Assembly (NCBI RefSeq): GCF_004116405.1 | Contig: NZ_SDIC01000002.1 | Coordinates: forward strand, 248,001-312,000 | Source of the DNA: Halegenticoccus tardaugens | GTDB taxonomy: Archaea; Halobacteriota; Halobacteria; Halobacteriales; Haloferacaceae | DNA: 64,000 nucleotides | Direction: 5' to 3' | Shown: positions 1-64,000 of the stretch, one piece after another | Layout of the letters: the number at the start of each line of letters is the position of its first letter | How positions within the stretch are numbered: the stretch's first letter is position 1 | Notes under the pieces: generated by a model | Seen by the model: only the letters and a program-made list of their open reading frames with translations | Told to the model about the DNA's origin: nothing | Database searches by the model: none | Translations under genes and position numbers: made by a program

Positions 1-51
1 GTTGGCATTGAGTATGCGCTCTTCGCCAGCCAAAATAAATCTGTGGCCGGA

Positions 52-1071
52 TCAGACGTTCGGTGCGACCTCGGTACAGAGGAGTTCGAGCTGGTCCATC
101 ATGTCTCCATGGGACATCCCCTCGAAGTAGATACGGGTGACAACGTGGTTGACGTCGAGCACGTCCTCGTAGGACCGAAGCTCCTCGATCCAGTCGTCGG
201 GGTCACCCACGATGAAGCGATCCTCGACGAGGTCCTGCGGGTCGTAGTCCTCGTGGATGACGTCGTGACCCAGGTCTCCACGCTCTGACTCCTCGTGTCC
301 ACGGCCTTTGTATTGCTTTTCGTACCCGGAGACGAGATGCTCGTGGGCCAACTCGACCGCCTCTTCGGTCGTTTCGGCGATGATTCCATCCCTGAACAGT
401 GGTTGGTCGACCTCGTCGGAAGGGACACCCTGGCCTTCGAGCATCTCGTCGAACGTGTCACGGCGAGCGGCGAGTCCCTCCCGGTCGGGCTGGGTCCCTG
501 GAAACCAGCAGTCGACCAGCCCTTTCGACCGAAGACGGGCGGTTCGGTCGAGAACGACGTCGTGGTAGCCCCCGACCCAGATCCGGGGCCGCGGGGACGA
601 TGCCGGCCGAGGGGTACACCGGAACTCCTCGACACTCCGGAACTCGCCATCGAAGGTCACACGCTCCTCACTCCACAATCGGGAGACGAGTGTGAGGTAC
701 TCTTCGTACATGGTGCCGCGACGGTCCCGGTCGACTTCGTACAGGTCGAACTCGCGAGGCCGATAACCCACTGCTGCGCCCAGGATGAACCGGCCGTCGG
801 AGAGGCCGTCGAGTATCGCACCGCGCTCCGCCAACCGTACGGGGTCGTAAAGCGGGAGCAGGAGGATCGCTGTCCCCAAGTCAATCTCGCTCGTGACGGG
901 CGCGATACCCGAGAGCACCGTGAGTGGGTCTGACCAGTACTGGTCGACCTCTGCTTCGTGATGTTCCTGCAGGAAGACCGAATCGAGGCCGTTCTGCTCG
1001 GCGTACTGGACCTCCTCGATCAGTTCGTCGTAGTGGTGGTCACCCTGAATCGGTGAGAATCCGAGCCTCAT
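52..1071 (-). CDS. LLM-class flavin-dependent oxidoreductase
   Basis: 339 residues, about the usual length for the bacterial luciferase-like monooxygenase family: a TIM barrel using reduced F420 or FMN. Visible family features are the N-terminal MRLGFSPIQGD strand, QEHH near residue 35, DGLSDGRFILGAAVGYR near residues 87-103 (the usual 'LSxGRxxLGxGxG' cofactor loop), and the PRPRIWVGG strand. It is divergent from the amidase at 1201 with a short shared upstream region. Beside an amidase, a carbamoylase remnant and a maleate isomerase-like protein it could oxidise an N-heterocycle or amide-linked substrate, but that is inference from context. Family sure, substrate unknown. The 51 bases before it at the window edge show no gene. 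Confidence 0.88.
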   Translation of the reverse strand: MRLGFSPIQGDHHYDELIEEVQYAEQNGLDSVFLQEHHEAEVDQYWSDPLTVLSGIAPVTSEIDLGTAILLLPLYDPVRLAERGAILDGLSDGRFILGAAVGYRPREFDLYEVDRDRRGTMYEEYLTLVSRLWSEERVTFDGEFRSVEEFRCTPRPASSPRPRIWVGGYHDVVLDRTARLRSKGLVDCWFPGTQPDREGLAARRDTFDEMLEGQGVPSDEVDQPLFRDGIIAETTEEAVELAHEHLVSGYEKQYKGRGHEESERGDLGHDVIHEDYDPQDLVEDRFIVGDPDDWIEELRSYEDVLDVNHVVTRIYFEGMSHGDMMDQLELLCTEVAPNV

Positions 1072-1200
1072 AGCTATCCTACCGGTGACTGCTCATAAAA
1101 ACGTACTGCGCTCGAAGGACGGCTGACCGCCTCGGAGCCCTTTATGGGGTCATCACCGAACCGGAGAAAGATTGATTATTCGACCGGCAGGTGACAAGCC
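1072..1200. promoter_or_regulatory. Divergent promoter region
   Basis: Shared upstream region of two divergent genes. On the minus strand a T-rich TATA-like box (TTTTTATG, about 1091-1098) lies 20-27 nt before the oxidoreductase ATG, as expected for a leaderless archaeal transcript. On the plus strand CTTTATGG at 1140-1147 lies about 55 nt before the amidase ATG. Both calls are by eye. Confidence 0.4.
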
Positions 1201-2685
1201 ATGACCCGAATGCGTTCTGTCGACGAAGCGGATGTCGAGGCGTACGCCGACGTCATCGATCTCGAGTTCGCTGCCGGTGAGGTAACAGCCGCCGCCGCCC
1301 GAGTGAACACCCTTGCAGACATCTACGAGCAACTCGAGAGCGTCCCCGTCGAATCGATCGAACCCCGGGATACTCGCAGCGACGTCTTCGAAACGCAGCC
1401 GTACCGGCCCGGTAACGACGAAGATCCGCATAATGCCTGGCTTTCGAAGTTCGGTCTGGAACGCCCCGAATCTGGTGATACGGTCGCGGATCTCACGGTC
1501 GCCATCAAGGACAACACGTGCGTCCGAGGCGTGGAGCTCACGTGCGGGTCGCGGGCGTTCGAGGGGTATATCCCGGGCGAACATGCGGAAGTGGTCGATC
1601 GCCTCCTCGACGCTGGTGCGCGAATCGCCGGCAAGACTAACATGGACGAGCTTGCGTTCGGTCCAACTTCCGAGACGAGTGCGTTCGGCCCAACCGAGAA
1701 CCCGGTCAACACCGACCACGTTGCGGGCGGCTCCTCCTCCGGCAGCGCGAGTGCTGTCGCTGCGGGTGACGTCGACCTCGCACTCGGCACCGACACGGGT
1801 GGTAGCGTCCGGATTCCGTCGAGTTACTGCGGAATCGTCGGTATCAAGCCGACGTTCGGCCGTGTACCGCTGCAAGGCATCGCCGAACTCGCGTTCTCGA
1901 TGGACCACGTCGGGTCGCTCGCGCGCGACGTTGAAACGGCTGCACGGGGGCTCGAGGTCATGTCCGATCCTGCGCCAGATGGTTCAGAACTAGACTACAC
2001 GACCGATCTGGGAATCGAAGCTGGGGATCTGACGGTTGGTGTCTGTGAGGCCTTCTTCGCGACGCACGTCTCCGATGCGGTCGAGCGGAGCGTTCGGGCG
2101 GCTATCGACGACCTTGAGGCGCTCGGAGCGAGCATTCGTGAGGTTGAGATACCGGCGTTAGCGCACTCTCGTCCCGCGTGGTGGGGGATCGCACCTGTGG
2201 AGTTCGCCGCCGCCTATGCGACGAACAACGTGGATCTGTGGCGCCGCGGTCGACCAGAGCCGACGTTCTCGGCCGCGTCCGCCCGCGTTCGGCAGGCGTC
2301 GAGTCGGGGACTCGGGACGAATATCAAAGAGATGCTCGCACTCGGCACGCATCTACTCGAGACTCATGACGGGTACCATTACGTCCGGGCGCGACGGCTC
2401 CGGGCACTGCTTCGCGACCAGTTCGAGGCCGTCTTCGAGGATGTTGACGTCCTGGCGGCGCCCTCGACACCGACCACCGCGCTGAAACTCGACGGGTTCG
2501 AACGTGGCGTGACCCCGCCGGTCAACTGGGATACCCACCCTACCAATCTGACCGGTCATCCGAGCATCTCTGTTCCATGTGGGGAGACCGAAGCGGGGCT
2601 TCCGGTTGGATTCCAGTTGATGGGCGCTTGGCACGGCGAGCGGACCGTCATCGACGCAGCCTACACCTTCGAACAGGAGTGTTGA
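1201..2685 (+). CDS. Amidase (amidase signature family)
   Basis: 494 residues, full length for the amidase signature (AS) family that hydrolyses amides to acid and ammonia. The Ser-cisSer-Lys triad is visible with the family's spacing: Lys103 in AIKDN, cis-Ser178 in the AGGSSSGS loop, nucleophile Ser202 in DTGGSVRIP. GKTNMDE at 144-150 and GIKPTFGRVP follow, as in GatA-like enzymes. No GatB or GatC partner is adjacent, so a free catabolic amidase is more likely than a tRNA amidotransferase subunit. It sits with a flavin monooxygenase, an M20 carbamoylase remnant, DUF2848 and a maleate isomerase-like protein, which suggests release of ammonia from an amide or ring-derived intermediate. The ATG at 1201 precedes the first conserved block at a normal distance. 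Confidence 0.9.
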   Translation: MTRMRSVDEADVEAYADVIDLEFAAGEVTAAAARVNTLADIYEQLESVPVESIEPRDTRSDVFETQPYRPGNDEDPHNAWLSKFGLERPESGDTVADLTVAIKDNTCVRGVELTCGSRAFEGYIPGEHAEVVDRLLDAGARIAGKTNMDELAFGPTSETSAFGPTENPVNTDHVAGGSSSGSASAVAAGDVDLALGTDTGGSVRIPSSYCGIVGIKPTFGRVPLQGIAELAFSMDHVGSLARDVETAARGLEVMSDPAPDGSELDYTTDLGIEAGDLTVGVCEAFFATHVSDAVERSVRAAIDDLEALGASIREVEIPALAHSRPAWWGIAPVEFAAAYATNNVDLWRRGRPEPTFSAASARVRQASSRGLGTNIKEMLALGTHLLETHDGYHYVRARRLRALLRDQFEAVFEDVDVLAAPSTPTTALKLDGFERGVTPPVNWDTHPTNLTGHPSISVPCGETEAGLPVGFQLMGAWHGERTVIDAAYTFEQEC

Positions 2686-2790
2686 GGGGGCATCAGTGCC
2701 CGGAGTATCTCGGCACTCACCGTTCGTTGGTGCCAGTTCGGAGGCGTCGGTTAGGTACGCGATGACAGTACCCGAACGGGACGTGAGAGG

Positions 2791-3162
2791 TCAGTTCGCG
2801 AGGTTGAGTACCGTGTTCGCGAAGACGCGAGTCCCACCGAGGACGTCTGTCCACTCAGTATACTCCGCCTCCGAATGGGTCTTGCCGTCTTCACTTGGAA
2901 CGAACACCATCCCGGTCGCCGTGTGTTCGTTCAGGTAGCTCGCATCGTGGCCGGCACCGTTGACGATACGCTGGTGGGACGTGCCGGTCGATTTAGCGGT
3001 CGTCTCGATCACGTCCCGGACGTCCGGTGAGAACTCTGTATGCGTGATCGACCAGAGTTCCTCGAGGTCGTAGGCGGTCCCCTCGCGCTCGCAAGCGGTG
3101 GCGATCTCGAACTCGACCGCCTCGACTGCCCTGTCGACTACCTCGTCGATCGTTAGCGTCAT
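2791..3162 (-). pseudogene. C-terminal remnant of M20-type N-carbamoylase / allantoate amidohydrolase
   Basis: Only 123 residues, against about 410 for the intact family. It matches the C-terminal end of M20 carbamoyl-amino-acid hydrolase/hydantoinase enzymes: AVEFEIATACEREGT, then GAGHDASYLNE (the metal-ligand region near the C terminus), FVPSEDGKTHSEAEYTEW and GTRVFANTVL. The N-terminal metal-binding and lid domains are absent, so it cannot be catalytic alone. An ATG happens to open the fragment, but no N-terminal half is visible upstream; that side runs into a MITE at 3282. I read it as a decayed gene, related in theme to the neighbouring amidase. Confidence 0.82.
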
Positions 3163-3281
3163 AGGACGTCATCGCGGTGTGGTACAATATAACGACGGGT
3201 CAACACGCTCTTCCATCCCGTAGATCTTGATGACGGGACGTGGAATCGGGTGTCACCTCGCTGTTCGAATAGCTGGGTGAT

Positions 3282-3662
3282 GTGACCTACCCCACACCCT
3301 ACCGCACACCCTTGCGGGTTCGCGCTTGCGGGTGGGGCTTCCTGCTTCGGCGTCGGCACGTGCATCCGACCGTGGACACAGCGGTTCCAGACTCCACAGG
3401 CATTCATTCGAAGTGAACCACTCCTATCTGAACGCTTCCCTACGGAACGTTCATCCGAGCCGCACCGCGCAGTGCGTGGGGAGCCTCGGGGTCTCCGCTT
3501 CTCCCACTTCACGCACGGGCGGTGCTACGGGAAGAGAGTATCAAGCTACCGATGGTGCAAACAGACGATGGCGGCGCTGTCTCCCCTCCCTACTCGCTTG
3601 TGCTTCCGACGCGTGTCGGAAGCCCTGCGCTCGTTGAGGAAGGGGACTTAGCGCCTCAATTC
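3282..3662 (-). mobile_element. MITE of the IS200/IS605 (TnpB) type, copy 1
   Basis: A non-coding stretch between the M20 remnant and the DUF2848 gene. One end (3282 onward) has the GTGACCTAC...GGGGCTTCCTG right-end palindrome, homologous to the right end of the TnpB element at 5222. The other end (about 3590-3662) has the left-end pattern CTGTCTCCCCTCC...GAGGAAGGGGACTTAGCGCC. Inside are ACAGCGGTTCCAGACTCCA and a GAAGTGAACCACTCC block, which align with the tnpB 3' tail of other copies. No intact ORF. It is the most diverged of the four related MITEs (see 15444, 29459, 34369). Confidence 0.7.
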
Positions 3663-3709
3663 AGTTAATCTGAACAAACAGGGATCTAATCGAGACGCCA
3701 ATCGTCGCG

Positions 3710-4381
3710 TCAAATCGGTTCGACATCGTAACCGACTGCGATCGATCGTTCGCGAACGGGGTCGTTGAGTTCGACCTCAAATCGGTCGCCTGGAGTTAGC
3801 TTTCCCTCGACTGTCGGCACCGTTCCGGAGAGGATGGCGGTGCCGTTGAGATCTCCGGGATAGCGTTCGTGGATCTCTTCGATGACCTCTTCCGGTGGGA
3901 GAATGGAGGCGAGCGTCGTGTCCTGGTATCGGCGACAGTCCCCGTCGACTGTGTTCCACGCTCGAATCTCGATCTCGTCCCAGTGTTCCCGGACATCTGA
4001 AAGCCGCCATGCCTGCTTAGAAACGACGTTTGGGGCGATCTGCTTGGCGAGCTGGATGCCGTGTTTTTCGAGTGCGCGGTCGGTCTGGTCGCTCGCCGCG
4101 GCGACGTACGTTTCCCGTCCCGTGACGAAGAGCGCGTACTCCGCCTCTCCGGACGTATCCTCACCGACAGTCTGGACCTGTCCCGGATTTGAGAGCAGGG
4201 TGTAGGGGGCAACCTGATACGCCGTCGGCACGCTCTCGGGTTCTTCGCTGATGACGTCGTCTTCGAGCATCTCGCCGATGTGTCCTCGAACCGATTCCTG
4301 ATCACGACCACTGTACCCCGCGTTGATGACGCGGTCGAGTTCGATCGATACACGCTCCCCATCGACGGTGAGTGTTACCAT
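3710..4381 (-). CDS. DUF2848 family protein (FAH-like fold)
   Basis: 223 residues from the ATG at 4381, the best start because it gives the family N terminus (MVTLTVDGERV). An in-frame extension to 4513 has no family match and runs into the divergent gene's upstream region. Conserved DUF2848 features are AGYSGRDQESVRGHIGE, VPTAYQVAPYTLLSN, a GEDTSGEAEYALF motif, SDQTDRALEKHG, and QIAPNVVSKQAW. The family is predicted to share the fumarylacetoacetate-hydrolase-type fold and is often found beside amidases and Asp/Glu racemase-type enzymes in catabolic clusters, as here. Its reaction is not established; hydrolysis or decarboxylation of a small diacid-type compound is a guess from fold and neighbours. 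Divergent from the maleate isomerase-like gene. Confidence 0.85.
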   Translation of the reverse strand: MVTLTVDGERVSIELDRVINAGYSGRDQESVRGHIGEMLEDDVISEEPESVPTAYQVAPYTLLSNPGQVQTVGEDTSGEAEYALFVTGRETYVAAASDQTDRALEKHGIQLAKQIAPNVVSKQAWRLSDVREHWDEIEIRAWNTVDGDCRRYQDTTLASILPPEEVIEEIHERYPGDLNGTAILSGTVPTVEGKLTPGDRFEVELNDPVRERSIAVGYDVEPI

Positions 4382-4515
4382 CTCGAGTGATGGTCGGACG
4401 TATCCTACATAGGTTTTCGCCCGCAGTGATCGATGTCTGCTGTCCTCGGTCTCTGCAAGTTGAAACCCCATCCACGGGGGAGAAATGTTAACAGGGCGTG
4501 CGACCAGATACACGT
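4382..4515. promoter_or_regulatory. Divergent promoter region
   Basis: 134 bases between the DUF2848 gene (ATG 4381) and the maleate isomerase-like gene (ATG 4516). It is the only place for the promoters of these two divergent genes. No operator-like repeat is obvious. Confidence 0.35.
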
Positions 4516-5226
4516 ATGAATGGTTGGCGCGGCCGCCTCGGCCTCATCGTCCCGTCGTCTAACACCACGAACGAACCCGAGTTTTACCGAACCCTACCGG
4601 ATGGTGTCTCGTTGCATACTTCGAGGATGCGGCTCGAAGACGCTGACGCAGGCAACCTGACGGAGATGGCCGACGAGGTCGAACGGTGTGTGGAACTTCT
4701 CTCCACTGCAGACGTCGACGCCATCGCCTACGGCTGCACTACCGGGTCGCTCGTGAAAGGACCAGGGTACGACGAGGAGATAGAGTCACGAATCCGCGAA
4801 GCGGCAGGGGTTCCCGGTGTGGCGACCGCCGCCGCCATCAAGCGGGCGTTCGACGCGCTTGGTCTCGAGTCATTGGCGATTACAACGCCGTATATCGAGG
4901 ATCTCAACAGACGTGAAGACGAGTTTCTCGACGCCGCTGGCTACGATGTACACGACATAACCGGACTCGGCATCAAGCCGAACCTTACGATCGGCGAGCA
5001 GCAACCAGAGACGGCGTACCGCGAGGTGCAAACGCTCGCACACGCGGACGCTGACGGCGTCTTTATCAGCTGTACGAACTACCGGACCTTCGAGGTCATC
5101 GAACCGTTAGAGCGCGACCTCGACAAACCGGTCGTGACGAGCAACCAGGCGACGCTGTGGAACGCCCTCGAAATGCTCGGCGTCGATCCGCCGAAGAACG
5201 CTCCCGGACGGCTGTTCGACACGTGA
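4516..5226 (+). CDS. Maleate isomerase / arylmalonate decarboxylase-like (Asp/Glu racemase superfamily)
   Basis: 236 residues from ATG 4516. The start RGRLGLIVPSSNTTNEPEF is the typical N terminus of maleate cis-trans isomerase and AMDase proteins. The two catalytic Cys of the superfamily are present: one in AYGCTTGS (about residue 74) and one in FISCTNYRT (about residue 189). These enzymes isomerise maleate to fumarate, decarboxylate arylmalonates or racemise hydantoins through Cys thiols. With an amidase and DUF2848 nearby, an amide or ring-derived C4 diacid is plausible. The terminal codons ...DT-TGA run into the right end of the TnpB element, and the stop codon TGA is part of that element's GTGAAC end, so the natural C terminus may have been altered by a few residues. 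Confidence 0.85.
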   Translation: MNGWRGRLGLIVPSSNTTNEPEFYRTLPDGVSLHTSRMRLEDADAGNLTEMADEVERCVELLSTADVDAIAYGCTTGSLVKGPGYDEEIESRIREAAGVPGVATAAAIKRAFDALGLESLAITTPYIEDLNRREDEFLDAAGYDVHDITGLGIKPNLTIGEQQPETAYREVQTLAHADADGVFISCTNYRTFEVIEPLERDLDKPVVTSNQATLWNALEMLGVDPPKNAPGRLFDT

Positions 5227-5237
5227 ACTACCCCGCC

Positions 5238-6464
5238 CTACGCGCTTCGCGCGTTGAGGACGGGGCTTCCTGCTTCTAAGACACGCTTTGCAGACACAAC
5301 AGTGTCCGTAGGGAGCGCAGTCTCCACAGGCGTTGAATCGGAGTGAACCACTCCTACTTTCTTGAGACCACGGGCAAGGATATTCCATGCCGCGTTCGCG
5401 TCTCTATCCGCTTCGAACCCACACGACGGACACGAATGCTCACGTACCCACAGCGGTCTGTCCGTCTTCACGCCGCAAGACGCGCATTCCTTCGTCGTGT
5501 GTCTCGGATTCACTGGAACGTAGTACGTGCCTTCGCGTTCACACTTGTATTCGAGCATCCGCAGGAACGTTCCCCACGCCGCTCCGGCGCGATTGCGGCT
5601 GTTCGACGGGAGTTCCATCAACCCCTTCGCGTCGAGGTCTTCGACCGCTACAAGGTCGTACTCTTTGGCGTAGTAGTTCGACAGCTTGTGCAAGAAGTCA
5701 CGGCGCTTCTGTTTCAACTCCGCGTGACGGCGTGCAACGACATGCTGTTGCTTTCGGTAGTTCGCTGACCCGTGTTGCTTCCGCGAGAGCTTCCGTTGTT
5801 CGCGTTCCAACCACTCGCGTTCGTTCGAGAGGTCAAGTGATTCGACGGCAGTTCCGTCGGTATCGTGAGCGTACTTGAGAATACCAACGTCGATTCCTAC
5901 CACGTCGGTGAGTTCATCGGGTTTCTCGGGAGGGTTGCGGTCTACTTCGACGCCGAAGGTTGCGAACCACTCGCCCGTCGGTTCCTTCTTGAGCGTGACC
6001 TGCTTGAGTTTCGCGTCGTCAGGAATAGCGCGGTGAAGTCGTATCGGAATATCCGCGAGTTTCGAAAGTGACAGTACGGTCTGACCGCCCTTCTTGTCGA
6101 GCTTGAAGCCAGATTGACTGTACGTGAAACTGTGGAACTCCCGTGGTGGTTTCCACTTGAGCATTCCGACGCCATAGCCGTTCTCCTTGAGTTTGGAGAG
6201 GCCTTTCAGGTTGTCGAACAGGCGTTCTACGATGGTTTGGAGAACCTTCGAGTATACGTCCGAGAGGCCGTCCCACCACTGTTTGAGGTTTGGTAGTTCC
6301 GACCGAATCGTGGTCATAGACGGGAGTTTTCCGTTGTTCTCTCGGTGCTCGTTGAGTCGGTAGAGCGCGTGATTGTACAGTTGCCTACAGATATCGCGGT
6401 GGCGGTCCAACTCCTCGCGGTGGGCGTCGGACAGGTTAAGACGATATTTGTAGGCGTAGTACAT
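5238..6464 (-). CDS. tnpB: TnpB RNA-guided endonuclease, IS200/IS605 family
   Basis: 408 residues, full length. The RuvC-like site looks intact: Asp192 in VGIDVGI, Glu275 in AVEDLDAK, and Asp353/355 in EADRDANAAWN. The zinc ribbon has Cys327/330 (CASC) and Cys345/348 (CPSC). Arg-rich linker helices lie around 220-265. TnpB proteins of this group are guide-RNA-directed DNA nucleases that cut next to a transposon-adjacent motif and help the element persist. The stop codon lies inside the right-end hairpin. A 42-residue ORF ends one base before the ATG, suggesting translational coupling. No Y1 transposase TnpA is present, so mobility would need one supplied in trans. This appears to be the only intact nuclease among many relics in the window. 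Confidence 0.93.
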   Translation of the reverse strand: MYYAYKYRLNLSDAHREELDRHRDICRQLYNHALYRLNEHRENNGKLPSMTTIRSELPNLKQWWDGLSDVYSKVLQTIVERLFDNLKGLSKLKENGYGVGMLKWKPPREFHSFTYSQSGFKLDKKGGQTVLSLSKLADIPIRLHRAIPDDAKLKQVTLKKEPTGEWFATFGVEVDRNPPEKPDELTDVVGIDVGILKYAHDTDGTAVESLDLSNEREWLEREQRKLSRKQHGSANYRKQQHVVARRHAELKQKRRDFLHKLSNYYAKEYDLVAVEDLDAKGLMELPSNSRNRAGAAWGTFLRMLEYKCEREGTYYVPVNPRHTTKECASCGVKTDRPLWVREHSCPSCGFEADRDANAAWNILARGLKKVGVVHSDSTPVETALPTDTVVSAKRVLEAGSPVLNARSA

Positions 6465-6465
6465 G

Positions 6466-6594
6466 CTACTCGCGTTCCTCGATAAGTTCGTCCAATTTCT
6501 CGCGGATAAATGACGAGAGAATCAGATGATTCTTCTGAATCCACTCATCTTGGTCTTCGCGGATGTTGATTGTCTTCCGCTTCACTGTATACAT
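6466..6594 (-). CDS. Small RHH-like protein preceding tnpB
   Basis: 42 residues starting MYTVKRKTINIRED and ending REKLDELIEERE. A beta-strand-like start (VKRKTINI) is followed by two predicted helices (DQDEWIQKN, then LSSFIREKLDELIEE), the size and pattern of a ribbon-helix-helix monomer. The stop codon TAG is one base before the tnpB ATG, so the two are probably co-translated. An alternative ATG three codons upstream (6603) would give 45 residues. It could be a repressor of tnpB or of the element, or help in end recognition. The function is inference; the ORF and coupling are seen directly. Confidence 0.65.
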   Translation of the reverse strand: MYTVKRKTINIREDQDEWIQKNHLILSSFIREKLDELIEERE

Positions 6595-6805
6595 GTATTG
6601 CATGGTGTATGCATTAAATGCCTCGATTGCGTGGACCTGTGGGCCTGCAACAAAACAGCGTACGAACAGACGATGACGGCGCTGTATCCCCTCCTGCTCG
6701 CGCCTTCCCTTCGGTCGGCGCTCGCTGAGGAAAGGGGCTTAGCGCCTCGATTAAGCTAAAGTCGTGGGCTTCCGCTCGTTACATGTCACCCACGTCGGTG
6801 TACTG

Positions 6806-7381
6806 CTACTCTCCAGTCAGTGCGTCACGCACGCGCCGCTTGATGTGTGCGAAGTCGAACGGTGGTCGGGACTCAGGTTCGACCGGCTCGACGCGGCAGA
6901 CGATGAGTTCCGCATGGTCGCTCTCGATCGCTTCACGGTAGGCTCGTTCGAACGCGTCGTCGCTTTCGACGCGTGTCGCGGAAACGCCGCAGCTCTCCGC
7001 GACTCCGGCGAAGTCAGTGGTCGCCGAGTAGGTCGGCTGCCCGCCGGTCGTTCCGTAGACGGCGTTGTCCCAGAGGACGACCGTGAGATTCGGTGGGTCG
7101 ACGGTACCGACCGTCGAGAGCACGCCAAGCGACATGAGGAGCGAGCCGTCACCCTCGAAGACGACGACGGGCTCGTCGATCGCCAGTGCGAGACCGAGAC
7201 CGGTCGATGTCGTCACACCCATGCTGCCCCACTGGTAGAAGTTCCGCTCACGGTCATCGACGCCCGCGAGGACGTACGAGCTAACGCCGAGATTCGAGAC
7301 GGCCGCAGCATCTGGCGTGGCCTCGAGGGCTGCCGCCGTGCACGCGTACTGGTCGGCTCGTCCGCCGTTCTCCCCCGTCAT
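6806..7381 (-). CDS. TPP-dependent decarboxylase, PP-domain subunit (sulfopyruvate/phosphonopyruvate decarboxylase beta-like)
   Basis: 191 residues, the size of the TPP pyrophosphate-binding (PP) domain alone. The diphosphate/Mg motif reads GDGSLLMSLGVLS...NLTVVLWDN (about residues 77-106), followed by YGTTGGQPT. The N-terminal part has FYQWGSMGVTTSTGLGLALA, typical of ComE/Ppd PP domains. It pairs with the gene directly downstream of its promoter side (7378-7890), which supplies the PYR domain; their reading frames overlap by 4 bases (ATGA). Such split enzymes decarboxylate sulfopyruvate or phosphonopyruvate-like 2-oxoacids. The actual substrate is not shown, and no coenzyme M or phosphonate genes are nearby. 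Confidence 0.86.
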   Translation of the reverse strand: MTGENGGRADQYACTAAALEATPDAAAVSNLGVSSYVLAGVDDRERNFYQWGSMGVTTSTGLGLALAIDEPVVVFEGDGSLLMSLGVLSTVGTVDPPNLTVVLWDNAVYGTTGGQPTYSATTDFAGVAESCGVSATRVESDDAFERAYREAIESDHAELIVCRVEPVEPESRPPFDFAHIKRRVRDALTGE

Positions 7382-7890
7382 CTCGCCTCCTCCTTGTAGC
7401 CCGTCACCGTCGACTCCAGGAGGATCACGTAAGGCGTCTCCGTCGTAAACGCCGTCTCCGAGGCCATCTGGACTCGCTCCCCGACGAGTTCCTCGTCTTG
7501 GATGGCGTGATTGCGCACGCCCACGTCGTCGAGCAGGTCGGACATGTTATAGCCCGACGCGACCTGTGCGAGGTTGAACTCACCGAGGTCACCCCGACGC
7601 GTGGCGATCCCGACGAAGGGGATGCGCGCGGGCACGCTCAGCGACGCGAGCGCGTTGAACGTGTTGGCGAGCCCGCTCGATTGACAGAGGAGCACACCGC
7701 GTTTCCCGCCGAGCCACGCCCCGGAAAGAACGCCGACTGCCGCCTCCTCCCGCGTTACGAGCACCGTCTCGAAGTCGTCATCGCTCTCCGCAGCCTCGAT
7801 GAGCGGTGCCATCTTTGTGTCCGGAAGGTGCGCAACCAGTTCGACCTCTGTCCGTTTCAATGCCGCAATCGTCTGCTCTATCCAATCCAT
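7378..7890 (-). CDS. TPP-dependent decarboxylase, PYR-domain subunit (alpha)
   Basis: 170 residues, the usual length of a stand-alone TPP pyrimidine-binding (PYR) domain such as ComD. The conserved activating Glu is in VTREEAAVGVLSGAWLGG (about residues 45-62). LCQSSGLANTFNALASL and ARIPFVGIATRRG follow the family pattern. It is the first gene of a two-gene operon with the PP subunit. The neighbouring divergent gene encodes a full-length TPP enzyme, so this locus holds one fused and one split TPP decarboxylase. The ATG at 7890 is followed by MDWIEQTIAALKRTEVE, a normal family start. Confidence 0.86.
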   Translation of the reverse strand: MDWIEQTIAALKRTEVELVAHLPDTKMAPLIEAAESDDDFETVLVTREEAAVGVLSGAWLGGKRGVLLCQSSGLANTFNALASLSVPARIPFVGIATRRGDLGEFNLAQVASGYNMSDLLDDVGVRNHAIQDEELVGERVQMASETAFTTETPYVILLESTVTGYKEEAR

Positions 7891-8044
7891 GGTTGAAACC
7901 GTCCCGCATTCGGCCCGAAAACGGGCGTATCAGACACCTCTTCTACCGTGGTCCGACCTATAGAGGCTATGGGTAACTACGGTTGTCGCCGGTTCCGGGC
8001 TGCCACCCTGTGTATTCATACAACCACAGGAGCGAGTTCTTCCC
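7891..8044. promoter_or_regulatory. Divergent promoter region of the TPP enzymes
   Basis: 154 bases between the split decarboxylase operon and the full-length TPP enzyme. CGACCTATAGAGG near 7955-7967 and GTGTATTCATACAACC near 8010-8025 are possible TATA regions. No clear operator was seen. Confidence 0.3.
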
Positions 8045-9691
8045 ATGCCAGCGTCTCACACGAGTGACGTCGAGACGGGGAGCGACTACGTCCTCTCGGC
8101 ACTCGCCGCAGAGGGGGTCGATCACCTGTTCGGTCTGATCGGCGAGGGAAACAGCCACCTGCTCAATCGGACACACGACCACGACATCACCTACACCTAC
8201 GCCAGACACGAACAGGTCGCTGTCTCGATGGCCGACGGCTACGCCCGACTCACCGGAGACGTCGGCGTCTGTACCCTCACACACGGGCCGGGAGTCACCA
8301 ACGGTGCCACCGGAATCGTCATCGCCGATCGGAACAGCGTCCCGCTCGTCGTCCTGATCGGTGACGCGGGAACCGAAGGTCGGGAGACGTCGCTCCAGTA
8401 TCTGGACCACAAGACGTTCACGTCACCCATCTCCGTTCACCAGACGCGTGCGCCGACGCCAGCTACCGTCCCCGAGACCATCCGGCGAGCCTTCGACATC
8501 GCACGGACGGAGCGCGGGCCGGTCATCGTTGAACTGCCGACCGACGTGCAGTCGGCCCCGGCTCCCGAATCGGAGTACCTGCCGAAACCACGCTCTACAC
8601 AGCGCCCTCGTCCGGACGTCGAAGAACTCGCCGAGGCGACCGCCCTGCTAGACGGCGCTGACCACCCGGTCGTCCTCGCCGGCGGGGGTGCTGCAGCCGC
8701 AGATGCCGGGGACGCCCTCATCCAGTTCGCGGAGACGATCGGTGCCCCTATCGCCACGACCCTTTTCGCACAGGGAGTGCTCTCGGCCGACCACCCGCTC
8801 CACACAGGGGCATCGGGGACGTTCATGACACCGGCGAGTGACGCCCTGCTGTGGGACGCAGACGTGGTGGTCGCCGCCGGGGCTCGACTCTCGGGGAAGA
8901 CGACACGCTACGGCGAACTCTATGCCGACGCCGACGTGATACAGGTCGACATCGACTCTGCGGCATTGGGGACCTACCGCGACCCAGCCGTCGGCATCGT
9001 CGGCGATGCGCGCACGACGATCGAGGAGTTGGCCGAACGCGTCACACCGCATCCGGACCGGACGGAGCGCGTCAGGACCGTCATCCGAGAGGCTGGCACA
9101 CCGGCGGACGTTGAGACTCGGTCCGACCCCAACCGCATTGATCCGCGTGCGTTCACGCGTGCACTCGCGGCACGGATCCCTGGCGATAGCATCGTCACCG
9201 TCGACTCCGGCAACAACACGGGGTTCCCGGCAGTGTTCCACCCCGTGGACGCTGGCGGCCGTCTGTTGCTCGACGGCAATTTCGGGACAATGGGATACGC
9301 ACTGCCGGCCGCGCTGGGCGCGCAGGTCGCCGATCCCCAGCGAACGGTCGTCTGCTACATCGGTGACGGCGCGTTCATGCAGGTCATCCAGGACGTCGAG
9401 ACGGCGGCGCGCCTCAGTCTTCCCATCGTTGTAGCTGTACTGAACGACGGGAGTTATGGCATCATCAGACACCGCCAATACATGGAATTCGGGCGGGAGA
9501 CAGCCTCCTCCTACGAGAGCCCTGACTTCGTCCGCGTGGCCGAGGGACTGGGCGCCCAGGCAGCTACGATCCGCGACGTCGATGACCTCTCCGCGGTCGA
9601 TGAGTTCCTCGACGGCGACCCGACCAGACCGCTCGTGCTCGACGTGCGGACGATACCCCACGTTTCCCGACCCGGATTCCCCCCATACTGA
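8045..9691 (+). CDS. Thiamine pyrophosphate-dependent enzyme (acetolactate synthase / IlvB-like)
   Basis: 548 residues with the three-domain order of the family. PYR domain about 10-175, with catalytic Glu in ARHEQVAVSMADGYARLTG. Central domain about 190-320 (HPVVLAGGGAA, DADVVVAAGARLSG). PP domain about 360-530, with GDGAFMQVIQDVETAARL...VAVLNDGSYG for Mg-TPP. FGTMGYALPAALGAQ precedes the GDG motif. This architecture fits acetolactate synthase large subunits, benzoylformate decarboxylase and related enzymes. With no regulatory ilvN neighbour, a catabolic 2-oxoacid decarboxylase or lyase is more likely than amino-acid biosynthesis. Divergent from the split TPP pair and adjacent to a sodium:solute symporter that may import the substrate. 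Confidence 0.88.
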   Translation: MPASHTSDVETGSDYVLSALAAEGVDHLFGLIGEGNSHLLNRTHDHDITYTYARHEQVAVSMADGYARLTGDVGVCTLTHGPGVTNGATGIVIADRNSVPLVVLIGDAGTEGRETSLQYLDHKTFTSPISVHQTRAPTPATVPETIRRAFDIARTERGPVIVELPTDVQSAPAPESEYLPKPRSTQRPRPDVEELAEATALLDGADHPVVLAGGGAAAADAGDALIQFAETIGAPIATTLFAQGVLSADHPLHTGASGTFMTPASDALLWDADVVVAAGARLSGKTTRYGELYADADVIQVDIDSAALGTYRDPAVGIVGDARTTIEELAERVTPHPDRTERVRTVIREAGTPADVETRSDPNRIDPRAFTRALAARIPGDSIVTVDSGNNTGFPAVFHPVDAGGRLLLDGNFGTMGYALPAALGAQVADPQRTVVCYIGDGAFMQVIQDVETAARLSLPIVVAVLNDGSYGIIRHRQYMEFGRETASSYESPDFVRVAEGLGAQAATIRDVDDLSAVDEFLDGDPTRPLVLDVRTIPHVSRPGFPPY

Positions 9692-9981
9692 ACGGATCTT
9701 GGAGCCTCGCTCACCATTCCCCGGCGATGTCGCCTTCGATGTCGCGTTTCGGCCCACATTATATGCACTGCGGCACAGGGCGCTACAACCTCGCCGTTGA
9801 CGGCGGGGATACAGTGCCCGTCATCGGTTACCAGGCGCCAATAATCGTAGCGACCCGCCAGGGAGTGATGCCGAATAGGTCGCACGACGGCGAGGTTCTG
9901 CTCTCTGCGTCCCACGAGTGGGTCGCGACCGGCGACGTATTCTGCGAACGCTGTTCGAAAAGAGAGGGAGGGTGCGGAGGA
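9692..9981. other. Intergenic region with a solitary IS left-end hairpin (9786-9830)
   Basis: No gene. It holds one recognisable structure: a 9-bp stem CCTCGCCGT / ACGGCGGGG with a TG loop at 9789-9808, followed directly by ATACAGTGCCCGTC. The same hairpin plus ATACAGCGCCGTC forms the left end of the MITE at 59488 and part of the TnpB element left end. I read it as a solo left-end relic of a TnpB-type element. Confidence 0.5.
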
Positions 9982-11451
9982 TCAGTCGTCGGCAGGACTC
10001 TCAGAGAGGGTTACGTCATCGAAGATCGGCGCGAGGTTCTCGTCGTCGACCCGGTCGGTTATAAGGCTCACGACCACCATTCCTAAGATGGAGAGGATGG
10101 TCGCGAAGATGATCTCGTGGAGCGGCCAGATACCTTGCTGTGCGAGGGGCCGTCCGACAACTCCGCCGAGGAAGCCGAGGACGACCGCCGCGATGGCGCC
10201 CTCCGTGGTCGCACGCTTCCAGAACATCCCAGCAGCGACGGCGACGAACAGCGACCCGCCAAGCGTCCCCCAGCCGTAGGCACCGATGACGGCGATCAGT
10301 TCGAGCTCTCCGAATGCCGCCTGATACGTCGCGATGAAGACGACGATGACGCCGAACAGGCCGGTGAAGATGCGGGACCACCGAAGGAGTTGCTTGTCAG
10401 ACGGGTCGTCGGCGAAGTACACAGCGTAGATGTCGTTCGACGTGTAGACACCGACGATGTGCAATAGCGAGTCGGTGGTCGACTGAACGCCGGCGAGAAT
10501 GGCCATCATTGCTATCGCACCGATAACGCCGCCCACGAGTTCGGTGATGATCGCCGGAGCCATCGTGTCACCCGTCTGCTCCGGGAGATAGAGGGCGCCA
10601 CCGATACCAATAACCGTGATGAGCAAATAGAACAGTATCACCGCCATGGAGTTCACGGCGGGGACGAGACGTGCGGTCTTGATGTCCTTCGCGGCGATGA
10701 CGCGCTGGACGTAGTAGGGGTGGATAGCGATGCCTAGCCCAAACACGAGAAAGAGTGCAAAGACGCCGAGGTTGTCGGGCGTACTCCCACCGTAGACGTC
10801 GTTGTACGACGCCAGGTCGGTGAAGGAGTTGGCAGGATCGTTGAGCACGCGCCCGATGACCACGACAGCCATGATGAGGACGCCGAGCCCCATCACGCCC
10901 GCCTGGAACAGGTCGGTCCGGGCGACGCTCTTCATCCCGCCTAGGATGGTGTACACGATGAAGAACAGCCCGACCGAGAGGATTCCGATAGGCATCGAGA
11001 TTCCGATAATACCTTCCACGATGAAGCCGATGCCGAACAGTTGCGCGATGAGGATGATGGCGTACGTGAACACGATGATGGCGGCGGTCAACGCCTGCAA
11101 CAGGTCGGAACCGTACCGGACACGTATCATCTCCGAGAGAGAGTTGACCTGGATGTTCTGCCACTTCTTGGCCGTCAGCGACAGGAACATCATCCCGCCG
11201 ACCGCCCCGACCGTATACAGCGTCATGAACGCCCAGCCGTACTCCGAGGCGTAACCGATGCCACCAATTACCGTGAGCGCACTCATGAAGGAGGCGAACA
11301 ACGACCCCAACGCCAGCGGCAACGAGAGACCCTGACTGGCAGTCGCGAAGTCAGCCTGCGTACTGGTGTTTCGCCACCCCCAGATGCCGATACCGAGAAC
11401 GATGAGAAGGTAGAAGACGAACCATCCGAGATAGAGCATGTTAATGGCCAT
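9982..11451 (-). CDS. Sodium:solute symporter (SSS/SSF family)
   Basis: 489 residues with about 13 hydrophobic segments. SSS marks include LGIGIWGWRN in the first segment, GSLFASFMSALTVIGGIGYASEYGW (sodium-site region), GGMKSVARTDLFQAG, and AGVQSTTDSLLHIVG. The family imports small organic substrates with Na+. The gene is preceded, with a 3-base gap, by a 44-residue single-span membrane protein, so the two are likely an operon and perhaps a complex. Its location beside TPP 2-oxoacid enzymes suggests a carboxylate substrate (inference). The C-terminal tail after the last span is short and acidic. Confidence 0.9.
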   Translation of the reverse strand: MAINMLYLGWFVFYLLIVLGIGIWGWRNTSTQADFATASQGLSLPLALGSLFASFMSALTVIGGIGYASEYGWAFMTLYTVGAVGGMMFLSLTAKKWQNIQVNSLSEMIRVRYGSDLLQALTAAIIVFTYAIILIAQLFGIGFIVEGIIGISMPIGILSVGLFFIVYTILGGMKSVARTDLFQAGVMGLGVLIMAVVVIGRVLNDPANSFTDLASYNDVYGGSTPDNLGVFALFLVFGLGIAIHPYYVQRVIAAKDIKTARLVPAVNSMAVILFYLLITVIGIGGALYLPEQTGDTMAPAIITELVGGVIGAIAMMAILAGVQSTTDSLLHIVGVYTSNDIYAVYFADDPSDKQLLRWSRIFTGLFGVIVVFIATYQAAFGELELIAVIGAYGWGTLGGSLFVAVAAGMFWKRATTEGAIAAVVLGFLGGVVGRPLAQQGIWPLHEIIFATILSILGMVVVSLITDRVDDENLAPIFDDVTLSESPADD

Positions 11452-11454
11452 GGG

Positions 11455-11589
11455 TTAGCCCTCCACCTCCCAGCTCCGCTTTTCATCCGGTTCCGTTCGA
11501 TTCTTCCATACGGCCCACGCAATGAGCGCCGTAGACCACACGATCAGCCCAACGACTACGGCAATCACGCTTATGCCTATTGACAACAT
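11455..11589 (-). CDS. Small single-span membrane protein paired with the symporter
   Basis: 44 residues starting MLSIGISVIAVVVGLIVW, one transmembrane helix (about residues 2-27), then a charged cytoplasmic tail KNRTEPDEKRSWEVEG. Its stop codon is 3 bases before the symporter ATG. Small hydrophobic partners upstream of SSS transporters are a recurring arrangement, so an accessory or stability role is plausible. I do not recognise a named family. Upstream lies an AT-rich region that may hold the promoter. Confidence 0.7.
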   Translation of the reverse strand: MLSIGISVIAVVVGLIVWSTALIAWAVWKNRTEPDEKRSWEVEG

Positions 11590-11742
11590 ATGTCACTCAT
11601 CTCATGTTGGTGAATATAGCGATATAATTCTTTCTGCGGGTAGTTTGGTCAGGTTGACTTACCTGGATCCCACCAGACGGTATCGACTTGCAACCACGTT
11701 TCTGCGGTCGCTGGATTGGCGTAGAGGGTGTAACCGGTCGAA

Positions 11743-12255
11743 CTACATCGTAGCAAACGCTTCACCGGAGTCAGGAAGGTATTCGATGATACTCCGGTGA
11801 GCACCGAATTCGCTGATGATCGTCTGCAGCACGTCGACGACAGTCGCAATGTCGCGGTTGAGTTTATGTTCGCGGTACATACCGCCGTCCTGACCCCGGT
11901 GTTCCATGTGCGAGAGCGTCAGATTGAGAATCTCAAAGTCAGACAGGAAGCTACGTATTCGGCGGGCTGTTCGGGGATCTCGGCCCTGGAACTCGCAGAG
12001 TTCATTATAGCGCTGGTAGATCATACGCGAACGGGTTGGTGTAGCGTCTCGGCAGTGAGCGTGGTCAGCGCATATAGAGTGAGTTGCTCGTGTTCGGTGA
12101 GGTCGAGCACGATATCCATGCTTTGTTGGGCCTCGAGTTTCTCTTGGGCACATTCAACGTGGTTGGTCGTAACCGACTCTGTATTCCGGGTACGAGCGAG
12201 ATCGCCAGCCTTCCGGAGGAGTGGCTCTGTTGAATCCGCAGGGGGTGGCAGGATA
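11743..12255 (-). pseudogene. Orc1/Cdc6 replication initiator, degraded C-terminal part
   Basis: Two frames on the minus strand together give the C-terminal half of a haloarchaeal Orc1/Cdc6. First, RKAGDLARTRNTESVTTNHV, then AQEKLEAQQSMDIVLDLTEH and LTLYALTTLTAET. After a frameshift near 12030-12045, SRMIYQRYNELCEFQGRDP and TARRIRSFLSDFEILNLTLS, the winged-helix DNA-binding domain, continue to about 11743. The AAA+ Walker region is missing. Initiator genes normally sit beside the origins they activate, so this may mark a former plasmid or secondary origin that was captured or lost. I saw no clear array of origin repeats in the neighbouring bases. Confidence 0.75.
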
Positions 12256-12284
12256 GCGTTGCTCTGAAGGCCGAAGCGGAAGAA

Positions 12285-12440
12285 GTGATTGTGACTAAGC
12301 TACTTTTCCGCTTCGTCAAACGAGCAGCGTCGCTGGCACAAAAGCGCTGTGCCGCCAGTCCAACGGTCGTGAGTCATCAGACTGGCAACGGATACGACGG
12401 CTGGAAGCTAAAGAAGCGACTCGGAGTTCCTACGAAACGA
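12285..12440 (+). pseudogene. Possible transposase N-terminal remnant
   Basis: Frame VTKLLFRFVKRAASLAQKRC, then GYDGWKLKKRLGVPTKRR, resembles the basic N terminus of haloarchaeal IS4/IS5-type transposases, but it is short and no catalytic residues are present. It lies between the orc1/cdc6 relic and the MITE at 12507. Weak call. Confidence 0.25.
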
Positions 12441-12506
12441 AGGAAACAAACTCTTGTGAACGACTCCTGCGATCATCGAGGCAAACATAGGATACCAGAT
12501 TTCGCG

Positions 12507-12905
12507 TTTGACATCCTCCCCGCCCTGAAGGGCGAGGATTCCCACGAGCGAAGGCCCGCTGAGTTGGGATGTTTAAGGTTCGCACACCGACGAGGTGCTG
12601 GCCATGCCAAGTGGCCGTTACTCCTATCCTCGAATCGGACGCTCCCACCGTTTCCGGCAGGGTACGAACGATTGTCGGCAGATTCGGAGGTACTTGGTTG
12701 TTTAGCGTCGGTACCCAACCTATCCCGAAGGGGTACCTTCGAGCATCGGTCGGGAAGTCCGATTTTGTCCGATTGTCCCGGTATGGGCGCGGACAGGCCG
12801 CGTCGGATGGACAGAGATACGCACGGAGAGCACCTAAGACTGTACCATACAGTGAAAGTGAACAAAGACGGCGATTCATCCCCGCCCTTAAGGGCGAGGC
12901 TTTCT
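12507..12905 (-). mobile_element. About 400-bp MITE with matched terminal hairpins (copy A)
   Basis: Both ends carry the same perfect 9-bp hairpin: CCCCGCCCT/AGGGCGAGG at 12518-12537 (right end, followed outward by the TGACATCCT box) and at 12880-12899 (left end, followed inward by GATGAATCGCCGTC on the minus strand). The interior aligns along its length with the MITE at 52869, including TCTTAGGTGCTCTCCG, GGACAATCGGAC, AAGTACCTCCGAATC, GAGGATAGGAGTAACGGCC and GCTCGTGGGAATCC, but that copy has a different hairpin sequence at both ends. No ORF of its own. Its left end abuts a truncated winged-helix gene. Confidence 0.8.
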
Positions 12906-13049
12906 CGCCTGCAATTACGCAAACTTAATTCAGTAGGCTTAGTTGAATATTACGACAAGAAGCAAAAAATATATCCTATCTCCGAGAAGGGTGCTGCATT
13001 TCTTCACGGAGAGCTATCCGCTGAAGAACTCGAATTCGGGGACAAATAA
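12906..13049 (+). pseudogene. C-terminal remnant of PhiH1-repressor-like winged-helix protein
   Basis: Reads RKLNSVGLVEYYDKKQKIYP, then ISEKGAAFLHGELSAEEL, the second half of a haloarchaeal winged-helix regulator (wing region and C-terminal helix). The N-terminal helix-turn-helix half is missing: the MITE at 12507-12905 begins exactly where it should be. Truncated by insertion or by recombination at the element. Confidence 0.65.
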
Positions 13050-13169
13050 GCTGTATTACCCAATACGGTTTCCAGCACTGTCTAGATAAGGATGAGCAGG
13101 TCGAAGAGCTAGTGATTGATGCTACTCTCAGACCTGCGCAGAGAGAGTTTAGACACGGCTACGCTTGAT

Positions 13170-13830
13170 GTTGGCAGCGCGAGCGGATGGCTCTCAGACG
13201 CCCGTGAGGGCGTTCGCCGTCGGTCTCCACGCTGCCGGGTTATCGCTCAGAGAGACAGAAGCGATTCTTCGGTTACTCGGCGTAGAAGCTCGTTTCAAGC
13301 AATTTTCCAATAGACATGTCGGCTGACTGGCGGCGTCTCGGACCCGCCGACGGCGCAGCCGAGGCGGGTCGCGGTCCACAAGACCGCTATCACAATCAAT
13401 GGTGGATGGTTATGGATGTACGCTACAATAGACCTCGACACAAAACTGATTCTTGTCGTCGCGCTGTTCAGGCATCACGGGACTGATCCGACGGCTGCGT
13501 TTCGCCATAGAGTCTGTGAGAAACACGAGTACTCAGAGACTGTGTTTCTCGCAAGTGCTTTCAATTACCGGACTGCCTTTTCTCGATTAGGACTGAACGG
13601 TCAGGTCAACTACACCGAGCGAAACTTAATCGAAAAGTGGTTTCACACGTTGAAGATGAGAGTCGACTAGTTCCACAGCTCATAGGTGAGCAGTCGGCTG
13701 AGCGTTCGCCAGTGACTTGTGATGTTTATCCACTACTGAAATTTTCAACGGCGGCATCAATCGTTTGGCGGTCAAACGCCAGCTCAGGGGGAAGTACTGG
13801 TCTTCTCATTCACGGTGCTCTCTGAGGCCG
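13170..13830 (+). pseudogene. IS6-family transposase, degraded
   Basis: The reading frame can be followed with stops and a frameshift: AVGLHAAGLSLRETEAILRL, LLGVE, frameshift, DPPTAQPRRVAV, INGGWLWMYATIDLDTKLIL, FRHHGTDPTAAF, GLNGQVNYTERNLIEKWFHT, LKMRVD, stop, then FIHYxNFQRRHQS. These are the landmarks of haloarchaeal IS6/IS240-type DDE transposases. Several in-frame stops are present, and the first catalytic Asp position (normally AVDETA) reads AVHKTA, so it is dead. Inverted ends were not identified. Confidence 0.85.
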
Positions 13831-13835
13831 TTGCG

Positions 13836-14337
13836 ACCCTCGGTCGGTGATCTGATAGAAGTTTGTGCGCTGGTCATGAATCTGGAAGCCTGGAATTACA
13901 GTTGTATAATTGTAAATACAATGTCAATTGGTGTCAATAAACGTGCCACTCGATGTCAAAGACATCATTATTATGTTTAGATAGTTTATGCGGAATTCAC
14001 AACGAAATCGTCTATATTTCGAGGTAATATCCCAGAGTCGAGGAAAACCTCTTTCTTTGATTTATTTTGACTTATTTTGACTGAATACGATTACGGACAT
14101 TGGTTTTCATCACCGGATCATTAATGAATAGATGTTCCTCTGATTTCACAGAACGCAATGTGAGTGGATGAACGCCATACGGCGAAGCACGGGTGATTGG
14201 AGGGTGATTCACACGTTATTTATCTTCAAAAAGTTCATCTCACTATATCAAGTCGTTTATCTTATTTCATATATATTGTAATAATCCACTGGTAACTAGA
14301 CACATTTATGTTGCTCTCTGCCAATGATTGACTCGAC
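13836..14337. other. AT-rich gene-free stretch and promoter of the FAH gene
   Basis: About 500 bases without a supportable gene, distinctly AT-rich (runs such as TTTATTTTGACTTATTTTGA at 14057-14076). The box ACACATTTATGTTG at 14300-14313 lies about 25-38 bases before the ATG at 14338 and is a reasonable TATA element. No repeat or RNA was recognised. Confidence 0.4.
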
Positions 14338-15111
14338 ATGCGAAAGGTAAGATTTCTTGACCCTGCAGACAGCGCTCGTGTTGGTGAATGGGTTGACGGT
14401 TCAGTGGTGTTCGGCAGTCAACGATTCGACCTTGAGGATATCTCAATCCTGCCACCAACTAATCCCTCAAAGATTATCTGTGTCGGCCTAAACTACGCAA
14501 GCCATGCCGAGGAGACTGATTCAGATATTCCAGAACGACCGCTGTTATTCATCAAAACCACGAACACGCTTGCCGGCCATGACGCTACCATCACACTTCC
14601 ACAGTCGAAAAACCGCATCGATTTTGAAGGAGAACTCGGAGTCGTTATTGGGGAGCAATGCCGGAATGTCGCTACGGAGGACGCCAGGAAGGTCATTGCA
14701 GGGTACACCTGCGTCAACGACCTTTCAAACCGTGACGACCAGCGCATAGAGCAGAATTGGGTGCGCGGAAAGGCGTTCGACAACTCCGCACCTATCGGCC
14801 CAGTACTGGCAACACCTGAGCATCTCCCAGACGGGGCGACCATCGAAACCCGCCAGAATGGAGAGGTAAAACAGTCTTCATCCATTGACGATCTCATCTT
14901 CGAAATTCCAGAACTCATCGCAGATATTACAGAACTCATGTCGCTCGAGGCTGGCGACGTCATTGCTACAGGAACGCCGGCAGGCGTCGGACCTATCAGT
15001 GGGGGGGACGAGGTTGAGGTTGAAATTGAAGGCGTTGGAACGCTCAAAAATAGTTACGTTGCAGGTGAGTTTTCTGGGGAGAAGACGCACGACTTTGTTC
15101 CAAATCAGTAA
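14338..15111 (+). CDS. Fumarylacetoacetate hydrolase (FAH) family protein, copy 1
   Basis: 257 residues, normal for the single-domain FAH family (2-hydroxyhepta-diene-dioate isomerases, oxaloacetate decarboxylases, acylpyruvases). Mg-ligand motifs are visible: DFEGELGVVIG (two Glu, about residues 97-105) and CVNDLSNRDDQ (Asp, about residue 128), with GKAFDNSAPIGPVL and the C-terminal DVIATGTPAGVG loop. The N terminus MRKVRFLDPAD is the regular small domain. A second FAH gene with the same architecture lies at 18407; the pair brackets an RraA-like aldolase and an amidase. This suggests a pathway ending in cleavage of an oxo-diacid to pyruvate or oxaloacetate, which is inference. Confidence 0.9.
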   Translation: MRKVRFLDPADSARVGEWVDGSVVFGSQRFDLEDISILPPTNPSKIICVGLNYASHAEETDSDIPERPLLFIKTTNTLAGHDATITLPQSKNRIDFEGELGVVIGEQCRNVATEDARKVIAGYTCVNDLSNRDDQRIEQNWVRGKAFDNSAPIGPVLATPEHLPDGATIETRQNGEVKQSSSIDDLIFEIPELIADITELMSLEAGDVIATGTPAGVGPISGGDEVEVEIEGVGTLKNSYVAGEFSGEKTHDFVPNQ

Positions 15112-15443
15112 CTCGATTCGGTGCCTCCGAACCAGACATCGGTTCTTTATTCTGTTGCAAGACAGTAGTCCTGTGTATTCAATGACGAGGTCGACTATCG
15201 TCCACCTCATTACGTAGCCGTGTTCAAGCGGACTTTGCTCTCATCTGCGGGAGCTGATACTGCGGTATCTCCTGAGAGCGATGCTATTCGACGCCATCTG
15301 ATATCTCATCGCCCTCCTGAGTGTGAACATAGGTACTGTGTCATAGCGAGGTGCATGCTTGAGGAAGCGACACCACACGAGTATGACTTGAGGAGAGTGG
15401 TCAGCCTGGATGAGATACCGCTCCTACGAAATACCACTAACCA
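15112..15443. other. Gene-poor spacer between FAH and a MITE
   Basis: A 75-residue frame (15220-15447) runs into the MITE right end and matches nothing I recognise. I see no convincing gene, RNA or repeat here. Confidence 0.3.
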
Positions 15444-15815
15444 GTGAACTACTCCGGCCTCCCGCATTCGGGCCTACCCGGCCCTCGCTTGTTGAGGTCG
15501 GAGCTTCCTGTTTCTGCGTCGGAACTTATACCTGAAGCCACAGCGGTTCCAGACTCCGCAGGCGACTTCCCGTTACGGGCGGGTCGGAGTGTCCCACTCC
15601 TCCCGACTCGACGCTCGGCCACACGGCCGGTGCACGCGTGTGTGTGCGTTCTCACATCGGACGCATCCTGGCCGAGCATCTTACTATCGCATACGTCCGC
15701 GGGGGGTAGTAAGCCTGCCGAATTCGTGGATTCAGACGATGACGGCGAGTGTATCCCCTCCCTCACTCGCGAGCGAAGTAAGCGATAGGTAGGGGATACA
15801 CCCGCCTGCAATTCA
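15444..15815 (-). mobile_element. MITE of the TnpB type, copy 2
   Basis: Right end at 15444 (GTGAACTACTCCGGCC ... GAGCTTCCTG) and left end near 15755-15815 (GTATCCCCTCC ... GGGGATACACCCGCCTG). The interior keeps ACAGCGGTTCCAGACTCCG and GGAGTGTCCCACTCC, shared with the copies at 29459 and 34369, which correspond to the degenerate 3' end of tnpB. No complete ORF. It lies between the convergent FAH and aldolase genes. Confidence 0.75.
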
Positions 15816-15831
15816 GGTAAAAAAATCAGTA

Positions 15832-16515
15832 TCAGAGATCGTTGAGGGAGTCTACAATCCGTACGTCACGATCAGCGATTTTCTCATCAATGTTAAGAAG
15901 TTCATAGAGAGTCCTCCCCTCACGTATTTGCCTACGCAGGTACTCCTCGTGTTTGACTTTCGCCTCGGTAGCTTCTAAGACTCTGTGGGCATCACCGCGG
16001 GGGACGACAGTAACACCGTCAGCATCACCTACGATAATGTCCCCAGGAGACACGGTGACTCCTCCTACAGCGACAGGAACATTCACAGATCCAGGGGTTT
16101 CTTTAACTGCACCAGCCTGCGAGATGGCGGCCGCAAAAACAGGGAGGTCGCTGTTAGAGAGGTACGCTATGTCTCGGACATTACCATTGGATACGAGCCC
16201 AGCAAGACCCTGCATCTGGGCATTTTGCGTAGCTAGCTCGCCCCACGTGGCCGCATGATCTGACTCGGCTGCAACGATGAGTACATCCCCCGGGTGTGCA
16301 TATTCAACTCCAGCGTGCACCATCATGTTATCACCTGGAGGGACTCTCACGGTGCAGGCAGGCCCGTAAACGTTCTTTGGCCCACCTACATGGCCGATGG
16401 TGGATGCCATCGCGTTCTTTTTTCCCATTGCCTCGTGAACGTCGGCCGCGCTGTGGTCGGCAAACCCCGCGACGACGTCTTTCGGCGGCCGGTTAAAATC
16501 ACGTACGATAACCAT
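15832..16515 (-). CDS. RraA-like 4-hydroxy-4-methyl-2-oxoglutarate / oxaloacetate aldolase
   Basis: 227 residues from ATG 16515 (a GTG three codons earlier is possible). It fits the HMG/CHA aldolase branch of the RraA fold: DHSAADVHEAMGKKNAM near the N terminus, ACTVRVPPGDNMMVH, HPGDVLIV, and the substrate-site region WGELATQNAQMQGLAGLVSN ending in NGNVRD, the usual G-x-R-D metal/substrate motif. A C-terminal extension (YLRRQIREGRTLYELL) is typical of this branch. The enzymes cleave 4-hydroxy-2-oxo diacids to two oxoacids, often pyruvate, and may decarboxylate oxaloacetate. The place between two FAH-family enzymes supports a shared degradation route. Confidence 0.85.
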   Translation of the reverse strand: MVIVRDFNRPPKDVVAGFADHSAADVHEAMGKKNAMASTIGHVGGPKNVYGPACTVRVPPGDNMMVHAGVEYAHPGDVLIVAAESDHAATWGELATQNAQMQGLAGLVSNGNVRDIAYLSNSDLPVFAAAISQAGAVKETPGSVNVPVAVGGVTVSPGDIIVGDADGVTVVPRGDAHRVLEATEAKVKHEEYLRRQIREGRTLYELLNIDEKIADRDVRIVDSLNDL

Positions 16516-16765
16516 GAACTGCACGTGAAGTGGATAGCACGGTATAATACTGTATGTATTTTCATGATTATCTGGGCCATCTGCGTACAGTCAACTGGAG
16601 GATTTCACTTCTAATTCTGATACCACATTCCATTTTGTGAATTATGCCCAGACAGAGGGACCAACCATCTAGATCTAGTCTACTGGTAGCTGTAAGTGGT
16701 AGGTTGTTCTTCCCATCATCTCCGGTGGGGGAACCTTTTTGAGGGCCTCAACTCCCTTTATAGGG
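16516..16765. promoter_or_regulatory. Divergent promoter region (aldolase / amidase)
   Basis: 250 bases between divergent genes. On the minus strand ATACAGTATTATACC (about 16541-16555) is a TATA-like element ahead of the aldolase. On the plus strand TTTATAGGGG (16757-16766) lies only a few bases before the likely GTG start of the amidase, too close for a normal TATA box, so the amidase start or its promoter is uncertain. Confidence 0.35.
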
Positions 16766-18208
16766 GTGACAGAAATACACACACTCTCAGCTGTCCAACT
16801 TGCCCGAGAGATACGCGATGGGGAACGGTCGCCAGTAACGGTAGTCAACGCGCTCTTGGACCGCATTGAGGCCCGCAATGATCGGACAAACGCCTTTATT
16901 ACTGTTACAGCTGAGCACGCCCGCCGAACTGCTCAGGAAGCAGCGCGCGCTGTCGCGGAGGGTCAACAGCTAGGCCCACTCCACGGTGTCCCGGTAGCAG
17001 TGAAAGATCTGGATAATGTCGCTGGCGTGCGGACGACGTTCGGCTCAAGACTCTTCGAAGATTACGTCGCTGATGAAGATGATGAGTTCGTGCGCCGGCT
17101 GAAAGCAGCCGGTGCCATCATCATCGGCAAAACCAACACACCAGAATTTGGTCTCGGATGTACAACGGACAACCTTGTAGTCGGACCAACGGGAACGCCG
17201 TTTGACACGACAAAAATCGCCGGCGGTTCATCGGGCGGCGCTGCCGCGGCACTAGCAGATCGATTAATCCCGCTTGCACAAGGATCAGATACCGGCGGTT
17301 CGATTCGCACGCCGTCTTCTTGCTGTGGTGTTTTCGGTCTGAAACCCTCCTTCGGACGTGTCCCGCGTGTAAACCGACCTAACGCCTTCTCTGATGTCAC
17401 ACCCTTCTCTCACACTGGCCCAATGGCTCGCACAGTAACAGACGCAGCACTGATGCTCGACGTGATGGCGGGCCCGGATCCAGGCGACCCATTTAGCCTT
17501 CCCGACGACAAGACGGACTATGTTGCAGCCACTGAGCGTTCGATCGACGACCTGCAGGTAGCTTATAGTCCTAACCTGAGTATCTACCCAGTCGAACCGG
17601 TTGTCCGAGACGTTGTGGACAAAGCCATCGATGCATTCGTTGACGCGGGCGCCACGGTTGAGCATATTAATCCTACCTTCAATTGTGAGCAGAAAGACGT
17701 GCTTGACGCATTCTACACGTTTGCCAAGGTCCGCTGGGAGTCGCTGTTTGACAACCTCGAGACCGCTCATGGGCTAGACCCACGCGGTGCCGACCGGGGG
17801 AAACTTCGACCAATCACCGTCGAGACGATTCTAGAGAGCACCTCGGTGACGACCCGGGAGTACAAGCGCGCAGATGTTGTCCGTACGAAAGTGTACGATG
17901 GCATCTTAGACATCCTTGCCAAGTACGATGTACTCGTAACGCCGACGCTTGGGGTCCTACCGTTTGAACACAGTGAATTCCCAACTGAGGTAGATGGGGC
18001 TGACATTGAACCATTGCGCGGCTGGTTGCTCACCCAGCCATTCAACTTCTCTGGACATCCGGTAGGTGCCGTCCCTGCGGGGTTGACCTCAAATGGCCTC
18101 CCAGTTGGGATGCAGGTGGTAGGTCGCAGACATGCCGATGGCGATGTGTTGGCGGCGAGCGCTGCGGTCGAACGGGAACGTCCTTGGCAGGACACGTATC
18201 CGGAATGA
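16766..18208 (+). CDS. Amidase (amidase signature family), second copy
   Basis: 480 residues from GTG 16766 (MTEIHTLSAVQLAREI); a TTG nine codons earlier is an alternative. The triad is complete: Lys80 in VPVAVKDL, cis-Ser155 in AGGSSGGAA, nucleophile Ser179 in DTGGSIRTPSS, with spacing identical to the amidase at 1201. GKTNTPEFGLG and GLKPSFGRVPR are further landmarks, and the C-terminal FNFSGHPVGAVPAGLTS block is intact. The protein belongs to the AtzF/6-aminohexanoate-type general amidases rather than to GatA. In context (FAH, aldolase, peptide-type ABC importer) it may release ammonia or an amine from an imported amide (inference). Confidence 0.88.
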   Translation: MTEIHTLSAVQLAREIRDGERSPVTVVNALLDRIEARNDRTNAFITVTAEHARRTAQEAARAVAEGQQLGPLHGVPVAVKDLDNVAGVRTTFGSRLFEDYVADEDDEFVRRLKAAGAIIIGKTNTPEFGLGCTTDNLVVGPTGTPFDTTKIAGGSSGGAAAALADRLIPLAQGSDTGGSIRTPSSCCGVFGLKPSFGRVPRVNRPNAFSDVTPFSHTGPMARTVTDAALMLDVMAGPDPGDPFSLPDDKTDYVAATERSIDDLQVAYSPNLSIYPVEPVVRDVVDKAIDAFVDAGATVEHINPTFNCEQKDVLDAFYTFAKVRWESLFDNLETAHGLDPRGADRGKLRPITVETILESTSVTTREYKRADVVRTKVYDGILDILAKYDVLVTPTLGVLPFEHSEFPTEVDGADIEPLRGWLLTQPFNFSGHPVGAVPAGLTSNGLPVGMQVVGRRHADGDVLAASAAVERERPWQDTYPE

Positions 18209-18351
18209 TGCGGCTTTGGGAGGATATAGGCTAATCCCCTCCCTCTAGGAACGAGCCGCGTCAGCGGCGAGTAAACCGCTTCTTTTGTTCACATTCCGAC
18301 AGACATTCGTCAGATAACGCTACACGACAATTCAGGAAATGTTCATGATAC

Positions 18352-18366
18352 AAAAGTATATATAGG
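18352..18366 (+). promoter_or_regulatory. Probable TATA box before second FAH gene
   Basis: AAAAGTATATATAGG, a strong AT-rich TATA match, about 41-55 bases upstream of the ATG at 18407. The intervening leader is short. It would start the FAH2-thioredoxin transcript. Confidence 0.5.
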
Positions 18367-18406
18367 TTCAACACACCGCTTAAGTCGAACCAGGAGAGTC
18401 TGGACA

Positions 18407-19198
18407 ATGAGACAAGTACGATTTAGAGACCGCGGAGGCTCCGTACGGCAGGGTGAATGGAATGACGTCATCGAATTTGGCGGTGAAGAGTACAATCCAG
18501 AAACAGTCGATATCCTTCCCCCTGTAGAACCATCGAAAATCGTCTGCGTAGCAGCAAACTACATCGAGCATATCAAGGAAGCAGGTCGGAGCATTCCTGA
18601 GGACCTTCCACCTCGTCCGAGTTTTTTTCTTAAGGGACCAAACGCGATCGCCAGTCATGGCGATACCGTGACCCTGCCAACTCCTGCTGCGACCCAAGAA
18701 GAACTCGCTGGACGTGAGAAAGGTGACATCGAACTTGGGCAGGGACGAATAGATTACGAGGGAGAGTTTGGCGTCATTATCGGGGAACAGTGCCGGAACG
18801 TCTCTGAGGAGGAGTATCTGGATGTTGTTGGCGGGTACACCTGCCTCAACGATATCTCAAACCGCGATGACCAGGACGTTGAACGAAATTGGATTCGTGG
18901 AAAGGCGTTCGACAACTCTGCGCCTATCGGGCCCGTGCTGGCCACACCGGATGAAGTTCCGGAGGAACCGAGAGTCAGGCTTTGGGTGAATGGTGAGAAA
19001 CGACAAGACTCCGTCAACGACGAACTAGTCTTCTCTGCCGGACGGGTCATCAGTGAGGTCTCTAAATTCCTCACATTAGAGGCTGGGGACATCATTGCAA
19101 TGGGTACCACCGTCGGAGTAGGGCCACTAAGCGACGGTGACCAAATCGAAATTGAAGTTGAAGGGGTTGGAAAGCTGAGACATGATGTTGAGGCTTAA
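18407..19198 (+). CDS. Fumarylacetoacetate hydrolase (FAH) family protein, copy 2
   Basis: 263 residues, same architecture as the FAH protein at 14338 and clearly paralogous (shared N terminus pattern VRF..., GEQCRNV, GYTC-NDxSNRDDQ, GKAFDNSAPIGPVLATP). Metal ligands sit in DYEGEFGVIIG (about residues 121-131) and CLNDISNRDDQ. The C-terminal loop reads GDIIAMGTTVGVGPLSDGD where copy 1 has ATGTPAGVG, a difference close to the active-site mouth that may change the substrate. It also carries an extra segment after LPTPAAT (residues about 90-115). Followed by a thioredoxin-fold gene and a Dpp-type importer. Confidence 0.9.
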   Translation: MRQVRFRDRGGSVRQGEWNDVIEFGGEEYNPETVDILPPVEPSKIVCVAANYIEHIKEAGRSIPEDLPPRPSFFLKGPNAIASHGDTVTLPTPAATQEELAGREKGDIELGQGRIDYEGEFGVIIGEQCRNVSEEEYLDVVGGYTCLNDISNRDDQDVERNWIRGKAFDNSAPIGPVLATPDEVPEEPRVRLWVNGEKRQDSVNDELVFSAGRVISEVSKFLTLEAGDIIAMGTTVGVGPLSDGDQIEIEVEGVGKLRHDVEA

Positions 19199-19295
19199 TG
19201 ACTCCTCGACAGCCCAAAACTCCCCGCATACCCACTCTGAGCACGAGCTCAGGATTCAATTCAACCACTGAGTATGTACCACAACTGGAGAACTC

Positions 19296-20018
19296 ATGCG
19301 TGACACGGGTGCAGAGCATTCAATTAAGGACGGAAGTACGGCCAACGAGGTGCTATTCACTGCTGGAGTACTAACTACTCGCCGTGGAGAGGTAACAACA
19401 ACTGACCGCTTTGAGTCCACGGTTGACAAGTACACAGACGACGTGACTGGCCTCTCAACAAAGGAATTGGTTAGCTTCATTCAGAAGCACGTCAGACGAG
19501 AGAGGCTCATCGGACCATTCGTGGACCTCTGTTCCAAAGATCAACGAACCATCGCCGAACTTTGTGCGCTTCAGGATCACCTTGAATCGACTGGTAATAA
19601 CGGAGTAGTGTCCGACACCTCTGTATTGTTGCTCCCTGTATTACGGCTGTTCCGCTCTATCACGTCACCACTCGATGACGTTCCTCAGCCGTTCATTCCG
19701 GTGCCAGCATCGCATATTCCACATCTCACACGGGTTTACTCGCCAGTGGTCGTTTACATTTGGCTTGACGACTGTCCACCGTGTGATATTTTGAAAACTG
19801 ACCTCGAGTCGATCTTCGAGAATTCTCGTGAGGTGATGCCATTCGCGGTGTACGGTCCAGATCACCAGGACGTTCTTGCTGATGAGTTTGAGGTAACCGC
19901 TGGGCCAGCGCTGCTGTTTATGCGTGATGGGGCCGTTGACTCACGGTTGTACGGGGCTCAGGATAGCGGCGCCATCGAAGCTGAATTGGGAAAACTACGA
20001 GAGAGTTACAAGAACTGA
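19296..20018 (+). CDS. Thioredoxin-fold protein with CPPC motif
   Basis: 240 residues. The C-terminal half (about 145-235) is a thioredoxin fold: SPVVVYIWLDDC, the CPPC redox motif at Cys160-Pro-Pro-Cys163, then a helix (ILKTDLESIFENS) and the cis-Pro region AGPALLFMRDG. The N-terminal about 140 residues (STKELVSFIQKHVRRERL) match nothing I can name and may be a partner-binding domain. No signal peptide, so probably cytoplasmic. Dithiol oxidoreductase activity is likely from the motif. The target is unknown; the neighbours are FAH-type hydrolase and the ABC importer. Confidence 0.75.
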   Translation: MRDTGAEHSIKDGSTANEVLFTAGVLTTRRGEVTTTDRFESTVDKYTDDVTGLSTKELVSFIQKHVRRERLIGPFVDLCSKDQRTIAELCALQDHLESTGNNGVVSDTSVLLLPVLRLFRSITSPLDDVPQPFIPVPASHIPHLTRVYSPVVVYIWLDDCPPCDILKTDLESIFENSREVMPFAVYGPDHQDVLADEFEVTAGPALLFMRDGAVDSRLYGAQDSGAIEAELGKLRESYKN

Positions 20019-20258
20019 ATTGGCTGTCGGTCAGGCATATGCTCCTAAACAGGCTTCATGAGGGCGTGATACGGCCCATTTTGTAGCACTTATTGATGTC
20101 TAACGTATGACTGAGCTAGGTGTTTTACCGAAAAATTTATTACTATACCTTGTTTGGGGATTGTTGACATACATCTCGATGACTCCAAAATGTGAGGATT
20201 GTTGCGATTTCGGTGCACAGTTTGAAATAACCCGTGTTGGAGGTTACATTGCAGCGCC
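20019..20258 (+). promoter_or_regulatory. Leader/promoter region of the ABC importer operon
   Basis: 240 bases without a gene. ACCGAAAAATTTATTACTATACC (20128-20150) is an AT-rich TATA-like stretch over 100 bases upstream of the permease ATG, implying a long leader or a second box nearer the gene. No operator was recognised. Confidence 0.35.
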
Positions 20259-21164
20259 ATGAGAATTGTAAGCAAACTACGGGGGTTTAACGGTAGTGAT
20301 TTAGACATTATCCTCAAGAGGACGTTACGGAACTTGTTACGAGAACGGATTACCAAGTTCGCGTTCATTTGCTTGATTGTTATTTTCCTGATCGGACTCC
20401 TGGGGCCGGCGCTCGCGCCATATGATTATAATGAGCAGCAACTTACCGCAGACGGTCAACTGAACAGGTACGCCCCCCCATCGATTGATCACCCATTAGG
20501 TACAAACGATCGCGGTGAGGACGTCCTCTCACGGCTCCTCGTTGGGGCGCGGACTACCCTCATTACTGGACTACTTGCTGGGAGCCTGATGCTCATCCTT
20601 GGGTTGTCTATTGGCGTAACAGCAGGCTACGTTGGCGGACGAACAGAGAGTCTGTTGATGCGTTTCGTCGACTTCATGTATGGGATTCCGTTCATACCAT
20701 TCGCTATCGTCCTCATCACGTTCTTTGGCGCTGGTTTTTACACTACCATCGCTATCATTGGACTCGTCCTTTGGCGGTTCATCGCACGTGTGATACGCTC
20801 GCAGGTATTACAGATAAAACAACGGCCGTACATCATGGCGGCTAAGGCATCTGGAGCGAGTACACCGTGGATTATTCGAAAACATATTCTCCCAAATATA
20901 GCAAACATGGCAGCACTTTTTTTCGCCATGGGTGTTGGGCTAGCAATTCTTGAACAAGCGGGCTTGTCCTTCATCGGTGTTACTGATCCGTTCACGCCAA
21001 CCTGGGGAATAATGATTCGCAACGCCCATCAGTCGGGTCGCATTGCCGAAGCGTGGTGGTGGTCGTTTCCACCAGGGATCATGATTTCGCTGACCGTTCT
21101 GTCGCTGTACCTCCTTGGTCGAGGCTATGAAAGCGTCACTGGTGAGGACGAGGTGATCGTGTAA
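20259..21164 (+). CDS. Dpp/Opp-type ABC transporter permease (DppC-like)
   Basis: 301 residues with six hydrophobic segments. DppC/OppC marks: a cytoplasmic N terminus, first span near ITKFAFICLIVIFLIGLLG, then DHPLGTNDRGEDVLSRLLVG, and the EAA coupling motif AAKASGASTPWIIRKHILPN (about residues 195-214), with LSFIGVTDPFTPTWG after it. First gene of an operon permease C, ATPase D, ATPase F, permease B, binding protein; the usual order puts the binding protein first. Family imports peptides, nickel, or other solutes; with amidase and FAH neighbours a small amide or peptide-like compound is plausible. Confidence 0.9.
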   Translation: MRIVSKLRGFNGSDLDIILKRTLRNLLRERITKFAFICLIVIFLIGLLGPALAPYDYNEQQLTADGQLNRYAPPSIDHPLGTNDRGEDVLSRLLVGARTTLITGLLAGSLMLILGLSIGVTAGYVGGRTESLLMRFVDFMYGIPFIPFAIVLITFFGAGFYTTIAIIGLVLWRFIARVIRSQVLQIKQRPYIMAAKASGASTPWIIRKHILPNIANMAALFFAMGVGLAILEQAGLSFIGVTDPFTPTWGIMIRNAHQSGRIAEAWWWSFPPGIMISLTVLSLYLLGRGYESVTGEDEVIV

Positions 21165-21165
21165 T

Positions 21166-22209
21166 ATGTCTTCTCCGATACTGGAGATCGATGGAATTGA
21201 TATCGAGTACCAGACTCGAGGAGATACCGCCGTACACGCTGTCAACGATGCCTCGTTTGCAATCAATGAGCACGAGTACTTCGGACTCGTTGGCGAAAGT
21301 GGCTGTGGGAAGAGTACGATCGCAGATGCCATCGTCGGCGGCCTCGATGACAACGGCAAGATAACCTCAGGTAGCATTCGCTACAAAGGGAAGGAAATCC
21401 AGAATTATTCGGAGTCTCAATTCAACAAGGAGATTCGCTGGAAAGAAATTTCAGTCATTCCTCAGTCGTCGATGAACAGTCTCGATCCAGTCATGAAGCT
21501 GAGCCAGCAGGCCATCGAGATGGCGAAGTATCACACTGACCTCTCGAAGGGTGAGGCAATGGCTCGACTCCGAGAACTATTTGATGTCGTTGGGCTCTCC
21601 GAATCACGCATTCATGACTACCCTCACCAGTTCTCTGGCGGGATGCAACAGCGCGCCATCATTGCGTTCTCACTGTTCCTTCAACCCAGCCTCATCATTG
21701 CGGATGAACCGACGACAGCACTGGACGTCATCATGCAGGATCAAATTCTTGACCATATCAACAGTTTAAAAGACGATTGGGAGATCAGCATGCTGATGAT
21801 CACCCACGACATCTCCGTTGTCTTCGAAAATTGTGACACAATGGCGGTGATGCACGGTGGACAAGTTGCAGAGGCAGGAAGCGTGATAGACGTGTTCGAT
21901 CGCCCGCGACACCCGTACGCAATCTTGCTCCAGAATGCGTTTCCGGACGTTCGGTATCCTGACCGCGAGCTGGCAATCATCGACGGTCATCCACCTCAAC
22001 TGCGTCAAAAGCCTGAATTCTGCACGTTTGCAGACCGATGCCCGTGGGCGGTTTCTGAGTGTCACGACAGTGCTCCTGACCCTCAACGAGTCGAAGGGGA
22101 CGATGATCACCAGGCATGGTGTATCCGGGCCGATGAGATGGACGAACTGGCTGCAGAGCACCTTGAGAAGCCATCTGAGACAACGAGTATTCTGGAGGAC
22201 ACCAAATGA
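21166..22209 (+). CDS. Dpp/Opp-type ABC transporter ATP-binding protein (DppD-like)
   Basis: 347 residues. Walker A GESGCGKST (about residues 43-51), signature FSGGMQQR, Walker B SLIIADEPTTALD, H-loop MLMITHDIS. The C-terminal oligopeptide-family domain has the cysteine cluster CTFADRCPWAVSEC and a later C, as in DppD/OppD proteins, which may bind an Fe-S cluster. The ATG follows the permease stop by one base and the next ATPase overlaps its stop by four (ATGA), so the three are translated together. Confidence 0.92.
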   Translation: MSSPILEIDGIDIEYQTRGDTAVHAVNDASFAINEHEYFGLVGESGCGKSTIADAIVGGLDDNGKITSGSIRYKGKEIQNYSESQFNKEIRWKEISVIPQSSMNSLDPVMKLSQQAIEMAKYHTDLSKGEAMARLRELFDVVGLSESRIHDYPHQFSGGMQQRAIIAFSLFLQPSLIIADEPTTALDVIMQDQILDHINSLKDDWEISMLMITHDISVVFENCDTMAVMHGGQVAEAGSVIDVFDRPRHPYAILLQNAFPDVRYPDRELAIIDGHPPQLRQKPEFCTFADRCPWAVSECHDSAPDPQRVEGDDDHQAWCIRADEMDELAAEHLEKPSETTSILEDTK

Positions 22210-23237
22210 GCAACGATGTACCGGTTCTTGAGCTTCGAGCGTTAGAAAAACACTTCAGCGCTTCTTCGGGCCTGTACGATACGGTCAAACAGCACCTCAC
22301 TCGCGAGAAACCATCGTTCGTTCGGGCTGTCGATGGCGTCAATATGCGACTGGAAGAGAATCAAGTCCAAGGTGTCATTGGCGAGAGCGGCTGTGGAAAG
22401 ACCACGCTACTTCGGACGCTTATCGGTCTCTACAAGCCTACTGACGGGAAATTACTCTTTCACGGGGAGCCGGTATCAGAATTCACAAAAGAGGAGTGGA
22501 AGGAGTTCCGACGCCGCGTCCAGATAGTCTTTCAAGACCCATTTAACTCGCTGGATCCAAAATTCAGTGTCCGACGAACGCTGGCTGAGCCCCTCGAAAT
22601 TCACAATATTGACTACGATCGTGACCGCATTGAGGAAACGCTAGAGTCAGTAGGATTGACGCCGGCCGAGAAATACCTAAGCCGGTTCCCTAATCAGCTT
22701 TCCGGCGGTGAGAAACAGCGCGTCGCCATCGCACGCGGACTCATCACTGAACCGGATGTCATTCTCGCGGATGAGCCAGCGTCGATGCTTGACGTCTCAA
22801 CACAAGCGGAGATCCTAAACTTGCTGAACAGGCTGACCGACGAATTCGGTGTCTCAATGGTGTACATCTCTCACGATCTTTCAACGGTCTCATACATCTG
22901 CAATAAGATAAACGTGATGTACCTCGGTCGGATTGTCGAGGAGGCACCGACTAAGCAACTACTTTCGAATCCCAAACACCCCTACACGAAGGCACTCATT
23001 CAGTCTATTCCGATTCCAGATCCGCATTACGAACGCGAGCGAGCGGCCATCGGTGGCGAACCGGGTGATCCAATCAATATGCCAAACGGATGTCGGTTCA
23101 AAAACCGATGCCCCGAGCGAATGGGGGTGTGTGACTCTACCCCACACGATATTGAGTTAGCGGACTATGAGGATCACACGGTTGCCTGTCATCTGTACTA
23201 TGACCATGTAGCCCAGACAATGGGGAAGACACAATGA
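22206..23237 (+). CDS. Dpp/Opp-type ABC transporter ATP-binding protein (DppF-like)
   Basis: 343 residues. Walker A GESGCGKTT, Q-loop IVFQDPFNSLDPKF, signature LSGGEKQR, Walker B VILADEPASMLDVS, H-loop YISHDLS. The C-terminal tail carries NGCRFKNRCPERMGVC, the oligopeptide-family cysteine cluster. It begins with an ATGA overlap with the DppD-like gene. Together they form the heterodimeric ATPase of the importer. Confidence 0.92.
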   Translation: MSNDVPVLELRALEKHFSASSGLYDTVKQHLTREKPSFVRAVDGVNMRLEENQVQGVIGESGCGKTTLLRTLIGLYKPTDGKLLFHGEPVSEFTKEEWKEFRRRVQIVFQDPFNSLDPKFSVRRTLAEPLEIHNIDYDRDRIEETLESVGLTPAEKYLSRFPNQLSGGEKQRVAIARGLITEPDVILADEPASMLDVSTQAEILNLLNRLTDEFGVSMVYISHDLSTVSYICNKINVMYLGRIVEEAPTKQLLSNPKHPYTKALIQSIPIPDPHYERERAAIGGEPGDPINMPNGCRFKNRCPERMGVCDSTPHDIELADYEDHTVACHLYYDHVAQTMGKTQ

Positions 23238-23376
23238 GATTGATCACACGCGAGAGCCATCACTTGAGCATCCGTGGACATGCCTTAGCTGAGTACAATA
23301 CTAACACACGTACATACTGGATACTACCACATGAGTATTCAGTGGCACTGACGACGGCAACCAGAGGTGAGGTTGT
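23238..23376. other. Spacer between ATPase and permease genes
   Basis: 139 bases within the operon, unusually long against the overlaps upstream. Contains no gene; may hold an internal promoter (ACTGGATACTACC around 23317-23329). Confidence 0.3.
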
Positions 23377-24378
23377 ATGAGCCGCCTGCGCTACTTCGCT
23401 CAAAGGACGGCGATCACCATCGCGCTTATTTTCCTAGTGGCGTCGTCGCTGTTCTTATTTTTCCGGCTAATGCCAGGTGATTATTCGTCTTTGCTCGTCC
23501 AACAGGGGATGTCGGCTGATCAAGTCGCTCGTCTAGAGGCAAAATGGGGGTTGAATGCACCGCTGCACGAACAATACATCAGTTACATCACGAACCTACT
23601 GACTGCAGACGCTGGTCAGTCGTTCCGTCACAGCACGCCTGTTTGGGCATTAGTTCGACCTCGAATCATTAACTCGGCTATTCTGGTCTTCCCAGCCATA
23701 ACAGCGACGTACATCATCGGCAGTCTCATTGGGACAGTCATCGGTCGCTACCGCGACGGTTTCTTAGAGAAGTCGAGCATTATTACCGTCTCAGTGTTCC
23801 ACTCGATTCCAGACTTTTTCCTGGGTATCCTGCTCATTGCGGCGTTTTCGCAGAATTTAGGGCTGTTCCCCACGTCAGGGATGCTCTCGACAGAAACAAG
23901 TATTATGCTGAGAGGCGAGCCCTTCTGGCATCGGTTCTTCCTGAAGGAGTTCTGGCTGCACTATGCGTTACCGTTCATTACCATCACGTTGTACTTCATG
24001 CAGTACCCAGCACTCATTATGCGCAATAGCGTTGTGGAAGTGAGCAATCAAGAATTTCTCCACTACCATCGTCTCAAGGGGCTACCACGGATGAGATTGC
24101 TGAGCAAGCTCATGCGACACGCCTCACTACCGGTTGTGACACTGTACCCAATCTCACTCGCCAGTTCCATCAGCGGTTTGGTTCTGATAGAAATCGTGTT
24201 TAACTGGCCTGGTATCGGACGATTGCTGGTCGACTCAGTGCTGGCCCGTGATTTTCCCGTTATCCAGTTCGTGTTCCTCGTTGCTGCTGTGTGGGTCATC
24301 TTAGGCAACTTCCTTGTAGATCTGCTCTATGGGGTCATCGATCCTCGCGTGTCTGTCGGAGGAAAAGAAAGCGAATAA
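23377..24378 (+). CDS. Dpp/Opp-type ABC transporter permease (DppB-like)
   Basis: 333 residues, six spans. DppB marks: LFFRLMPGDY near residues 26-36, LGLNAPLHEQYI-type loop (here WGLNAPLHEQYISYI), HSTPVWALVRPRIINS, and EAA motif LKGLPRMRLLSKLMRHAS followed by LPVVTLYPISLASSISG. The C terminus LLYGVIDPRVSVGGKESE ends at a TAA that belongs to a MITE relic (TAACGGCC), so the last residues may be IS-derived. The gene is separated from the binding protein by that relic. Confidence 0.9.
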   Translation: MSRLRYFAQRTAITIALIFLVASSLFLFFRLMPGDYSSLLVQQGMSADQVARLEAKWGLNAPLHEQYISYITNLLTADAGQSFRHSTPVWALVRPRIINSAILVFPAITATYIIGSLIGTVIGRYRDGFLEKSSIITVSVFHSIPDFFLGILLIAAFSQNLGLFPTSGMLSTETSIMLRGEPFWHRFFLKEFWLHYALPFITITLYFMQYPALIMRNSVVEVSNQEFLHYHRLKGLPRMRLLSKLMRHASLPVVTLYPISLASSISGLVLIEIVFNWPGIGRLLVDSVLARDFPVIQFVFLVAAVWVILGNFLVDLLYGVIDPRVSVGGKESE

Positions 24379-24490
24379 CGGCCACGTGGCAGGACCAGCA
24401 CCTCGTCGGGGCGCAAACCGTACATCTCTCAACTCAGCAAGCCTCCGCTTGTGGGAAGCCCCGCCGTAAACGGCGGGGAGGATGTCACCC
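24376..24490 (+). mobile_element. Right-end fragment of the 400-bp MITE family
   Basis: About 115 bases matching the right-hand third of the MITEs at 12507 and 52869: TAACGGCCACGTGGCA, CCAGCACCTCGTCGG, CTCAACTCAGC, then the terminal hairpin CCCCGCCGT/ACGGCGGGG (24459-24478) and AGGATGTCAC. The left end is missing. It begins at the stop codon of the DppB-like gene. Confidence 0.7.
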
Positions 24491-24651
24491 AATGTCGCTC
24501 ATCGGACACACGCAGTCAATAAATGTATCAAACACATAACCGAGTTCTCAGTCGCAAACAACCATACGTCTGTGGACCAGATATCAAAAACGGGTACTAG
24601 ACTTTGTCCGATACCGAAACCTTTTTGTAATCTTATGTAACTTCTTGTGGT

Positions 24652-26427
24652 ATGCCATCAAGTGGCAAACAGAGATCTGATCAGAATGCGAGCAGACGGC
24701 GAGTCTTGCAGACGGTTGGGGTGGCCTCGACTGCTGCGCTCGCAGGCTGTCTCGGGAATATGGGCGGTGGTGGTGGTGATTTGGGTGAACGAGTCCCAAC
24801 ATTAACGTTCCAGTATTGGTCCGATCAAGGCCCGCCGACAGTGCTGTTTGAGGAAACCATCTCGAATATCCGGACCGCTACCGACGAATTGGGTATTCAG
24901 ATCGAAACGATGCCGATGACCACAGCCGAGGGGTTGGACGCAGTCGCGAACGATACGCGCGGCTTTCACATCGCGGTAAACAGCCACGGACCCTCTCCAG
25001 GGAGACTTGACCCAAACGAACTCTTAACCAATTACAGTATCGACTTTGCAGGCGCCAACGGCGACTATAATCCGACCAACTATGCAAGTTGCGAGTTCTC
25101 TAAATTCGCTGCACAACAGGCAAACGCTGGTGATTCTGCCAAGCGGCGTGAAGTGGTTGGTGAGGCAATGCGCGTCTTTTCAAAGGACCTCGCCTTTATC
25201 CCGACCATTGAACGGCCAACGACGGCCGCCATCAACACTAGCCAACTCCAGTCCATTGAAGCCGGCTCAGCCGGACTGACCGACACCCATTGGTCTGCAC
25301 TCGTCGAGGCCGGAGTGAGCGCACAGAGTGGTACGGACAGCCTGGTCGCTAACCTGCCGTCAGAGCATCTGACGAGTAGCTTCTACCCGACCGTCGCTGA
25401 CGGAGACTCCATGGGGTTGTACACGAGTTTAACACACTCGCCTCTACTTATGTACGACTCGAACTACGAACTGACGCCTGTCCTCGCAGAGGATTGGGAA
25501 ACGTCTGCCGACGGGACATCAACGACATTTAACCTCCGTGAGGCAACCTTCCACAATGGCGATCCGGTTACACCCGAAGATATCAAGTGGACCTACGAGT
25601 TCCTGAGCGAGCAGTATCACGGCGGTAATTACCAGTGGACCAATCTCCCAGAGGATCTCACTGTCGAAGTCATTGACGAGAGCACCGTCAGCTTCAACAC
25701 CGAAAGCCCTGCACCGACGCTCCTTACGGCAAGTCTCTCAATTTATGGCGTCCTCCCTCAGGGCCCCTACGTTGATGCCGGTATCGAGGATAATCCGACC
25801 GATTTCGACGATCCGATGATCGGTGCAGGACCCTACCGAATTGCGGCCTACAACAACCAAGAGAACATGCAGCTCGAACCACATACTGGCCATCCGATCT
25901 ACGAATCTGATACACAGATCTTGCTACAGTTGTACGACAGTACGGATGGCGTGGTACGTGCGTTCCAAAATGAGGAACTGAACGTCGCGGTTTCACTACA
26001 TCCTGAGGCTGGCCAACAACTGCAAAAGTCGATGGGCGATAACGTTCAGATCATCACTGGTGTGGCCCATCTCCCGTTCGGAGTCATGCCCCAGATGTCG
26101 TTCGCACCGGGTATGTTTCCTGAATTCCGTCAAGCACTCTCGCATATGATCGACCGACAGACCCTGAACGCGACATATGCATTCGGTGAGTCTCAGGTCG
26201 TAACTCATGCTACGTTCAATTCTCAAGAACATCCATGGTATAACGAAGAGGTTCTCACCCAAATTGCGGGTGAGAGAGCAGACGTTGACCAAGCAAAACA
26301 AGTTCTTGAGGATGCCGGCTGGGGATGGGATAATAGCGGTAATCTTCACTACCCTCAGGATGCGAGCATGGAAGCTTGGCCACAAGGCGAAGGGCCTCGT
26401 TCTGAGGACTTCCCTTGTCTCGGATGA
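24652..26427 (+). CDS. Peptide-type ABC substrate-binding lipoprotein, circularly permuted SBP_bac_5 fold
   Basis: 591 residues. Twin-arginine signal SRRRVLQTVGVASTAALAGC with lipobox Cys33, so a Tat-exported lipoprotein. Order of parts is unusual. Residues about 50-200 (TLTFQYWSDQGPP, ISNIRTATDELGIQIE, GDYNPTNYASCEF, KRREVVGEAMRVFSKDLAFI) match the segment that ends a normal SBP_bac_5 protein. Only at about 229 does the normal N-terminal part begin (YTSLTHSPLLMYDSN, HNGDPVTPEDIKWTYEF at 301-317). The chain ends near VDQAKQVLEDAGWGWDNSG, normally followed by about 200 more residues. Thus a circular permutation with all parts present once. Last gene of the importer operon, after a promoter-like CCTTTTTGTAATC. 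Confidence 0.88.
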   Translation: MPSSGKQRSDQNASRRRVLQTVGVASTAALAGCLGNMGGGGGDLGERVPTLTFQYWSDQGPPTVLFEETISNIRTATDELGIQIETMPMTTAEGLDAVANDTRGFHIAVNSHGPSPGRLDPNELLTNYSIDFAGANGDYNPTNYASCEFSKFAAQQANAGDSAKRREVVGEAMRVFSKDLAFIPTIERPTTAAINTSQLQSIEAGSAGLTDTHWSALVEAGVSAQSGTDSLVANLPSEHLTSSFYPTVADGDSMGLYTSLTHSPLLMYDSNYELTPVLAEDWETSADGTSTTFNLREATFHNGDPVTPEDIKWTYEFLSEQYHGGNYQWTNLPEDLTVEVIDESTVSFNTESPAPTLLTASLSIYGVLPQGPYVDAGIEDNPTDFDDPMIGAGPYRIAAYNNQENMQLEPHTGHPIYESDTQILLQLYDSTDGVVRAFQNEELNVAVSLHPEAGQQLQKSMGDNVQIITGVAHLPFGVMPQMSFAPGMFPEFRQALSHMIDRQTLNATYAFGESQVVTHATFNSQEHPWYNEEVLTQIAGERADVDQAKQVLEDAGWGWDNSGNLHYPQDASMEAWPQGEGPRSEDFPCLG

Positions 26428-26718
26428 GCCCCTAACGTCGGAACCCATCCCATCGGCGCTGGCAGCACCCACAAAACATATAACCGACACCACAAAATCG
26501 CTCAGCCGTCCGTGGCGACGGGTGCCTCTGACAGAACTCTCCAGCCCACGAACTCCCCACAGCCCTGAATAGCCCTCGCTGCACGCTTCTATGGTTGGAG
26601 TGGATTCTAGCATGCAGGAGGAGAATTCCACTGTTTTTATCAGTCCCAGCGTGACTAACAAAGCTCATGGAATGAGGGGTGTCGAGGCCTATTTGTGCGG
26701 CGGAGCGACGGACCCCAA
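26428..26718. other. Gene-free spacer
   Basis: 290 bases between the binding protein and the toxin gene. No supportable ORF, hairpin terminator or IS end was seen. Confidence 0.4.
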
Positions 26719-26943
26719 TTAGGTGATCCAGACCTGATCGTCAACGAGATAGATGTAGCCGCGCTTATACAGAATCTCAAAAAGTCCCTTTGCAGATCCC
26801 TCGCTAAATTTCGCAGCAAGAAGTGACCGATGTTCCTCGCCGAACGGGTGAGTATCGTTGTTCAGAATCAGCCACGGACGTGGGTTCTCACCGGATTTGA
26901 ACGGGTCCGATCCCCAGACGACATCGCCGCGCTGGTAGCTCAT
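26719..26943 (-). CDS. MazF/PemK-type toxin, truncated or chimeric
   Basis: 74 residues. The first 37 (YQRGDVVWGSDPFKSGENPRPWLILNNDTHPFGEE) match the start of haloarchaeal PemK/MazF ribonuclease toxins, including the RGDVVW strand and the RPWLIL core. The second half (AAKFSEGSAKGLFEILYKRG then YIYLVDDQV) has no MazF match, while intact members run to about 120-130 residues. It looks like a fusion to another gene's tail after a deletion, so the toxin is probably inactive. Its ATG overlaps the antitoxin stop by four bases, the usual operon form. Confidence 0.6.
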   Translation of the reverse strand: MSYQRGDVVWGSDPFKSGENPRPWLILNNDTHPFGEEHRSLLAAKFSEGSAKGLFEILYKRGYIYLVDDQVWIT

Positions 26944-27326
26944 TCAGTTGCCTCGTCCTCATCCTCGTCCTCGTCGTCGACAGCGTACTCCAACCACTCG
27001 TCCATGTCCTCCTCGCCGAAGCGGTCGTTGGCCGCCCGGGTACTCTCGAGCATGCTGGTGTAGGCCGCGATGTCGTCGTCTTCACCGAGCGCCCAATAGT
27101 TGCCCTTGTGCCGGACAAGTTCGCGATCCTCAAGGCGTGAGAGGACGACGCTGATGCTTCCGGCGTTCACGTCGGTCGCATCTCGAATCCCGCTCTGTGT
27201 GAACGCTTGGTCTGGATGCGTAGCGAGGAAGCGCATAACGCGATCGGCGTTCGTCTCTCCGGTGTGCTGGAGTCGGTCCGGTGGCGACTGACTCGGCTGA
27301 GGATGGGGGGCGTTTGACCGCCCCAC
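26940..27326 (-). CDS. Winged-helix (MarR-like) antitoxin partner of MazF
   Basis: About 128 residues from a GTG start; the true start may lie a few codons later because the first residues (NAPHPQPSQSPP) are low in similarity. A winged helix is visible: NADRVMRFLATHPDQAFTQS, IRDATDVNAGSISVVLSRLE, then the wing LVRHKGNYWAL. The C terminus is very acidic (DDEDEDEDE). Haloarchaeal MazF toxins are often paired with such HTH proteins instead of MazE. It probably represses its own operon and neutralises the toxin, though the toxin here looks broken. Confidence 0.7.
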   Translation of the reverse strand: MGRSNAPHPQPSQSPPDRLQHTGETNADRVMRFLATHPDQAFTQSGIRDATDVNAGSISVVLSRLEDRELVRHKGNYWALGEDDDIAAYTSMLESTRAANDRFGEEDMDEWLEYAVDDEDEDEDEATE

Positions 27327-27423
27327 AAGACAGCCAAGCCGATGCTACCCAGCAAGAGATGCTTGGAACGTATGCGTCTTGAAACCAGAGGGCCACGCTC
27401 GGCCTCAAATCCCGTGGTTGGAT

Positions 27424-27455
27424 TCCCGCGTCTGAAGACGCGGAAGGAGGTCAGT
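27424..27455 (+). repeat. Solo right-end hairpin of a TnpB-type element
   Basis: Stem CCGCGTCT / AGACGCGG with a GA loop (27426-27443), then AAGGAGGTCA. The outer box AGGAGGTCA is the same as in the MITE ending at 53272, and the stem sequence is unlike any other copy here. No body of the element is recognisable to its left. Confidence 0.5.
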
Positions 27456-27580
27456 AACTGGCCGGAATCGAATGAGAATAATCGCCGGTAGGAGGGGGTA
27501 TCCAAAAGCAGTTACAAAATCGGCTAGAAAGACAGAAAATGGAACGTATATCAGTTACGATCGGATCTGTTCTTGGGAAA

Positions 27581-27595
27581 TATTTATGGGGGTCG
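27581..27595 (+). promoter_or_regulatory. TATA box of the aldehyde dehydrogenase gene
   Basis: ATATTTATGGGGG lies 22-36 bases before the ATG at 27617, the distance expected for a leaderless haloarchaeal transcript. This also supports 27617 rather than the further in-frame start at 27539. Confidence 0.5.
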
Positions 27596-27616
27596 TTTGG
27601 CAATAATGGGCTACCG

Positions 27617-29137
27617 ATGTCAACTGACTCCCAATCGAGTGCGAAGGGAAAAAACGAAATTTTGAATCGACACAACGATGCGGCAGCGAATGTCGTCCCC
27701 GAGACTGTCCAACTCTACATCGGCGGACAGTGGATGGAGAGCGCCTCTGGCGAGACGTTTGAAACGCGCGATCCGACCACTGGCCAAACACTTGCTACTC
27801 CTCAAGCAGGCAATTCGACGGACATTGATCGAGCCGTCGACGCTGCATGGAAAGTGTACGACGAGACATGGTCGGGATACTCGCCCGCAGACCGGCAACA
27901 GATTCTGAATACGATAGCTGATCGGGTTGATGAAAACGCGGAGGACTTCGCGACGCTGGAAACACTCGACAACGGCAAGCCGATTAGCGAAGCTCGAATC
28001 GACATGAAACTTGTCGCGGATCACTTCCGATACTTCGCGGGTGCAACTCGGATTAACGAGGGCATGACGTTACCCAGCGACGATCGACGGCATGTGCAGA
28101 CACTCCGCGAGCCGTTTGGCGTCGTCGGGCAGATCATCCCGTGGAACTTCCCCCTCCTCATGGCGGCATGGAAGCTCGCTCCCGCTCTTGCTGTGGGGAA
28201 CGCTGTCGTTCTCAAGCCTGCTGAAGAGACGCCGCTAACGGTGCTGAAACTCATGCACGAAATCGATGATGTCCTTCCCGATGGGGTTGTCAACGTCGTC
28301 ACTGGCTTCGGCACAGAAGCGGGCGAACCGCTCACGGCGCATGAGGGGATTCGGAAGGTCGCGTTCACAGGCTCAACAGAAGTCGGGCGCGAAGTCATGA
28401 AGAACGCTGCCGAGAACATCACCAACATTACGCTTGAACTCGGCGGCAAGAGCCCCCTGATTGTCTACCCAGATGCTGATCTCGATCGTGCGGTCCAAAC
28501 AACCATCACCGCGATTTTCTTCAATACTGGTGAATGTTGTTGTGCAGGATCGCGACTATTCCTCCACGCTGAAATCAAAGACGAGTTCCTTACGAAGTTG
28601 GCCAAGGCTGCCGAGAATCTGACTGTTGACGACCCCCTACTTGAGAGCACCCAACTCGGGCCGAAAGTGACAGAAGAGCAGGTCACACGCACAATGGACT
28701 ACATTGACGAGGCTCGGAAGGCTGGCGCTGAATTCGTTACAGGTGGTGAGAGGCCGGATGACGAGGCCCTTGCAGAGGGATGTTTCGTTACACCCACTCT
28801 TATCGATAATATCGACCACGATAACCGTGCAGTGCAAGAAGAGATCTTTGGGCCTGTCCAAGAGGTCTTCGAATGGACCGACTATAATGAAATGATTGAC
28901 CTCGCAAACGACGTGGATTATGGACTCGCTGCCGGGGTCATTACATCTGATCTCACTGAGGCCCATCGAGCAGCACGAGACCTTGAAGCGGGGAACATCT
29001 GGATCAATCAATATAACGACTTCCCAGCGGGACAGCCGTTTGGTGGTTACAAACAATCTGGTATTGGGCGTGAGACCGCATTTGAGGCCGTCGAGCACTA
29101 CACCCAGACGAAGACCATCAACATGGCACTGGACTGA
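27617..29137 (+). CDS. Aldehyde dehydrogenase (NAD(P)+-dependent)
   Basis: 506 residues from ATG 27617. Classical ALDH landmarks in order: FGVVGQIIPWNFPLLMAAWK, KPAEETPLTVLKL, the cofactor loop AFTGSTEVGREV, general base Glu in LELGGKSP, catalytic Cys in FNTGECCCAGSR, EEIFGPV and PFGGYKQSGIGRE. It oxidises an aldehyde to its acid. The next genes are a glutamine-synthetase-like ligase and a class I amidotransferase, the same trio (PuuC, PuuA, PuuD) used to degrade amines through gamma-glutamyl intermediates, so an aminoaldehyde substrate is plausible. No amine oxidase is present between them. Confidence 0.92.
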   Translation: MSTDSQSSAKGKNEILNRHNDAAANVVPETVQLYIGGQWMESASGETFETRDPTTGQTLATPQAGNSTDIDRAVDAAWKVYDETWSGYSPADRQQILNTIADRVDENAEDFATLETLDNGKPISEARIDMKLVADHFRYFAGATRINEGMTLPSDDRRHVQTLREPFGVVGQIIPWNFPLLMAAWKLAPALAVGNAVVLKPAEETPLTVLKLMHEIDDVLPDGVVNVVTGFGTEAGEPLTAHEGIRKVAFTGSTEVGREVMKNAAENITNITLELGGKSPLIVYPDADLDRAVQTTITAIFFNTGECCCAGSRLFLHAEIKDEFLTKLAKAAENLTVDDPLLESTQLGPKVTEEQVTRTMDYIDEARKAGAEFVTGGERPDDEALAEGCFVTPTLIDNIDHDNRAVQEEIFGPVQEVFEWTDYNEMIDLANDVDYGLAAGVITSDLTEAHRAARDLEAGNIWINQYNDFPAGQPFGGYKQSGIGRETAFEAVEHYTQTKTINMALD

Positions 29138-29458
29138 ATAGTTTCCACGAAAGAATTTTTTTGTGTTATCCTCCTCATATGAAGACAATCCACCGCTCCA
29201 CACTAACCGCTGATTCTTGATAGGGATGGCTGGCTGGCGGTCAACTACGGACGCTACGGCGTGAAGACCATGGCCCGGGCGGCAACCGCCTCACTCGGCC
29301 GTCGAGAACCCCACCAACCGGGAGAGGTTCTCCAGGCACATACCTCAGCCCGTAGCGGCGTCCTCTTCGGGGATTGGTTTGGGGATACCCTCTTGGCGCA
29401 CGGTCACCTTGGACCTACCCTTGACCGCTTCGAGGGTGATGGTCACGGGGCTACGTCC
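29138..29458. other. Spacer with IS-derived sequence
   Basis: 320 bases. The first about 80 hold nothing clear. From about 29220 the GC-rich stretch (GGCTGGCTGGCGGTCAAC, GGATTGGTTTGGGGATACC) resembles IS body sequence leading into the MITE right end at 29459, but no frame can be followed. Confidence 0.3.
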
Positions 29459-29832
29459 GTGAACTACTCCGACCTACCGCACTCGGGCCTCCCCGGCCCT
29501 CGCTTGTTGAGGTCGGGGCTTCCTGTTTCTGCGTCGAAACTTGCACCCGACGTGGGCACAGCGGTTCCAGACTCCGCAGGCGACTTCCCGTTACGGGTGG
29601 TTCGGAGTGTCCCACTCCTACCAAATGGACACTCGGCCATACCCGACGGTGCGCGCTTATTGTCGCGCTTGAACACCGCCGGGAGCGTGGTGAGCATCGT
29701 ACTACCTGCTTCGACCGCGCGGGTAGTAAAGTCGCCGCAGACAGTGAACGTGAACTATGCGGGCGCTGTCTCCCCTCCCTGCTCGCGGCTTCGCCGCTCG
29801 CTGAGGAAGGAGGCGTAGCCCCCTCGATTAAA
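29459..29832 (-). mobile_element. MITE of the TnpB type, copy 3
   Basis: Right end GTGAACTACTCCGACC at 29459 and left end GCTGTCTCCCCTCC...GAGGAAGG ending CCCTCGATTAAAGC near 29832. Very close to copy 2 in the first 200 bases (shared TTGTTGAGGTCGG, CACAGCGGTTCCAGACTCCG, GACTTCCCGTTACGGG). Read on the minus strand it also matches the copy at 34369 (CGGTCGAAGCAGGTAGTA, TGCTCACCAC). It lacks the double-hairpin module found in the copy at 34369. Confidence 0.78.
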
Positions 29833-29920
29833 GCTCAACATATACAACTTTTATTTGTACATTTGGTGACATCTGGGACAAAGGGCGCTACACCATATCA
29901 GATCGTGTGAAACCGAACGA

Positions 29921-31219
29921 TCAGAGCGTCTTCACATACTGATCGCGCTCCCACTGTGTGACGTGGTTACGGAAGGCTCGCAGTTCACACCGTTTCGCTG
30001 CAGTGTATACTTGAATGATTTCTGGACCAAGAATCTCACTGAGCGTTTTGTCGTTCTCTAACGCCTTTAGAGCGAGTTCGGGCGAGGGAGGAAGATTTGG
30101 CCTTCGTCTAGTGGGATTCCCATTAACAGGCTCGGACGGCTCAATTGCTTCCTGGAGGCCATGTAATCCTGCCGCAATAGTGCTTGCGATGACAAGATAT
30201 GGATTGGCATCAGCGCTGGCGATGCGGTTCTCTATACGGGTTACCCCGGGTGGGATTCGAATGGCAGTCATTCGGTTATCATACCCCCATGAGGCAGTAT
30301 ACGGCGCGAACGATCCAGGTTCGTAACGCTTGAAGCCGTTGAGGTTCGGCGTTCCAAGTGCTGCGAGCGAGTCTGCGTGCTCTATCAGCCCCCCGACGAA
30401 GTGACGGCCGTGATCGGATAGTTCCCCATCATCAGCGAAGACATTCACGTCGTCGTTGAACGCACTGACGTGCAGATGATAGCCGTTGCCAGCTCGGTTT
30501 CCGTACGGCTTCGCCATGAACGTAGGCCACTGATTCTGATCGCGACCCACTTGCTTAACCAATCGCTTGAAATCGAACGTCGTGTCGGCTTGCGCGAGTG
30601 GTCGTCCGTAATCGAACAGGACCTCGAGCTGACCCGCTCCGTGTTCATGCTGAAGCGAGTGGATATCGATGCCATAGTTTGCAGCTAATTTGGTGAGCCG
30701 ATTGTAAAACGGCGAGACTTCCTCGGTTGCCCAAGTAACACATTCGTGGTTGTCTGCAGTCGTTGGTCTGTAGTCTTTGTCCGTCTCTTCAAGCAGATAA
30801 AATTCGAGCTCACTTCCGACGTAAAAGTTGAAATTGAACTTATTTTGATCTAAGACACGCTTCAAAACCGTTCGAGGGGCTCCATTCACCACTTTTCCCT
30901 CGTGTTCGAAATCGCATATGACCCGAGCAGCATCATTCCGCCACGGAATGACGGAGAATGTCCTCGGATCCGGATGGACCACACCGTCGCCGTAATTAAT
31001 CTCCGCGCCGAAGCCAGTTCCATCAGGAACATCGTTTCGTGGTGTCTGTGCAAGTAGTAGAAGATTCATCGCGAACCCATCTTCCCAATTTTCGAGGAAG
31101 TAATCGGCTGCGAGCTGTTTGGATCGCGAGATACCGTTTATATCCGGGAATTCAATGAAGACGTGATTGATGTCATCGTGTTCGATTCGAGAAACCATCT
31201 CTGCAGATGCGTCTGACAC
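29921..31219 (-). CDS. Glutamine synthetase-like ligase (gamma-glutamylation, PuuA/GlnA3-type)
   Basis: 432 residues from GTG 31219, chosen because GGAGGTGATC, a perfect Shine-Dalgarno, ends 3 bases before it. GS-fold marks: ELEFYLLEE (metal Glu), QHEHGAGQLEV, GNGYHLHVSAF (metal/substrate His), PGSFAPYTASWGYDNR, VTRIENRIASADANPYL. Architecture is the short GS of the amine-glutamylating type rather than the GlnA1 for ammonia, which is normally larger and better conserved. Likely joins glutamate to an amine or similar compound using ATP. Divergent from a class I amidotransferase, and beside an aldehyde dehydrogenase, which together resemble the Puu pathway (inference). Confidence 0.85.
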   Translation of the reverse strand: MSDASAEMVSRIEHDDINHVFIEFPDINGISRSKQLAADYFLENWEDGFAMNLLLLAQTPRNDVPDGTGFGAEINYGDGVVHPDPRTFSVIPWRNDAARVICDFEHEGKVVNGAPRTVLKRVLDQNKFNFNFYVGSELEFYLLEETDKDYRPTTADNHECVTWATEEVSPFYNRLTKLAANYGIDIHSLQHEHGAGQLEVLFDYGRPLAQADTTFDFKRLVKQVGRDQNQWPTFMAKPYGNRAGNGYHLHVSAFNDDVNVFADDGELSDHGRHFVGGLIEHADSLAALGTPNLNGFKRYEPGSFAPYTASWGYDNRMTAIRIPPGVTRIENRIASADANPYLVIASTIAAGLHGLQEAIEPSEPVNGNPTRRRPNLPPSPELALKALENDKTLSEILGPEIIQVYTAAKRCELRAFRNHVTQWERDQYVKTL

Positions 31220-31456
31220 GTCGATCACCTCCCACCAGTAGGTAGTATTGGTCTCCTTGAGATGGTAGCGGAGCGGTAGTGATAGAACAATAGAATATCT
31301 AAGAACTCGTACGTACTGGACATCCAATCACCCCACTGAGTTTTCACATCTGGTTTTCTAAAGAGTACCATGGGAATTGGTCACTATCGTTTCCGTAACT
31401 GCTCAAATACAATCGAGGTACTATAATTTATTGCTCTCCCTCAATATCGAGTACTC
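31220..31456. promoter_or_regulatory. Divergent promoter region (GS-like / amidotransferase)
   Basis: 237 bases. On the plus strand ACTATAATTTATTG (31420-31433) lies about 25-37 bases before the ATG at 31457, a good TATA box for a near-leaderless message. On the minus strand the GS-like gene has a strong Shine-Dalgarno instead and an AT-rich TATTCTATTG box (about 31285-31295). Confidence 0.45.
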
Positions 31457-32083
31457 ATGATACTCGTCCTCGACGACGAAGTTAGACCCGCGTATCGCTA
31501 TCTTGGGCCAGAAATTGTCCGCCTTATCGATGAGAGTGATTACCATATTTATGCTGAAGACAGAGATCACCCCCCGATCGAGAAGTACGACGGGGTCGTC
31601 ATCAGTGGTAGCACGGCAAGCGTGTATGAAGAAGGATATCCTTGGATTGAAGCACAGATAGCGCTTATTCAAACTTGTCTTGAGCAACAGGTGCCGCTTT
31701 TGGGCATCTGTTTTGGACACCAACTTATTAACGCTGCACTTGGGGGGGAGGTCATCAAAGATCAGCGTCGAGCGACGTTCGTCGAGATGACGGCGGTTGA
31801 TTCAGGCGATCCAATCCTTACAGATGTTGGGTCGATCGTACCTGTCCTACATTCGGATTTGGTCGTCGAACTAGGTACGGATATGGAAGTTATCGCAGAA
31901 ACAGAGTACAATGAATACTTTTGCACTCGTCATGTTGAGCAACCGGTCTGGACTGTTCAATTCCATCCCGAGTTTACTGTTCGCGTACGAGACCAGCCAA
32001 GCGACTGGTCAGATGGAGATCATTCATTCGACGAGTGCAATGCAACGAAAGCAATCAAGAATTTTGTCACGTACTGTCACTGA
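31457..32083 (+). CDS. Class I glutamine amidotransferase-like hydrolase
   Basis: 208 residues. The GATase nucleophile is Cys85 in LLGICFGHQLI, with the oxyanion ISGSTASVYE loop before it and the His/Glu pair in VQFHPEFT. It starts MILVLDDEVRP, so no synthetase domain is fused. Stand-alone class I GATases hydrolyse gamma-glutamyl bonds in some pathways (PuuD role) or glutamine for a partner. Located between the GS-like ligase and NhaC antiporter, a gamma-glutamyl hydrolase role is plausible. Motif closer to GuaA-type GATase than to classical PuuD. Confidence 0.85.
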   Translation: MILVLDDEVRPAYRYLGPEIVRLIDESDYHIYAEDRDHPPIEKYDGVVISGSTASVYEEGYPWIEAQIALIQTCLEQQVPLLGICFGHQLINAALGGEVIKDQRRATFVEMTAVDSGDPILTDVGSIVPVLHSDLVVELGTDMEVIAETEYNEYFCTRHVEQPVWTVQFHPEFTVRVRDQPSDWSDGDHSFDECNATKAIKNFVTYCH

Positions 32084-32196
32084 TTACATCTCCTGTGAGT
32101 TGACAATTTGACCGATAGCGTGCATGTACGGATAGAATCAAGTCCAATATTTCAATTCTATAATGAACTCCAGAGTAATCTGGGTTGGATTATTAA

Positions 32197-34044
32197 ATGT
32201 CGTTTTATACAATCCGAAATATTTGGGTAAATTTATGGGGAGGCATAGTCAATGGTTGGCACATGCCAGCCGAGACATATGGTGCGTGGTCACTTGTGCC
32301 ACTCCTACTGGCGATTGGACTCGCCCTTATAACTAGAAAAGCAGCTTTGGCGCTGTTTATAGGCGTCTGGTCTGGAGGGATTATTCACAAATATCAAAAG
32401 AGTACAACCCTACTCGAGGGTTATTTCGAGACGGTTGGGGCTCCCGGTGCCGAAGTGTTGGGACAAATCCTAGGGGTGTTTGTCGCCGGTATTTTGGGTC
32501 TCACTGAGGCCTTGCAATGGATCACCGAGTCTGCGGGTGACAGCGTGTTCAATATGCAGATTATCATTTTTTGTCTCCTCTTAGGCTCTGCGATAGCGAT
32601 GATTTGGAAACTTGGAGGAACGCATGCGGCAGCAAATTGGGCCACGAATTATATCAGCACGAAACGAAAAGCGGGGCTCGTCGCTTGGGGACTTGGTCTA
32701 ATGATGTTCTTCGATGATTACGCTAACTCTGCGATCGTCGGCACCACCATGAAAGATATCTCCGACAATCTCCGAATGTCGCGTGAGAAACTCTGTTATA
32801 TTGTGGATTCAACAGCCGCCCCGGTCTCGACGATAGCTCTCTCTTCGTGGGTAGCATTCCAGATGTCAATGATTGACGCCGGTTACAAAGCAACGGACAT
32901 CGCGCAAAATGAAGTTCCATCATCATTTGTCATTTTTGTCCAATCAATTCCTTTCAACATGTACTCAATTCTGGCAATATTTATGGTTGGTATCATTGTC
33001 GTTACCGGCTGGGACTATGGGGCCATGCTGACCGCCGAACATCGCGCAGCAACAACTGGAAAGGTCAATAGAGACGATGCCGAACCGCTGCAGGACATCG
33101 AAGGAGAATTCGGTGAGCCAGACGTTAATAATCCTCGACTACGCGTGTTTGGGGTACCGGTTCTCGTGCTCGTCATGGTGATGATTATTGGGGCTCTCAG
33201 TACTGGATACTCTGAAGGTGCGGGATTGTATGATATGATTTTAGAGGCTGACTATGCCGCCGCGCTCGTGATTTCAGCATTCGCCATGGTCGCTACTACG
33301 TTCTATTACGCATACAAATACGATCTCCAATCGGTTGGCGAAAGTGTGGATACCACGATCAATGGATTCAACATGATGATGACTGCGTTGACGGTCCTTG
33401 TCCTTGCTTGGTCGATTGGTGAGGTCGTCAGCGTGCTTGGGACTGGTGAATTCGTCGCAACATATGCTGATAAATTTCTTTCACCAGAGATACTACCTAT
33501 TATCGTATTAGCTCTGGCAACGTTCATGGCATTTACGATGGGTGATTCATGGGCCGTGATGTCCATTTTGACGCCCATTGCCGTGCCCGTCGCATGGAAC
33601 CTCACTAGCGATCACGTAATGGTCTCCGTTATCGTAGGGGCCGTCTTCTCCGGGTCGATTTTCGGGGATCACACATCGCCAATCTCACCGACTACAGTTC
33701 TCTCTGCAACATTTACTGGTGCCGATCTCATCGACCATGTCCGAACCCAGATCTATTATGCGATTCCCGTGGTCGCCGTAGCAGGTTTGCTCTTGCTTCT
33801 CTGGGGGTATGGCGGGTCTATTTGGGGACGTTCGATTTGGGCAGCCGTCGCTTTGATTCCGATCGGCGTTCTGATCTTGATTGGTTTGACCTACGGACTT
33901 TCACGATTTGATGTGAAAAGGAAGAACGTTGATTTGTCCGAAATCCGCCTTACCCATTCATCTTCCCCCGTACGCCCGGATGGTGATGGAAGAATGGGTA
34001 AAACGAAACGCGATGAGTTCAACTCATCATCTGATAATCATTAA
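32197..34044 (+). CDS. NhaC-type Na+/H+ antiporter or organic solute antiporter
   Basis: 615 residues with about 12 membrane spans. NhaC family features: WSLVPLLLAIGLALITRKAA, GGTHAAANWATNYIS, MMFFDDYANSAIVGTTMKDI, the paired VDSTAAPVSTIALSSWVAFQ, and GDSWAVMSILTPIAVPVAWN, GSIFGDHTSPISPTTVLS in the second half. The C-terminal about 45 residues are hydrophilic. Members exchange Na+ and H+, or malate/lactate and amines. Placement next to amine-like catabolic genes suggests export/import linked to that route (inference). Confidence 0.87.
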   Translation: MSFYTIRNIWVNLWGGIVNGWHMPAETYGAWSLVPLLLAIGLALITRKAALALFIGVWSGGIIHKYQKSTTLLEGYFETVGAPGAEVLGQILGVFVAGILGLTEALQWITESAGDSVFNMQIIIFCLLLGSAIAMIWKLGGTHAAANWATNYISTKRKAGLVAWGLGLMMFFDDYANSAIVGTTMKDISDNLRMSREKLCYIVDSTAAPVSTIALSSWVAFQMSMIDAGYKATDIAQNEVPSSFVIFVQSIPFNMYSILAIFMVGIIVVTGWDYGAMLTAEHRAATTGKVNRDDAEPLQDIEGEFGEPDVNNPRLRVFGVPVLVLVMVMIIGALSTGYSEGAGLYDMILEADYAAALVISAFAMVATTFYYAYKYDLQSVGESVDTTINGFNMMMTALTVLVLAWSIGEVVSVLGTGEFVATYADKFLSPEILPIIVLALATFMAFTMGDSWAVMSILTPIAVPVAWNLTSDHVMVSVIVGAVFSGSIFGDHTSPISPTTVLSATFTGADLIDHVRTQIYYAIPVVAVAGLLLLLWGYGGSIWGRSIWAAVALIPIGVLILIGLTYGLSRFDVKRKNVDLSEIRLTHSSSPVRPDGDGRMGKTKRDEFNSSSDNH

Positions 34045-34188
34045 TACCATTTTTCTTAGTTTTATTTTATTTATAGATAAATCGCGTGTGTAGAGTGCGT
34101 TCTCGCAGTGCAGAAAGTAAAACGAGGTCAGTGGTCGGACCAGATTCGACACCTCCTGCATATACATGATTGTTAATCTGTTAGGTAT
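34045..34188. other. Spacer, possible terminator region
   Basis: 144 bases after nhaC. The T-rich ATTTTTCTTAGTTTTATTTTATTTATAG (34050-34075) just past the stop may act as an archaeal T-tract terminator. No gene. Confidence 0.35.
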
Positions 34189-34362
34189 TCACGTGAGTGG
34201 AAACAAGGATCGTAGGAGTTTCGACTCGGCCTTTCGTAGATGTTCGGCTGCTGTGCTGGGCGCACACCCCATCTGTGCGGCGACAGTCTCATAGTCACCT
34301 TTACGAGGAATACCGTAGTAGCCGACATCAATGGTGACTGTTACGGCTTCGTGCTGCCGCGT
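34189..34362 (-). pseudogene. HTH-10 (bacterio-opsin activator-like) C-terminal remnant
   Basis: On the minus strand: RQHEAVTVTIDVGYYGIPRK, then GDYETVAAQMGCAPSTAAEH, then LRKAESKLLRSLFPLT and stop. This is the C-terminal HTH-10 DNA-binding domain of haloarchaeal bat-like regulators ('LTxRQxEAL...GYYxxPR...VAxxLGxSxSTxxEHLRRAExKL'). The remainder of the protein (GAF/PAS and sensor parts) is missing. The MITE at 34369 begins just where the upstream sequence should be. Confidence 0.75.
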
Positions 34363-34368
34363 AGCTTT

Positions 34369-34790
34369 AATCGAGGGCGATACGTCCCCTTCCTCAACGA
34401 GCGCCGAAGGCGCGAGTAGGGAGGGAAGACAGCGCCCGCACAGTTTACTTTCACTGTCTGGGCATCTTTACTAACCGCGCGGTCGAAGCGGGTAGTATAA
34501 TGCTCACCACGGTTCCACTGGTGTTCACACGTGGTTCGAAACGGCTTCGCCGTGTCGTCATCACGAAAGGCGTGTCGCGCCTTTCGAACGACGACAAGAC
34601 GCGTGCATCGGTTGGTGTGGCCGAGTGTCGAATCGGGAGGAGTGGGTCACTCCGACCCGCCCAGCGAGGGAACCGCCTGCGGTGTCTGGAACCGCTGTGT
34701 CCATCTCGGATGCACGTTCTGACGCAGAAACAGGAAGCCCTGTCCTCAAGGAGCGAACGGCCAACGCTGTGAGCGAGTAGGGTAGGTCAC
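34369..34790 (+). mobile_element. MITE of the TnpB type, copy 4, with tnpB 3' tail and hairpin module
   Basis: Left end ATCGAGGGCGATACGTCCCC at 34370, right end GTAGGGTAGGTCAC to 34790. The last coding codons of tnpB survive in frame: DAETGSPVLKERTANAVSE and TAG (34721-34780), directly comparable with EAGSPVLNARSA of the intact TnpB at 5238. Inside, a 56-base double hairpin (34534-34589) interrupts the body relative to copy 3. The guide-RNA scaffold of such elements covers this 3' tail and right end. Confidence 0.82.
34534..34589 (+). repeat. Double-hairpin module, copy 1
   Basis: Outer stem GTTCG...CGAAC enclosing two hairpins: ACGGC-TTCG-GCCGT, the linker GTCATCA, then CGAAAGGCG/CGCCTTTCG. 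Same order and length as copies at 39732 and 59741. Sits inside a TnpB-type MITE. Confidence 0.7.
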
Positions 34791-34811
34791 GAGGTCACTT
34801 AGGCAGGAAGA

Positions 34812-35939
34812 TCAACGCCCCGCCTGGACATACTGATCGTAGTTAGCGTCAACGTCACCCGTCTTGGTCTTGATTGCCTCGGTTGTCTCCGTGTCAAAAA
34901 GATACAGATCATCCTCATCGAAGCCGAATGTGACGGACGCTCCCTCTTCAGGACGGATCTGGCTATCAATTCGAGCTGTTAGATCAATATTACCCATGTA
35001 GGCGTAGAGGAAATTTTCGTTACCCATCTCCTCGACGACAGAAACGTCGCTGGGTATGCTCCCCCCAACAACCAAGTTCAAGTCTTCTGGTCGAATCCCG
35101 ACGCGAACGCGATCTCGATCCTTGATGAGTGAGGCGTCACTCATCGTGTACTCAAATCCGCCTGGGCCGGAGAGCGTGTCTCCCTCGATGGTGACGGTGA
35201 AGAGGTTAATGCTCGGACTCCCGATGAATCCGGCGACAAACTCATTCGTCGGAGACCGGTAAACCTCACTCGCTGTTCCGACTTGTTGGAGTTCGCCTCT
35301 GTTGAGAACTGCAATTCGGTCACCCATAGCCATCGCTTCCGTCTGGTCGTGCGTGACATATGCCGTTGTGACACCGAGTTTCTGCTGGAGTTCTTGGAGT
35401 TCAGTCCGCATAGTCGAGCGGAGTTTAGCGTCGAGGTTCGATAATGGCTCGTCCATCAGGAATACCTCAGGATCGCGGATAATCGCCCGACCGAGTGCGA
35501 CACGCTGTTGCTGCCCTCCAGAGAGTTCCTTCGGCTTCTGACCGAGAAGTGGCTCAAGGCCGAGCATTTCAGCAACGTTTTCGACTTCAGTATTGATTTC
35601 CTTGGACGATCTCTTGGTCGAGAGTCGGAGCGGGAATCCAATGTTCTTGCGCACGGTCATGTGCGGATACAGTGCGTAGTTCTGGAACACCATCGCAACG
35701 TCTCGTTCACGTGCGCGTTTGTCAGTGACCTCCTCACCGTTGAACTGGATCGATCCGCTCGTCACGTCTTCCAATCCGGCAATACACCGGAGGGTCGTTG
35801 TCTTCCCGCAGCCGGACGGCCCGACGAAGACGAGGAACTCCCCATCCTCGATGGTCAGGTTGAAGTCATCGACTGCAACGATCTGTTCACCGCCGTCACC
35901 GAATTCCTTGCGTAGGTTTGTGATGTCGATTTTTGCCAT
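34812..35939 (-). CDS. Carbohydrate ABC transporter ATP-binding protein (UgpC/MalK-like)
   Basis: 375 residues. Walker A GPSGCGKTT (about residues 39-47), Q-loop MVFQNYALYPHM, signature LSGGQQQRVALGRA, Walker B EVFLMDEPLSNLDAKLR, H-loop TAYVTHDQTEAMAMGDR. The C-terminal about 130 residues form the TOBE/OB domains typical of MalK/UgpC (VRVGIRPEDL). Third in a four-gene importer with two permeases and a Tat lipoprotein. In such systems one ATPase homodimer powers import of sugars or glycerol-phosphate compounds. Confidence 0.93.
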   Translation of the reverse strand: MAKIDITNLRKEFGDGGEQIVAVDDFNLTIEDGEFLVFVGPSGCGKTTTLRCIAGLEDVTSGSIQFNGEEVTDKRARERDVAMVFQNYALYPHMTVRKNIGFPLRLSTKRSSKEINTEVENVAEMLGLEPLLGQKPKELSGGQQQRVALGRAIIRDPEVFLMDEPLSNLDAKLRSTMRTELQELQQKLGVTTAYVTHDQTEAMAMGDRIAVLNRGELQQVGTASEVYRSPTNEFVAGFIGSPSINLFTVTIEGDTLSGPGGFEYTMSDASLIKDRDRVRVGIRPEDLNLVVGGSIPSDVSVVEEMGNENFLYAYMGNIDLTARIDSQIRPEEGASVTFGFDEDDLYLFDTETTEAIKTKTGDVDANYDQYVQAGR

Positions 35940-35950
35940 AGGTGATCACC

Positions 35951-36787
35951 TTATTGTTTGACCGATCCTGAAAGAATTCCTTTGATGAAGTATTGCTGCA
36001 TGGTCAAGAACACGACAAAGATCGGCGTCACAGCAAGTGAGGTTGCGACCATAATTTGGTCGAAGTACACGCGCTGTTGGCCGACAAGTTCCGCAAGAGC
36101 AAGCGGAATTGTATACATTTTCGGATCCTGTAAGATCACCAGTGGATACAGGAACGCCTGCCACTGATTAAGGAACAGGATGATCGCCAACGCCGCTAGC
36201 GACGGAAGCATCGTCGGCAGCGCAATCTTATAGTACAATTGGAACTCCGTCGCACCGTCCATGCGGGCTGACTCCAGTAAAGAGTCAGGGATCGCCTTCA
36301 TGTTCTGTCGCATCAAGAATATTCCGAGCGGATTCGCCGCCCAGGGCAGAATTACCGCGAGATACGAGTTCGTCCAGCCAATCTGGACCATCAACAAGAA
36401 CAACGGAATGATTAGCAGTTGAATCGGAAGCACCAGCGTAGCCAAAATAAAGTAGAACAGTGGTTCCTTGAACCGAAACTCGTACTTCGCGAACGCGAAT
36501 CCGGCCATCGAGCACAGTACCAACGAGAGGATCGTGTATGAGACCGAAATCAGAATGCTGTTGCCCATACTTCTGATGAAGTCCACGTTTTCCTGGAGTT
36601 GTTGGAAGTTCTGGAACCACTGAGCTCCCGGAAGGAGTTGCGGTGGCCATGAGAAGAACTCTGACTGGGGAATCGTCGCCGCAACGATCATCCAGTAAAG
36701 GGGGATCATCACGAGTACGACGATCGTGAGCAGGAAGATGTAACTTCCGAATGTCCAGAGGGCTTCCTTTCGATCGGCTGAACGCAT
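35951..36787 (-). CDS. Carbohydrate ABC transporter permease (MalG/UgpE-like)
   Basis: 278 residues from ATG 36787, which overlaps the stop of the upstream permease by one base (TAATG). An in-frame extension to 37063 lies wholly within that permease and is rejected. Six spans: SYIFLLTIVVLVMIPLYWMI first, then SMAGFAFAKYEFRFKE and the EAA motif ESARMDGATEFQLYYKIALP. Pairs with the MalF-like permease. Confidence 0.92.
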   Translation of the reverse strand: MRSADRKEALWTFGSYIFLLTIVVLVMIPLYWMIVAATIPQSEFFSWPPQLLPGAQWFQNFQQLQENVDFIRSMGNSILISVSYTILSLVLCSMAGFAFAKYEFRFKEPLFYFILATLVLPIQLLIIPLFLLMVQIGWTNSYLAVILPWAANPLGIFLMRQNMKAIPDSLLESARMDGATEFQLYYKIALPTMLPSLAALAIILFLNQWQAFLYPLVILQDPKMYTIPLALAELVGQQRVYFDQIMVATSLAVTPIFVVFLTMQQYFIKGILSGSVKQ

Positions 36788-37806
36788 TATTCTCCACCTC
36801 CATATTTGATTTGGACAATCGACATGATGCTCACGAGAAGGACGAGAATAACCGAAACGGCACTCGCGTATCCAAGATTCAGTTGGAGGAACGCTTGGTT
36901 GTAGATGTACTGCACGATCGTGATCGTTGCGTTTGACGGACCGCCACCGGTGATAACATACGGCTCTGCGAAGATCTGGAAGGTACCGATTGTCGAGGAA
37001 ACAACGACGAATAATAATACCGGTCGGATCTGCGGCAACGTCACGAACCGGAACTTTTGCCACCGGGTCGCACCGTCGATCTCAGCAGCCTCATACAGCT
37101 GTTGGGGAACTGTTTGGAGGCCGGCCAAGAAGATGATCATATTATACCCAAGCCAGCGCCAAGTGACTGCGATCACCAGCGTCATGCGTGCGCCCCAGGT
37201 GCTCCCTAACCACGCGACCGGTGACAGGCCAAGCTCTGTAAGGACATAGTTGACCAGTCCAACTTGGTCGTTGAACAGTAACAGGAAGATCGTCGAATAC
37301 GCAACCAAACCAGTCGCGACAGGTAGCGCAATCAGCGTCCGAAACAGGCCCTTCGCTCGGATGAATTTTGAATCCAATACGAGTGCGGTTGCCAGCCCCA
37401 GAATCACCATTAGCGGCACCTGCACGAAGAAGATGAACGACGTGTTGAACAGGGATGTATGGAATAGCGAGTCTCTGAAGATAAGTCGCTCGTAGTGGGC
37501 CAGCCCGACGTACTCTAGGTTCGCGATTTGCGGGATCGTGAGCACCAGTGGGCCCATCTGGATTTCGAGGAAGATCTCGTTCGAGACGCTGACGTAGTCA
37601 AAGAATGAAAGATAGAATGTGTATACCGCTGGAAATAACAGGAAGATGCCGAAGAGGATGAAAAACGGTGAGATGTAAGCATACGGGAGTCCCGGAATCG
37701 TCGGCACGACATGAGAGATGTCCTGCCGGGTGTACCGGAACCGATCGGAGAGTCTCCTGTACGCCCCTGACGAGCGGACTCTCGATTGAATAGCGGTGCG
37801 GACCAT
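36787..37806 (-). CDS. Carbohydrate ABC transporter permease (MalF/UgpA-like)
   Basis: 339 residues, first span near YISPFFILFGIFLLFPAVYT after a 40-residue basic N terminus. EAA motif EAAEIDGATRWQKFRFVTLP (about residues 238-257), FAEPYVITGGGPSNATIT after it, both typical of UgpA/MalF. Coupled to the second permease by a one-base overlap. Confidence 0.92.
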   Translation of the reverse strand: MVRTAIQSRVRSSGAYRRLSDRFRYTRQDISHVVPTIPGLPYAYISPFFILFGIFLLFPAVYTFYLSFFDYVSVSNEIFLEIQMGPLVLTIPQIANLEYVGLAHYERLIFRDSLFHTSLFNTSFIFFVQVPLMVILGLATALVLDSKFIRAKGLFRTLIALPVATGLVAYSTIFLLLFNDQVGLVNYVLTELGLSPVAWLGSTWGARMTLVIAVTWRWLGYNMIIFLAGLQTVPQQLYEAAEIDGATRWQKFRFVTLPQIRPVLLFVVVSSTIGTFQIFAEPYVITGGGPSNATITIVQYIYNQAFLQLNLGYASAVSVILVLLVSIMSIVQIKYGGGE

Positions 37807-38070
37807 CGGTGTCAGCTGCCTCCACGGCTTACTTCTTCTGTCTGGGAGTCGCTGTCACATACCGAAGCGACGGATACTATAGCATCAACTGACAGGACGG
37901 GTGGCTGTAAACCAGTTACATCGCCGGACAGCAGCCCATCGCGATCGCGCTGCCCTGGGCGGTAATGCAACGCCGGGTGCGTCATTTCATTCCTGATGTG
38001 TGGTGTCTCAGTAGCCATGAGTTTTGGTATGAAAGACGTTCTTGGATCTGATGAGAGCTGATTTGGGTTC
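37807..38070. other. Spacer between binding protein and permeases
   Basis: 264 bases in the operon. No ORF of note. Such a gap often allows higher expression of the binding protein than of the permeases, for example through transcript processing; no specific signal is seen. Confidence 0.3.
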
Positions 38071-39417
38071 TTAGGCCAATTCACGGTCAGTACGGTCTGC
38101 GACAGTTTGGGCGGCCGCTTCGACTGCTTGCTGCGGTGATTTGTTCCCGTTAAGCATGTTCCCGAGTTCGGTCTCTATCGCGTCCTGCACCTCGGGCGTG
38201 TCTGTCGTGTACCGGTAGGGCTGAATCTGCTCGGCAACTTCTGCGAAGATGCTGAAAATAGCCTGTCCGCCGTAGAAGTCGAGCTCCCGTTCGTAGATAT
38301 CGGCCTCGTACGCCGTAGTCAACGAGGGGAACAGCCCGAACTCCTCAAGCATCTTATTTTGCACCTCAGGAGTAGTCATCGCATATAGGCAGTAATCGAA
38401 GGCACGATTGACCGTTTCCTCGTCGTCGATCTGTGACGGAATCGCCATGTTCGACCCACCACGGTTCGACGCACGGTTTCCGCCCTCTTCGAACGGAGGG
38501 AGTTTGTAGACGCCCCAGTCCCCCGCCGTATCCGGGAGTTCCGCACGCAGCGTCCCGTCCATCCACGCCGCACTCGGGAGGGACGCGAGGCTTCCCTCGG
38601 CGAAGGACGTAAACCATCCACCGGACCACAGTTCGATGCGTGTCGTGATACCGGCGTCGGCCATATCCTTGATCAACTGCGCAACGGCAACACTGTCCTC
38701 ACTGGCGACGGAAATAGCGCCGTCGTCGGTGAATGCCTGACCACCACGCTGGCGAAAGAGCATCCGCCAGAGTTGAGACATCTCCTGTGGAGGGAGATTG
38801 ATCATTGCGACATCGTCTGGGAGTTTCTTCCCAGCTTCAATGAAGTCGTCCCACGTTTTGATATCGTCGGGATTGATACCAGCATCCTCATACACATCTC
38901 GCTTGTAAAAGATGCCAGTCGGGCCGATGTCCCACGGGATGGCGTAGTAGGTGTCGTCGTGACTGACCGTCTCCCACTTGCTCTCGACGATGTTCTCTAC
39001 GATACCCGCTTGCTCAATTCTGGACGTGAGATCCAGCAGCCCGCCGATACTGGCGTAGTTCGTCACGTCGTAGTTCTGCACGGCCGAAAAGTCAGGCGCA
39101 CCGCTCCCGCTCGTGACGGCCGTTTGGAACCGTTGTTCCCAAGCATCGCCGCCCAGCTCTTCGACCTTTACGTCCACATTGTGCTCCTTGTTGTAGCTCT
39201 CTGCTGCTCCTTGAAGGGATCTGGCCGCGATGTTCCACGCCCAGCCAGTGGCGGACTGTGCCATCTTTCCTGTTCCTGTTCCTGTGCCGTTACCACCGTC
39301 ATTCTCCGCACTGCCGCCGGTTCTGACACTGCACCCTGCCAACCCGGCCACTCCCGCAACTCCGAGCGATCGCAGTAGCTGTCGGCGCCGTGCGTTCAAT
39401 TCTGAAGGCTTTTCCAT
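38071..39417 (-). CDS. Carbohydrate ABC transporter substrate-binding lipoprotein (SBP_bac_1)
   Basis: 448 residues from ATG 39417. Tat signal ARRRQLLRSLGVAGVAGLAGC with lipobox Cys, then a Gly/Asn/Thr linker (ENDGGNGTGTGTG). Extracellular sugar-binding fold: YNKEHNVDVKVEELGGDAW, YYAIPWDIGPTGIFYKRDV, GINPDDIKTWDDFIEAGKK, and ELWSGGWFTSFAEG. The order of parts is the normal one here, unlike the two Dpp-type binding proteins in this window. In-frame sequence up to 39987 is IS-derived and rejected as coding. First gene of the importer operon. Confidence 0.92.
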   Translation of the reverse strand: MEKPSELNARRRQLLRSLGVAGVAGLAGCSVRTGGSAENDGGNGTGTGTGKMAQSATGWAWNIAARSLQGAAESYNKEHNVDVKVEELGGDAWEQRFQTAVTSGSGAPDFSAVQNYDVTNYASIGGLLDLTSRIEQAGIVENIVESKWETVSHDDTYYAIPWDIGPTGIFYKRDVYEDAGINPDDIKTWDDFIEAGKKLPDDVAMINLPPQEMSQLWRMLFRQRGGQAFTDDGAISVASEDSVAVAQLIKDMADAGITTRIELWSGGWFTSFAEGSLASLPSAAWMDGTLRAELPDTAGDWGVYKLPPFEEGGNRASNRGGSNMAIPSQIDDEETVNRAFDYCLYAMTTPEVQNKMLEEFGLFPSLTTAYEADIYERELDFYGGQAIFSIFAEVAEQIQPYRYTTDTPEVQDAIETELGNMLNGNKSPQQAVEAAAQTVADRTDRELA

Positions 39418-39497
39418 GAGGTATACAGTGTCACGATGTAGAGAAGGTATATTAAAATAACGGTGACAACAATTCCGGGTACGGGAGTTGCAGACAA

Positions 39498-39530
39498 TGA
39501 CATCCTCCCCGGCGTAAACGCCGGGGTTCC
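39498..39530 (-). repeat. Right-end hairpin of a TnpB-type element
   Basis: Read outward on the minus strand: stem CCCCGGCGT/ACGCCGGGG (39507-39526) then AGGATGTCATT. The same AGGATGTCA box follows the hairpins at 12507, 24376, 45757, 51188, 59345 and 59918. The tnpB pseudogene upstream on the minus strand probably belonged to this element. Confidence 0.6.
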
Positions 39531-39731
39531 TCGCGCTGAGGGTATCGACTACCGACCCACGGAGGCAACTTGCGGGTTCGTGCGCTCCACGTTGGAACAA
39601 GAGCGTGGTGACTCTGACCATGAATGGTCGTTCCACTTGAGGCGCACAGGCCGTGCCATCGGCCGTGCTACGTTGGTTTGCGGTCTCAGGAACGTCTCTG
39701 ACGCCGTGAGGTCCGCGTCCCCCTCGAAGTG

Positions 39732-39787
39732 GTTCGAGAGACCAAAGATCTCTCGTCATCACGAAAGGCGCGGAGCGCCTTTCGAAC
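39732..39787 (+). repeat. Double-hairpin module, copy 2 (inverted relative to host element)
   Basis: GTTCG, hairpin GAGAGACCAAAGATCTCTC, linker GTCATCA, hairpin CGAAAGGCGC/GCGCCTTTCG, CGAAC. It replaces the tnpB sequence right after the zinc-ribbon CPCG of the pseudogene on the minus strand. The module runs opposite to the element's own direction, unlike copies 1 and 3. Confidence 0.7.
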
Positions 39788-40440
39788 GACCGCACGGGCA
39801 CGTCAGCGTATCGCGGTGGCGTGTTGTCCGGTCGGTCGAACCACAGTTCGGACACTTTTGAGAGGTCCACGCTTCCGAGCGAAGCTCCACCGAGATACCG
39901 TACTCCTCGGCGGTACACGCGAGCTGGTCGATGAACTGCCGGAACGCCCAAAAGCTGTGCGTCTTGGTGTTCGCTTCGACCGACCAATGCGAGTCGAGTA
40001 CATCGGTGAGCGCCCCGACGTACACCGTGGAGAGACCCTCGCTGTGCAATCGTTCGATGAGGTCGCGGGCGAGTGCGGCTTGGGCGTGGTCGCGGCGGCG
40101 CGTCCGGCGTCGGTACAGCGAGCGTATCCGATTCGAGGAGTACCGGCCATCGTCCAAGAACGACTGGGGCCGTGCGATTTCTCGCGTCGTCTCGCGGAGC
40201 TTGTCAAACAGATTGAGCCCTTCATACAGCAGTTTTGTGCCGGTTGTGGTCGTACAGGCGACGAGATTGTTCGCACCAATTTCCAGCGCGGCGGTTTCGT
40301 CCGCCAGTGGTTGTGCCAGTCGAGAAGTGTCGATTGTGATTGGCTGAAAGGCCCTGAATCATACAACCACGTGCTTCCTGACTGGGTTGAGAAGTGTCGG
40401 ATCTTTCGATGAACGCCAGACAGTGTGCCTCTCCGATGTG
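39788..40440 (-). pseudogene. tnpB pseudogene (C-terminal half)
   Basis: Frames on the minus strand give [40 protein letters not shown], then [40 protein letters not shown], then [20 protein letters not shown] and TCPCG. This is the RuvC domain and zinc ribbon of a second TnpB type, with at least one frameshift near 40150-40170 and loss of everything after CPCG, where the hairpin module sits. The N-terminal third is missing. RuvC-III is lost, so it is inactive. Confidence 0.8.
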
Positions 40441-40509
40441 CCGAAGAAATGTCAGCGTATCATGTGTTGCTCAGAGAAGGCATTCGGTACGGTCTCTGAG
40501 CGCTCTCCA

Positions 40510-41262
40510 TCAAGCCCAATCTCGAACGGCGGCCATTGCCTCGTCTCGATCGTGTGTCGGCGCAAATTCGCAGCCGACATAGCCGTCATAGCCGGCCTCG
40601 TCGATCGCTGCGAAAATGTTTGCGTAATTCAACTCACCTGTCCCTGGTTCGTGACGACCTGGCACGTCGGCAACGTGAATATGCCCGATTGACTCAACGT
40701 TCTCCGTGATTGTTTGAATGACGTTCCCTTCGGTGATCTGTTGGTGATAGACGTCATACAGTAACATGACGTTTGGTGATCCAACTTCATCGACGATTTC
40801 GAATCCCTCGTTGCTCGTCGTCAAGTAATAGCCTGGGTGATCGACACGCGTATTCAACGGTTCGAGTGCGATGGTGACGCCGGCGTTCTCGGCGTCAGGC
40901 GCAACCTGCGAGAGCACGTTGACGATAGAGTCATGTTGTGTTGCACGATCCAATTCGTCATGGTCGGGTCCGGTCGTCGCGATTAGCGTCGGAATCTCCA
41001 AACTCGCCGCCATGTCGATCGATTCCCGGATAGTCTCGACGGCGACGTCGGCTTCCTCAGGATCGGTCAGTACACCACCGGCGACGCAGCCGACGATCTT
41101 GACGCCTGCCTCGTTGGCCGCCGTCACGACGGCCTCTAGGTCCTTTTCGCGCCAGTCCCAGAACTCAACGGCGTCAACGCCGGCTGCCGCAGCGTGGTGT
41201 ATTCGTTCGTGAAACGGATCACCGTCATAGACCATCTCAATACAGACTGATAACTGGGCCAT
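40510..41262 (-). CDS. Hydroxypyruvate isomerase / sugar-phosphate isomerase-type TIM barrel
   Basis: 250 residues, xylose-isomerase-like TIM barrel. Metal-site residues appear in AGVTIALEPLNTRVDHPGY (Glu), VMLLYDVYHQQ (Asp), HIHVADVPGRHEPGTGELNY (His, Arg) and VGCEFAP (Glu), all as in hydroxypyruvate isomerase/Hyi and D-tagatose-epimerase-like enzymes. Its ATG overlaps the stop of the Gfo/Idh/MocA gene (TGATG), so they are co-translated. Together with that dehydrogenase and the sugar importer it likely processes an unusual sugar. Confidence 0.87.
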   Translation of the reverse strand: MAQLSVCIEMVYDGDPFHERIHHAAAAGVDAVEFWDWREKDLEAVVTAANEAGVKIVGCVAGGVLTDPEEADVAVETIRESIDMAASLEIPTLIATTGPDHDELDRATQHDSIVNVLSQVAPDAENAGVTIALEPLNTRVDHPGYYLTTSNEGFEIVDEVGSPNVMLLYDVYHQQITEGNVIQTITENVESIGHIHVADVPGRHEPGTGELNYANIFAAIDEAGYDGYVGCEFAPTHDRDEAMAAVRDWA

Positions 41263-42365
41263 CAGTCACCACCTGTACTCGGCGTAAGCGCACCCGAATC
41301 AAGCATCGCCCGAAGCGGATTGTCCTCAATCGTCAATGGGAGATCGACGCGGCCGCGGCATCTGGACGATTCCCACGTTGCAAAGATGAGTTCCGTTGCG
41401 TTGAGCGCATTCTCCGCACAGAGTTCTGGCGTTTCATCTTCGCGAAGACAGCGTACGTTCTCTGCGATAGCGCGGTCAATGAACTCCCAACCATGAAGGC
41501 CGTCCTCTGTTTCCACCGACGCCCAGTCTCCACCGTCCTGACGGATACGAAGTGGGGGGAGCACTTCGTTTTCGTCGTCACTTTGCGGGCCAACTTCGAT
41601 GACACCTTTCGTGCCGATCAGGCGGTTATGGCATGCGAAGGCACTGGCGGGGCCACCGGTTCCGGAACTGTCGGACGCCGCGATCCCGTGAACGCCGTTT
41701 TCGTACTTCCAGTGGACGATCGCCTGATTTTCGTTGTGGGTACCGAAGAGAATGTTCTCTGTGGAGTAGTCGATCTGTCCAAGCACCCACTTACCCGGTG
41801 TCTCGTCGTTGAAGTAGTTGCAGAGGTCGAAAGAGTGGCTCCCATAGTCGAAGATGCCGACCGGTGCAGAAAATTCGACGCGCTGGAGATCGCCGATTTC
41901 ACCGCCATCGAGTAGCTTTTTTGCGGTCCGGACGGCGTCGCTGAACCGTCGTTGGTGGTTGAACGTGAGTTGAACGCCGTAGCGATCGGCCTCTTGAGTC
42001 ATCAGCTTCGCGCCACCGTAGGTGTCGGCCATGGGCTTTTCACAATGGATCGCCTCTACGACACCACTGCGGATGCAATCGATCGTGATGTCATCGTGCA
42101 CCGCCGGCGGGACGCAGATTGAAACGATGTCTGGCTCAATCGCTTGCAGCATGGCTTCGTAGTCTTCGAAGACGTTGTCATCGTCGAGTCCGAACGCTTC
42201 AGCGAAGGCTTGGGCGTTTTTGAAAATGATGTCTGCACAGGCGACGAGATCACAGCCATCGGTGTTTTCATAGCCTGCTGCGTGGTGATATGCCATTGCG
42301 TATCCGTCACGTCCAGGATCTTCGGGCTCTGCTCCAGTGCCAATTACGGCTACTGTGTAGGTCAT
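41262..42365 (-). CDS. Gfo/Idh/MocA family oxidoreductase
   Basis: 367 residues. N-terminal Rossmann fold (VAVIGTGAEPEDPGRDG, an insert-bearing GxG loop), substrate-site Lys in AIHCEKPMADTY (the EKP motif), then the alpha/beta C-terminal domain with QLTFNHQRRFSDAV. NAD(P)-dependent sugar or inositol dehydrogenase by family. First gene of the dehydrogenase-isomerase pair. Upstream region 42366-42900 is a long AT-rich spacer. Confidence 0.88.
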   Translation of the reverse strand: MTYTVAVIGTGAEPEDPGRDGYAMAYHHAAGYENTDGCDLVACADIIFKNAQAFAEAFGLDDDNVFEDYEAMLQAIEPDIVSICVPPAVHDDITIDCIRSGVVEAIHCEKPMADTYGGAKLMTQEADRYGVQLTFNHQRRFSDAVRTAKKLLDGGEIGDLQRVEFSAPVGIFDYGSHSFDLCNYFNDETPGKWVLGQIDYSTENILFGTHNENQAIVHWKYENGVHGIAASDSSGTGGPASAFACHNRLIGTKGVIEVGPQSDDENEVLPPLRIRQDGGDWASVETEDGLHGWEFIDRAIAENVRCLREDETPELCAENALNATELIFATWESSRCRGRVDLPLTIEDNPLRAMLDSGALTPSTGGD

Positions 42366-42938
42366 ACCAGCGTTAGTTTCCGGTGTCGTGATAAAAACAC
42401 GTTGTGAAGCGGCAACGTGGGCATCTTGCGGACCAATCGAACCAGAGCACGCTCGCTTCGTCTATGGCTAGTAAACACGGTTGATACAGCTTCGGGTCCC
42501 TACCCTTCGGATGTATACTAATTGTTTACTCGGGTCATACCCGTTACAGACCTAATTCAGTAATACAAGACCAAGATTGGTGTATACTATTTGTGGAATA
42601 GATACGTGTTCAATTCCTACCTGACTAGAAAGCAACCGTGAAGGTTACACAGACGCCTATTCGTCTCAGTTTTCTGCCTCGGTTGTGGATCAGCGGAGGG
42701 TGTCACAAACCAATCGATAATTTATGAATATCAATTAAAGTGATGTGAATGTGCAATCGGCGATATTCATTATAACCTATATTTTCGACAGAATCAGACA
42801 CGGACAGCCGAAATAATCAGAATACAGATCTGACATGTTCGGTCTATAGTAGCACAGTAGATGATATCTATATCATTTGTATGTTCAAACAATATTGTTC
42901 AAGAAGCATCCTCCCAGTAGTCGCAAAGGAGAAGGACA
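42366..42938. other. AT-rich gene-free spacer
   Basis: About 570 bases with no supportable gene. TGATAAAAACACG around 42388-42400 may be the TATA region of the dehydrogenase gene (minus strand). ATACTAATTGTTTACT (42506-42521) and ATACTATTTGTGGAAT (42584-42599) look like a diverged direct repeat and could be operator sites, perhaps for the IclR protein nearby. By-eye call. Confidence 0.3.
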
Positions 42939-43106
42939 ATGTTCGTAGCAGCGAAGCACCAGTGGAAGAAATCTACTTCGGAATATTGTCAAAATACGGG
43001 CGATGAGGCCATTGCCGCGTGTGAGAACAGTATCCAAAAGGGAGAGGTGATAGTTCACGTGCGGACGATCGCTCTCTCCAGGCTGGAACCATTCGTTGTG
43101 CCGTGA
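42939..43106 (+). CDS. Possible small protein, 55 residues
   Basis: ATG at 42939 preceded by AAAGGAGAAGGACA, a fair ribosome-binding site. Reads MFVAAKHQWKKSTSEY, then DEAIAACENSIQKGEVIVHV. The second half suggests a short helix plus strand. No family recognised, no neighbour on the same strand. Could be chance. Confidence 0.3.
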   Translation: MFVAAKHQWKKSTSEYCQNTGDEAIAACENSIQKGEVIVHVRTIALSRLEPFVVP

Positions 43107-43149
43107 TAATAATAATAAGAATATAGATATAATTACCATCTCAGCGGAT

Positions 43150-43863
43150 TTATAGCATTTCAACACGTATCTTGTTTGCAGTGTCTGTGAGTAATCCGCT
43201 GATATTATACTCCACGTCGAGACTAGTTGCTCGCTCGGAGGAGATGACTATCTCGATAGCCGCCACTGGGTGACCTGAGGGATCGATAACCGGCGTCGCA
43301 ATGGATGTCCACTTTCGTGAAAAGGAAAGCGGCTCTTCAAGAAGCTGCCGCTCTCTGAGTTCTTTAAGTTGAGAGGCTAGCTTTTGGTCTTGTGCTTCGA
43401 TCAGGTTGTCGTGTCGCTCACGCGGGAGGTGCGCCAGAATTACCTTTCCGGGGGGACTTTGCACAAGAAGTTCGCTATCACCTCGGCTTCTAGGGTAGGT
43501 ATTTTGATCCGTAGAGGGGGCTGTGTGAACGCAGTGGCATCTATCGTCGTTATTAATCCAAAGATTAGTTGGCGCATTAAGCGACTGTGCTAGGTCATCG
43601 ATCTTCGGTGTTTGTTTGAGTAAGAACTGTGAATACGTGTTTCCGAGCCCGTACTCAGTGAGCTTTGGCCCTAGGACGTAGACTCCGTTGCGATTTACGA
43701 GGGCACTTACGTCGACGAGTGTACGCAGATGTTTGTACACACCCCCTCGGGAGAGCTCTGTCGCAGTAATTAGCTCCTTCGCTGTAGCGCCTTGAGATTC
43801 GTGGATTATGTCCAGAATCTCGAAGGCTGTCTTTGTAGCCGCGATTCGATCTTGCTGAGGCAT
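43150..43863 (-). CDS. IclR family transcriptional regulator
   Basis: 237 residues from ATG 43863 (MPQQDRIAATKTAFEILD). Winged HTH about 10-75 (ATAKELITATELSRGGVYKHLR), then the IclR ligand-binding domain: PTNLWINNDDRCHCVHTA, ELLVQSPPGKVILAHLPRE, SFSRKWTSIATPVIDPSGHP and VAAIEIVISS. IclR proteins control sugar-acid and aromatic catabolism. It lies between the dehydrogenase-isomerase operon and the galactonate-dehydratase-like gene, all on the same strand, and probably regulates the 34.8-45.1 kb sugar cluster. Confidence 0.9.
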   Translation of the reverse strand: MPQQDRIAATKTAFEILDIIHESQGATAKELITATELSRGGVYKHLRTLVDVSALVNRNGVYVLGPKLTEYGLGNTYSQFLLKQTPKIDDLAQSLNAPTNLWINNDDRCHCVHTAPSTDQNTYPRSRGDSELLVQSPPGKVILAHLPRERHDNLIEAQDQKLASQLKELRERQLLEEPLSFSRKWTSIATPVIDPSGHPVAAIEIVISSERATSLDVEYNISGLLTDTANKIRVEML

Positions 43864-43959
43864 GCTCACGGGAATGTAATCTATCCAAATAAGTATACGG
43901 ATAGTGTACTTCGCCATCGACCGACACGAGACCAGCCCCCTAGACGATTAGGTCGATCA

Positions 43960-45093
43960 TCACCACTCGACGAGACTGCCGTCGTCGTATTGACGAGTTG
44001 GCGTTCGCCAGTCACTGACATTCCCTGCGTGGTCTTGGATTCCCTCTTCGTTGACGACGATCCCTAGACCGGGTCTCTTAGGAAGTGTCACATAGCCGTT
44101 CTCGCTTCGGAACTCGTCGACATTGTCGATGTATGCGTCGATGTATCGCTCATCTAACGAGGGTTGGAGGACAGCGTTCGGTATATGGTGACTGAGTTGC
44201 GTACTCGCGGCATAGGCAATTGGTCCGACAGAGCAGTTCATCATCAGCTGTGCACCGTATGTCTCAGCCATGGAGCCAATATTCGTGATCTCAGTGATTC
44301 CTCCAGCGTGAGAGATATCCGGCTGCACGATATCAACTCGACCCACTTCCAAATGAGGACGGAACTCCCATCTCGAATACAGTCGTTCGCCAAATGCGAT
44401 CGGCGTATCGCAGTTTGACGGCCGCTCGAACAGGTGTAAATGTTCTGGACGAACCGGCTCCTCAACGAACATCGGATCGAACGCATCGAGACGTGATAGT
44501 AAACGTGGGACCATGGTCGTAGAGATATGTCCATGTAGGTCAATCCCGATGTCGATCTCTCTTCCAACTGCGTCTCGAGCAACGTCGAAATATTCACACA
44601 GTGCGTCGATGTCTGCGGTTGATTCGAGAGGGGACGTTTGGTACGTGGTCAGGAGTTTGAGCGTGGTGAACCCATCTTCGACCGCGTCCGTGGCCAATTC
44701 GGCAATTTGATTGGCCTCATCAGGGATGAGTTTCTTGTAAACGGAGACGCGTTGTCGAGTGCTGCCACCAAGGAGATCACAGACGGATTCGTTGCAGTGT
44801 TTGCCTTTGATGTCCCAGAGCGCTTGGTCGATACCCGCAATGGCGCTCATCAAGATCGGTCCTCCGCGGTAAAACCCATCGCGATACATCCGTTGCCAGA
44901 GGTCTTCTATCTGGGTTGAGTCTTCTCCGAGCAGGTACCCATCCATGAGCTCTTCAACCGCGGTTTTCACGGTGTCAGCTCGCCCCTCAAGTATTGGTTC
45001 CCCCCAGCCTGTGGTCCCATCCTTGGTTTCGATCTTCAGAAAGAGCCATCGGGGCGGCACTTTGAACAGTTCGTAATCGACGATCTGCACCAT
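43960..45093 (-). CDS. Galactonate dehydratase-like enolase-superfamily enzyme
   Basis: 377 residues from ATG 45093. End-to-end resemblance to D-galactonate dehydratase: KVPPRWLFLKIETKDGTTGW, DLWQRMYRDGFYRGGPILMS, AIAGIDQALWDIKGK, metal ligands in GIDLHGH, FVEEPV and AFGERLYSRW, and a C terminus (DDGSLVEW) like the DgoD end. One key position differs: where galactonate dehydratase has His in the PHCPLGPIA loop, this protein has Asn in MMNCSVGPIA, while His of the DLHGH motif is kept. The enzyme may dehydrate another sugar acid or work by a changed mechanism. Last step candidate of the sugar cluster. Confidence 0.85.
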   Translation of the reverse strand: MVQIVDYELFKVPPRWLFLKIETKDGTTGWGEPILEGRADTVKTAVEELMDGYLLGEDSTQIEDLWQRMYRDGFYRGGPILMSAIAGIDQALWDIKGKHCNESVCDLLGGSTRQRVSVYKKLIPDEANQIAELATDAVEDGFTTLKLLTTYQTSPLESTADIDALCEYFDVARDAVGREIDIGIDLHGHISTTMVPRLLSRLDAFDPMFVEEPVRPEHLHLFERPSNCDTPIAFGERLYSRWEFRPHLEVGRVDIVQPDISHAGGITEITNIGSMAETYGAQLMMNCSVGPIAYAASTQLSHHIPNAVLQPSLDERYIDAYIDNVDEFRSENGYVTLPKRPGLGIVVNEEGIQDHAGNVSDWRTPTRQYDDGSLVEW

Positions 45094-45164
45094 ACTCGTC
45101 CTCACAGTGTTCGACTGTGTTAAGGTTACTCACCCTTTCTGAAAGCGGTGTCTCATTCTGTAAG

Positions 45165-45795
45165 CTACCCACGACTCAAGTCGTGGGCTTTTCCCCGAAG
45201 GTTTCGGCGCACGACTCGGTCACTCGTGGGCGCGGTTCACGGCGGCAGGACGGGCACACGGAGGGGATTCTTGCGTGGTTTTCAACCCGGTGACCGTTCT
45301 CGAAGACCTGTCGTACATCCGTGAGCATCTCGACTACGGGAAGTGGATGAACCGCCGTCTCCACAATTGGGCATTCGCACGTCTCACCGGACGCATTGAA
45401 GACAAGGCCCGTGACGCCGAGATTCCGGTTCGGTTCGCGAATCCCGCCTACACGTCGCAGACGTGCCACGTCTGCGGCCACCTCGGTTCTCGCAGTTCGC
45501 AGGCGGCGTTCCGATGCACGAACGATGAGTGTTGGGTGACGGAGTACCAAGCAGACATCAACGCGGCGGCCAACATCGCCGGTCGCCTCAACCCGTGGGG
45601 AGAGAGCCTGTCGCTGAAACCGACGGGCGATGACTCGCCACGGGACGAGAGTGCTTGTGACAGCACCACAGGACACCGCACGCCGAGTCCGAAACCGTAC
45701 AGACGACGCTTGCGGCGTTTCAGTCCTGAAACCTCCCTCGACGCGAGGCTTCCCTTGTAGGAAGCCTCGCCCTTTAGGGCGGGTGAGGATGTCAC
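45165..45795 (+). mobile_element. TnpB-type element relic with both ends
   Basis: Left hairpin CCCACGACT/AGTCGTGGG (45168-45187) and right hairpin CTCGCCCT/AGGGCGGG (45766-45783) followed by TGAGGATGTCAC. Between them lies the 3' half of a tnpB. Its outer edge supplies the stop codon of eutA. Left and right stems are unrelated to each other, unlike the 400-bp MITEs. Confidence 0.75.
45275..45760 (+). pseudogene. tnpB pseudogene (C-terminal third)
   Basis: Reads VTVLEDLSYIREHLDYGKWM, HNWAFARLTGRIEDKARDAE, then FANPAYTSQTCHVCGHLG, FRCTNDECWVTEYQADINAA. RuvC-II Glu (LEDL), the zinc ribbon (CHVC...C) and RuvC-III Asp (ADINAA) remain; the N-terminal domains and RuvC-I Asp are gone, apparently by an internal deletion between 45190 and 45275. 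A proline/arginine-rich tail (SPKPYRRRLRRF) ends at the right hairpin. Not functional as a nuclease. Confidence 0.8.
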
Positions 45796-47255
45796 ACTGA
45801 GGAATTCTCCCCGAATGCAAGCGATTTGACGACAACAGGAACAGCGTCACCAGCACCGACCGGTTCTCCGATGTCGAGATAGTCCCCTCCAGAGACGACA
45901 ACTTCGTCGATCAGTACCCGCGATATTGACGGGTGGCAGGTTGTTTCGAGTCGTTGTCCAAGCGCTTTAGCACAGTTCTGTCGAGTGAGGACGATACAGG
46001 CTTGATTATCAAGTACCTGTGAGTATACCTGCGCGAGTGCCTCGGCGAGGGTGGTCAGTCGCTCGTAACTCAGTGGAGAAACCTTCGGCAAGTAGAGCAC
46101 GAACGGCATTCCATCGGCGACGTCGTATATCTGTGTTTCACGGTCTATGCATGTGACTAACTGATTCGTGACGGCGTTTACATTCTGCTCGGCATCGATA
46201 CTGGGTCCCTCGATGACGGGGAGGTTCTTCACTGGGAGAAGTGACTCGTCGATATCGGTCGTCGTTCCGCTGAACGAGGTTGCGTGCGTACCAGCGCCGA
46301 TGACGGTCGCTCTAATGTCTTCGTCCGAGGATCTGACCCGAAACGGTCGCCCTTCGATCCGCTCTCGGAGCGCAGTAGCGAGGACAATTCCGAAATCACC
46401 AAACTCGAACGGTGAATTATCTGACCGCTCGCTGAACCCCGCGAGCAACCGCCCGACGCCGCCGCTGAACATGACCTCGTCGACGCTCGAATCGACGTAG
46501 TCGGACGAGCCGATCGTCACCGACTCCGTGACCGGGCTGAGCGGGCAGCCGCCAATCGTATCGACGATAGCATCGGCCATCACCGCCGCGAGATCCGAGA
46601 GCTGGTCGTCCATGGGCTGACTCCCGACGGAAATCGTGATATCCGTGTGGTCGAGCAACCGCGCAGCCGGTTCCGAGATGTGCGTCACGATGCCTGTCTC
46701 GTCGAATCTGAGCAGACGACCACCGACATCCAAGCACCGGGTCTCGACGACGTCCTCGCCGGAAAACAGACACATATTGGTGGTCCCACCACCGATATCG
46801 ACGTTGAGTACCGGCCGGCCCGTTGCCGCGGCGCGCGCCGCAGCACCGGCGCCTTTGCCTGCGAGAATTGCCTCTAGTTCTGGCCCCGCCACCGCGACGA
46901 CGAAGTCACCTGTGTCGTCGGCAATCCGCGCCACTAGCGTTTCTGCGTTCTCCTTGTACGATGACTCGCCAGTGACGATGACAGCACCGCTATCGATCGA
47001 ATCCGGAGGACACGCCGCGCGCGATAGCTCCAAGGTGACCAGTTCACTGATTCTCTCAACGTCAAGCGTCTGTTGGTCGAGGAGCGGCGTCTCGTAGATT
47101 TTGCCCTGATAGATGATTCGCGTATCGACGATTTCGACCCCAAGGTCACCGATGGTCGACCCCTTGACCGTCAGTTCGCTCACGACGACTTGCGTCGTCG
47201 TCGTGCCGATATCAATACCGACACTCGTCAGCGTCGATGGATCAGTTCCAGCCAT
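45792..47255 (-). CDS. eutA: EutA, ethanolamine ammonia-lyase reactivating factor
   Basis: 487 residues from ATG 47255. Actin/Hsp70-like ATPase fold: SVGIDIGTTTTQVVVSELTV (phosphate 1), VLNVDIGGGTTNMCLFSGED (phosphate 2), DEVMFSGGVGRLLAG (adenosine loop). EutA restores ethanolamine ammonia-lyase by exchanging damaged cobalamin for adenosylcobalamin. It follows eutC by 15 bases in the operon eutB-eutC-eutA. The stop codon TGA is formed by the right end of the IS relic at 45795; the preserved length suggests only the final residues were affected. No microcompartment shell genes lie nearby. Confidence 0.93.
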   Translation of the reverse strand: MAGTDPSTLTSVGIDIGTTTTQVVVSELTVKGSTIGDLGVEIVDTRIIYQGKIYETPLLDQQTLDVERISELVTLELSRAACPPDSIDSGAVIVTGESSYKENAETLVARIADDTGDFVVAVAGPELEAILAGKGAGAAARAAATGRPVLNVDIGGGTTNMCLFSGEDVVETRCLDVGGRLLRFDETGIVTHISEPAARLLDHTDITISVGSQPMDDQLSDLAAVMADAIVDTIGGCPLSPVTESVTIGSSDYVDSSVDEVMFSGGVGRLLAGFSERSDNSPFEFGDFGIVLATALRERIEGRPFRVRSSDEDIRATVIGAGTHATSFSGTTTDIDESLLPVKNLPVIEGPSIDAEQNVNAVTNQLVTCIDRETQIYDVADGMPFVLYLPKVSPLSYERLTTLAEALAQVYSQVLDNQACIVLTRQNCAKALGQRLETTCHPSISRVLIDEVVVSGGDYLDIGEPVGAGDAVPVVVKSLAFGENSSV

Positions 47256-47270
47256 GGGCACCCCTGGAGG

Positions 47271-48005
47271 TCACGCGAGATCGACCCCGCTTGCCTGTGC
47301 GTCGTGAATCGTCTCGACGAGATCGACGATTTGGGCACCCGCTTCGACCGCCGGTATCCCATCGGCGTGGATGTTCGAGATAACCGATTTCTTCGCCGTC
47401 GGTTTGCTCGGCAGTGGGTCGTAGACGAGATATGCGCTTAGACTCTTGGCGGTGTTCAGGCCTGGTCGCTCTCCGATGAGGTTCACGACGACATCCGCAC
47501 CGAGCGTCTTCCCAATCACGTCCATCACATCGACGCGGCCGAACCGCACGAAGAGGGGCTTCCCGACATCGAACCCCCGATCTTCGAGACCGTGAGCGAG
47601 CGTCGGCAATAGGTCGGGGATGTTCGCTTCGACGGCCGTCGAACTCAACCCGTCGCACACGACGATCTGCACGTCAGGGTCGAGCATGCACGCGTCGCGG
47701 ATGGTCGACCGGGTCTCCTCGCTGAGTTGCCGTCCTAGGTCGGGCCGTGCGAGGTACTCGTCCTGGTCCGTGATTCGGCTCTGAATCGCAAGCAAACCGT
47801 TCTCCTCGATGACCTCGTTCGGGACCGTGGTGAGGACCGCATCACGGGCCCGAGCGTGGTCTGCTCGAAACGAGAGGACAGAGGAGGTTCGAGGACGCGT
47901 CCCGCGCCGTCCGACCCCGAGACGAGAGGGGCTTTGACTCACGATACGTTCGAGTGCTACTTCATCGTCCGGGTCGTCGATGTGGTGTGGTCGGGAATCA
48001 CTCAT
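47271..48005 (-). CDS. eutC: Ethanolamine ammonia-lyase small subunit
   Basis: 244 residues, family length. EutC landmarks: SRLGVGRRGTRPRTSSVLSF, then LTTVPNEVIEENGLLAIQSR, DVQIVVCDGLSSTAVEANIP, VVVNLIGERPGLNTAKSLSA, and NIHADGIPAVEAGAQIVDL at the end. Provides half of the cobalamin site with EutB. The ATG overlaps the end of eutB by 8 bases. Confidence 0.94.
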   Translation of the reverse strand: MSDSRPHHIDDPDDEVALERIVSQSPSRLGVGRRGTRPRTSSVLSFRADHARARDAVLTTVPNEVIEENGLLAIQSRITDQDEYLARPDLGRQLSEETRSTIRDACMLDPDVQIVVCDGLSSTAVEANIPDLLPTLAHGLEDRGFDVGKPLFVRFGRVDVMDVIGKTLGADVVVNLIGERPGLNTAKSLSAYLVYDPLPSKPTAKKSVISNIHADGIPAVEAGAQIVDLVETIHDAQASGVDLA

Positions 48006-49371
48006 CTGCTCGCTCCAGAAAGTGTGTCGGGTCGCCAGCGTGCGCCGTCAACCGTCCATCCTGCATGATGCCCATCTCCTCGAGCCACTCCTCGAACTCG
48101 GGGGCCGGGCGCAAATCGAAGACATCCCAGAGCGCCGCAGCGTCGTGGTAGCTGTTCGACTGGTAGTTGAGCATCGTGTCATCGCCCATCGGGACGGTGA
48201 TGAAGTAGTTCGTACCGGCGGCCGTCAGCAGGACAGCCAGGTTCTCGATGTCGTTCTGGTCGGCCTGGATGTGGTTGGTGTAACAGGCGTCGATCCCCAT
48301 CGAGATGCCAGTGAGTTGGCCCATGAAGACGTCCTCGAGCCCGGCTCTGATGACCTGCTTCCCGTCGTAGAGGTACTCCGGCCCGATGAACCCAACCACT
48401 GTATTCACGAGAAACGGGTCGTACCGCTTCGCGAGGCCGTAACAGCGCGCTTCGAGCGTTACCTGATCGATACCGGCGTGGGCGTCGGCCGAGAGTTCGG
48501 ACCCCTGACCGGTCTCGAAGTACATAACGTTCGGGCCAGAGGCGGTGCAGTGTTGTTGTCCGAATTTGTACGCCTCGTCGAGGAGGTCGACGTCGATACC
48601 AAAGCTCTCATTCCCCGCTTCGGTTCCCGCCAGACTCTGGAATAGGAGGTCCGCGGGCGCGCCGTTCTCGACGGCTTTGAGTTGTGTCGTGAGGTGCGAG
48701 AGCACACAGTTCTGTGTCGGAATGTCCCACGTCTCGATGAACTCCTTGGTCACCTCGAGCAGTCGCTTCGTCTGCTCGGCGGTATCTTCGACCGGATTCA
48801 GCCCGATAACGGCGTCACCGACTCCGTAAGAGAGTCCCTCTCGAATCGAGTGACGGATGTTCTCGATGTCGTCTGCAGGATCGTTCGGCTGAAGGCGAAA
48901 CGAGAGTGTCCCCTCCGTCCCAATCGTGTTGTTGCACCGGGCGGTGACCTGCATCTTCGATGTCGCTTGTATCAGGTCCAGGTTGGACATGATCTTCGCG
49001 ACGGCGGCGACCATCTCGCTGGTCAACCCGGGACGGATCTGGTCGATATCTGGTTCTCGGGTCCGGTCGTCAAGGAGGAACTCTCGTAGGTCGGCGACTG
49101 TCCAGTCTCTGATTCGGTCGTACACCGTCTCGTCGACCGCATCCTGGATCACTCGAGTCACTTCGTCGTCGTCTGGTACTGCAGGCGAGTCTCGGAGTGT
49201 TTCGAGCGGGAGTCGACTGAGCGCGTCCTTCGCGGCGACCCGTTCGGCTTCGGAGCTCGCCGCAATTTCCGCGAGTTGATCGCCGGTCTTCTCCTCGTTG
49301 GCCTTCGCAAGGAGCTCTGCGACCGAGTTGAAGTCCCGTGACTTTCCTGTGATAGATGATGTGTAGCTCAT
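47998..49371 (-). CDS. eutB: Ethanolamine ammonia-lyase large subunit
   Basis: 457 residues from ATG 49371 (an ATG two codons earlier is equally possible). TIM-barrel catalytic chain: AVIGLNPVEDTAEQTKRLLE, NCVLSHLTTQLKAVENGAPA, FETGQGSELSADAHAGIDQV (substrate-site Glu), EARCYGLAKRYDPFLVNTVV, QADQNDIENLAVLLTAAG. Converts ethanolamine to acetaldehyde and ammonia with adenosylcobalamin. First gene of eutBCA. An aldehyde dehydrogenase for the product is not in the operon; the one at 27617 is far away. Confidence 0.95.
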   Translation of the reverse strand: MSYTSSITGKSRDFNSVAELLAKANEEKTGDQLAEIAASSEAERVAAKDALSRLPLETLRDSPAVPDDDEVTRVIQDAVDETVYDRIRDWTVADLREFLLDDRTREPDIDQIRPGLTSEMVAAVAKIMSNLDLIQATSKMQVTARCNNTIGTEGTLSFRLQPNDPADDIENIRHSIREGLSYGVGDAVIGLNPVEDTAEQTKRLLEVTKEFIETWDIPTQNCVLSHLTTQLKAVENGAPADLLFQSLAGTEAGNESFGIDVDLLDEAYKFGQQHCTASGPNVMYFETGQGSELSADAHAGIDQVTLEARCYGLAKRYDPFLVNTVVGFIGPEYLYDGKQVIRAGLEDVFMGQLTGISMGIDACYTNHIQADQNDIENLAVLLTAAGTNYFITVPMGDDTMLNYQSNSYHDAAALWDVFDLRPAPEFEEWLEEMGIMQDGRLTAHAGDPTHFLERADE

Positions 49372-49657
49372 ATACATTCGTGGTATTGTTCTAACGGTTT
49401 AGTAAAGGTATGCAGCTTCAGCGTCGGTGACCAAATCACTCATCTTTCTTAGGAGGAGTGCGTAGACACTAGGCAGCGTGTGGATGAGACTTTCAGTTCA
49501 CGGTGGAGTATCTGTGAGGTAGGAAAGGTCGAATGTCACAATAAATCTGAGTTTGTGTTCATTTAACTGATCAACATCTGCCAGCTGCATATTTAACGCT
49601 GATTCGCCGACTAATAAAAAGTGAATTTTATTTGGGTCCTACGACTACGTGGAACAC
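49372..49657. promoter_or_regulatory. Divergent promoter region (eutB / FAD protein)
   Basis: 286 bases. For the plus-strand gene GTGAATTTTATTTGGG (49621-49636) is a TATA-like box 22-37 bases before the ATG at 49658. For eutB the region next to the start has GTTCTAACGGTTTAGTAAAGG, with no strong box. Confidence 0.4.
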
Positions 49658-50224
49658 ATGGCAGACGTTATCGTCGTCGGTGGGGGTCCCGCCGGTCTGA
49701 GCGCCGCATTATTCACGAGCAAGAACGGCCTCGAGACGACGGTGTTCGACACCGATAAGACGTGGATGCACAAGGCTCACCTGTTCAACTACCTCGGCAT
49801 TCGTTCAATGGACGGTGATGTGTTCATGCAGCGCGCCCGTGAGCAGGCGACGAAAGACCACGGCGTCAACTTGAACGAGGGTGATGAGGTCACGGCCGTC
49901 GAGAAACGCGACGGCGGGTTCACAGTCTCTACCGAGGAGGACGAGGACGACGCGGACTACGTCGTCCTCGCGACGGGCGCGAACCGGGGTCTCGCCGAGA
50001 GTCTCGGGTGTGCATTCACTGACGAGGACGTCGTGGACGTGGACGTAACGATGGAGACGAGCGTCGAGGACGCCTACGCAACGGGTGCGATGGTCCGCGC
50101 GGAAGAGTGGCAGGCTGTCATCTCCGCCGGCGACGGCGCCGCAGCGGCACTCAACATTCTCACTAAGGAGAAGGGTGAGCACTTCCACGATTTCGACGTA
50201 CCGAGCGACGTCGCCGACCAGTAG
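49658..50224 (+). CDS. Short FAD-dependent oxidoreductase (thioredoxin-reductase-like N-terminal fold)
   Basis: 188 residues. Dinucleotide-binding VIVVGGGPAGLSAALFTSKN at the N terminus and a second FAD motif near ADYVVLATGANRG and GAMVRAEEWQAVISAGDGA, where the last matches the C-terminal FAD GD motif. It is shorter than thioredoxin reductase (about 310) and lacks the NADPH domain and CxxC. Such short proteins are common in haloarchaea; the electron partner is unknown. Divergent from eutB, followed by MITE sequence. Confidence 0.78.
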   Translation: MADVIVVGGGPAGLSAALFTSKNGLETTVFDTDKTWMHKAHLFNYLGIRSMDGDVFMQRAREQATKDHGVNLNEGDEVTAVEKRDGGFTVSTEEDEDDADYVVLATGANRGLAESLGCAFTDEDVVDVDVTMETSVEDAYATGAMVRAEEWQAVISAGDGAAAALNILTKEKGEHFHDFDVPSDVADQ

Positions 50225-50247
50225 ATGGACTGGTCGGGGTAGACTGG

Positions 50248-50612
50248 TCAGCTACCCACGACTACAGTCGTGGGCTTGCGGCGGCGTCTCGGCATGGACT
50301 CATGCCGACGAAAGCCGCTTGTGGCGCAGGGCCAGACGCCAGTGGCAATTTAATTAGCCGTAACCTCCACTCTACCCCGCAACCGAGGTCACGGGCGACG
50401 GAGAGGCACATGGCGTCACGTTCGCTTCGGTGGTCTGGCTTTCGGGGTCGGCTGACCACGACCCATCCATGCCGAGAAACGCAGCGTGGCCTCGGTGCCG
50501 CGCCAGCCCTCGCGGACTGTCTGTGGCCCGTCATGGACAGTCTGCATTCGTTGCGCTCGGTGTTAACTGTTCGCATGCGATTCCTCCCACGACTTCAGTC
50601 GGGGGATTCCTC
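50248..50612 (+). mobile_element. TnpB-type MITE, about 360 bp
   Basis: Left hairpin CCCACGACT/AGTCGTGGG (50255-50274) and right hairpin CCCACGACT/AGTCGGGGG (50586-50605). The stems of the two ends match, as in the 400-bp MITEs. The interior encodes nothing recognised and does not align obviously with the other MITE bodies. It begins about 25 bases past the FAD gene. Confidence 0.55.
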
Positions 50613-50659
50613 GATACCGCGATTTGAATGCTTGATTGTGGGGCTACCTGATTCGAGGA

Positions 50660-51225
50660 GAGAGTCCCGCCGTTTACGGCGAGCGTGAATCCAACCACTT
50701 TCAGCGCGAACCACGTGCTTATGCTGGCCGGGGTCGTCTCTCCGGTAACTCAACGCGGAAAACTGGAGGTGGTTTGGCGTTCCTCCCGTCGGCGTGGTCG
50801 ATAAGACACCTTCGACCGGACTCGCGTCCACCGACGCACCCGCCGAAAGGCAGGTATCAAAAACGCGAGCCTGCCGCGCTTGAGCGTCACCGTTGTGTCA
50901 GAGAGGTGACGCAGGTCGATGGCACGACCCGTGCTCGGACGCCTCGAAAGGGTCGTCCGGGGGCATCCCCCAACTCCCTCGTGGACGACGGGGATGCACG
51001 GTGCAAGGAGATACCGCGTCCCTCGGGACGCCGAAGACGCCACATCCCTCACGGGACTCACGTACTGCGCACAAACAGAGACACCCCGCGCAAGCGGGTG
51101 GATTTGCCCCCGTCGGACGCCCCGGAGTCCCACGCACCATTTTGCGAGGTGCGATGGCCGGGGCGACCCCGAGCGCGGATGGGGAAACCCCACCGTTCAC
51201 GGCGGGGAGGATGTCATCACACTCC
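50660..51225 (+). mobile_element. TnpB-type MITE or decayed element, about 560 bp
   Basis: Left-end-like hairpin CCCGCCGT/ACGGCGAG (50666-50683) and right hairpin CCCCACCGT/ACGGCGGGG (51188-51207) followed by AGGATGTCATCAC. Interior is high in GC with long open frames in several phases but no recognisable protein. Sits directly after the 50248 element. Confidence 0.5.
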
Positions 51226-51409
51226 ATCGAGCATGTCCTGCAACTTAGGGGCCGAACCGACAAGGCCGACGACCTGCCCAGTCCATCTCTACAATCTGTC
51301 GACTGATTCCGTATCCACACGCCGTCCCGTCGTCTTCGGGTGGGTATCGGAACATTCGGAACCGACACCCATCGGCCTATGTCCCGTCTCCACACAGTAT
51401 CGACCGTCC
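51226..51409. other. Spacer
   Basis: 184 bases between the MITE and the zinc protein gene. An open frame continues through it from upstream, but codon use and lack of similarity argue it is not coding. Promoter not obvious. Confidence 0.3.
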
Positions 51410-51889
51410 ATGTCGATTGACTCCACAGAACTCACGTCCAAGACGATGGCACGTCAGGGCGAACATTCACTCTGCGAACACTGTGGCGATTGTCACCCTC
51501 GCTGGGAATACACGGAAACACTCGAAGACAGCCTTCCACACCTCACGTGTCCAAGCTGCGGCGGGACGTTCAGCTACTGGACGCATCTCGACGTCCACAC
51601 TGGGCTGTTCGTTACGATCAACAGATACCGCCACGGAGACCACGCCGCGAACATGGCCCAGGCGATCACTCGCTACGAACAGGGAACCCGAGAACTCGTG
51701 GCCTTAGATGCCGAGTGCACCAGAGCCCTCTACTGTAACACTGCGGCAGAGACACTCGTTGCCGTTGAGTTCAACAAACATGGTGTGTCCAAATCTGGAG
51801 AACGGGTTGCAGACGTGAGTGACGCACGCGCGTGGATCGATGCCTTCGGAGATGATCTTGCGTGGATCCATCCACGGTATCTCGACTAA
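51410..51889 (+). CDS. Haloarchaeal zinc-ribbon protein of unknown function
   Basis: 159 residues from ATG 51410. Zinc-ribbon pair CEHCGDCHP (about residues 22-30) and CPSCGG (about 47-52). Then a helical middle (ANMAQAITRYEQGTRELVAL), a Cys pair (ECTRALYC) and an acidic C-terminal domain ending DAFGDDLAWIHPRYLD. I do not know the family. The ribbon suggests nucleic-acid or protein binding. Located among MITEs and broken signalling genes. Confidence 0.6.
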   Translation: MSIDSTELTSKTMARQGEHSLCEHCGDCHPRWEYTETLEDSLPHLTCPSCGGTFSYWTHLDVHTGLFVTINRYRHGDHAANMAQAITRYEQGTRELVALDAECTRALYCNTAAETLVAVEFNKHGVSKSGERVADVSDARAWIDAFGDDLAWIHPRYLD

Positions 51890-52084
51890 TGCAGAAGACC
51901 CTCCGAGAAGCCACGCTCTGGCCGTGTTGAACCTCAAGCGGTCTTTAAGATGGGTGGGTGCGTTACCACGCAAAAGGGATTCACTACCGACTGAGTATGT
52001 GCTAGGAGCTCATAATCCGCACACCTGGAACCGTATTGACACGTAGAGGCAAATTTTTCTCCACGTCACACCAACCGAGGAGGT

Positions 52085-52546
52085 ATGACCGACGACTCGG
52101 AGCAGCCAGAAAACGGGGGAAACCTGCAACGAAGCGTCGATGACTACATCCGGAGTGCTCACTCGCCTCCTGCAGAGATCTTGGAGTTAGATTTCGTCTA
52201 TGAGGCACTCGCCCACCCGAGACGGCGGTACATCATCTAGTCGCTCCTCTCGAGCTCGCGCTGGACGCTCAAAGAGTTGGCGACGGAGCTCGTCGCCTGG
52301 GAACGTGACATCCCCGAAGAGGATATCACAGCCACCGCTCGCGACGAGATGTACGTCTCGTTATACCACACTCACGTCCCAAAGCTGGTCAATTTGGATA
52401 TTATCGAGGTCGAGGACGGCGAGACTGAAAAAATACTCGTCGCGGACAAAAACGCCGTGCAGGTGCTCGCCGTCCCCGAAGGGGCAGGAGCGAGTCTTGA
52501 CGCCGCCCAAGAAACACATGCGCAAAGAGACTACGAACAGGGATAA
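52085..52546 (+). pseudogene. DUF7344-type winged-helix protein with in-frame amber codon
   Basis: Intact frame of 153 codons broken only by TAG at 52238-52240. Reads SVDDYIRSAHSPPAEILELD, FVYEALAHPRRRYII, TAG, SLLSSSRWTLKELATELVAW, EDITATARDEMYVSLYHTHV, KLVNLDIIEVEDG. The family has Tyr at the position of the stop (ALAHPRRRYxxYxL), so one base change (TAC/TAT to TAG) explains it. The rest shows no decay, so it is either a young pseudogene or a gene read through. Ends with VLAVPEGAGASLDAAQETHA. Confidence 0.75.
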
Positions 52547-52580
52547 ACACGACCAAGAATAAGAAAACTCACAACCAGGA

Positions 52581-53446
52581 GTGACGCTAGTGGACGAGAA
52601 ACCAGCCGATTCACGTCCTTCACACGAGACCGACCACACCGAACCCAAACCCGCACCCGCCGACAGGCGAATGGATGCTCCAACGCCCAGAGAAATCTCT
52701 GATGGTGATGGATGCTGGACCTTCGTGATACAAACTCACTATGACCCTACCGAGCCTCGCGACTTAACCACCCTGATTATGAGTGCGATCACTGAGACCG
52801 AGAACGTCTCACTGACCAACATCACGCACCCACGATTATACGAACTAGTGGATGTTACAGGATTTCAGGTGAGACAGCCCACGACTTGAGTCGTGGGATG
52901 AATCGCCGTCATCGTCTCCTTTCAGTGTGTGGCATAGTCTTAGGTGCTCTCCGCGCGGTTCTCTGTACATCCGACGCGGCACGTCCGCGCTCATACTGGG
53001 ACAATCGGACACATTCGGACCTCCCGACCGAGGCTCGACGGTACCCCGTCGGAATACCTCACGTCAGGTACCGACGCTACATCCCCAAGTACCTCCGAAT
53101 CCGTCGACACACCTCGTAATCCACTTGGAAACGAGTGGAGTAGTGGTGTTGAGGATAGGAGTAACGGCCGTTTGGCCCGGCCAGCACCTCGTTGGTGTGC
53201 GAACCGTACCCATCCTAACTCAACGGGCCGTCGCTCGTGGGAATCCCACGACTGTAGTCGTGGGAGGAGGTCAAAACCATAGAACGTACTCTCTTCGACC
53301 GCTCTGAGACGGTCGAAACCAACACGGACGCGACCGTCGAATTCCAGTACAAGCAATACAAGGTGCGCGTCGAAGCCGACGGCTGGGTAACTGTCTTTGA
53401 TCGCTCCACGGAAGGAGCGACTGACGGAAAAACAGAGAAGATGTGA
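52581..53446 (+). pseudogene. HalOD1-domain protein interrupted by a MITE
   Basis: The first part (GTG 52581 to about 52868) has a linker then WTFVIQTHYDPTEPRDLTTL and TETENVSLTNITHPRLYELV, the first half of the HalOD1 output domain. The second half resumes at about 53281: TLFDRSETVETNTDATVEFQ, YKQYKVRVEADGWVTVFDR. Between them is the MITE at 52869-53280. Joining the pieces restores a normal HalOD1 domain in phase ignoring the insert. HalOD1 is a haloarchaeal output domain of signalling proteins. Confidence 0.8.
52869..53280 (+). mobile_element. About 410-bp MITE with matched terminal hairpins (copy B), inside a HalOD1 gene
   Basis: Left hairpin CCCACGACT/AGTCGTGGG (52878-52897) then GATGAATCGCCGTC. 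Right hairpin CCCACGACT/AGTCGTGGG (53245-53264) then AGGAGGTCA. The interior aligns over its full length with the MITE at 12507 (minus strand), where both hairpins have the stem CCTCGCCCT/AGGGCGGGG instead. The two ends of each copy agree with one another but not with the other copy. It splits a HalOD1 domain, which fixes its borders to within a few bases. Confidence 0.85.
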
Positions 53447-53496
53447 AGCCAAGGAGGTGAAAACATATCAGACGAAAGTGGGCTGGACTCACAACT

Positions 53497-53793
53497 GACT
53501 CGTTTCCACGGCTGGAGAACCTCGTCAGTCGGTATCACTATAACCGAGATGAAACGTTCGATTTGACGGCTGCCATCCTCAAAGCCGTCGCCAAAGCCGA
53601 AAGGGTTGACATCCTGTCCATCACTGGATCGCCGCTCTTGTACGACTCGGTTGACGCGGTGGCTCTCGAAAAATCCCTGTTTACCGGTTCGACGAGTGCT
53701 GTCCCTCGAGTAGTCCAGTTTTCATTTTACGACTATGAGATCACCGTTGAGAGCGATGGCTGGATTCAGGTGTATGAGCCAACACGTGAGTGA
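53497..53793 (+). pseudogene. Second HalOD1-domain protein, start not resolved
   Basis: Frame gives SRYHYNRDETFDLTAAILKA, VAKAERVDILSITGSPLLYD, then VVQFSFYDYEITVESDGWIQ. A complete HalOD1 domain, paralogous to the interrupted one upstream. The similarity begins before the first possible start (TTG 53563) and no ATG/GTG is in frame upstream, while a good start context (ATATCAGACGAAAGTG) lies in another frame, so a frameshift near 53490-53510 is likely. Functional if an undetected start exists. Confidence 0.6.
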
Positions 53794-53851
53794 CTCTCGC
53801 TAACTTGTCCAAGTGGACGTAAACCGCGTCCACCGATCTGATAATTGTCCG

Positions 53852-54868
53852 TCACCCACGAGGAGCTGATTCGCAGACGTGCTCGTCGCCGTGATCGGGT
53901 GGGACGGGTAACCCGCGCAGTCTTCGAACTTCGTACTCGAGGTTGCGTCGCTCGACGAGGCCGAAGCCGACGACGATGACTGCGAAGCCCAAGACGGTTC
54001 GGATGGGGATCGCCTCGCCGAGGACGACCGTGCCGACGCCCGTGGCCACGAGCGGCACCGAATAGCTGATGAGGTTTGCTCGAACCGGCCCGGCGCGGTC
54101 GATGAGACCGTAGTACGCTGGGAACGCAAGCGCCGTCGCGGGCAGACCGACCCAGAGAACGGCGACGAGCGCCCGGAGCGTTGGGGTGACGTCGGTCGGC
54201 GATTCGCCCATCAGCAGGCTGAGCCCGTGGACCAATCCAGCGGCGAGTACGAGCGCCCACGCCGTCATGCCGAGACCCGGGATCGAGCGATCGGTCCGGC
54301 GCAGGAGGACGCTCCCGAACGCCGCCGCGACCGCAGCACCGCCGACCAGAGCGACGCCGAGGGCGGTCTCTTCACCGGTCGTCGAGAGTGAGTTCAATCC
54401 GACGATGATCGCCACGCCGACCACGCCGAGCAGGATGCCGACCATTCCGACGAGGTCGACGCGCTCTTCAGGCAACAGCGCCAGCGCAAACAGCGGTGCT
54501 AGGACGGGAACGAGGCTGAAGATGACCGCGGCGGTCCCGGTGGTAAGGTATTGCTGCCCCGAAAAGAGGAGCGTGGCGTTCAACCCTGACAGGAAGACGC
54601 CGGCGATCGCGACCGCGATCACGTCGTTTCGGGTGTGCGGCCGCCAGTAGCCGCCGCGCCGGTAGACGTACGCGAGCAGGACGGCCGCTCCGATGTCGTA
54701 GCGAATCGCGGCGAAAAGCACCGGCGGGAGATCGACCAACCCGGCCTTGATGCCGACGAAGGCGGTACCGAAGGTCAACGAGGCGACGACGAACAACAGG
54801 AGTGTCCGACGACCCGATTCCGTTTCCGCTTCGTCCTCGTTCGCGGTCCGGCCGCCCGTGGCACTCAT
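53852..54868 (-). CDS. EamA/DMT-family transporter
   Basis: 338 residues from ATG 54868 (SATGGRTANEDE...). Ten hydrophobic segments in two EamA repeats: FVVASLTFGTAFVGIKAGLV at the first, RYDIGAAVLLAYVY, GTAAVIFSLVPVLAPLFALA, then LVAVLWVGLPATALAFPAYY and SYSVPLVATGVGTVVLGEAI in the second. DMT exporters move amino acids, metabolites or drugs. The region from here to 59271 has a much stronger GC bias than the catabolic clusters. Confidence 0.88.
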   Translation of the reverse strand: MSATGGRTANEDEAETESGRRTLLLFVVASLTFGTAFVGIKAGLVDLPPVLFAAIRYDIGAAVLLAYVYRRGGYWRPHTRNDVIAVAIAGVFLSGLNATLLFSGQQYLTTGTAAVIFSLVPVLAPLFALALLPEERVDLVGMVGILLGVVGVAIIVGLNSLSTTGEETALGVALVGGAAVAAAFGSVLLRRTDRSIPGLGMTAWALVLAAGLVHGLSLLMGESPTDVTPTLRALVAVLWVGLPATALAFPAYYGLIDRAGPVRANLISYSVPLVATGVGTVVLGEAIPIRTVLGFAVIVVGFGLVERRNLEYEVRRLRGLPVPPDHGDEHVCESAPRG

Positions 54869-54992
54869 ACTATTCGTACGCCAACCGAGCGCATAAGGGT
54901 GCTGAGGGGAAGCTCCACCGGAAACACGTTTCGTCTCGCTCACCGCAGCGGCGATTCGATCGTACGCGCTGGGGCACGCGACGGAAGCGTGA

Positions 54993-57707
54993 TCAGCGCC
55001 GGAATACGCCGAGCAGTTTGTAGTCGTGATCGGGGGTGTACCGACGGAACAGCAGGCTGTTGGTCAGGACGGACACGCTGGAGAACGCCATCGCGGCGGC
55101 CGCCAGAACCGGCTGGAGCAGCCCGAGCGACGCAAGTGGAATCAGCGTCGCGTTGTACCCGAGCGCCCAGCCGAGATTTTGCTTGATCTTCGCCAGCGTC
55201 GCGTCGGAGATTCGAACCGCCTTCACCACGTCGAGTGGGTCGTCGCGCATCAGCGTCACGTCGGCCGCTTCAATGGCCACGTCCGTTCCGCTCCCGATCG
55301 CCGTGCCGACGTACGCCACCGCCAGCGCCGGTGCGTCGTTCACCCCGTCGCCGACCATCATCGCGCGCCGTCCCTCGTTTTGAATCCTCCCGATGGCCTC
55401 CGACTTGTCCTCCGGGAGCACCTCCGCGCGAACGTCCTCGGGGCCGATGCCGACCCGCTCGGCGACGGCGCGCGCGGTGCGCTCGTTGTCCCCTGTGATC
55501 ATCAGCACGTCGACGCCGCGCTCCTGCAGCGCGGCGACCGCCCGCGCCGCGTTCTCCTTGACCGTGTCGGCGTTGGCGACGACGCCCGCGAGTTCGCCCT
55601 CGTTCGTGCCCACCGGCACACGGGCAACGAGCATCGCAGTCTTCCCCTCGTTTTCGAGGCGTTCCATCGTCGGCTCGGCCGTCGACGGATCGACGCCGTT
55701 GTCGCGCAGCAGCTTGCGGTTTCCGACCAGCACCTCCCCGCCGTCGACCGTTGCTCGGACGCCGTGTCCCGGGACGTTCTCGAAGTCTGCAGGGTCACTC
55801 ACGTCAAGGCCGCGTTCCGCGGCTCCCCCGACGATGGCGCGGGCGAGCGGGTGTTCGCTCCCGCTCTCGGCCGTCGCCGCGAGCCGGAGCACCTCGTCCT
55901 CGGAGAGGCGGTCTCGCGCGGCGAGTTGGCCGCCGTCCGCCGTCGGATTGCGACCACCGGTCTCCGCGCCGGCGGCATCCGCCTCGCCGTCTCCGCTCCC
56001 CACGTCGCCGCCATCACCCCTCGCGTCGCTGCCGTCACCCCCCGCGTCGCCACCGTCGGTGATCGCTCCCCCCTCGGCGTCAAAGGCGATCACGTCGGTC
56101 AGCTCCATTTCGCCCTCGGTGAGCGTCCCCGTCTTGTCGAAGACGACCGCGTCTACGTCCTTGGCCCGTTCGAGAACGTCGCCGCCCTTGAACAGTACGC
56201 CGTTTCTCGCCCCGATCGTCGTCCCGACCATGGTCGCGGCCGGCGTCGCCAACCCCAGCGCGCAGGGACAGGCGATGAGCACCGCGCTCGCGAAGACGAT
56301 GACCGCGAATTCGAACGCGGAAAGCGCCGTCGGCCCGCCCCCGACCAGCCCCCAGACCGGTAGGGCTCCGACGAAGCCGACGAGCGCCTCGGGGAAGAGG
56401 TACCAGACCGCCCCCCACAGAATCGCGTTCAGGATGACGGCGGGGACGAAGTACGCCGAGATGCGATCCGCGAGGTTCTGGATGTCCGGTTGACGGGATT
56501 GGGCCTCCTCAACCGTCCGGACGATCTGCTGGAGCGCAGTGTCTTCCCCAATTCTCGTCGCCCTGACGACGAGGACGCCGTTCTCGTTGACCGTCGAGCC
56601 GACGACCTCGTCGCCCTCGCCCTTCTCGACCGGAACGGACTCGCCGGTGACCATCGACTCGTCGACGGCGCTCTGACCCGCTACGACGACGCCGTCGGTC
56701 GGAATCCGCTCCCCGGGTCGGACTTTCATGTGGTCGCCGACCTCGACCTCCTCCAGCGGGATCTCGGATTCGTTTCCGTCGTCGTCGACGACGGTGGCCG
56801 TCTCGGCCTCCATCTCGAGGAGCTTCCGCAGCGCGTCGCCGGCCTGTCCCTTCGAGCGCGCTTCGAGGTAGTTCCCCAGCGTGATGAACACGAGGATGAG
56901 CGCGGCGGTGTCGAAGTACATCCCGCCGGCGACGAGTCCGAGTAGGACGACCACGCTGTAGAGGTACGCCGTGGACGAACCCAGCGCGATCAGGACGTCC
57001 ATGTTGGCGGTCCCGTTCTTCGCGAGCGCCGTGTAGGAGTTCCTGTAGAACTGCCAGCCGAGCACGACCTGAACCGGCGTCGCCAGCAGGAACTCGACCC
57101 ACCCGAACTCTACGCCGAGGATTGTCTCCGGCAGCACCGCCCCCCCGAGCAAAAACCGCTCCACGATGAAGAACAGGAGCGGGGCCGAAAGCGCAGCCCC
57201 GAACAGCGTCAGCCGGAGCTGCTTTCGGACCTCGACCCGGCGCGCGGCGTCACGTCGATCTCGATCGGACTCCTCGCCGTCACCGCCGTCGCGAACGGGC
57301 GTGTAACCGGCGTTCTCGATCGCATCATAGAGATCCTCACGGGAGACGTCCCGCGGGTTGTACTCGACCTGCGCCTCGTCGGTCGCGTAGTTCGCCTCCG
57401 TCTCGACGACGCCGGGCACGGATTCGAGCGCCCGCGCCGTCGTCTCGGCGCAGTTCGCGCAGGTCATATCCGAGATGCCGATCGCGGCCGTCGCCCGCTC
57501 CGCCCGGTACCCAGCGTCGTCGATCGCGCGGTAGATCTCGACGAGCGAGACTCGCTCCGGGTCGTACTCGACGGTCCCCTCGTCCGTCGCGAAGTTGACG
57601 TTCGTCTCGAAGACGCCGTCGAGCGAACGTAACGCGTCGGTGATCGTCCCCGAGCAGTTGGCACAACTCATTCCCCGGATGTCGAGTTGCGTTTTCCGCG
57701 TAGTCAT
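54993..57707 (-). CDS. copA: Heavy-metal (copper-type) P1B-ATPase
   Basis: 904 residues from ATG 57707. Two N-terminal heavy-metal domains with GMSCANC and DMTCANC, eight membrane helices, actuator TGES loop ([20 protein letters not shown]), the transport motif CPC in [16 protein letters not shown], phosphorylation [11 protein letters not shown] motif [11 protein letters not shown], and [23 protein letters not shown] plus CxxC domains fit Cu+ export (CopA), though Ag+ is possible. A Gly/Asp-rich stretch of about 45 residues ([16 protein letters not shown]...) is inserted between the DKTG region and the nucleotide domain. Divergent from the MFS gene at 57973. Confidence 0.93.
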
Positions 57708-57972
57708 TACACTAGACGAGGCGTCCCTCATTCATGCGGTTTGTTCTTTAGAATGGTAGCGACGTACGACCCCGTACTTTCGAATCAAAAGCTGATTCCA
57801 GATATGTCTTCCAATGGGTCGTCCGATCCGCGTTTCGCCGCGGGAACGAAGACGACGACGTGCTCCGCAGACGCGAGGTCGCGATCCCCATTTCGACGGA
57901 TCCTTTCCGGATTATATATCAGGGGGCGGTCCCGAATCCATACCGGAGCACGGTCAGTGTGAGGAGTTTCGA
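57708..57972. promoter_or_regulatory. Divergent promoter region (copA / MFS)
   Basis: 265 bases. TTTGTTCTTTAGAATGG (57740-57756) lies 30-45 bases from the copA start on the minus strand. GGATTATATATCAGGGG (57909-57925) is a clear TATA box about 48-63 bases before the MFS ATG at 57973. A metal-responsive site may be here but none is recognisable. Confidence 0.45.
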
Positions 57973-59271
57973 ATGACGTCGAATCGGTTGGTCGTCGACT
58001 CGCAAGTGCTCGCCCTAGCGCTCGCTCGGATGACCGAGTCGATCGGCAACTCGTTTCTGATCGTGGTTCTCCCGCTTTTCATCGGAAGCGAGTTGATAGC
58101 CGGGAGCACGTTCGGGTTGACCGAGGTCGCCATCACCGGCATCGTCCTCTCGCTGTTCGGGTTCGTCAACAGTCCGCTACAGCCGATCACCGGGCGGCTG
58201 TCGGATCGACTGAGACGACGCAAGATCTTCGTCCTCGTCGGTCTGGTGCTCATCGGAGCCGCGAGTTTTTCGTATTCACTGGCGTCGACCTACTGGCACC
58301 TGTTCGTCCTGCGCGTGTTACAGGGGGTCGCCGGTGCGTTGATCATTCCGACAACGGTCGCGCTCGTCAACGACCTGGCGACGTCGTCGAACCGCGGCGG
58401 GAACATGGGTCTGTACAACACGTTCAGACTCGTCGGATTCGGCGTCGGACCCGTCGCGGCCGGATTCGTGGTCTCCACCGGTCCTTACGAACTCGACCTC
58501 GGGGGGATCCGAGTCGGATTCGGGGGGTTCGACGCGGCGTTCTACCTCGCCACGTTTACCGCCACTCTCAGTTTCCTCCTCGTGCTGTTTTTGATTCGGG
58601 ACCCGGAGATATCCCCGGCGACGGAGCAAGCTCCGACGGCGGAGAAAAGCGAGTCGACCGACGGATTTTCGATCTTTGACCGAACGGGTGCGGGAACGCT
58701 CGACCCCGTCTTCACCCTCGGCGTCGTCTCGTTTTTCATGGCGGTCGGAATCGCCATGTTCGCGACCCTGGGCGATATCATCAACGCCCGCCTCGATCAG
58801 GGTCCGACGCTGTTTGGCCTCCAGTTTGCCGCGTTCGTCCTCGCCCAGATACTCCTGCAAGTGCCGATCGGTCGCGCGACCGACTTCTACGGCCGGAAGG
58901 GCTTCATCGTGATCGGGATGGTCCTTCTCGTGCCCACCACGCTCGTGCAGGGGTTGCTTTACGACCCCTGGCTGATGTTCCTGGCCCGATTCGGGCAGGG
59001 CGTGGCCGGCGCGATGGTGTTCGCGCCCGCCCTCACGCTGGCCGGCGACCTCGCACCCGACCGGCGATCCGGATCGACGCTGTCGGTGTTGACGATGGCA
59101 TTCGGATTCGGTGTGGCCTTCGGGCCGTTGCTATCGGGATTTCTGGTCGCGTTCGGCTTCGTCGTCCCGTTCGCGTTCGGCGCGGTCCTCGCGGCGGTCG
59201 GCGTGGTGCTCGTCTGGACGCAGGTCGAAGAGACCGTCACGCCGCGACGTTCGCCGTTTTGGGCGGATTGA
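57973..59271 (+). CDS. MFS transporter
   Basis: 432 residues from ATG 57973; upstream in-frame sequence (57814 on) contains the TATA region and is not coding. Twelve spans. MFS marks: GRLSDRLRRRKIFVLVGLVL (loop 2-3 motif), FVLRVLQGVAGALIIPTTVA, GLYNTFRLVGFGVGPVAAGF, and in the second half GRATDFYGRKGFIVIGMVLL, FLARFGQGVAGAMVFAPALT. A drug- or metabolite-efflux type. Divergent from copA. Confidence 0.88.
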   Translation: MTSNRLVVDSQVLALALARMTESIGNSFLIVVLPLFIGSELIAGSTFGLTEVAITGIVLSLFGFVNSPLQPITGRLSDRLRRRKIFVLVGLVLIGAASFSYSLASTYWHLFVLRVLQGVAGALIIPTTVALVNDLATSSNRGGNMGLYNTFRLVGFGVGPVAAGFVVSTGPYELDLGGIRVGFGGFDAAFYLATFTATLSFLLVLFLIRDPEISPATEQAPTAEKSESTDGFSIFDRTGAGTLDPVFTLGVVSFFMAVGIAMFATLGDIINARLDQGPTLFGLQFAAFVLAQILLQVPIGRATDFYGRKGFIVIGMVLLVPTTLVQGLLYDPWLMFLARFGQGVAGAMVFAPALTLAGDLAPDRRSGSTLSVLTMAFGFGVAFGPLLSGFLVAFGFVVPFAFGAVLAAVGVVLVWTQVEETVTPRRSPFWAD

Positions 59272-59342
59272 TCGTGAGGCGCTGGTTGCGATCCTCATCG
59301 AGCGCCGAGTTCTCGGTCGAGGACGTGGCGTCGGTCTTGGCC

Positions 59343-59375
59343 ATTGACATCCTCCTGCGCGTTTACGCGCAGGAA
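59343..59375 (-). repeat. Solo right-end hairpin of a TnpB-type element
   Basis: On the minus strand: CCTGCGCG/CGCGCAGG with a four-base loop (59354-59373), then AGGATGTCAAT. The stem sequence is unlike any other copy. No element body adjoins it. About 70 bases past the MFS stop. Confidence 0.5.
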
Positions 59376-59479
59376 TCATCCGAACATATTATTCCACAGA
59401 CTATTCCATAGAGTTACAATACTGGTCGAAGACACTACTGGTTGCAATGTTAGATAGTGGGGTTTTTTCTCATTGCAGG

Positions 59480-59948
59480 AGTTAAAACCCCGTCCTTCAG
59501 GGCGGGGATACAGCGCCGTCTTTGGGTGCGAAACAGTTACAGAGATTCCCGCCGTCTTCTGAGTGTCGGACGAATACAACCAACACACCAAACAACAGAG
59601 CGGAAGGAAACCCCTTCTGGCGCGTCCGAGTGCGACTCCAAGCAAGTAACTCCGAATCTGGCGACGACGTGTTTCGGTTCCGCCGGAACCGAAACGGCGG
59701 GTCCGAACACGGTGAGGATAGGAGTACCGGTAGTGTGGTGGTTCGAGACGGCTTCGCCGTCTCGTCATCACGAAAGACGCGGAGCGTCTTTCCGAACGAC
59801 ACTGCCAGCAGTCCACCAGTACCCTCACGGGACTGCGCTCGGAGATTCCAACTCCGACTGCGGTGGTGGAGTGCACACCTGCAAACACCCAATTCAGCAG
59901 AACCGGTCTGTGGGAAGCCCCGCCGTTTACGGCGAGGAGGATGTCACG
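59480..59948 (+). mobile_element. TnpB-type MITE with hairpin module
   Basis: Left hairpin CCCCGTCCT/AGGGCGGGG (59488-59507) followed by ATACAGCGCCGTC, right hairpin CCCCGCCGT/ACGGCGAGG (59918-59937) followed by AGGATGTCAC. A perfect 11-bp hairpin GTTTCGGTTCC/GGAACCGAAAC is at 59671-59695, and the double-hairpin module at 59741-59797. GTGAGGATAGGAGTA before the module matches the 400-bp MITEs. No complete ORF. Confidence 0.75.
59741..59797 (+). repeat. Double-hairpin module, copy 3
   Basis: GTTCG, hairpin AGACGGC-TTCG-GCCGTCT, linker CGTCATCA, hairpin CGAAAGACGC/GCGTCTTTC, CGAAC. Relative to copy 2 a G-C pair of the second stem is A-T here, a compensatory change. Confidence 0.7.
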
Positions 59949-60020
59949 CGCTAAAAAAGGACAGTGAAAGGGGAACACTGTCCGCAGGGATCAGCCTACT
60001 CGGTAAGTCGCCCCGGGCGG

Positions 60021-61418
60021 CTACAGCTCGTTCTCCCAAGGCCAGTCTTTCGCTTCCCCCCACGGCCACGACTCTGTCGCCTTCATCCCAACGTCGAATC
60101 CCTCTTCCACACAGTTTTGCCTTATCTCCTCAGCGTCGACGTGACTGACTTCAACATCGCGCTGGGCGAGTCGCGCGATGCCTGCGGCGCAGAGAATCGA
60201 CAGATCGCGCAGGTCGCGCACGTCAAGTTTGTCGAGTGTATCGCCATGAGTGTGGCCCCACCCGCGCCCGCTTTCGTCTGAGGAAGATCGTCCTTGGACG
60301 CCCGCGACGCCACGCTGGACGAACGGCCAGTGATCGCTATTTGGTTGGATCTGGTCTTCGGTGGTAATGGGAATTCCGTACTCCTCGCTGACAGTGTTGA
60401 ATACGTCGGCTATCGTTTCGAAGCCGTGACTGTGGATTTCGAGGTTCCGAGAGTAGCCTGCGCCGTCGATATTGACGATGCATTTCACATTGTGTAAGTC
60501 GTGGGTGTGGGTCCAGTAATACGACCCGTACAGGCCGGTTTCCTCGGCCCCGAAGACGACCAGGCGAACTTTCGTTTCCAACTCGTCTGCGACCCGCACC
60601 AGCATCTTCCCGACTTCGATGACCATGGCAGTCCCGAACCCGTTGTCGTTGGCGGCCGTCCCTACGTCATGTCCGTCCACGTGCGCCGTGAACAGCACTT
60701 CTTCGTCTGTGTCGGGACCAACGGTCCCCTCGACGTTGTGCGAGGTGCCGCGGCCAACCTCCGACATGACTGACAGGGTTGCCTCAACAGCGTCGTCATC
60801 GCAGTAACGCTGGAGTCGTGCGCCGATTTCTTTGCTCGTACCAATAGCCGGAATCGGCCCCGGTCCGTTCACGGCCCCGACGTTTCCTGTCGGTGGAAGT
60901 GCACCTTCGACGTGGTTGTAGAAAACGAACGCCGCGGCACCGGATTCAGCGGCGTAACGGTATTTTTCCGACCGGTGGACCCACCGACCGTAGTCGTCGG
61001 GGGTGAGACTGGACGCCATCGCAATGTCTCCCGAGAGGTCTACGGTCTCGAAGTCTTGGGGGAGACCGTATCCCATATCCACGAGTTTACCCGTCACCTC
61101 GCCCGATGGCGTCCCTGGCAACTCGACAAGTTCGTGCGACTGATCGAACGTTGTCTCTCGGTCGCCGTGAGCCACGGTGAGGCTAGCGTCGCCGCGCCAC
61201 CAGGCTGGTATCGGAAACGCGTCCAACGAAACGTTGTCCAGCCCGATTGCCTCGAACGTCTTGGACACTCGGTCCGCACCGAGTCTTTCGCCCTCGTGAC
61301 CCGGCATTCGGTCGTTTAGGTCCTCCAACTCGGTCAGGAGTTCCCATCCGACCGTACTTCGGTAGGCGTTTCCCACGACCTCGTCTGGTAGTTTGGTCAT
61401 CGACATGTAGTGTGACAT
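60021..61418 (-). CDS. M28 family metallopeptidase with PA-like insert
   Basis: 465 residues. M28 zinc site: FTAHVDGHDVGTAANDNGFG (His, Asp), VVFGAEETGLYGSYYWTH (Glu pair), NIDGAGYSRNL (Asp), and GWGHTHGDTLDKLD (His). Residues about 100-210 (GEVTGKLVDMGYGLPQDFET, SGAAAFVFYNHVEGALPP) resemble a PA domain. No signal peptide, so cytoplasmic aminopeptidase or amidohydrolase. A TATA-like CCATAAATAGG (minus, about 61437-61447) lies about 20-30 bases before the ATG at 61418, a leaderless start. The next gene is a peptide-type importer, so it may hydrolyse imported peptides. Confidence 0.88.
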   Translation of the reverse strand: MSHYMSMTKLPDEVVGNAYRSTVGWELLTELEDLNDRMPGHEGERLGADRVSKTFEAIGLDNVSLDAFPIPAWWRGDASLTVAHGDRETTFDQSHELVELPGTPSGEVTGKLVDMGYGLPQDFETVDLSGDIAMASSLTPDDYGRWVHRSEKYRYAAESGAAAFVFYNHVEGALPPTGNVGAVNGPGPIPAIGTSKEIGARLQRYCDDDAVEATLSVMSEVGRGTSHNVEGTVGPDTDEEVLFTAHVDGHDVGTAANDNGFGTAMVIEVGKMLVRVADELETKVRLVVFGAEETGLYGSYYWTHTHDLHNVKCIVNIDGAGYSRNLEIHSHGFETIADVFNTVSEEYGIPITTEDQIQPNSDHWPFVQRGVAGVQGRSSSDESGRGWGHTHGDTLDKLDVRDLRDLSILCAAGIARLAQRDVEVSHVDAEEIRQNCVEEGFDVGMKATESWPWGEAKDWPWENEL

Positions 61419-61604
61419 GGTTTCACAATAGTCTTCCTATTTATGGCAATATCAATGGTGATATAGTACAAAATATGTATCTAAACGGTTATAACTCGGA
61501 TTTCACCGCTTTTGAAATTATATTTTAACTATTTCGTTACAATATTGTATACGTGACAAAGTCACCGGAAATATTTTGTAGGTCGGTTCACGATAACAGG
61601 TATC
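61419..61604. promoter_or_regulatory. Divergent promoter region (peptidase / importer)
   Basis: 186 AT-rich bases. ATTATATTTTAACTATTTCG (61515-61534) and GAAATATTTTGTAGG (61569-61583) are TATA-like; the latter is 21-36 bases before the binding-protein ATG at 61605. Confidence 0.4.
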
Positions 61605-63293
61605 ATGAGAGATGATAACACCCAAATGAAACGTCGCCGCTTTCTGAAAGCGACGACAGCGGGTGGAATCGTAGGTATGACGGCCTTGGCCGGTTGTTCA
61701 GATCAAGGCGGCGATGGGGCCGGTGGAGATAATACGGGCGGTGGCGCCAACAATAGTGGTCCAGGTTCAGGTCTTTCTACGTATACGTACGTGAACAATG
61801 CACAGAGCTACAACCCACCTAGACACGACGCGATCAATCTCATCGCGGACCAATTAAACAAGCTCGGGCTGGACGTGGAAGTCGACGTGCTCGAATGGGG
61901 CACGTTGTACAGTCGAGTGTCTGAAGAGTATAACTACAGCTTCGCGACGTGGCACACGTTTTTCGTTTCTGAACCGGTGATGGAGTTGAACAACCTGTTT
62001 AATTCCGAGAACACGGGGGCGGGTCAGGGTAACTATTCCGGCTACGAAAACCCCGAACTCGACAAGATGATGGCGAACTACCTGGCCGAACCGAATAGCG
62101 ATACCCGAGTTGAGCTGGCTCACAAGATTCAGCGGACGCTGATGGACGACGTGCCGACAATGCCCATCACGCAGATGCCACAGGCGGCCATCTACAATAA
62201 GAATCAGGTTGGAAATTGGGAGGCGGATCTTGCGAACGGGTTCAACTCCTATTGGACCATGATAAACCTCGAGATGAAGGGCGGCGAGGACACCCTGAAG
62301 GGCTATTGGCCAGAGACACTGTCGACGATGAACGTACTGGGCCACAACGACGAGAGCAAGCACGTCTACCAGTTCAACGTGATGTACGACTTCTTGGTCC
62401 AAATTAACAATAATGCTGAACCTGACCCCGAGGTCAGCCTCGCCACGGATTGGAACCGAGTCGACGAAACCACGATGGAATACACCATCCGAACCGACCA
62501 CTCATGGCATGACGGTGAGAATCTCACCGCCGAGGACGTAGCGTTCACATACAACTATATCAACGAGAATGAGGTGCCCCTGTACTCTACGCAGTCGGAG
62601 TATATCGACAATGCCGAAGTGATCGACGAGGAGACGGTTCGAATCAATATGTCTGAGCCGCTTGGTCCGTTCAATCTCGCAGTCGCGAATCTCATCCCCA
62701 TTATTCCCGAGCATATGTGGGCTGACCGCAATAATCCGAGCCAGGCGAACATTCAAGAGCCGGTCGGTAGCGGTCCAATGATGTTCGACTACTGGGAGCA
62801 GGGAAGCGAATTTGGATTATCGAAGTTCACCGAGCACTTCGCGCCCGTCGATTTCGAAAAGCGGTTCTGGCGCGTTATCCCCGAGGCGTCCACGGTATGG
62901 GAAAACCTGATCAACGGCGACCTCAACTACGAACCGTTCGGTCGCATCGACCGTAGCCTCGATCAAAATCAAAACAACGAGAACATCGGTACGACGTTTC
63001 AGACCGCTCCAACGTTCTGGATGTTCACTCCCAACGAGCGCGAAAAGGGCCTCGGCGACAAGCAGCTTCGGAAGGCGATGGTCGAGACGATTCCGCGGAC
63101 GCCCATCGTCAAGCAAATTCTATTCGGCCTCCCAGATCCCGGGTTCAACATCGTCTCATCAGCGTTCGGTTCGCTCCACACGGAGGACGTGCCCACGTAC
63201 AAGGAGAGCCGAGAGGCAGCTCGGAACCGACTCAAAGAGGCTGGCTACACGTGGAACGACGATGGCATGCTCCAAGCGCCAAGCAACGACTGA
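61605..63293 (+). CDS. Peptide-type ABC substrate-binding lipoprotein, circularly permuted SBP_bac_5 fold
   Basis: 562 residues. Tat signal KRRRFLKATTAGG, lipobox LAGC (Cys31), Gly/Asn linker to about 55. Residues 58-215 (DAINLIADQLNKLGLDVEVD, LEWGTLYSRVSEEYNYSF, NYSGYENPELDKMMANYL, DTRVELAHKIQRTLMDDVP) correspond to the last about 200 residues of ordinary DppA-type proteins. From about 250 the ordinary beginning follows: VYQFNVMYDFLVQI, WHDGENLTAEDVAFTYNYI (301-319), VGSGPMMFDYWEQG. The protein stops at REAARNRLKEAGYTWNDDG, where a normal member would continue with the segment found here at the front. First gene of an importer; the permease follows. Confidence 0.9.
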   Translation: MRDDNTQMKRRRFLKATTAGGIVGMTALAGCSDQGGDGAGGDNTGGGANNSGPGSGLSTYTYVNNAQSYNPPRHDAINLIADQLNKLGLDVEVDVLEWGTLYSRVSEEYNYSFATWHTFFVSEPVMELNNLFNSENTGAGQGNYSGYENPELDKMMANYLAEPNSDTRVELAHKIQRTLMDDVPTMPITQMPQAAIYNKNQVGNWEADLANGFNSYWTMINLEMKGGEDTLKGYWPETLSTMNVLGHNDESKHVYQFNVMYDFLVQINNNAEPDPEVSLATDWNRVDETTMEYTIRTDHSWHDGENLTAEDVAFTYNYINENEVPLYSTQSEYIDNAEVIDEETVRINMSEPLGPFNLAVANLIPIIPEHMWADRNNPSQANIQEPVGSGPMMFDYWEQGSEFGLSKFTEHFAPVDFEKRFWRVIPEASTVWENLINGDLNYEPFGRIDRSLDQNQNNENIGTTFQTAPTFWMFTPNEREKGLGDKQLRKAMVETIPRTPIVKQILFGLPDPGFNIVSSAFGSLHTEDVPTYKESREAARNRLKEAGYTWNDDGMLQAPSND

Positions 63294-63362
63294 CCGATGG
63301 TGACCCAACTTCAATGTGGTCGTTCACATAAAGCAACGTAAACACAATAACAGTACAATAAT

Positions 63363-64000
63363 ATGGGAAAAGCGAATTTTGTCATAAGGCGCATACTCCA
63401 ACTCATTGTGACGCTTTGGGCGGTCGGAACCGTGCTATTCGGGTTGTTTCGGCTCATGCCCGGCGACCCGACGTCCTACGTGGTCTCCTCGCAGATGACG
63501 CAGGAAGCACGCCAACAGATTATCGCGAGCTACGGACTTGACCAACCACTGCACGTTCAGTACATCAAGTTCCTCGAGAACCTACTAATGTTGGAGTTTG
63601 GTCGGTCATTCCACTCGAACCAACCGGTCACAGATGTCATCACGACCTACCTGCCGAACACGCTCGTGCTCATGCTGACGGCGTTCATTGCGGCTTACGC
63701 CATCGGTATCACGCTCGGTGTGTTATCGGGCTGGTATCGCGGCTCCCGGTTCGAGCGGAGTGCGGTCATTACCGCGCTGACCGCACGAAGTGTTCCTACC
63801 TTCTATGTAGGGTTGATCGTCCTGTGGATATTCGGTGCGGGCCTCGGCGTCATCCCGATGAGTGGCATGACCAGCCTCGGTACCCAAAACACGGGGTTTT
63901 GGGAGATGGTGTTCTCGGTGGACTTCCTGCATCATCTCTTTGCCCCGGCGTTGGTGCTGGGATTTTATTTCATGGGATATCCGCTGCTCATCATGCGCTC
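63363..64000 (+). CDS. Dpp/Opp-type ABC transporter permease (DppB-like), cut by window edge
   Basis: Begins MGKANFVIRRILQLIVTLWA at ATG 63363 and runs off the end, at least 212 residues. DppB marks: FGLFRLMPGDPTSYVVSSQM, ASYGLDQPLHVQYIKFLEN, FGRSFHSNQPVTDVI, YLPNTLVLMLTAFIAAYAIG, PTFYVGLIVLWIFGAGLG and, at the very end, GFYFMGYPLLIMR, just before the EAA motif. Second gene of the importer starting at 61605, in the usual order (binding protein first), unlike the 20.3-26.4 kb system. Confidence 0.9.
   Translation, partial: MGKANFVIRRILQLIVTLWAVGTVLFGLFRLMPGDPTSYVVSSQMTQEARQQIIASYGLDQPLHVQYIKFLENLLMLEFGRSFHSNQPVTDVITTYLPNTLVLMLTAFIAAYAIGITLGVLSGWYRGSRFERSAVITALTARSVPTFYVGLIVLWIFGAGLGVIPMSGMTSLGTQNTGFWEMVFSVDFLHHLFAPALVLGFYFMGYPLLIMR

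Follow-up and report, generated by a model that had tools for sequence, protein, structure and literature searches.

Natural circular permutation of the binding protein of an ABC importer has been described for TpMglB-2 (Tp0684) of Treponema pallidum, which belongs to a conserved subfamily referred to as Type Ic or cluster Bc (PMC4990184). In the binding proteins of cluster C, the two hinge strands enclose lobe II as an uninterrupted segment, which comprises residues 303-530 in EppA (PMC7312458) and 297-582 in AliD (PMC11192437). AliC forms a lobe-swapped dimer (PMC11192437), and in E. coli, a scoop motif of the permease DppB is touched by both lobes of DppA (PMC12136057). In the open-access literature, a search for permuted SBP_5 or peptide-binding proteins yielded just TpMglB-2 and engineered sensors.

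The protein described here, P0001, is encoded in a stretch of 64,000 nucleotides of the Halegenticoccus tardaugens genome, which was analyzed as a whole and is referred to as the window (Table 1). With a probability of about 93%, P0001 is a genuine cluster C (SBP_bac_5) protein, the gene of which was circularly permuted in an ancestor, and most likely it is an ordinary Venus-flytrap receptor for the adjacent importer. The circular permutation, already proposed in the original prediction, is borne out by sequence profiles, by the model coordinates of Pfam matches and by a confident structural model of the whole mature chain, and it is kept in two domains of life.

Table 1. Features of the P0001 locus and of the second permuted copy, in coordinates of the window.
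Feature	Coordinates	Strand	Basis
DppC-type permease	20259..21164	+	Orthologue annotated as ABC transporter permease, same gene order
DppD-type ATPase	21166..22209	+	Gene order and annotation of orthologous operons
DppF-type ATPase	22206..23237	+	Gene order and annotation of orthologous operons
DppB-type permease, directly upstream of P0001	23377..24378	+	Gene order and annotation of orthologous operons
P0001, circularly permuted SBP_bac_5 substrate-binding lipoprotein	24652..26427	+	Single intact ORF, ATG at 24652 to stop at 26427, 591 aa
P0001 residues 1-33, twin-arginine-type signal and lipobox LAGC	24652..24750	+	Read from sequence
P0001 residues 48-205, canonical C-terminal part (lobe II, second half, and the return crossover to lobe I)	24793..25266	+	Profile and Foldseek
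P0001 residues 206-228, junction of old C-terminus to old N-terminus	25267..25335	+	Position between both matched halves
P0001 residues 229-575, canonical N-terminal and middle part (lobe I with its domains I and II, a crossover and the first half of lobe II)	25336..26376	+	Pfam SBP_bac_5, phmmer
P0001 short C-terminal tail and stop	26377..26427	+	Sequence
Divergent M28 peptidase with PA domain, adjoining second copy	60021..61418	-	Pfam Peptidase_M28, E 3.9e-32
Second permuted SBP_bac_5 copy, 562 aa, break point as in P0001	61605..63293	+	Pfam, two stretches

Rotated order of the chain

As noted earlier, P0001 is encoded in one intact frame with an export signal. The lipobox with its RR motif reads RRRVLQTVGVASTAALAGC, and both RR and AGC are invariant across 33 relatives of the protein. 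The hallmark of the canonical beginning, HNGDPVTPEDIKWTYEF, indeed starts at residue 301. The motif LEDAGWGWDNSG, at which the chain had been thought to end, is present as well, but it is followed by another 28 residues (...NLHYPQDASMEAWPQGEGPRSEDFPCLG), which is a minor correction.

The C-terminal part of P0001 was matched directly. Residues 273-564 correspond to positions 1-285 of the 368 positions of the Pfam SBP_bac_5 model (152.5 bits, with a curated cut-off of 32.4), and the final ~83 positions of the model are missing from the C-terminus of the protein. In a phmmer search, residues 229-575 matched residues 58-347 of 5isu, besides other proteins. When the first 215 residues were searched alone, as had been suggested to verify the permutation, no informative match was found in Pfam or NCBIfam. 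As this half is invisible to a direct Pfam search, a profile is needed for its detection. Such a profile, A2, was built from the N-terminal parts (residues 47-228) of 33 orthologous and paralogous permuted relatives. Its matches in the PDB at E<=0.01 comprise 53 distinct sequences, every one of the SBP_5 type by name, and they are located in the last ~150 residues of the canonical proteins, i.e., residues 366-499 of DppE (the best match, E 1.8e-14), 353-487 of DppA, 369-503 of OppA_Bs and 347-473 of Lmo0135. The sole match outside the canonical C-terminal position is to a construct of 229 amino acids.

The lack of a Pfam match for the N-terminal half of P0001 alone could also be explained if a canonical binding protein had been truncated and the N-terminal ~180 residues came from the fusion of an unrelated domain. 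However, the profile of the 33 N-terminal halves matches the canonical C-terminus, and three of these 33 halves even match SBP_bac_5 as single sequences, with further matches to SapA/OppA/Opp4A models. Moreover, there are relatives in which Pfam matches both parts, in the rotated order, and a Foldseek search with the N-terminal segment alone retrieves SBP_5 proteins. A fusion with an unrelated domain is refuted by the profile match to canonical C-termini and is hardly conceivable any longer.

All parts of the fold, i.e., the start, the middle and the C-terminal part, are present once in P0001, and leftover or duplicated pieces of a binding protein were found neither upstream nor downstream of the gene. 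Their equivalents in the canonical proteins adjoin without overlap, as the C-terminal part of the permuted protein covers Lmo0135 up to residue 347 and the N-terminal part residues 347-473. Thus, the matches obtained with Pfam and A2 agree with the earlier proposal of single parts in rotated order. The canonical order, in which lobe I is followed by a contiguous lobe II and a return to lobe I, is rotated in P0001. The homology places P0001 in the SBP_bac_5 superfamily, and the rotated order makes it a variant subclass.

Predicted structure and position of the break

An AlphaFold2 model of P0001, based on 33 sequences, has a pLDDT of 87.3 and a pTM of 0.85; values below 50 are confined to residues 1-41. 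All 50 PDB matches listed by Foldseek for the full model are of the SBP_5 type. They cover 241-389 columns with TM values of 0.30-0.53 overall and of 0.35-0.53 when normalized by target; such partial alignments and low TM values are expected when a sequential aligner is applied to a rotated chain. The N-terminal segment folded alone (pLDDT 76) also matched SBP_5 proteins in all 50 cases listed, over 120-147 columns. A permuted or full-length solved counterpart was not found among the PDB matches listed.

By profile mapping, the C-terminal part of P0001 extends to residue 340 of mature DppA and the N-terminal part starts from residue 353; in Lmo0135/5isu, the break is at ~347. We take lobe II of DppA to comprise residues 261-478 approximately. 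Since the break positions fall within the contiguous lobe II of cluster C, the chain is probably opened inside this lobe (domain III), between residues ~340 and 353 of DppA, and the hinge is left uncut. Both inter-lobe crossovers appear to be retained, as strands at residues ~189-195 and ~476-480 of the P0001 model. The original prediction had located both new ends at the hinge between the lobes, and this part of it is not supported. It had also proposed that the lipid-anchored domain faces the permease differently. With the ends inside lobe II, the lipid anchor would be moved to this lobe. Lobe I would then be a contiguous insert in the middle of the chain and lobe II would be built from the two chain ends, which mirrors the nesting in canonical proteins. 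In the proposed course of events, the old C- and N-termini were fused directly through a short linker, and lobe II was opened to give new termini, at a site flanked by the helix ending '(A/L)xxLLxEAGWxW' plus its turn on one side and by the next strand on the other. In 126 permuted open reading frames, the median gap between the halves is 30 amino acids, and the frames stop at a median of 8 residues past the matched half.

P0001 would be exported and lipid-anchored through lobe II, and this location of the anchor could itself be the reason for the permutation, if tethering there leaves lobe I free or makes the cleft face the permease. The same idea has been put forward for TpMglB-2 (PMC4990184), and lipobox-like motifs are found in haloarchaeal and several Gram-positive members of the permuted group. 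However, many proteobacterial members have a Sec-type signal and no lipobox (e.g., L073, L079, L096, and L113), and canonical lipoproteins of the family coexist in the same genome. Because of the many members that lack a lipobox, anchoring is ruled out as a general explanation, and an adaptation of this kind is improbable. The default assumption is that the permutation was neutral, became fixed early and was spread by transfer.

Permuted copies in other genomes and their origin

Five of the twelve SBP_bac_5 proteins of H. tardaugens are permuted, i.e., P0001, the product of 61605-63293 and those encoded at C7:405k, C8:589k and C9:533k, while the remaining seven have the canonical order, with Pfam matches that reach the end of the model. 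In the second copy in the window (contig C7), positions 288-365 of the model are matched at 309782, and the match to positions 5-288 is located further downstream on this strand, at 310436. The gene is followed by relatives of DppB, DppC, DppD and DppF. Pfam likewise reveals the rotated order in the C9 protein, and in further permuted proteins, stretches 287-366 of the model precede stretches 1-288. The C9 protein (L164; L220:6790-8610, minus strand) is the fifth, very divergent permuted copy and has its own DppBCDF set.

Genes for M28 peptidases, such as the one adjoining the second copy, also flank permuted binding-protein genes in haloarchaea and in alphaproteobacteria (L074, L075, and L076, the latter with a split binding-protein frame). 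With one query, an M28 neighbor was found in 6 of 47 permuted loci vs. none of 24 canonical loci.

Orthologues of P0001 with the same order and 66-85% identity are present in further genera of the host's family, and permuted relatives were found throughout the haloarchaea sampled, in dozens of them. Four other genomes of the same phylum, outside the order of the P0001 host, carry a permuted protein too, and the assembly of a Desulfurococcaceae archaeon adds the Thermoproteota, according to its taxon label. Bacterial carriers span about seven phyla. The rotated order was encountered on alphaproteobacterial plasmids (Nitratireductor, Ketogulonicigenium, Roseomonas, and Maritalea), in isolates of Aliihoeflea, Martelella, Brevibacillus reuszeri, Anoxynatronum and Dethiosulfatibacter as well as many haloarchaea, and in metagenome bins labeled as Deinococcota, Atribacterota, Actinomycetota, Thermodesulfobacteriota and Chloroflexota. 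A scan of contigs with a mixed alignment scored 54 frames as permuted and 33 as canonical; in the loci fetched, 129 frames were permuted and 64 canonical, some of them being counted twice.

The host assembly consists of 14 contigs with an estimated contamination of 7.9%, and a rearranged or partly duplicated gene could in principle result from an error in sequencing, assembly or gene calling. Yet, the same order is found in the orthologues in other genomes and on complete plasmids of several haloarchaea and alphaproteobacteria, and leftover fragments around the P0001 gene were not found. An artefact is refuted by these independent genomes, and its probability is practically nil.

The permuted protein of Desulfurococcaceae archaeon AG1 (L195:778-2556, plus strand) has a long Thr/Pro-rich C-terminal tail past the end of lobe II, which suggests a C-terminal anchor.

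In a quick tree built from 83 rotated sequences, one group (SH-aLRT 93) contains all but two of the 34 permuted rows, i.e., 32. The two others, L164 and L195, i.e., the C9 copy of H. tardaugens and the AG1 protein, fall among canonical rows, which would fit with an origin of the permuted copies in several separate events at one site. So would the separate permutation, with another break, that was found in Dethiosulfatibacter (see below). On the other hand, a single clade for all permuted rows was not rejected (p-AU 0.294), and the junction of P0001 is alignable from archaea to bacteria, which favors one origin for the main permuted group. Several events at this one site are therefore possible but rather doubtful.

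A protein of Dethiosulfatibacter aminovorans (L201:1468-3162, minus strand) has 564 residues, a lipobox, and Pfam positions 209-327 before 4-196. It begins at NPLSDVRVRQAIAYAID, and a permease-like (DppB-like) frame is located downstream. As judged from its sequence, the chain is opened just at the crossover from lobe I to lobe II, unlike in the main group. When plasmids and 199 related genomes were searched for relatives with this permutation, the best matches outside the D. aminovorans genome looked canonical. Since the break differs, the cluster C fold has been permuted at least twice independently. We lean slightly toward a broader reading, in which the cluster C fold was permuted repeatedly, with at least two breaks, and horizontal transfer carried the old permutation in lobe II across archaea and bacteria, giving a major overlooked subclass, 'cluster Cc', which has its own ligand motif, PxRLDP, and is often linked with amide- or peptide-degrading enzymes.

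Operon context and relation to described binding proteins

The gene order around P0001, i.e., fumarylacetoacetate hydrolase, thioredoxin-like protein, permease, two ATPases, permease and binding protein, recurs in Halobaculum and Haloprofundus. In Halorussus, the ABC part is retained, with fumarylacetoacetate-hydrolase and amidase genes close by. Relatives of DppB and of DppC were each found in 37 of 47 permuted loci, as compared with 22 and 18, respectively, of 24 canonical loci. P0001 would bind a small solute and pass it to the DppBCDF-type importer encoded upstream. Its function is most likely the ordinary capture of a ligand for a Dpp/Opp-type importer, in which the mode of capture and docking would follow that of the canonical proteins. 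The contact of DppA with the DppB scoop motif, as discussed above, would not need any particular chain order.

The operon region of P0001 also contains amidase, fumarylacetoacetate-hydrolase, RraA-aldolase and aldehyde-dehydrogenase genes, besides a thioredoxin gene. Because of the four enzymes mentioned first, the solute is probably an amide or a carboxylate that is catabolized. In addition, a PxRLDP motif is located at residues 116-121 of P0001 (window 24997-25014), and its Arg is found in 95 of 126 permuted but only in 4 of 64 canonical frames. The loop that carries this Arg precedes the conserved DP and corresponds to a ligand-contacting region in canonical proteins, and the Arg may mark a different ligand.

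For one permuted type of H. tardaugens (L006/L221), a Dpp permease was not detected nearby. Similarly, tandem permuted binding proteins of the L006/L221 type are found in Natrinema (L125, L127, L133, L140, L141, and L157), with no Dpp permease detected nearby. Such cases would be compatible with P0001 being mainly a receptor or sensor instead of a transporter component. However, both copies in the window and most permuted relatives are encoded within Dpp/Opp operons, and a role mainly in sensing is very unlikely for P0001. Ligand capture for the importer is the preferred function.

SBP_bac_5 is among the largest families of nutrient receptors. Within it, the permuted subclass is masked by the label 'ABC transporter substrate-binding protein', and the break of the model at ~287 makes the Pfam matches of its members appear truncated. 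Caution is required with order-dependent annotation and trees of SBP_bac_5, since they mix two architectures. The permuted members represent a natural experiment, from which one may learn which connections of the chain a Venus-flytrap receptor and its permease depend on, and whether it matters to them which lobe is anchored. They are also natural scaffolds for the design of biosensors. The original prediction knew of no described family with this order, and this holds for the open-access literature and for the PDB matches listed, with TpMglB-2 as a precedent in cluster B (PMC4990184). Thus, a permuted subfamily of cluster C, widespread in archaea and bacteria, is apparently undescribed.

TpMglB-2 and P0001 are alike in that both are naturally permuted substrate-binding proteins conserved as a subfamily. 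TpMglB-2 has the sugar-binding fold of cluster B. Its C-terminus is formed by what was the first part of the N lobe, and it contains a large insertion and, as an extra, a fourth crossover. In contrast, P0001 belongs to cluster C, its break is presumably located in lobe II, and the extra crossover appears to be absent; only SBP_bac_5 was matched in Pfam and SBP_5 proteins among the Foldseek matches listed, and not the MglB-like fold of cluster B. AliC is a cluster C protein like P0001, and its lobes swap partners about the crossover, which indicates that the connections tolerate rewiring. However, this is domain swapping between chains, and the chain order is unchanged. The D. aminovorans protein resembles P0001 as a rotated, lipoprotein-like SBP_bac_5 protein encoded beside a DppB-like gene, but its break is at the crossover from lobe I to lobe II and the nearest relatives found are canonical. 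The canonical cluster C proteins, i.e., DppA, OppA, NikA, AppA and Lmo0135/CtaP, are homologous to P0001 in both halves, are exported, have the same predicted type of fold and are likewise encoded with DppB/C permeases and DppD/F ATPases. The permuted proteins differ from them in carrying the C-terminal ~150 residues first, in the contiguity of lobe I, in the predicted location of the termini and the anchor on lobe II and, in most members, in the presence of the PxRLDP motif.
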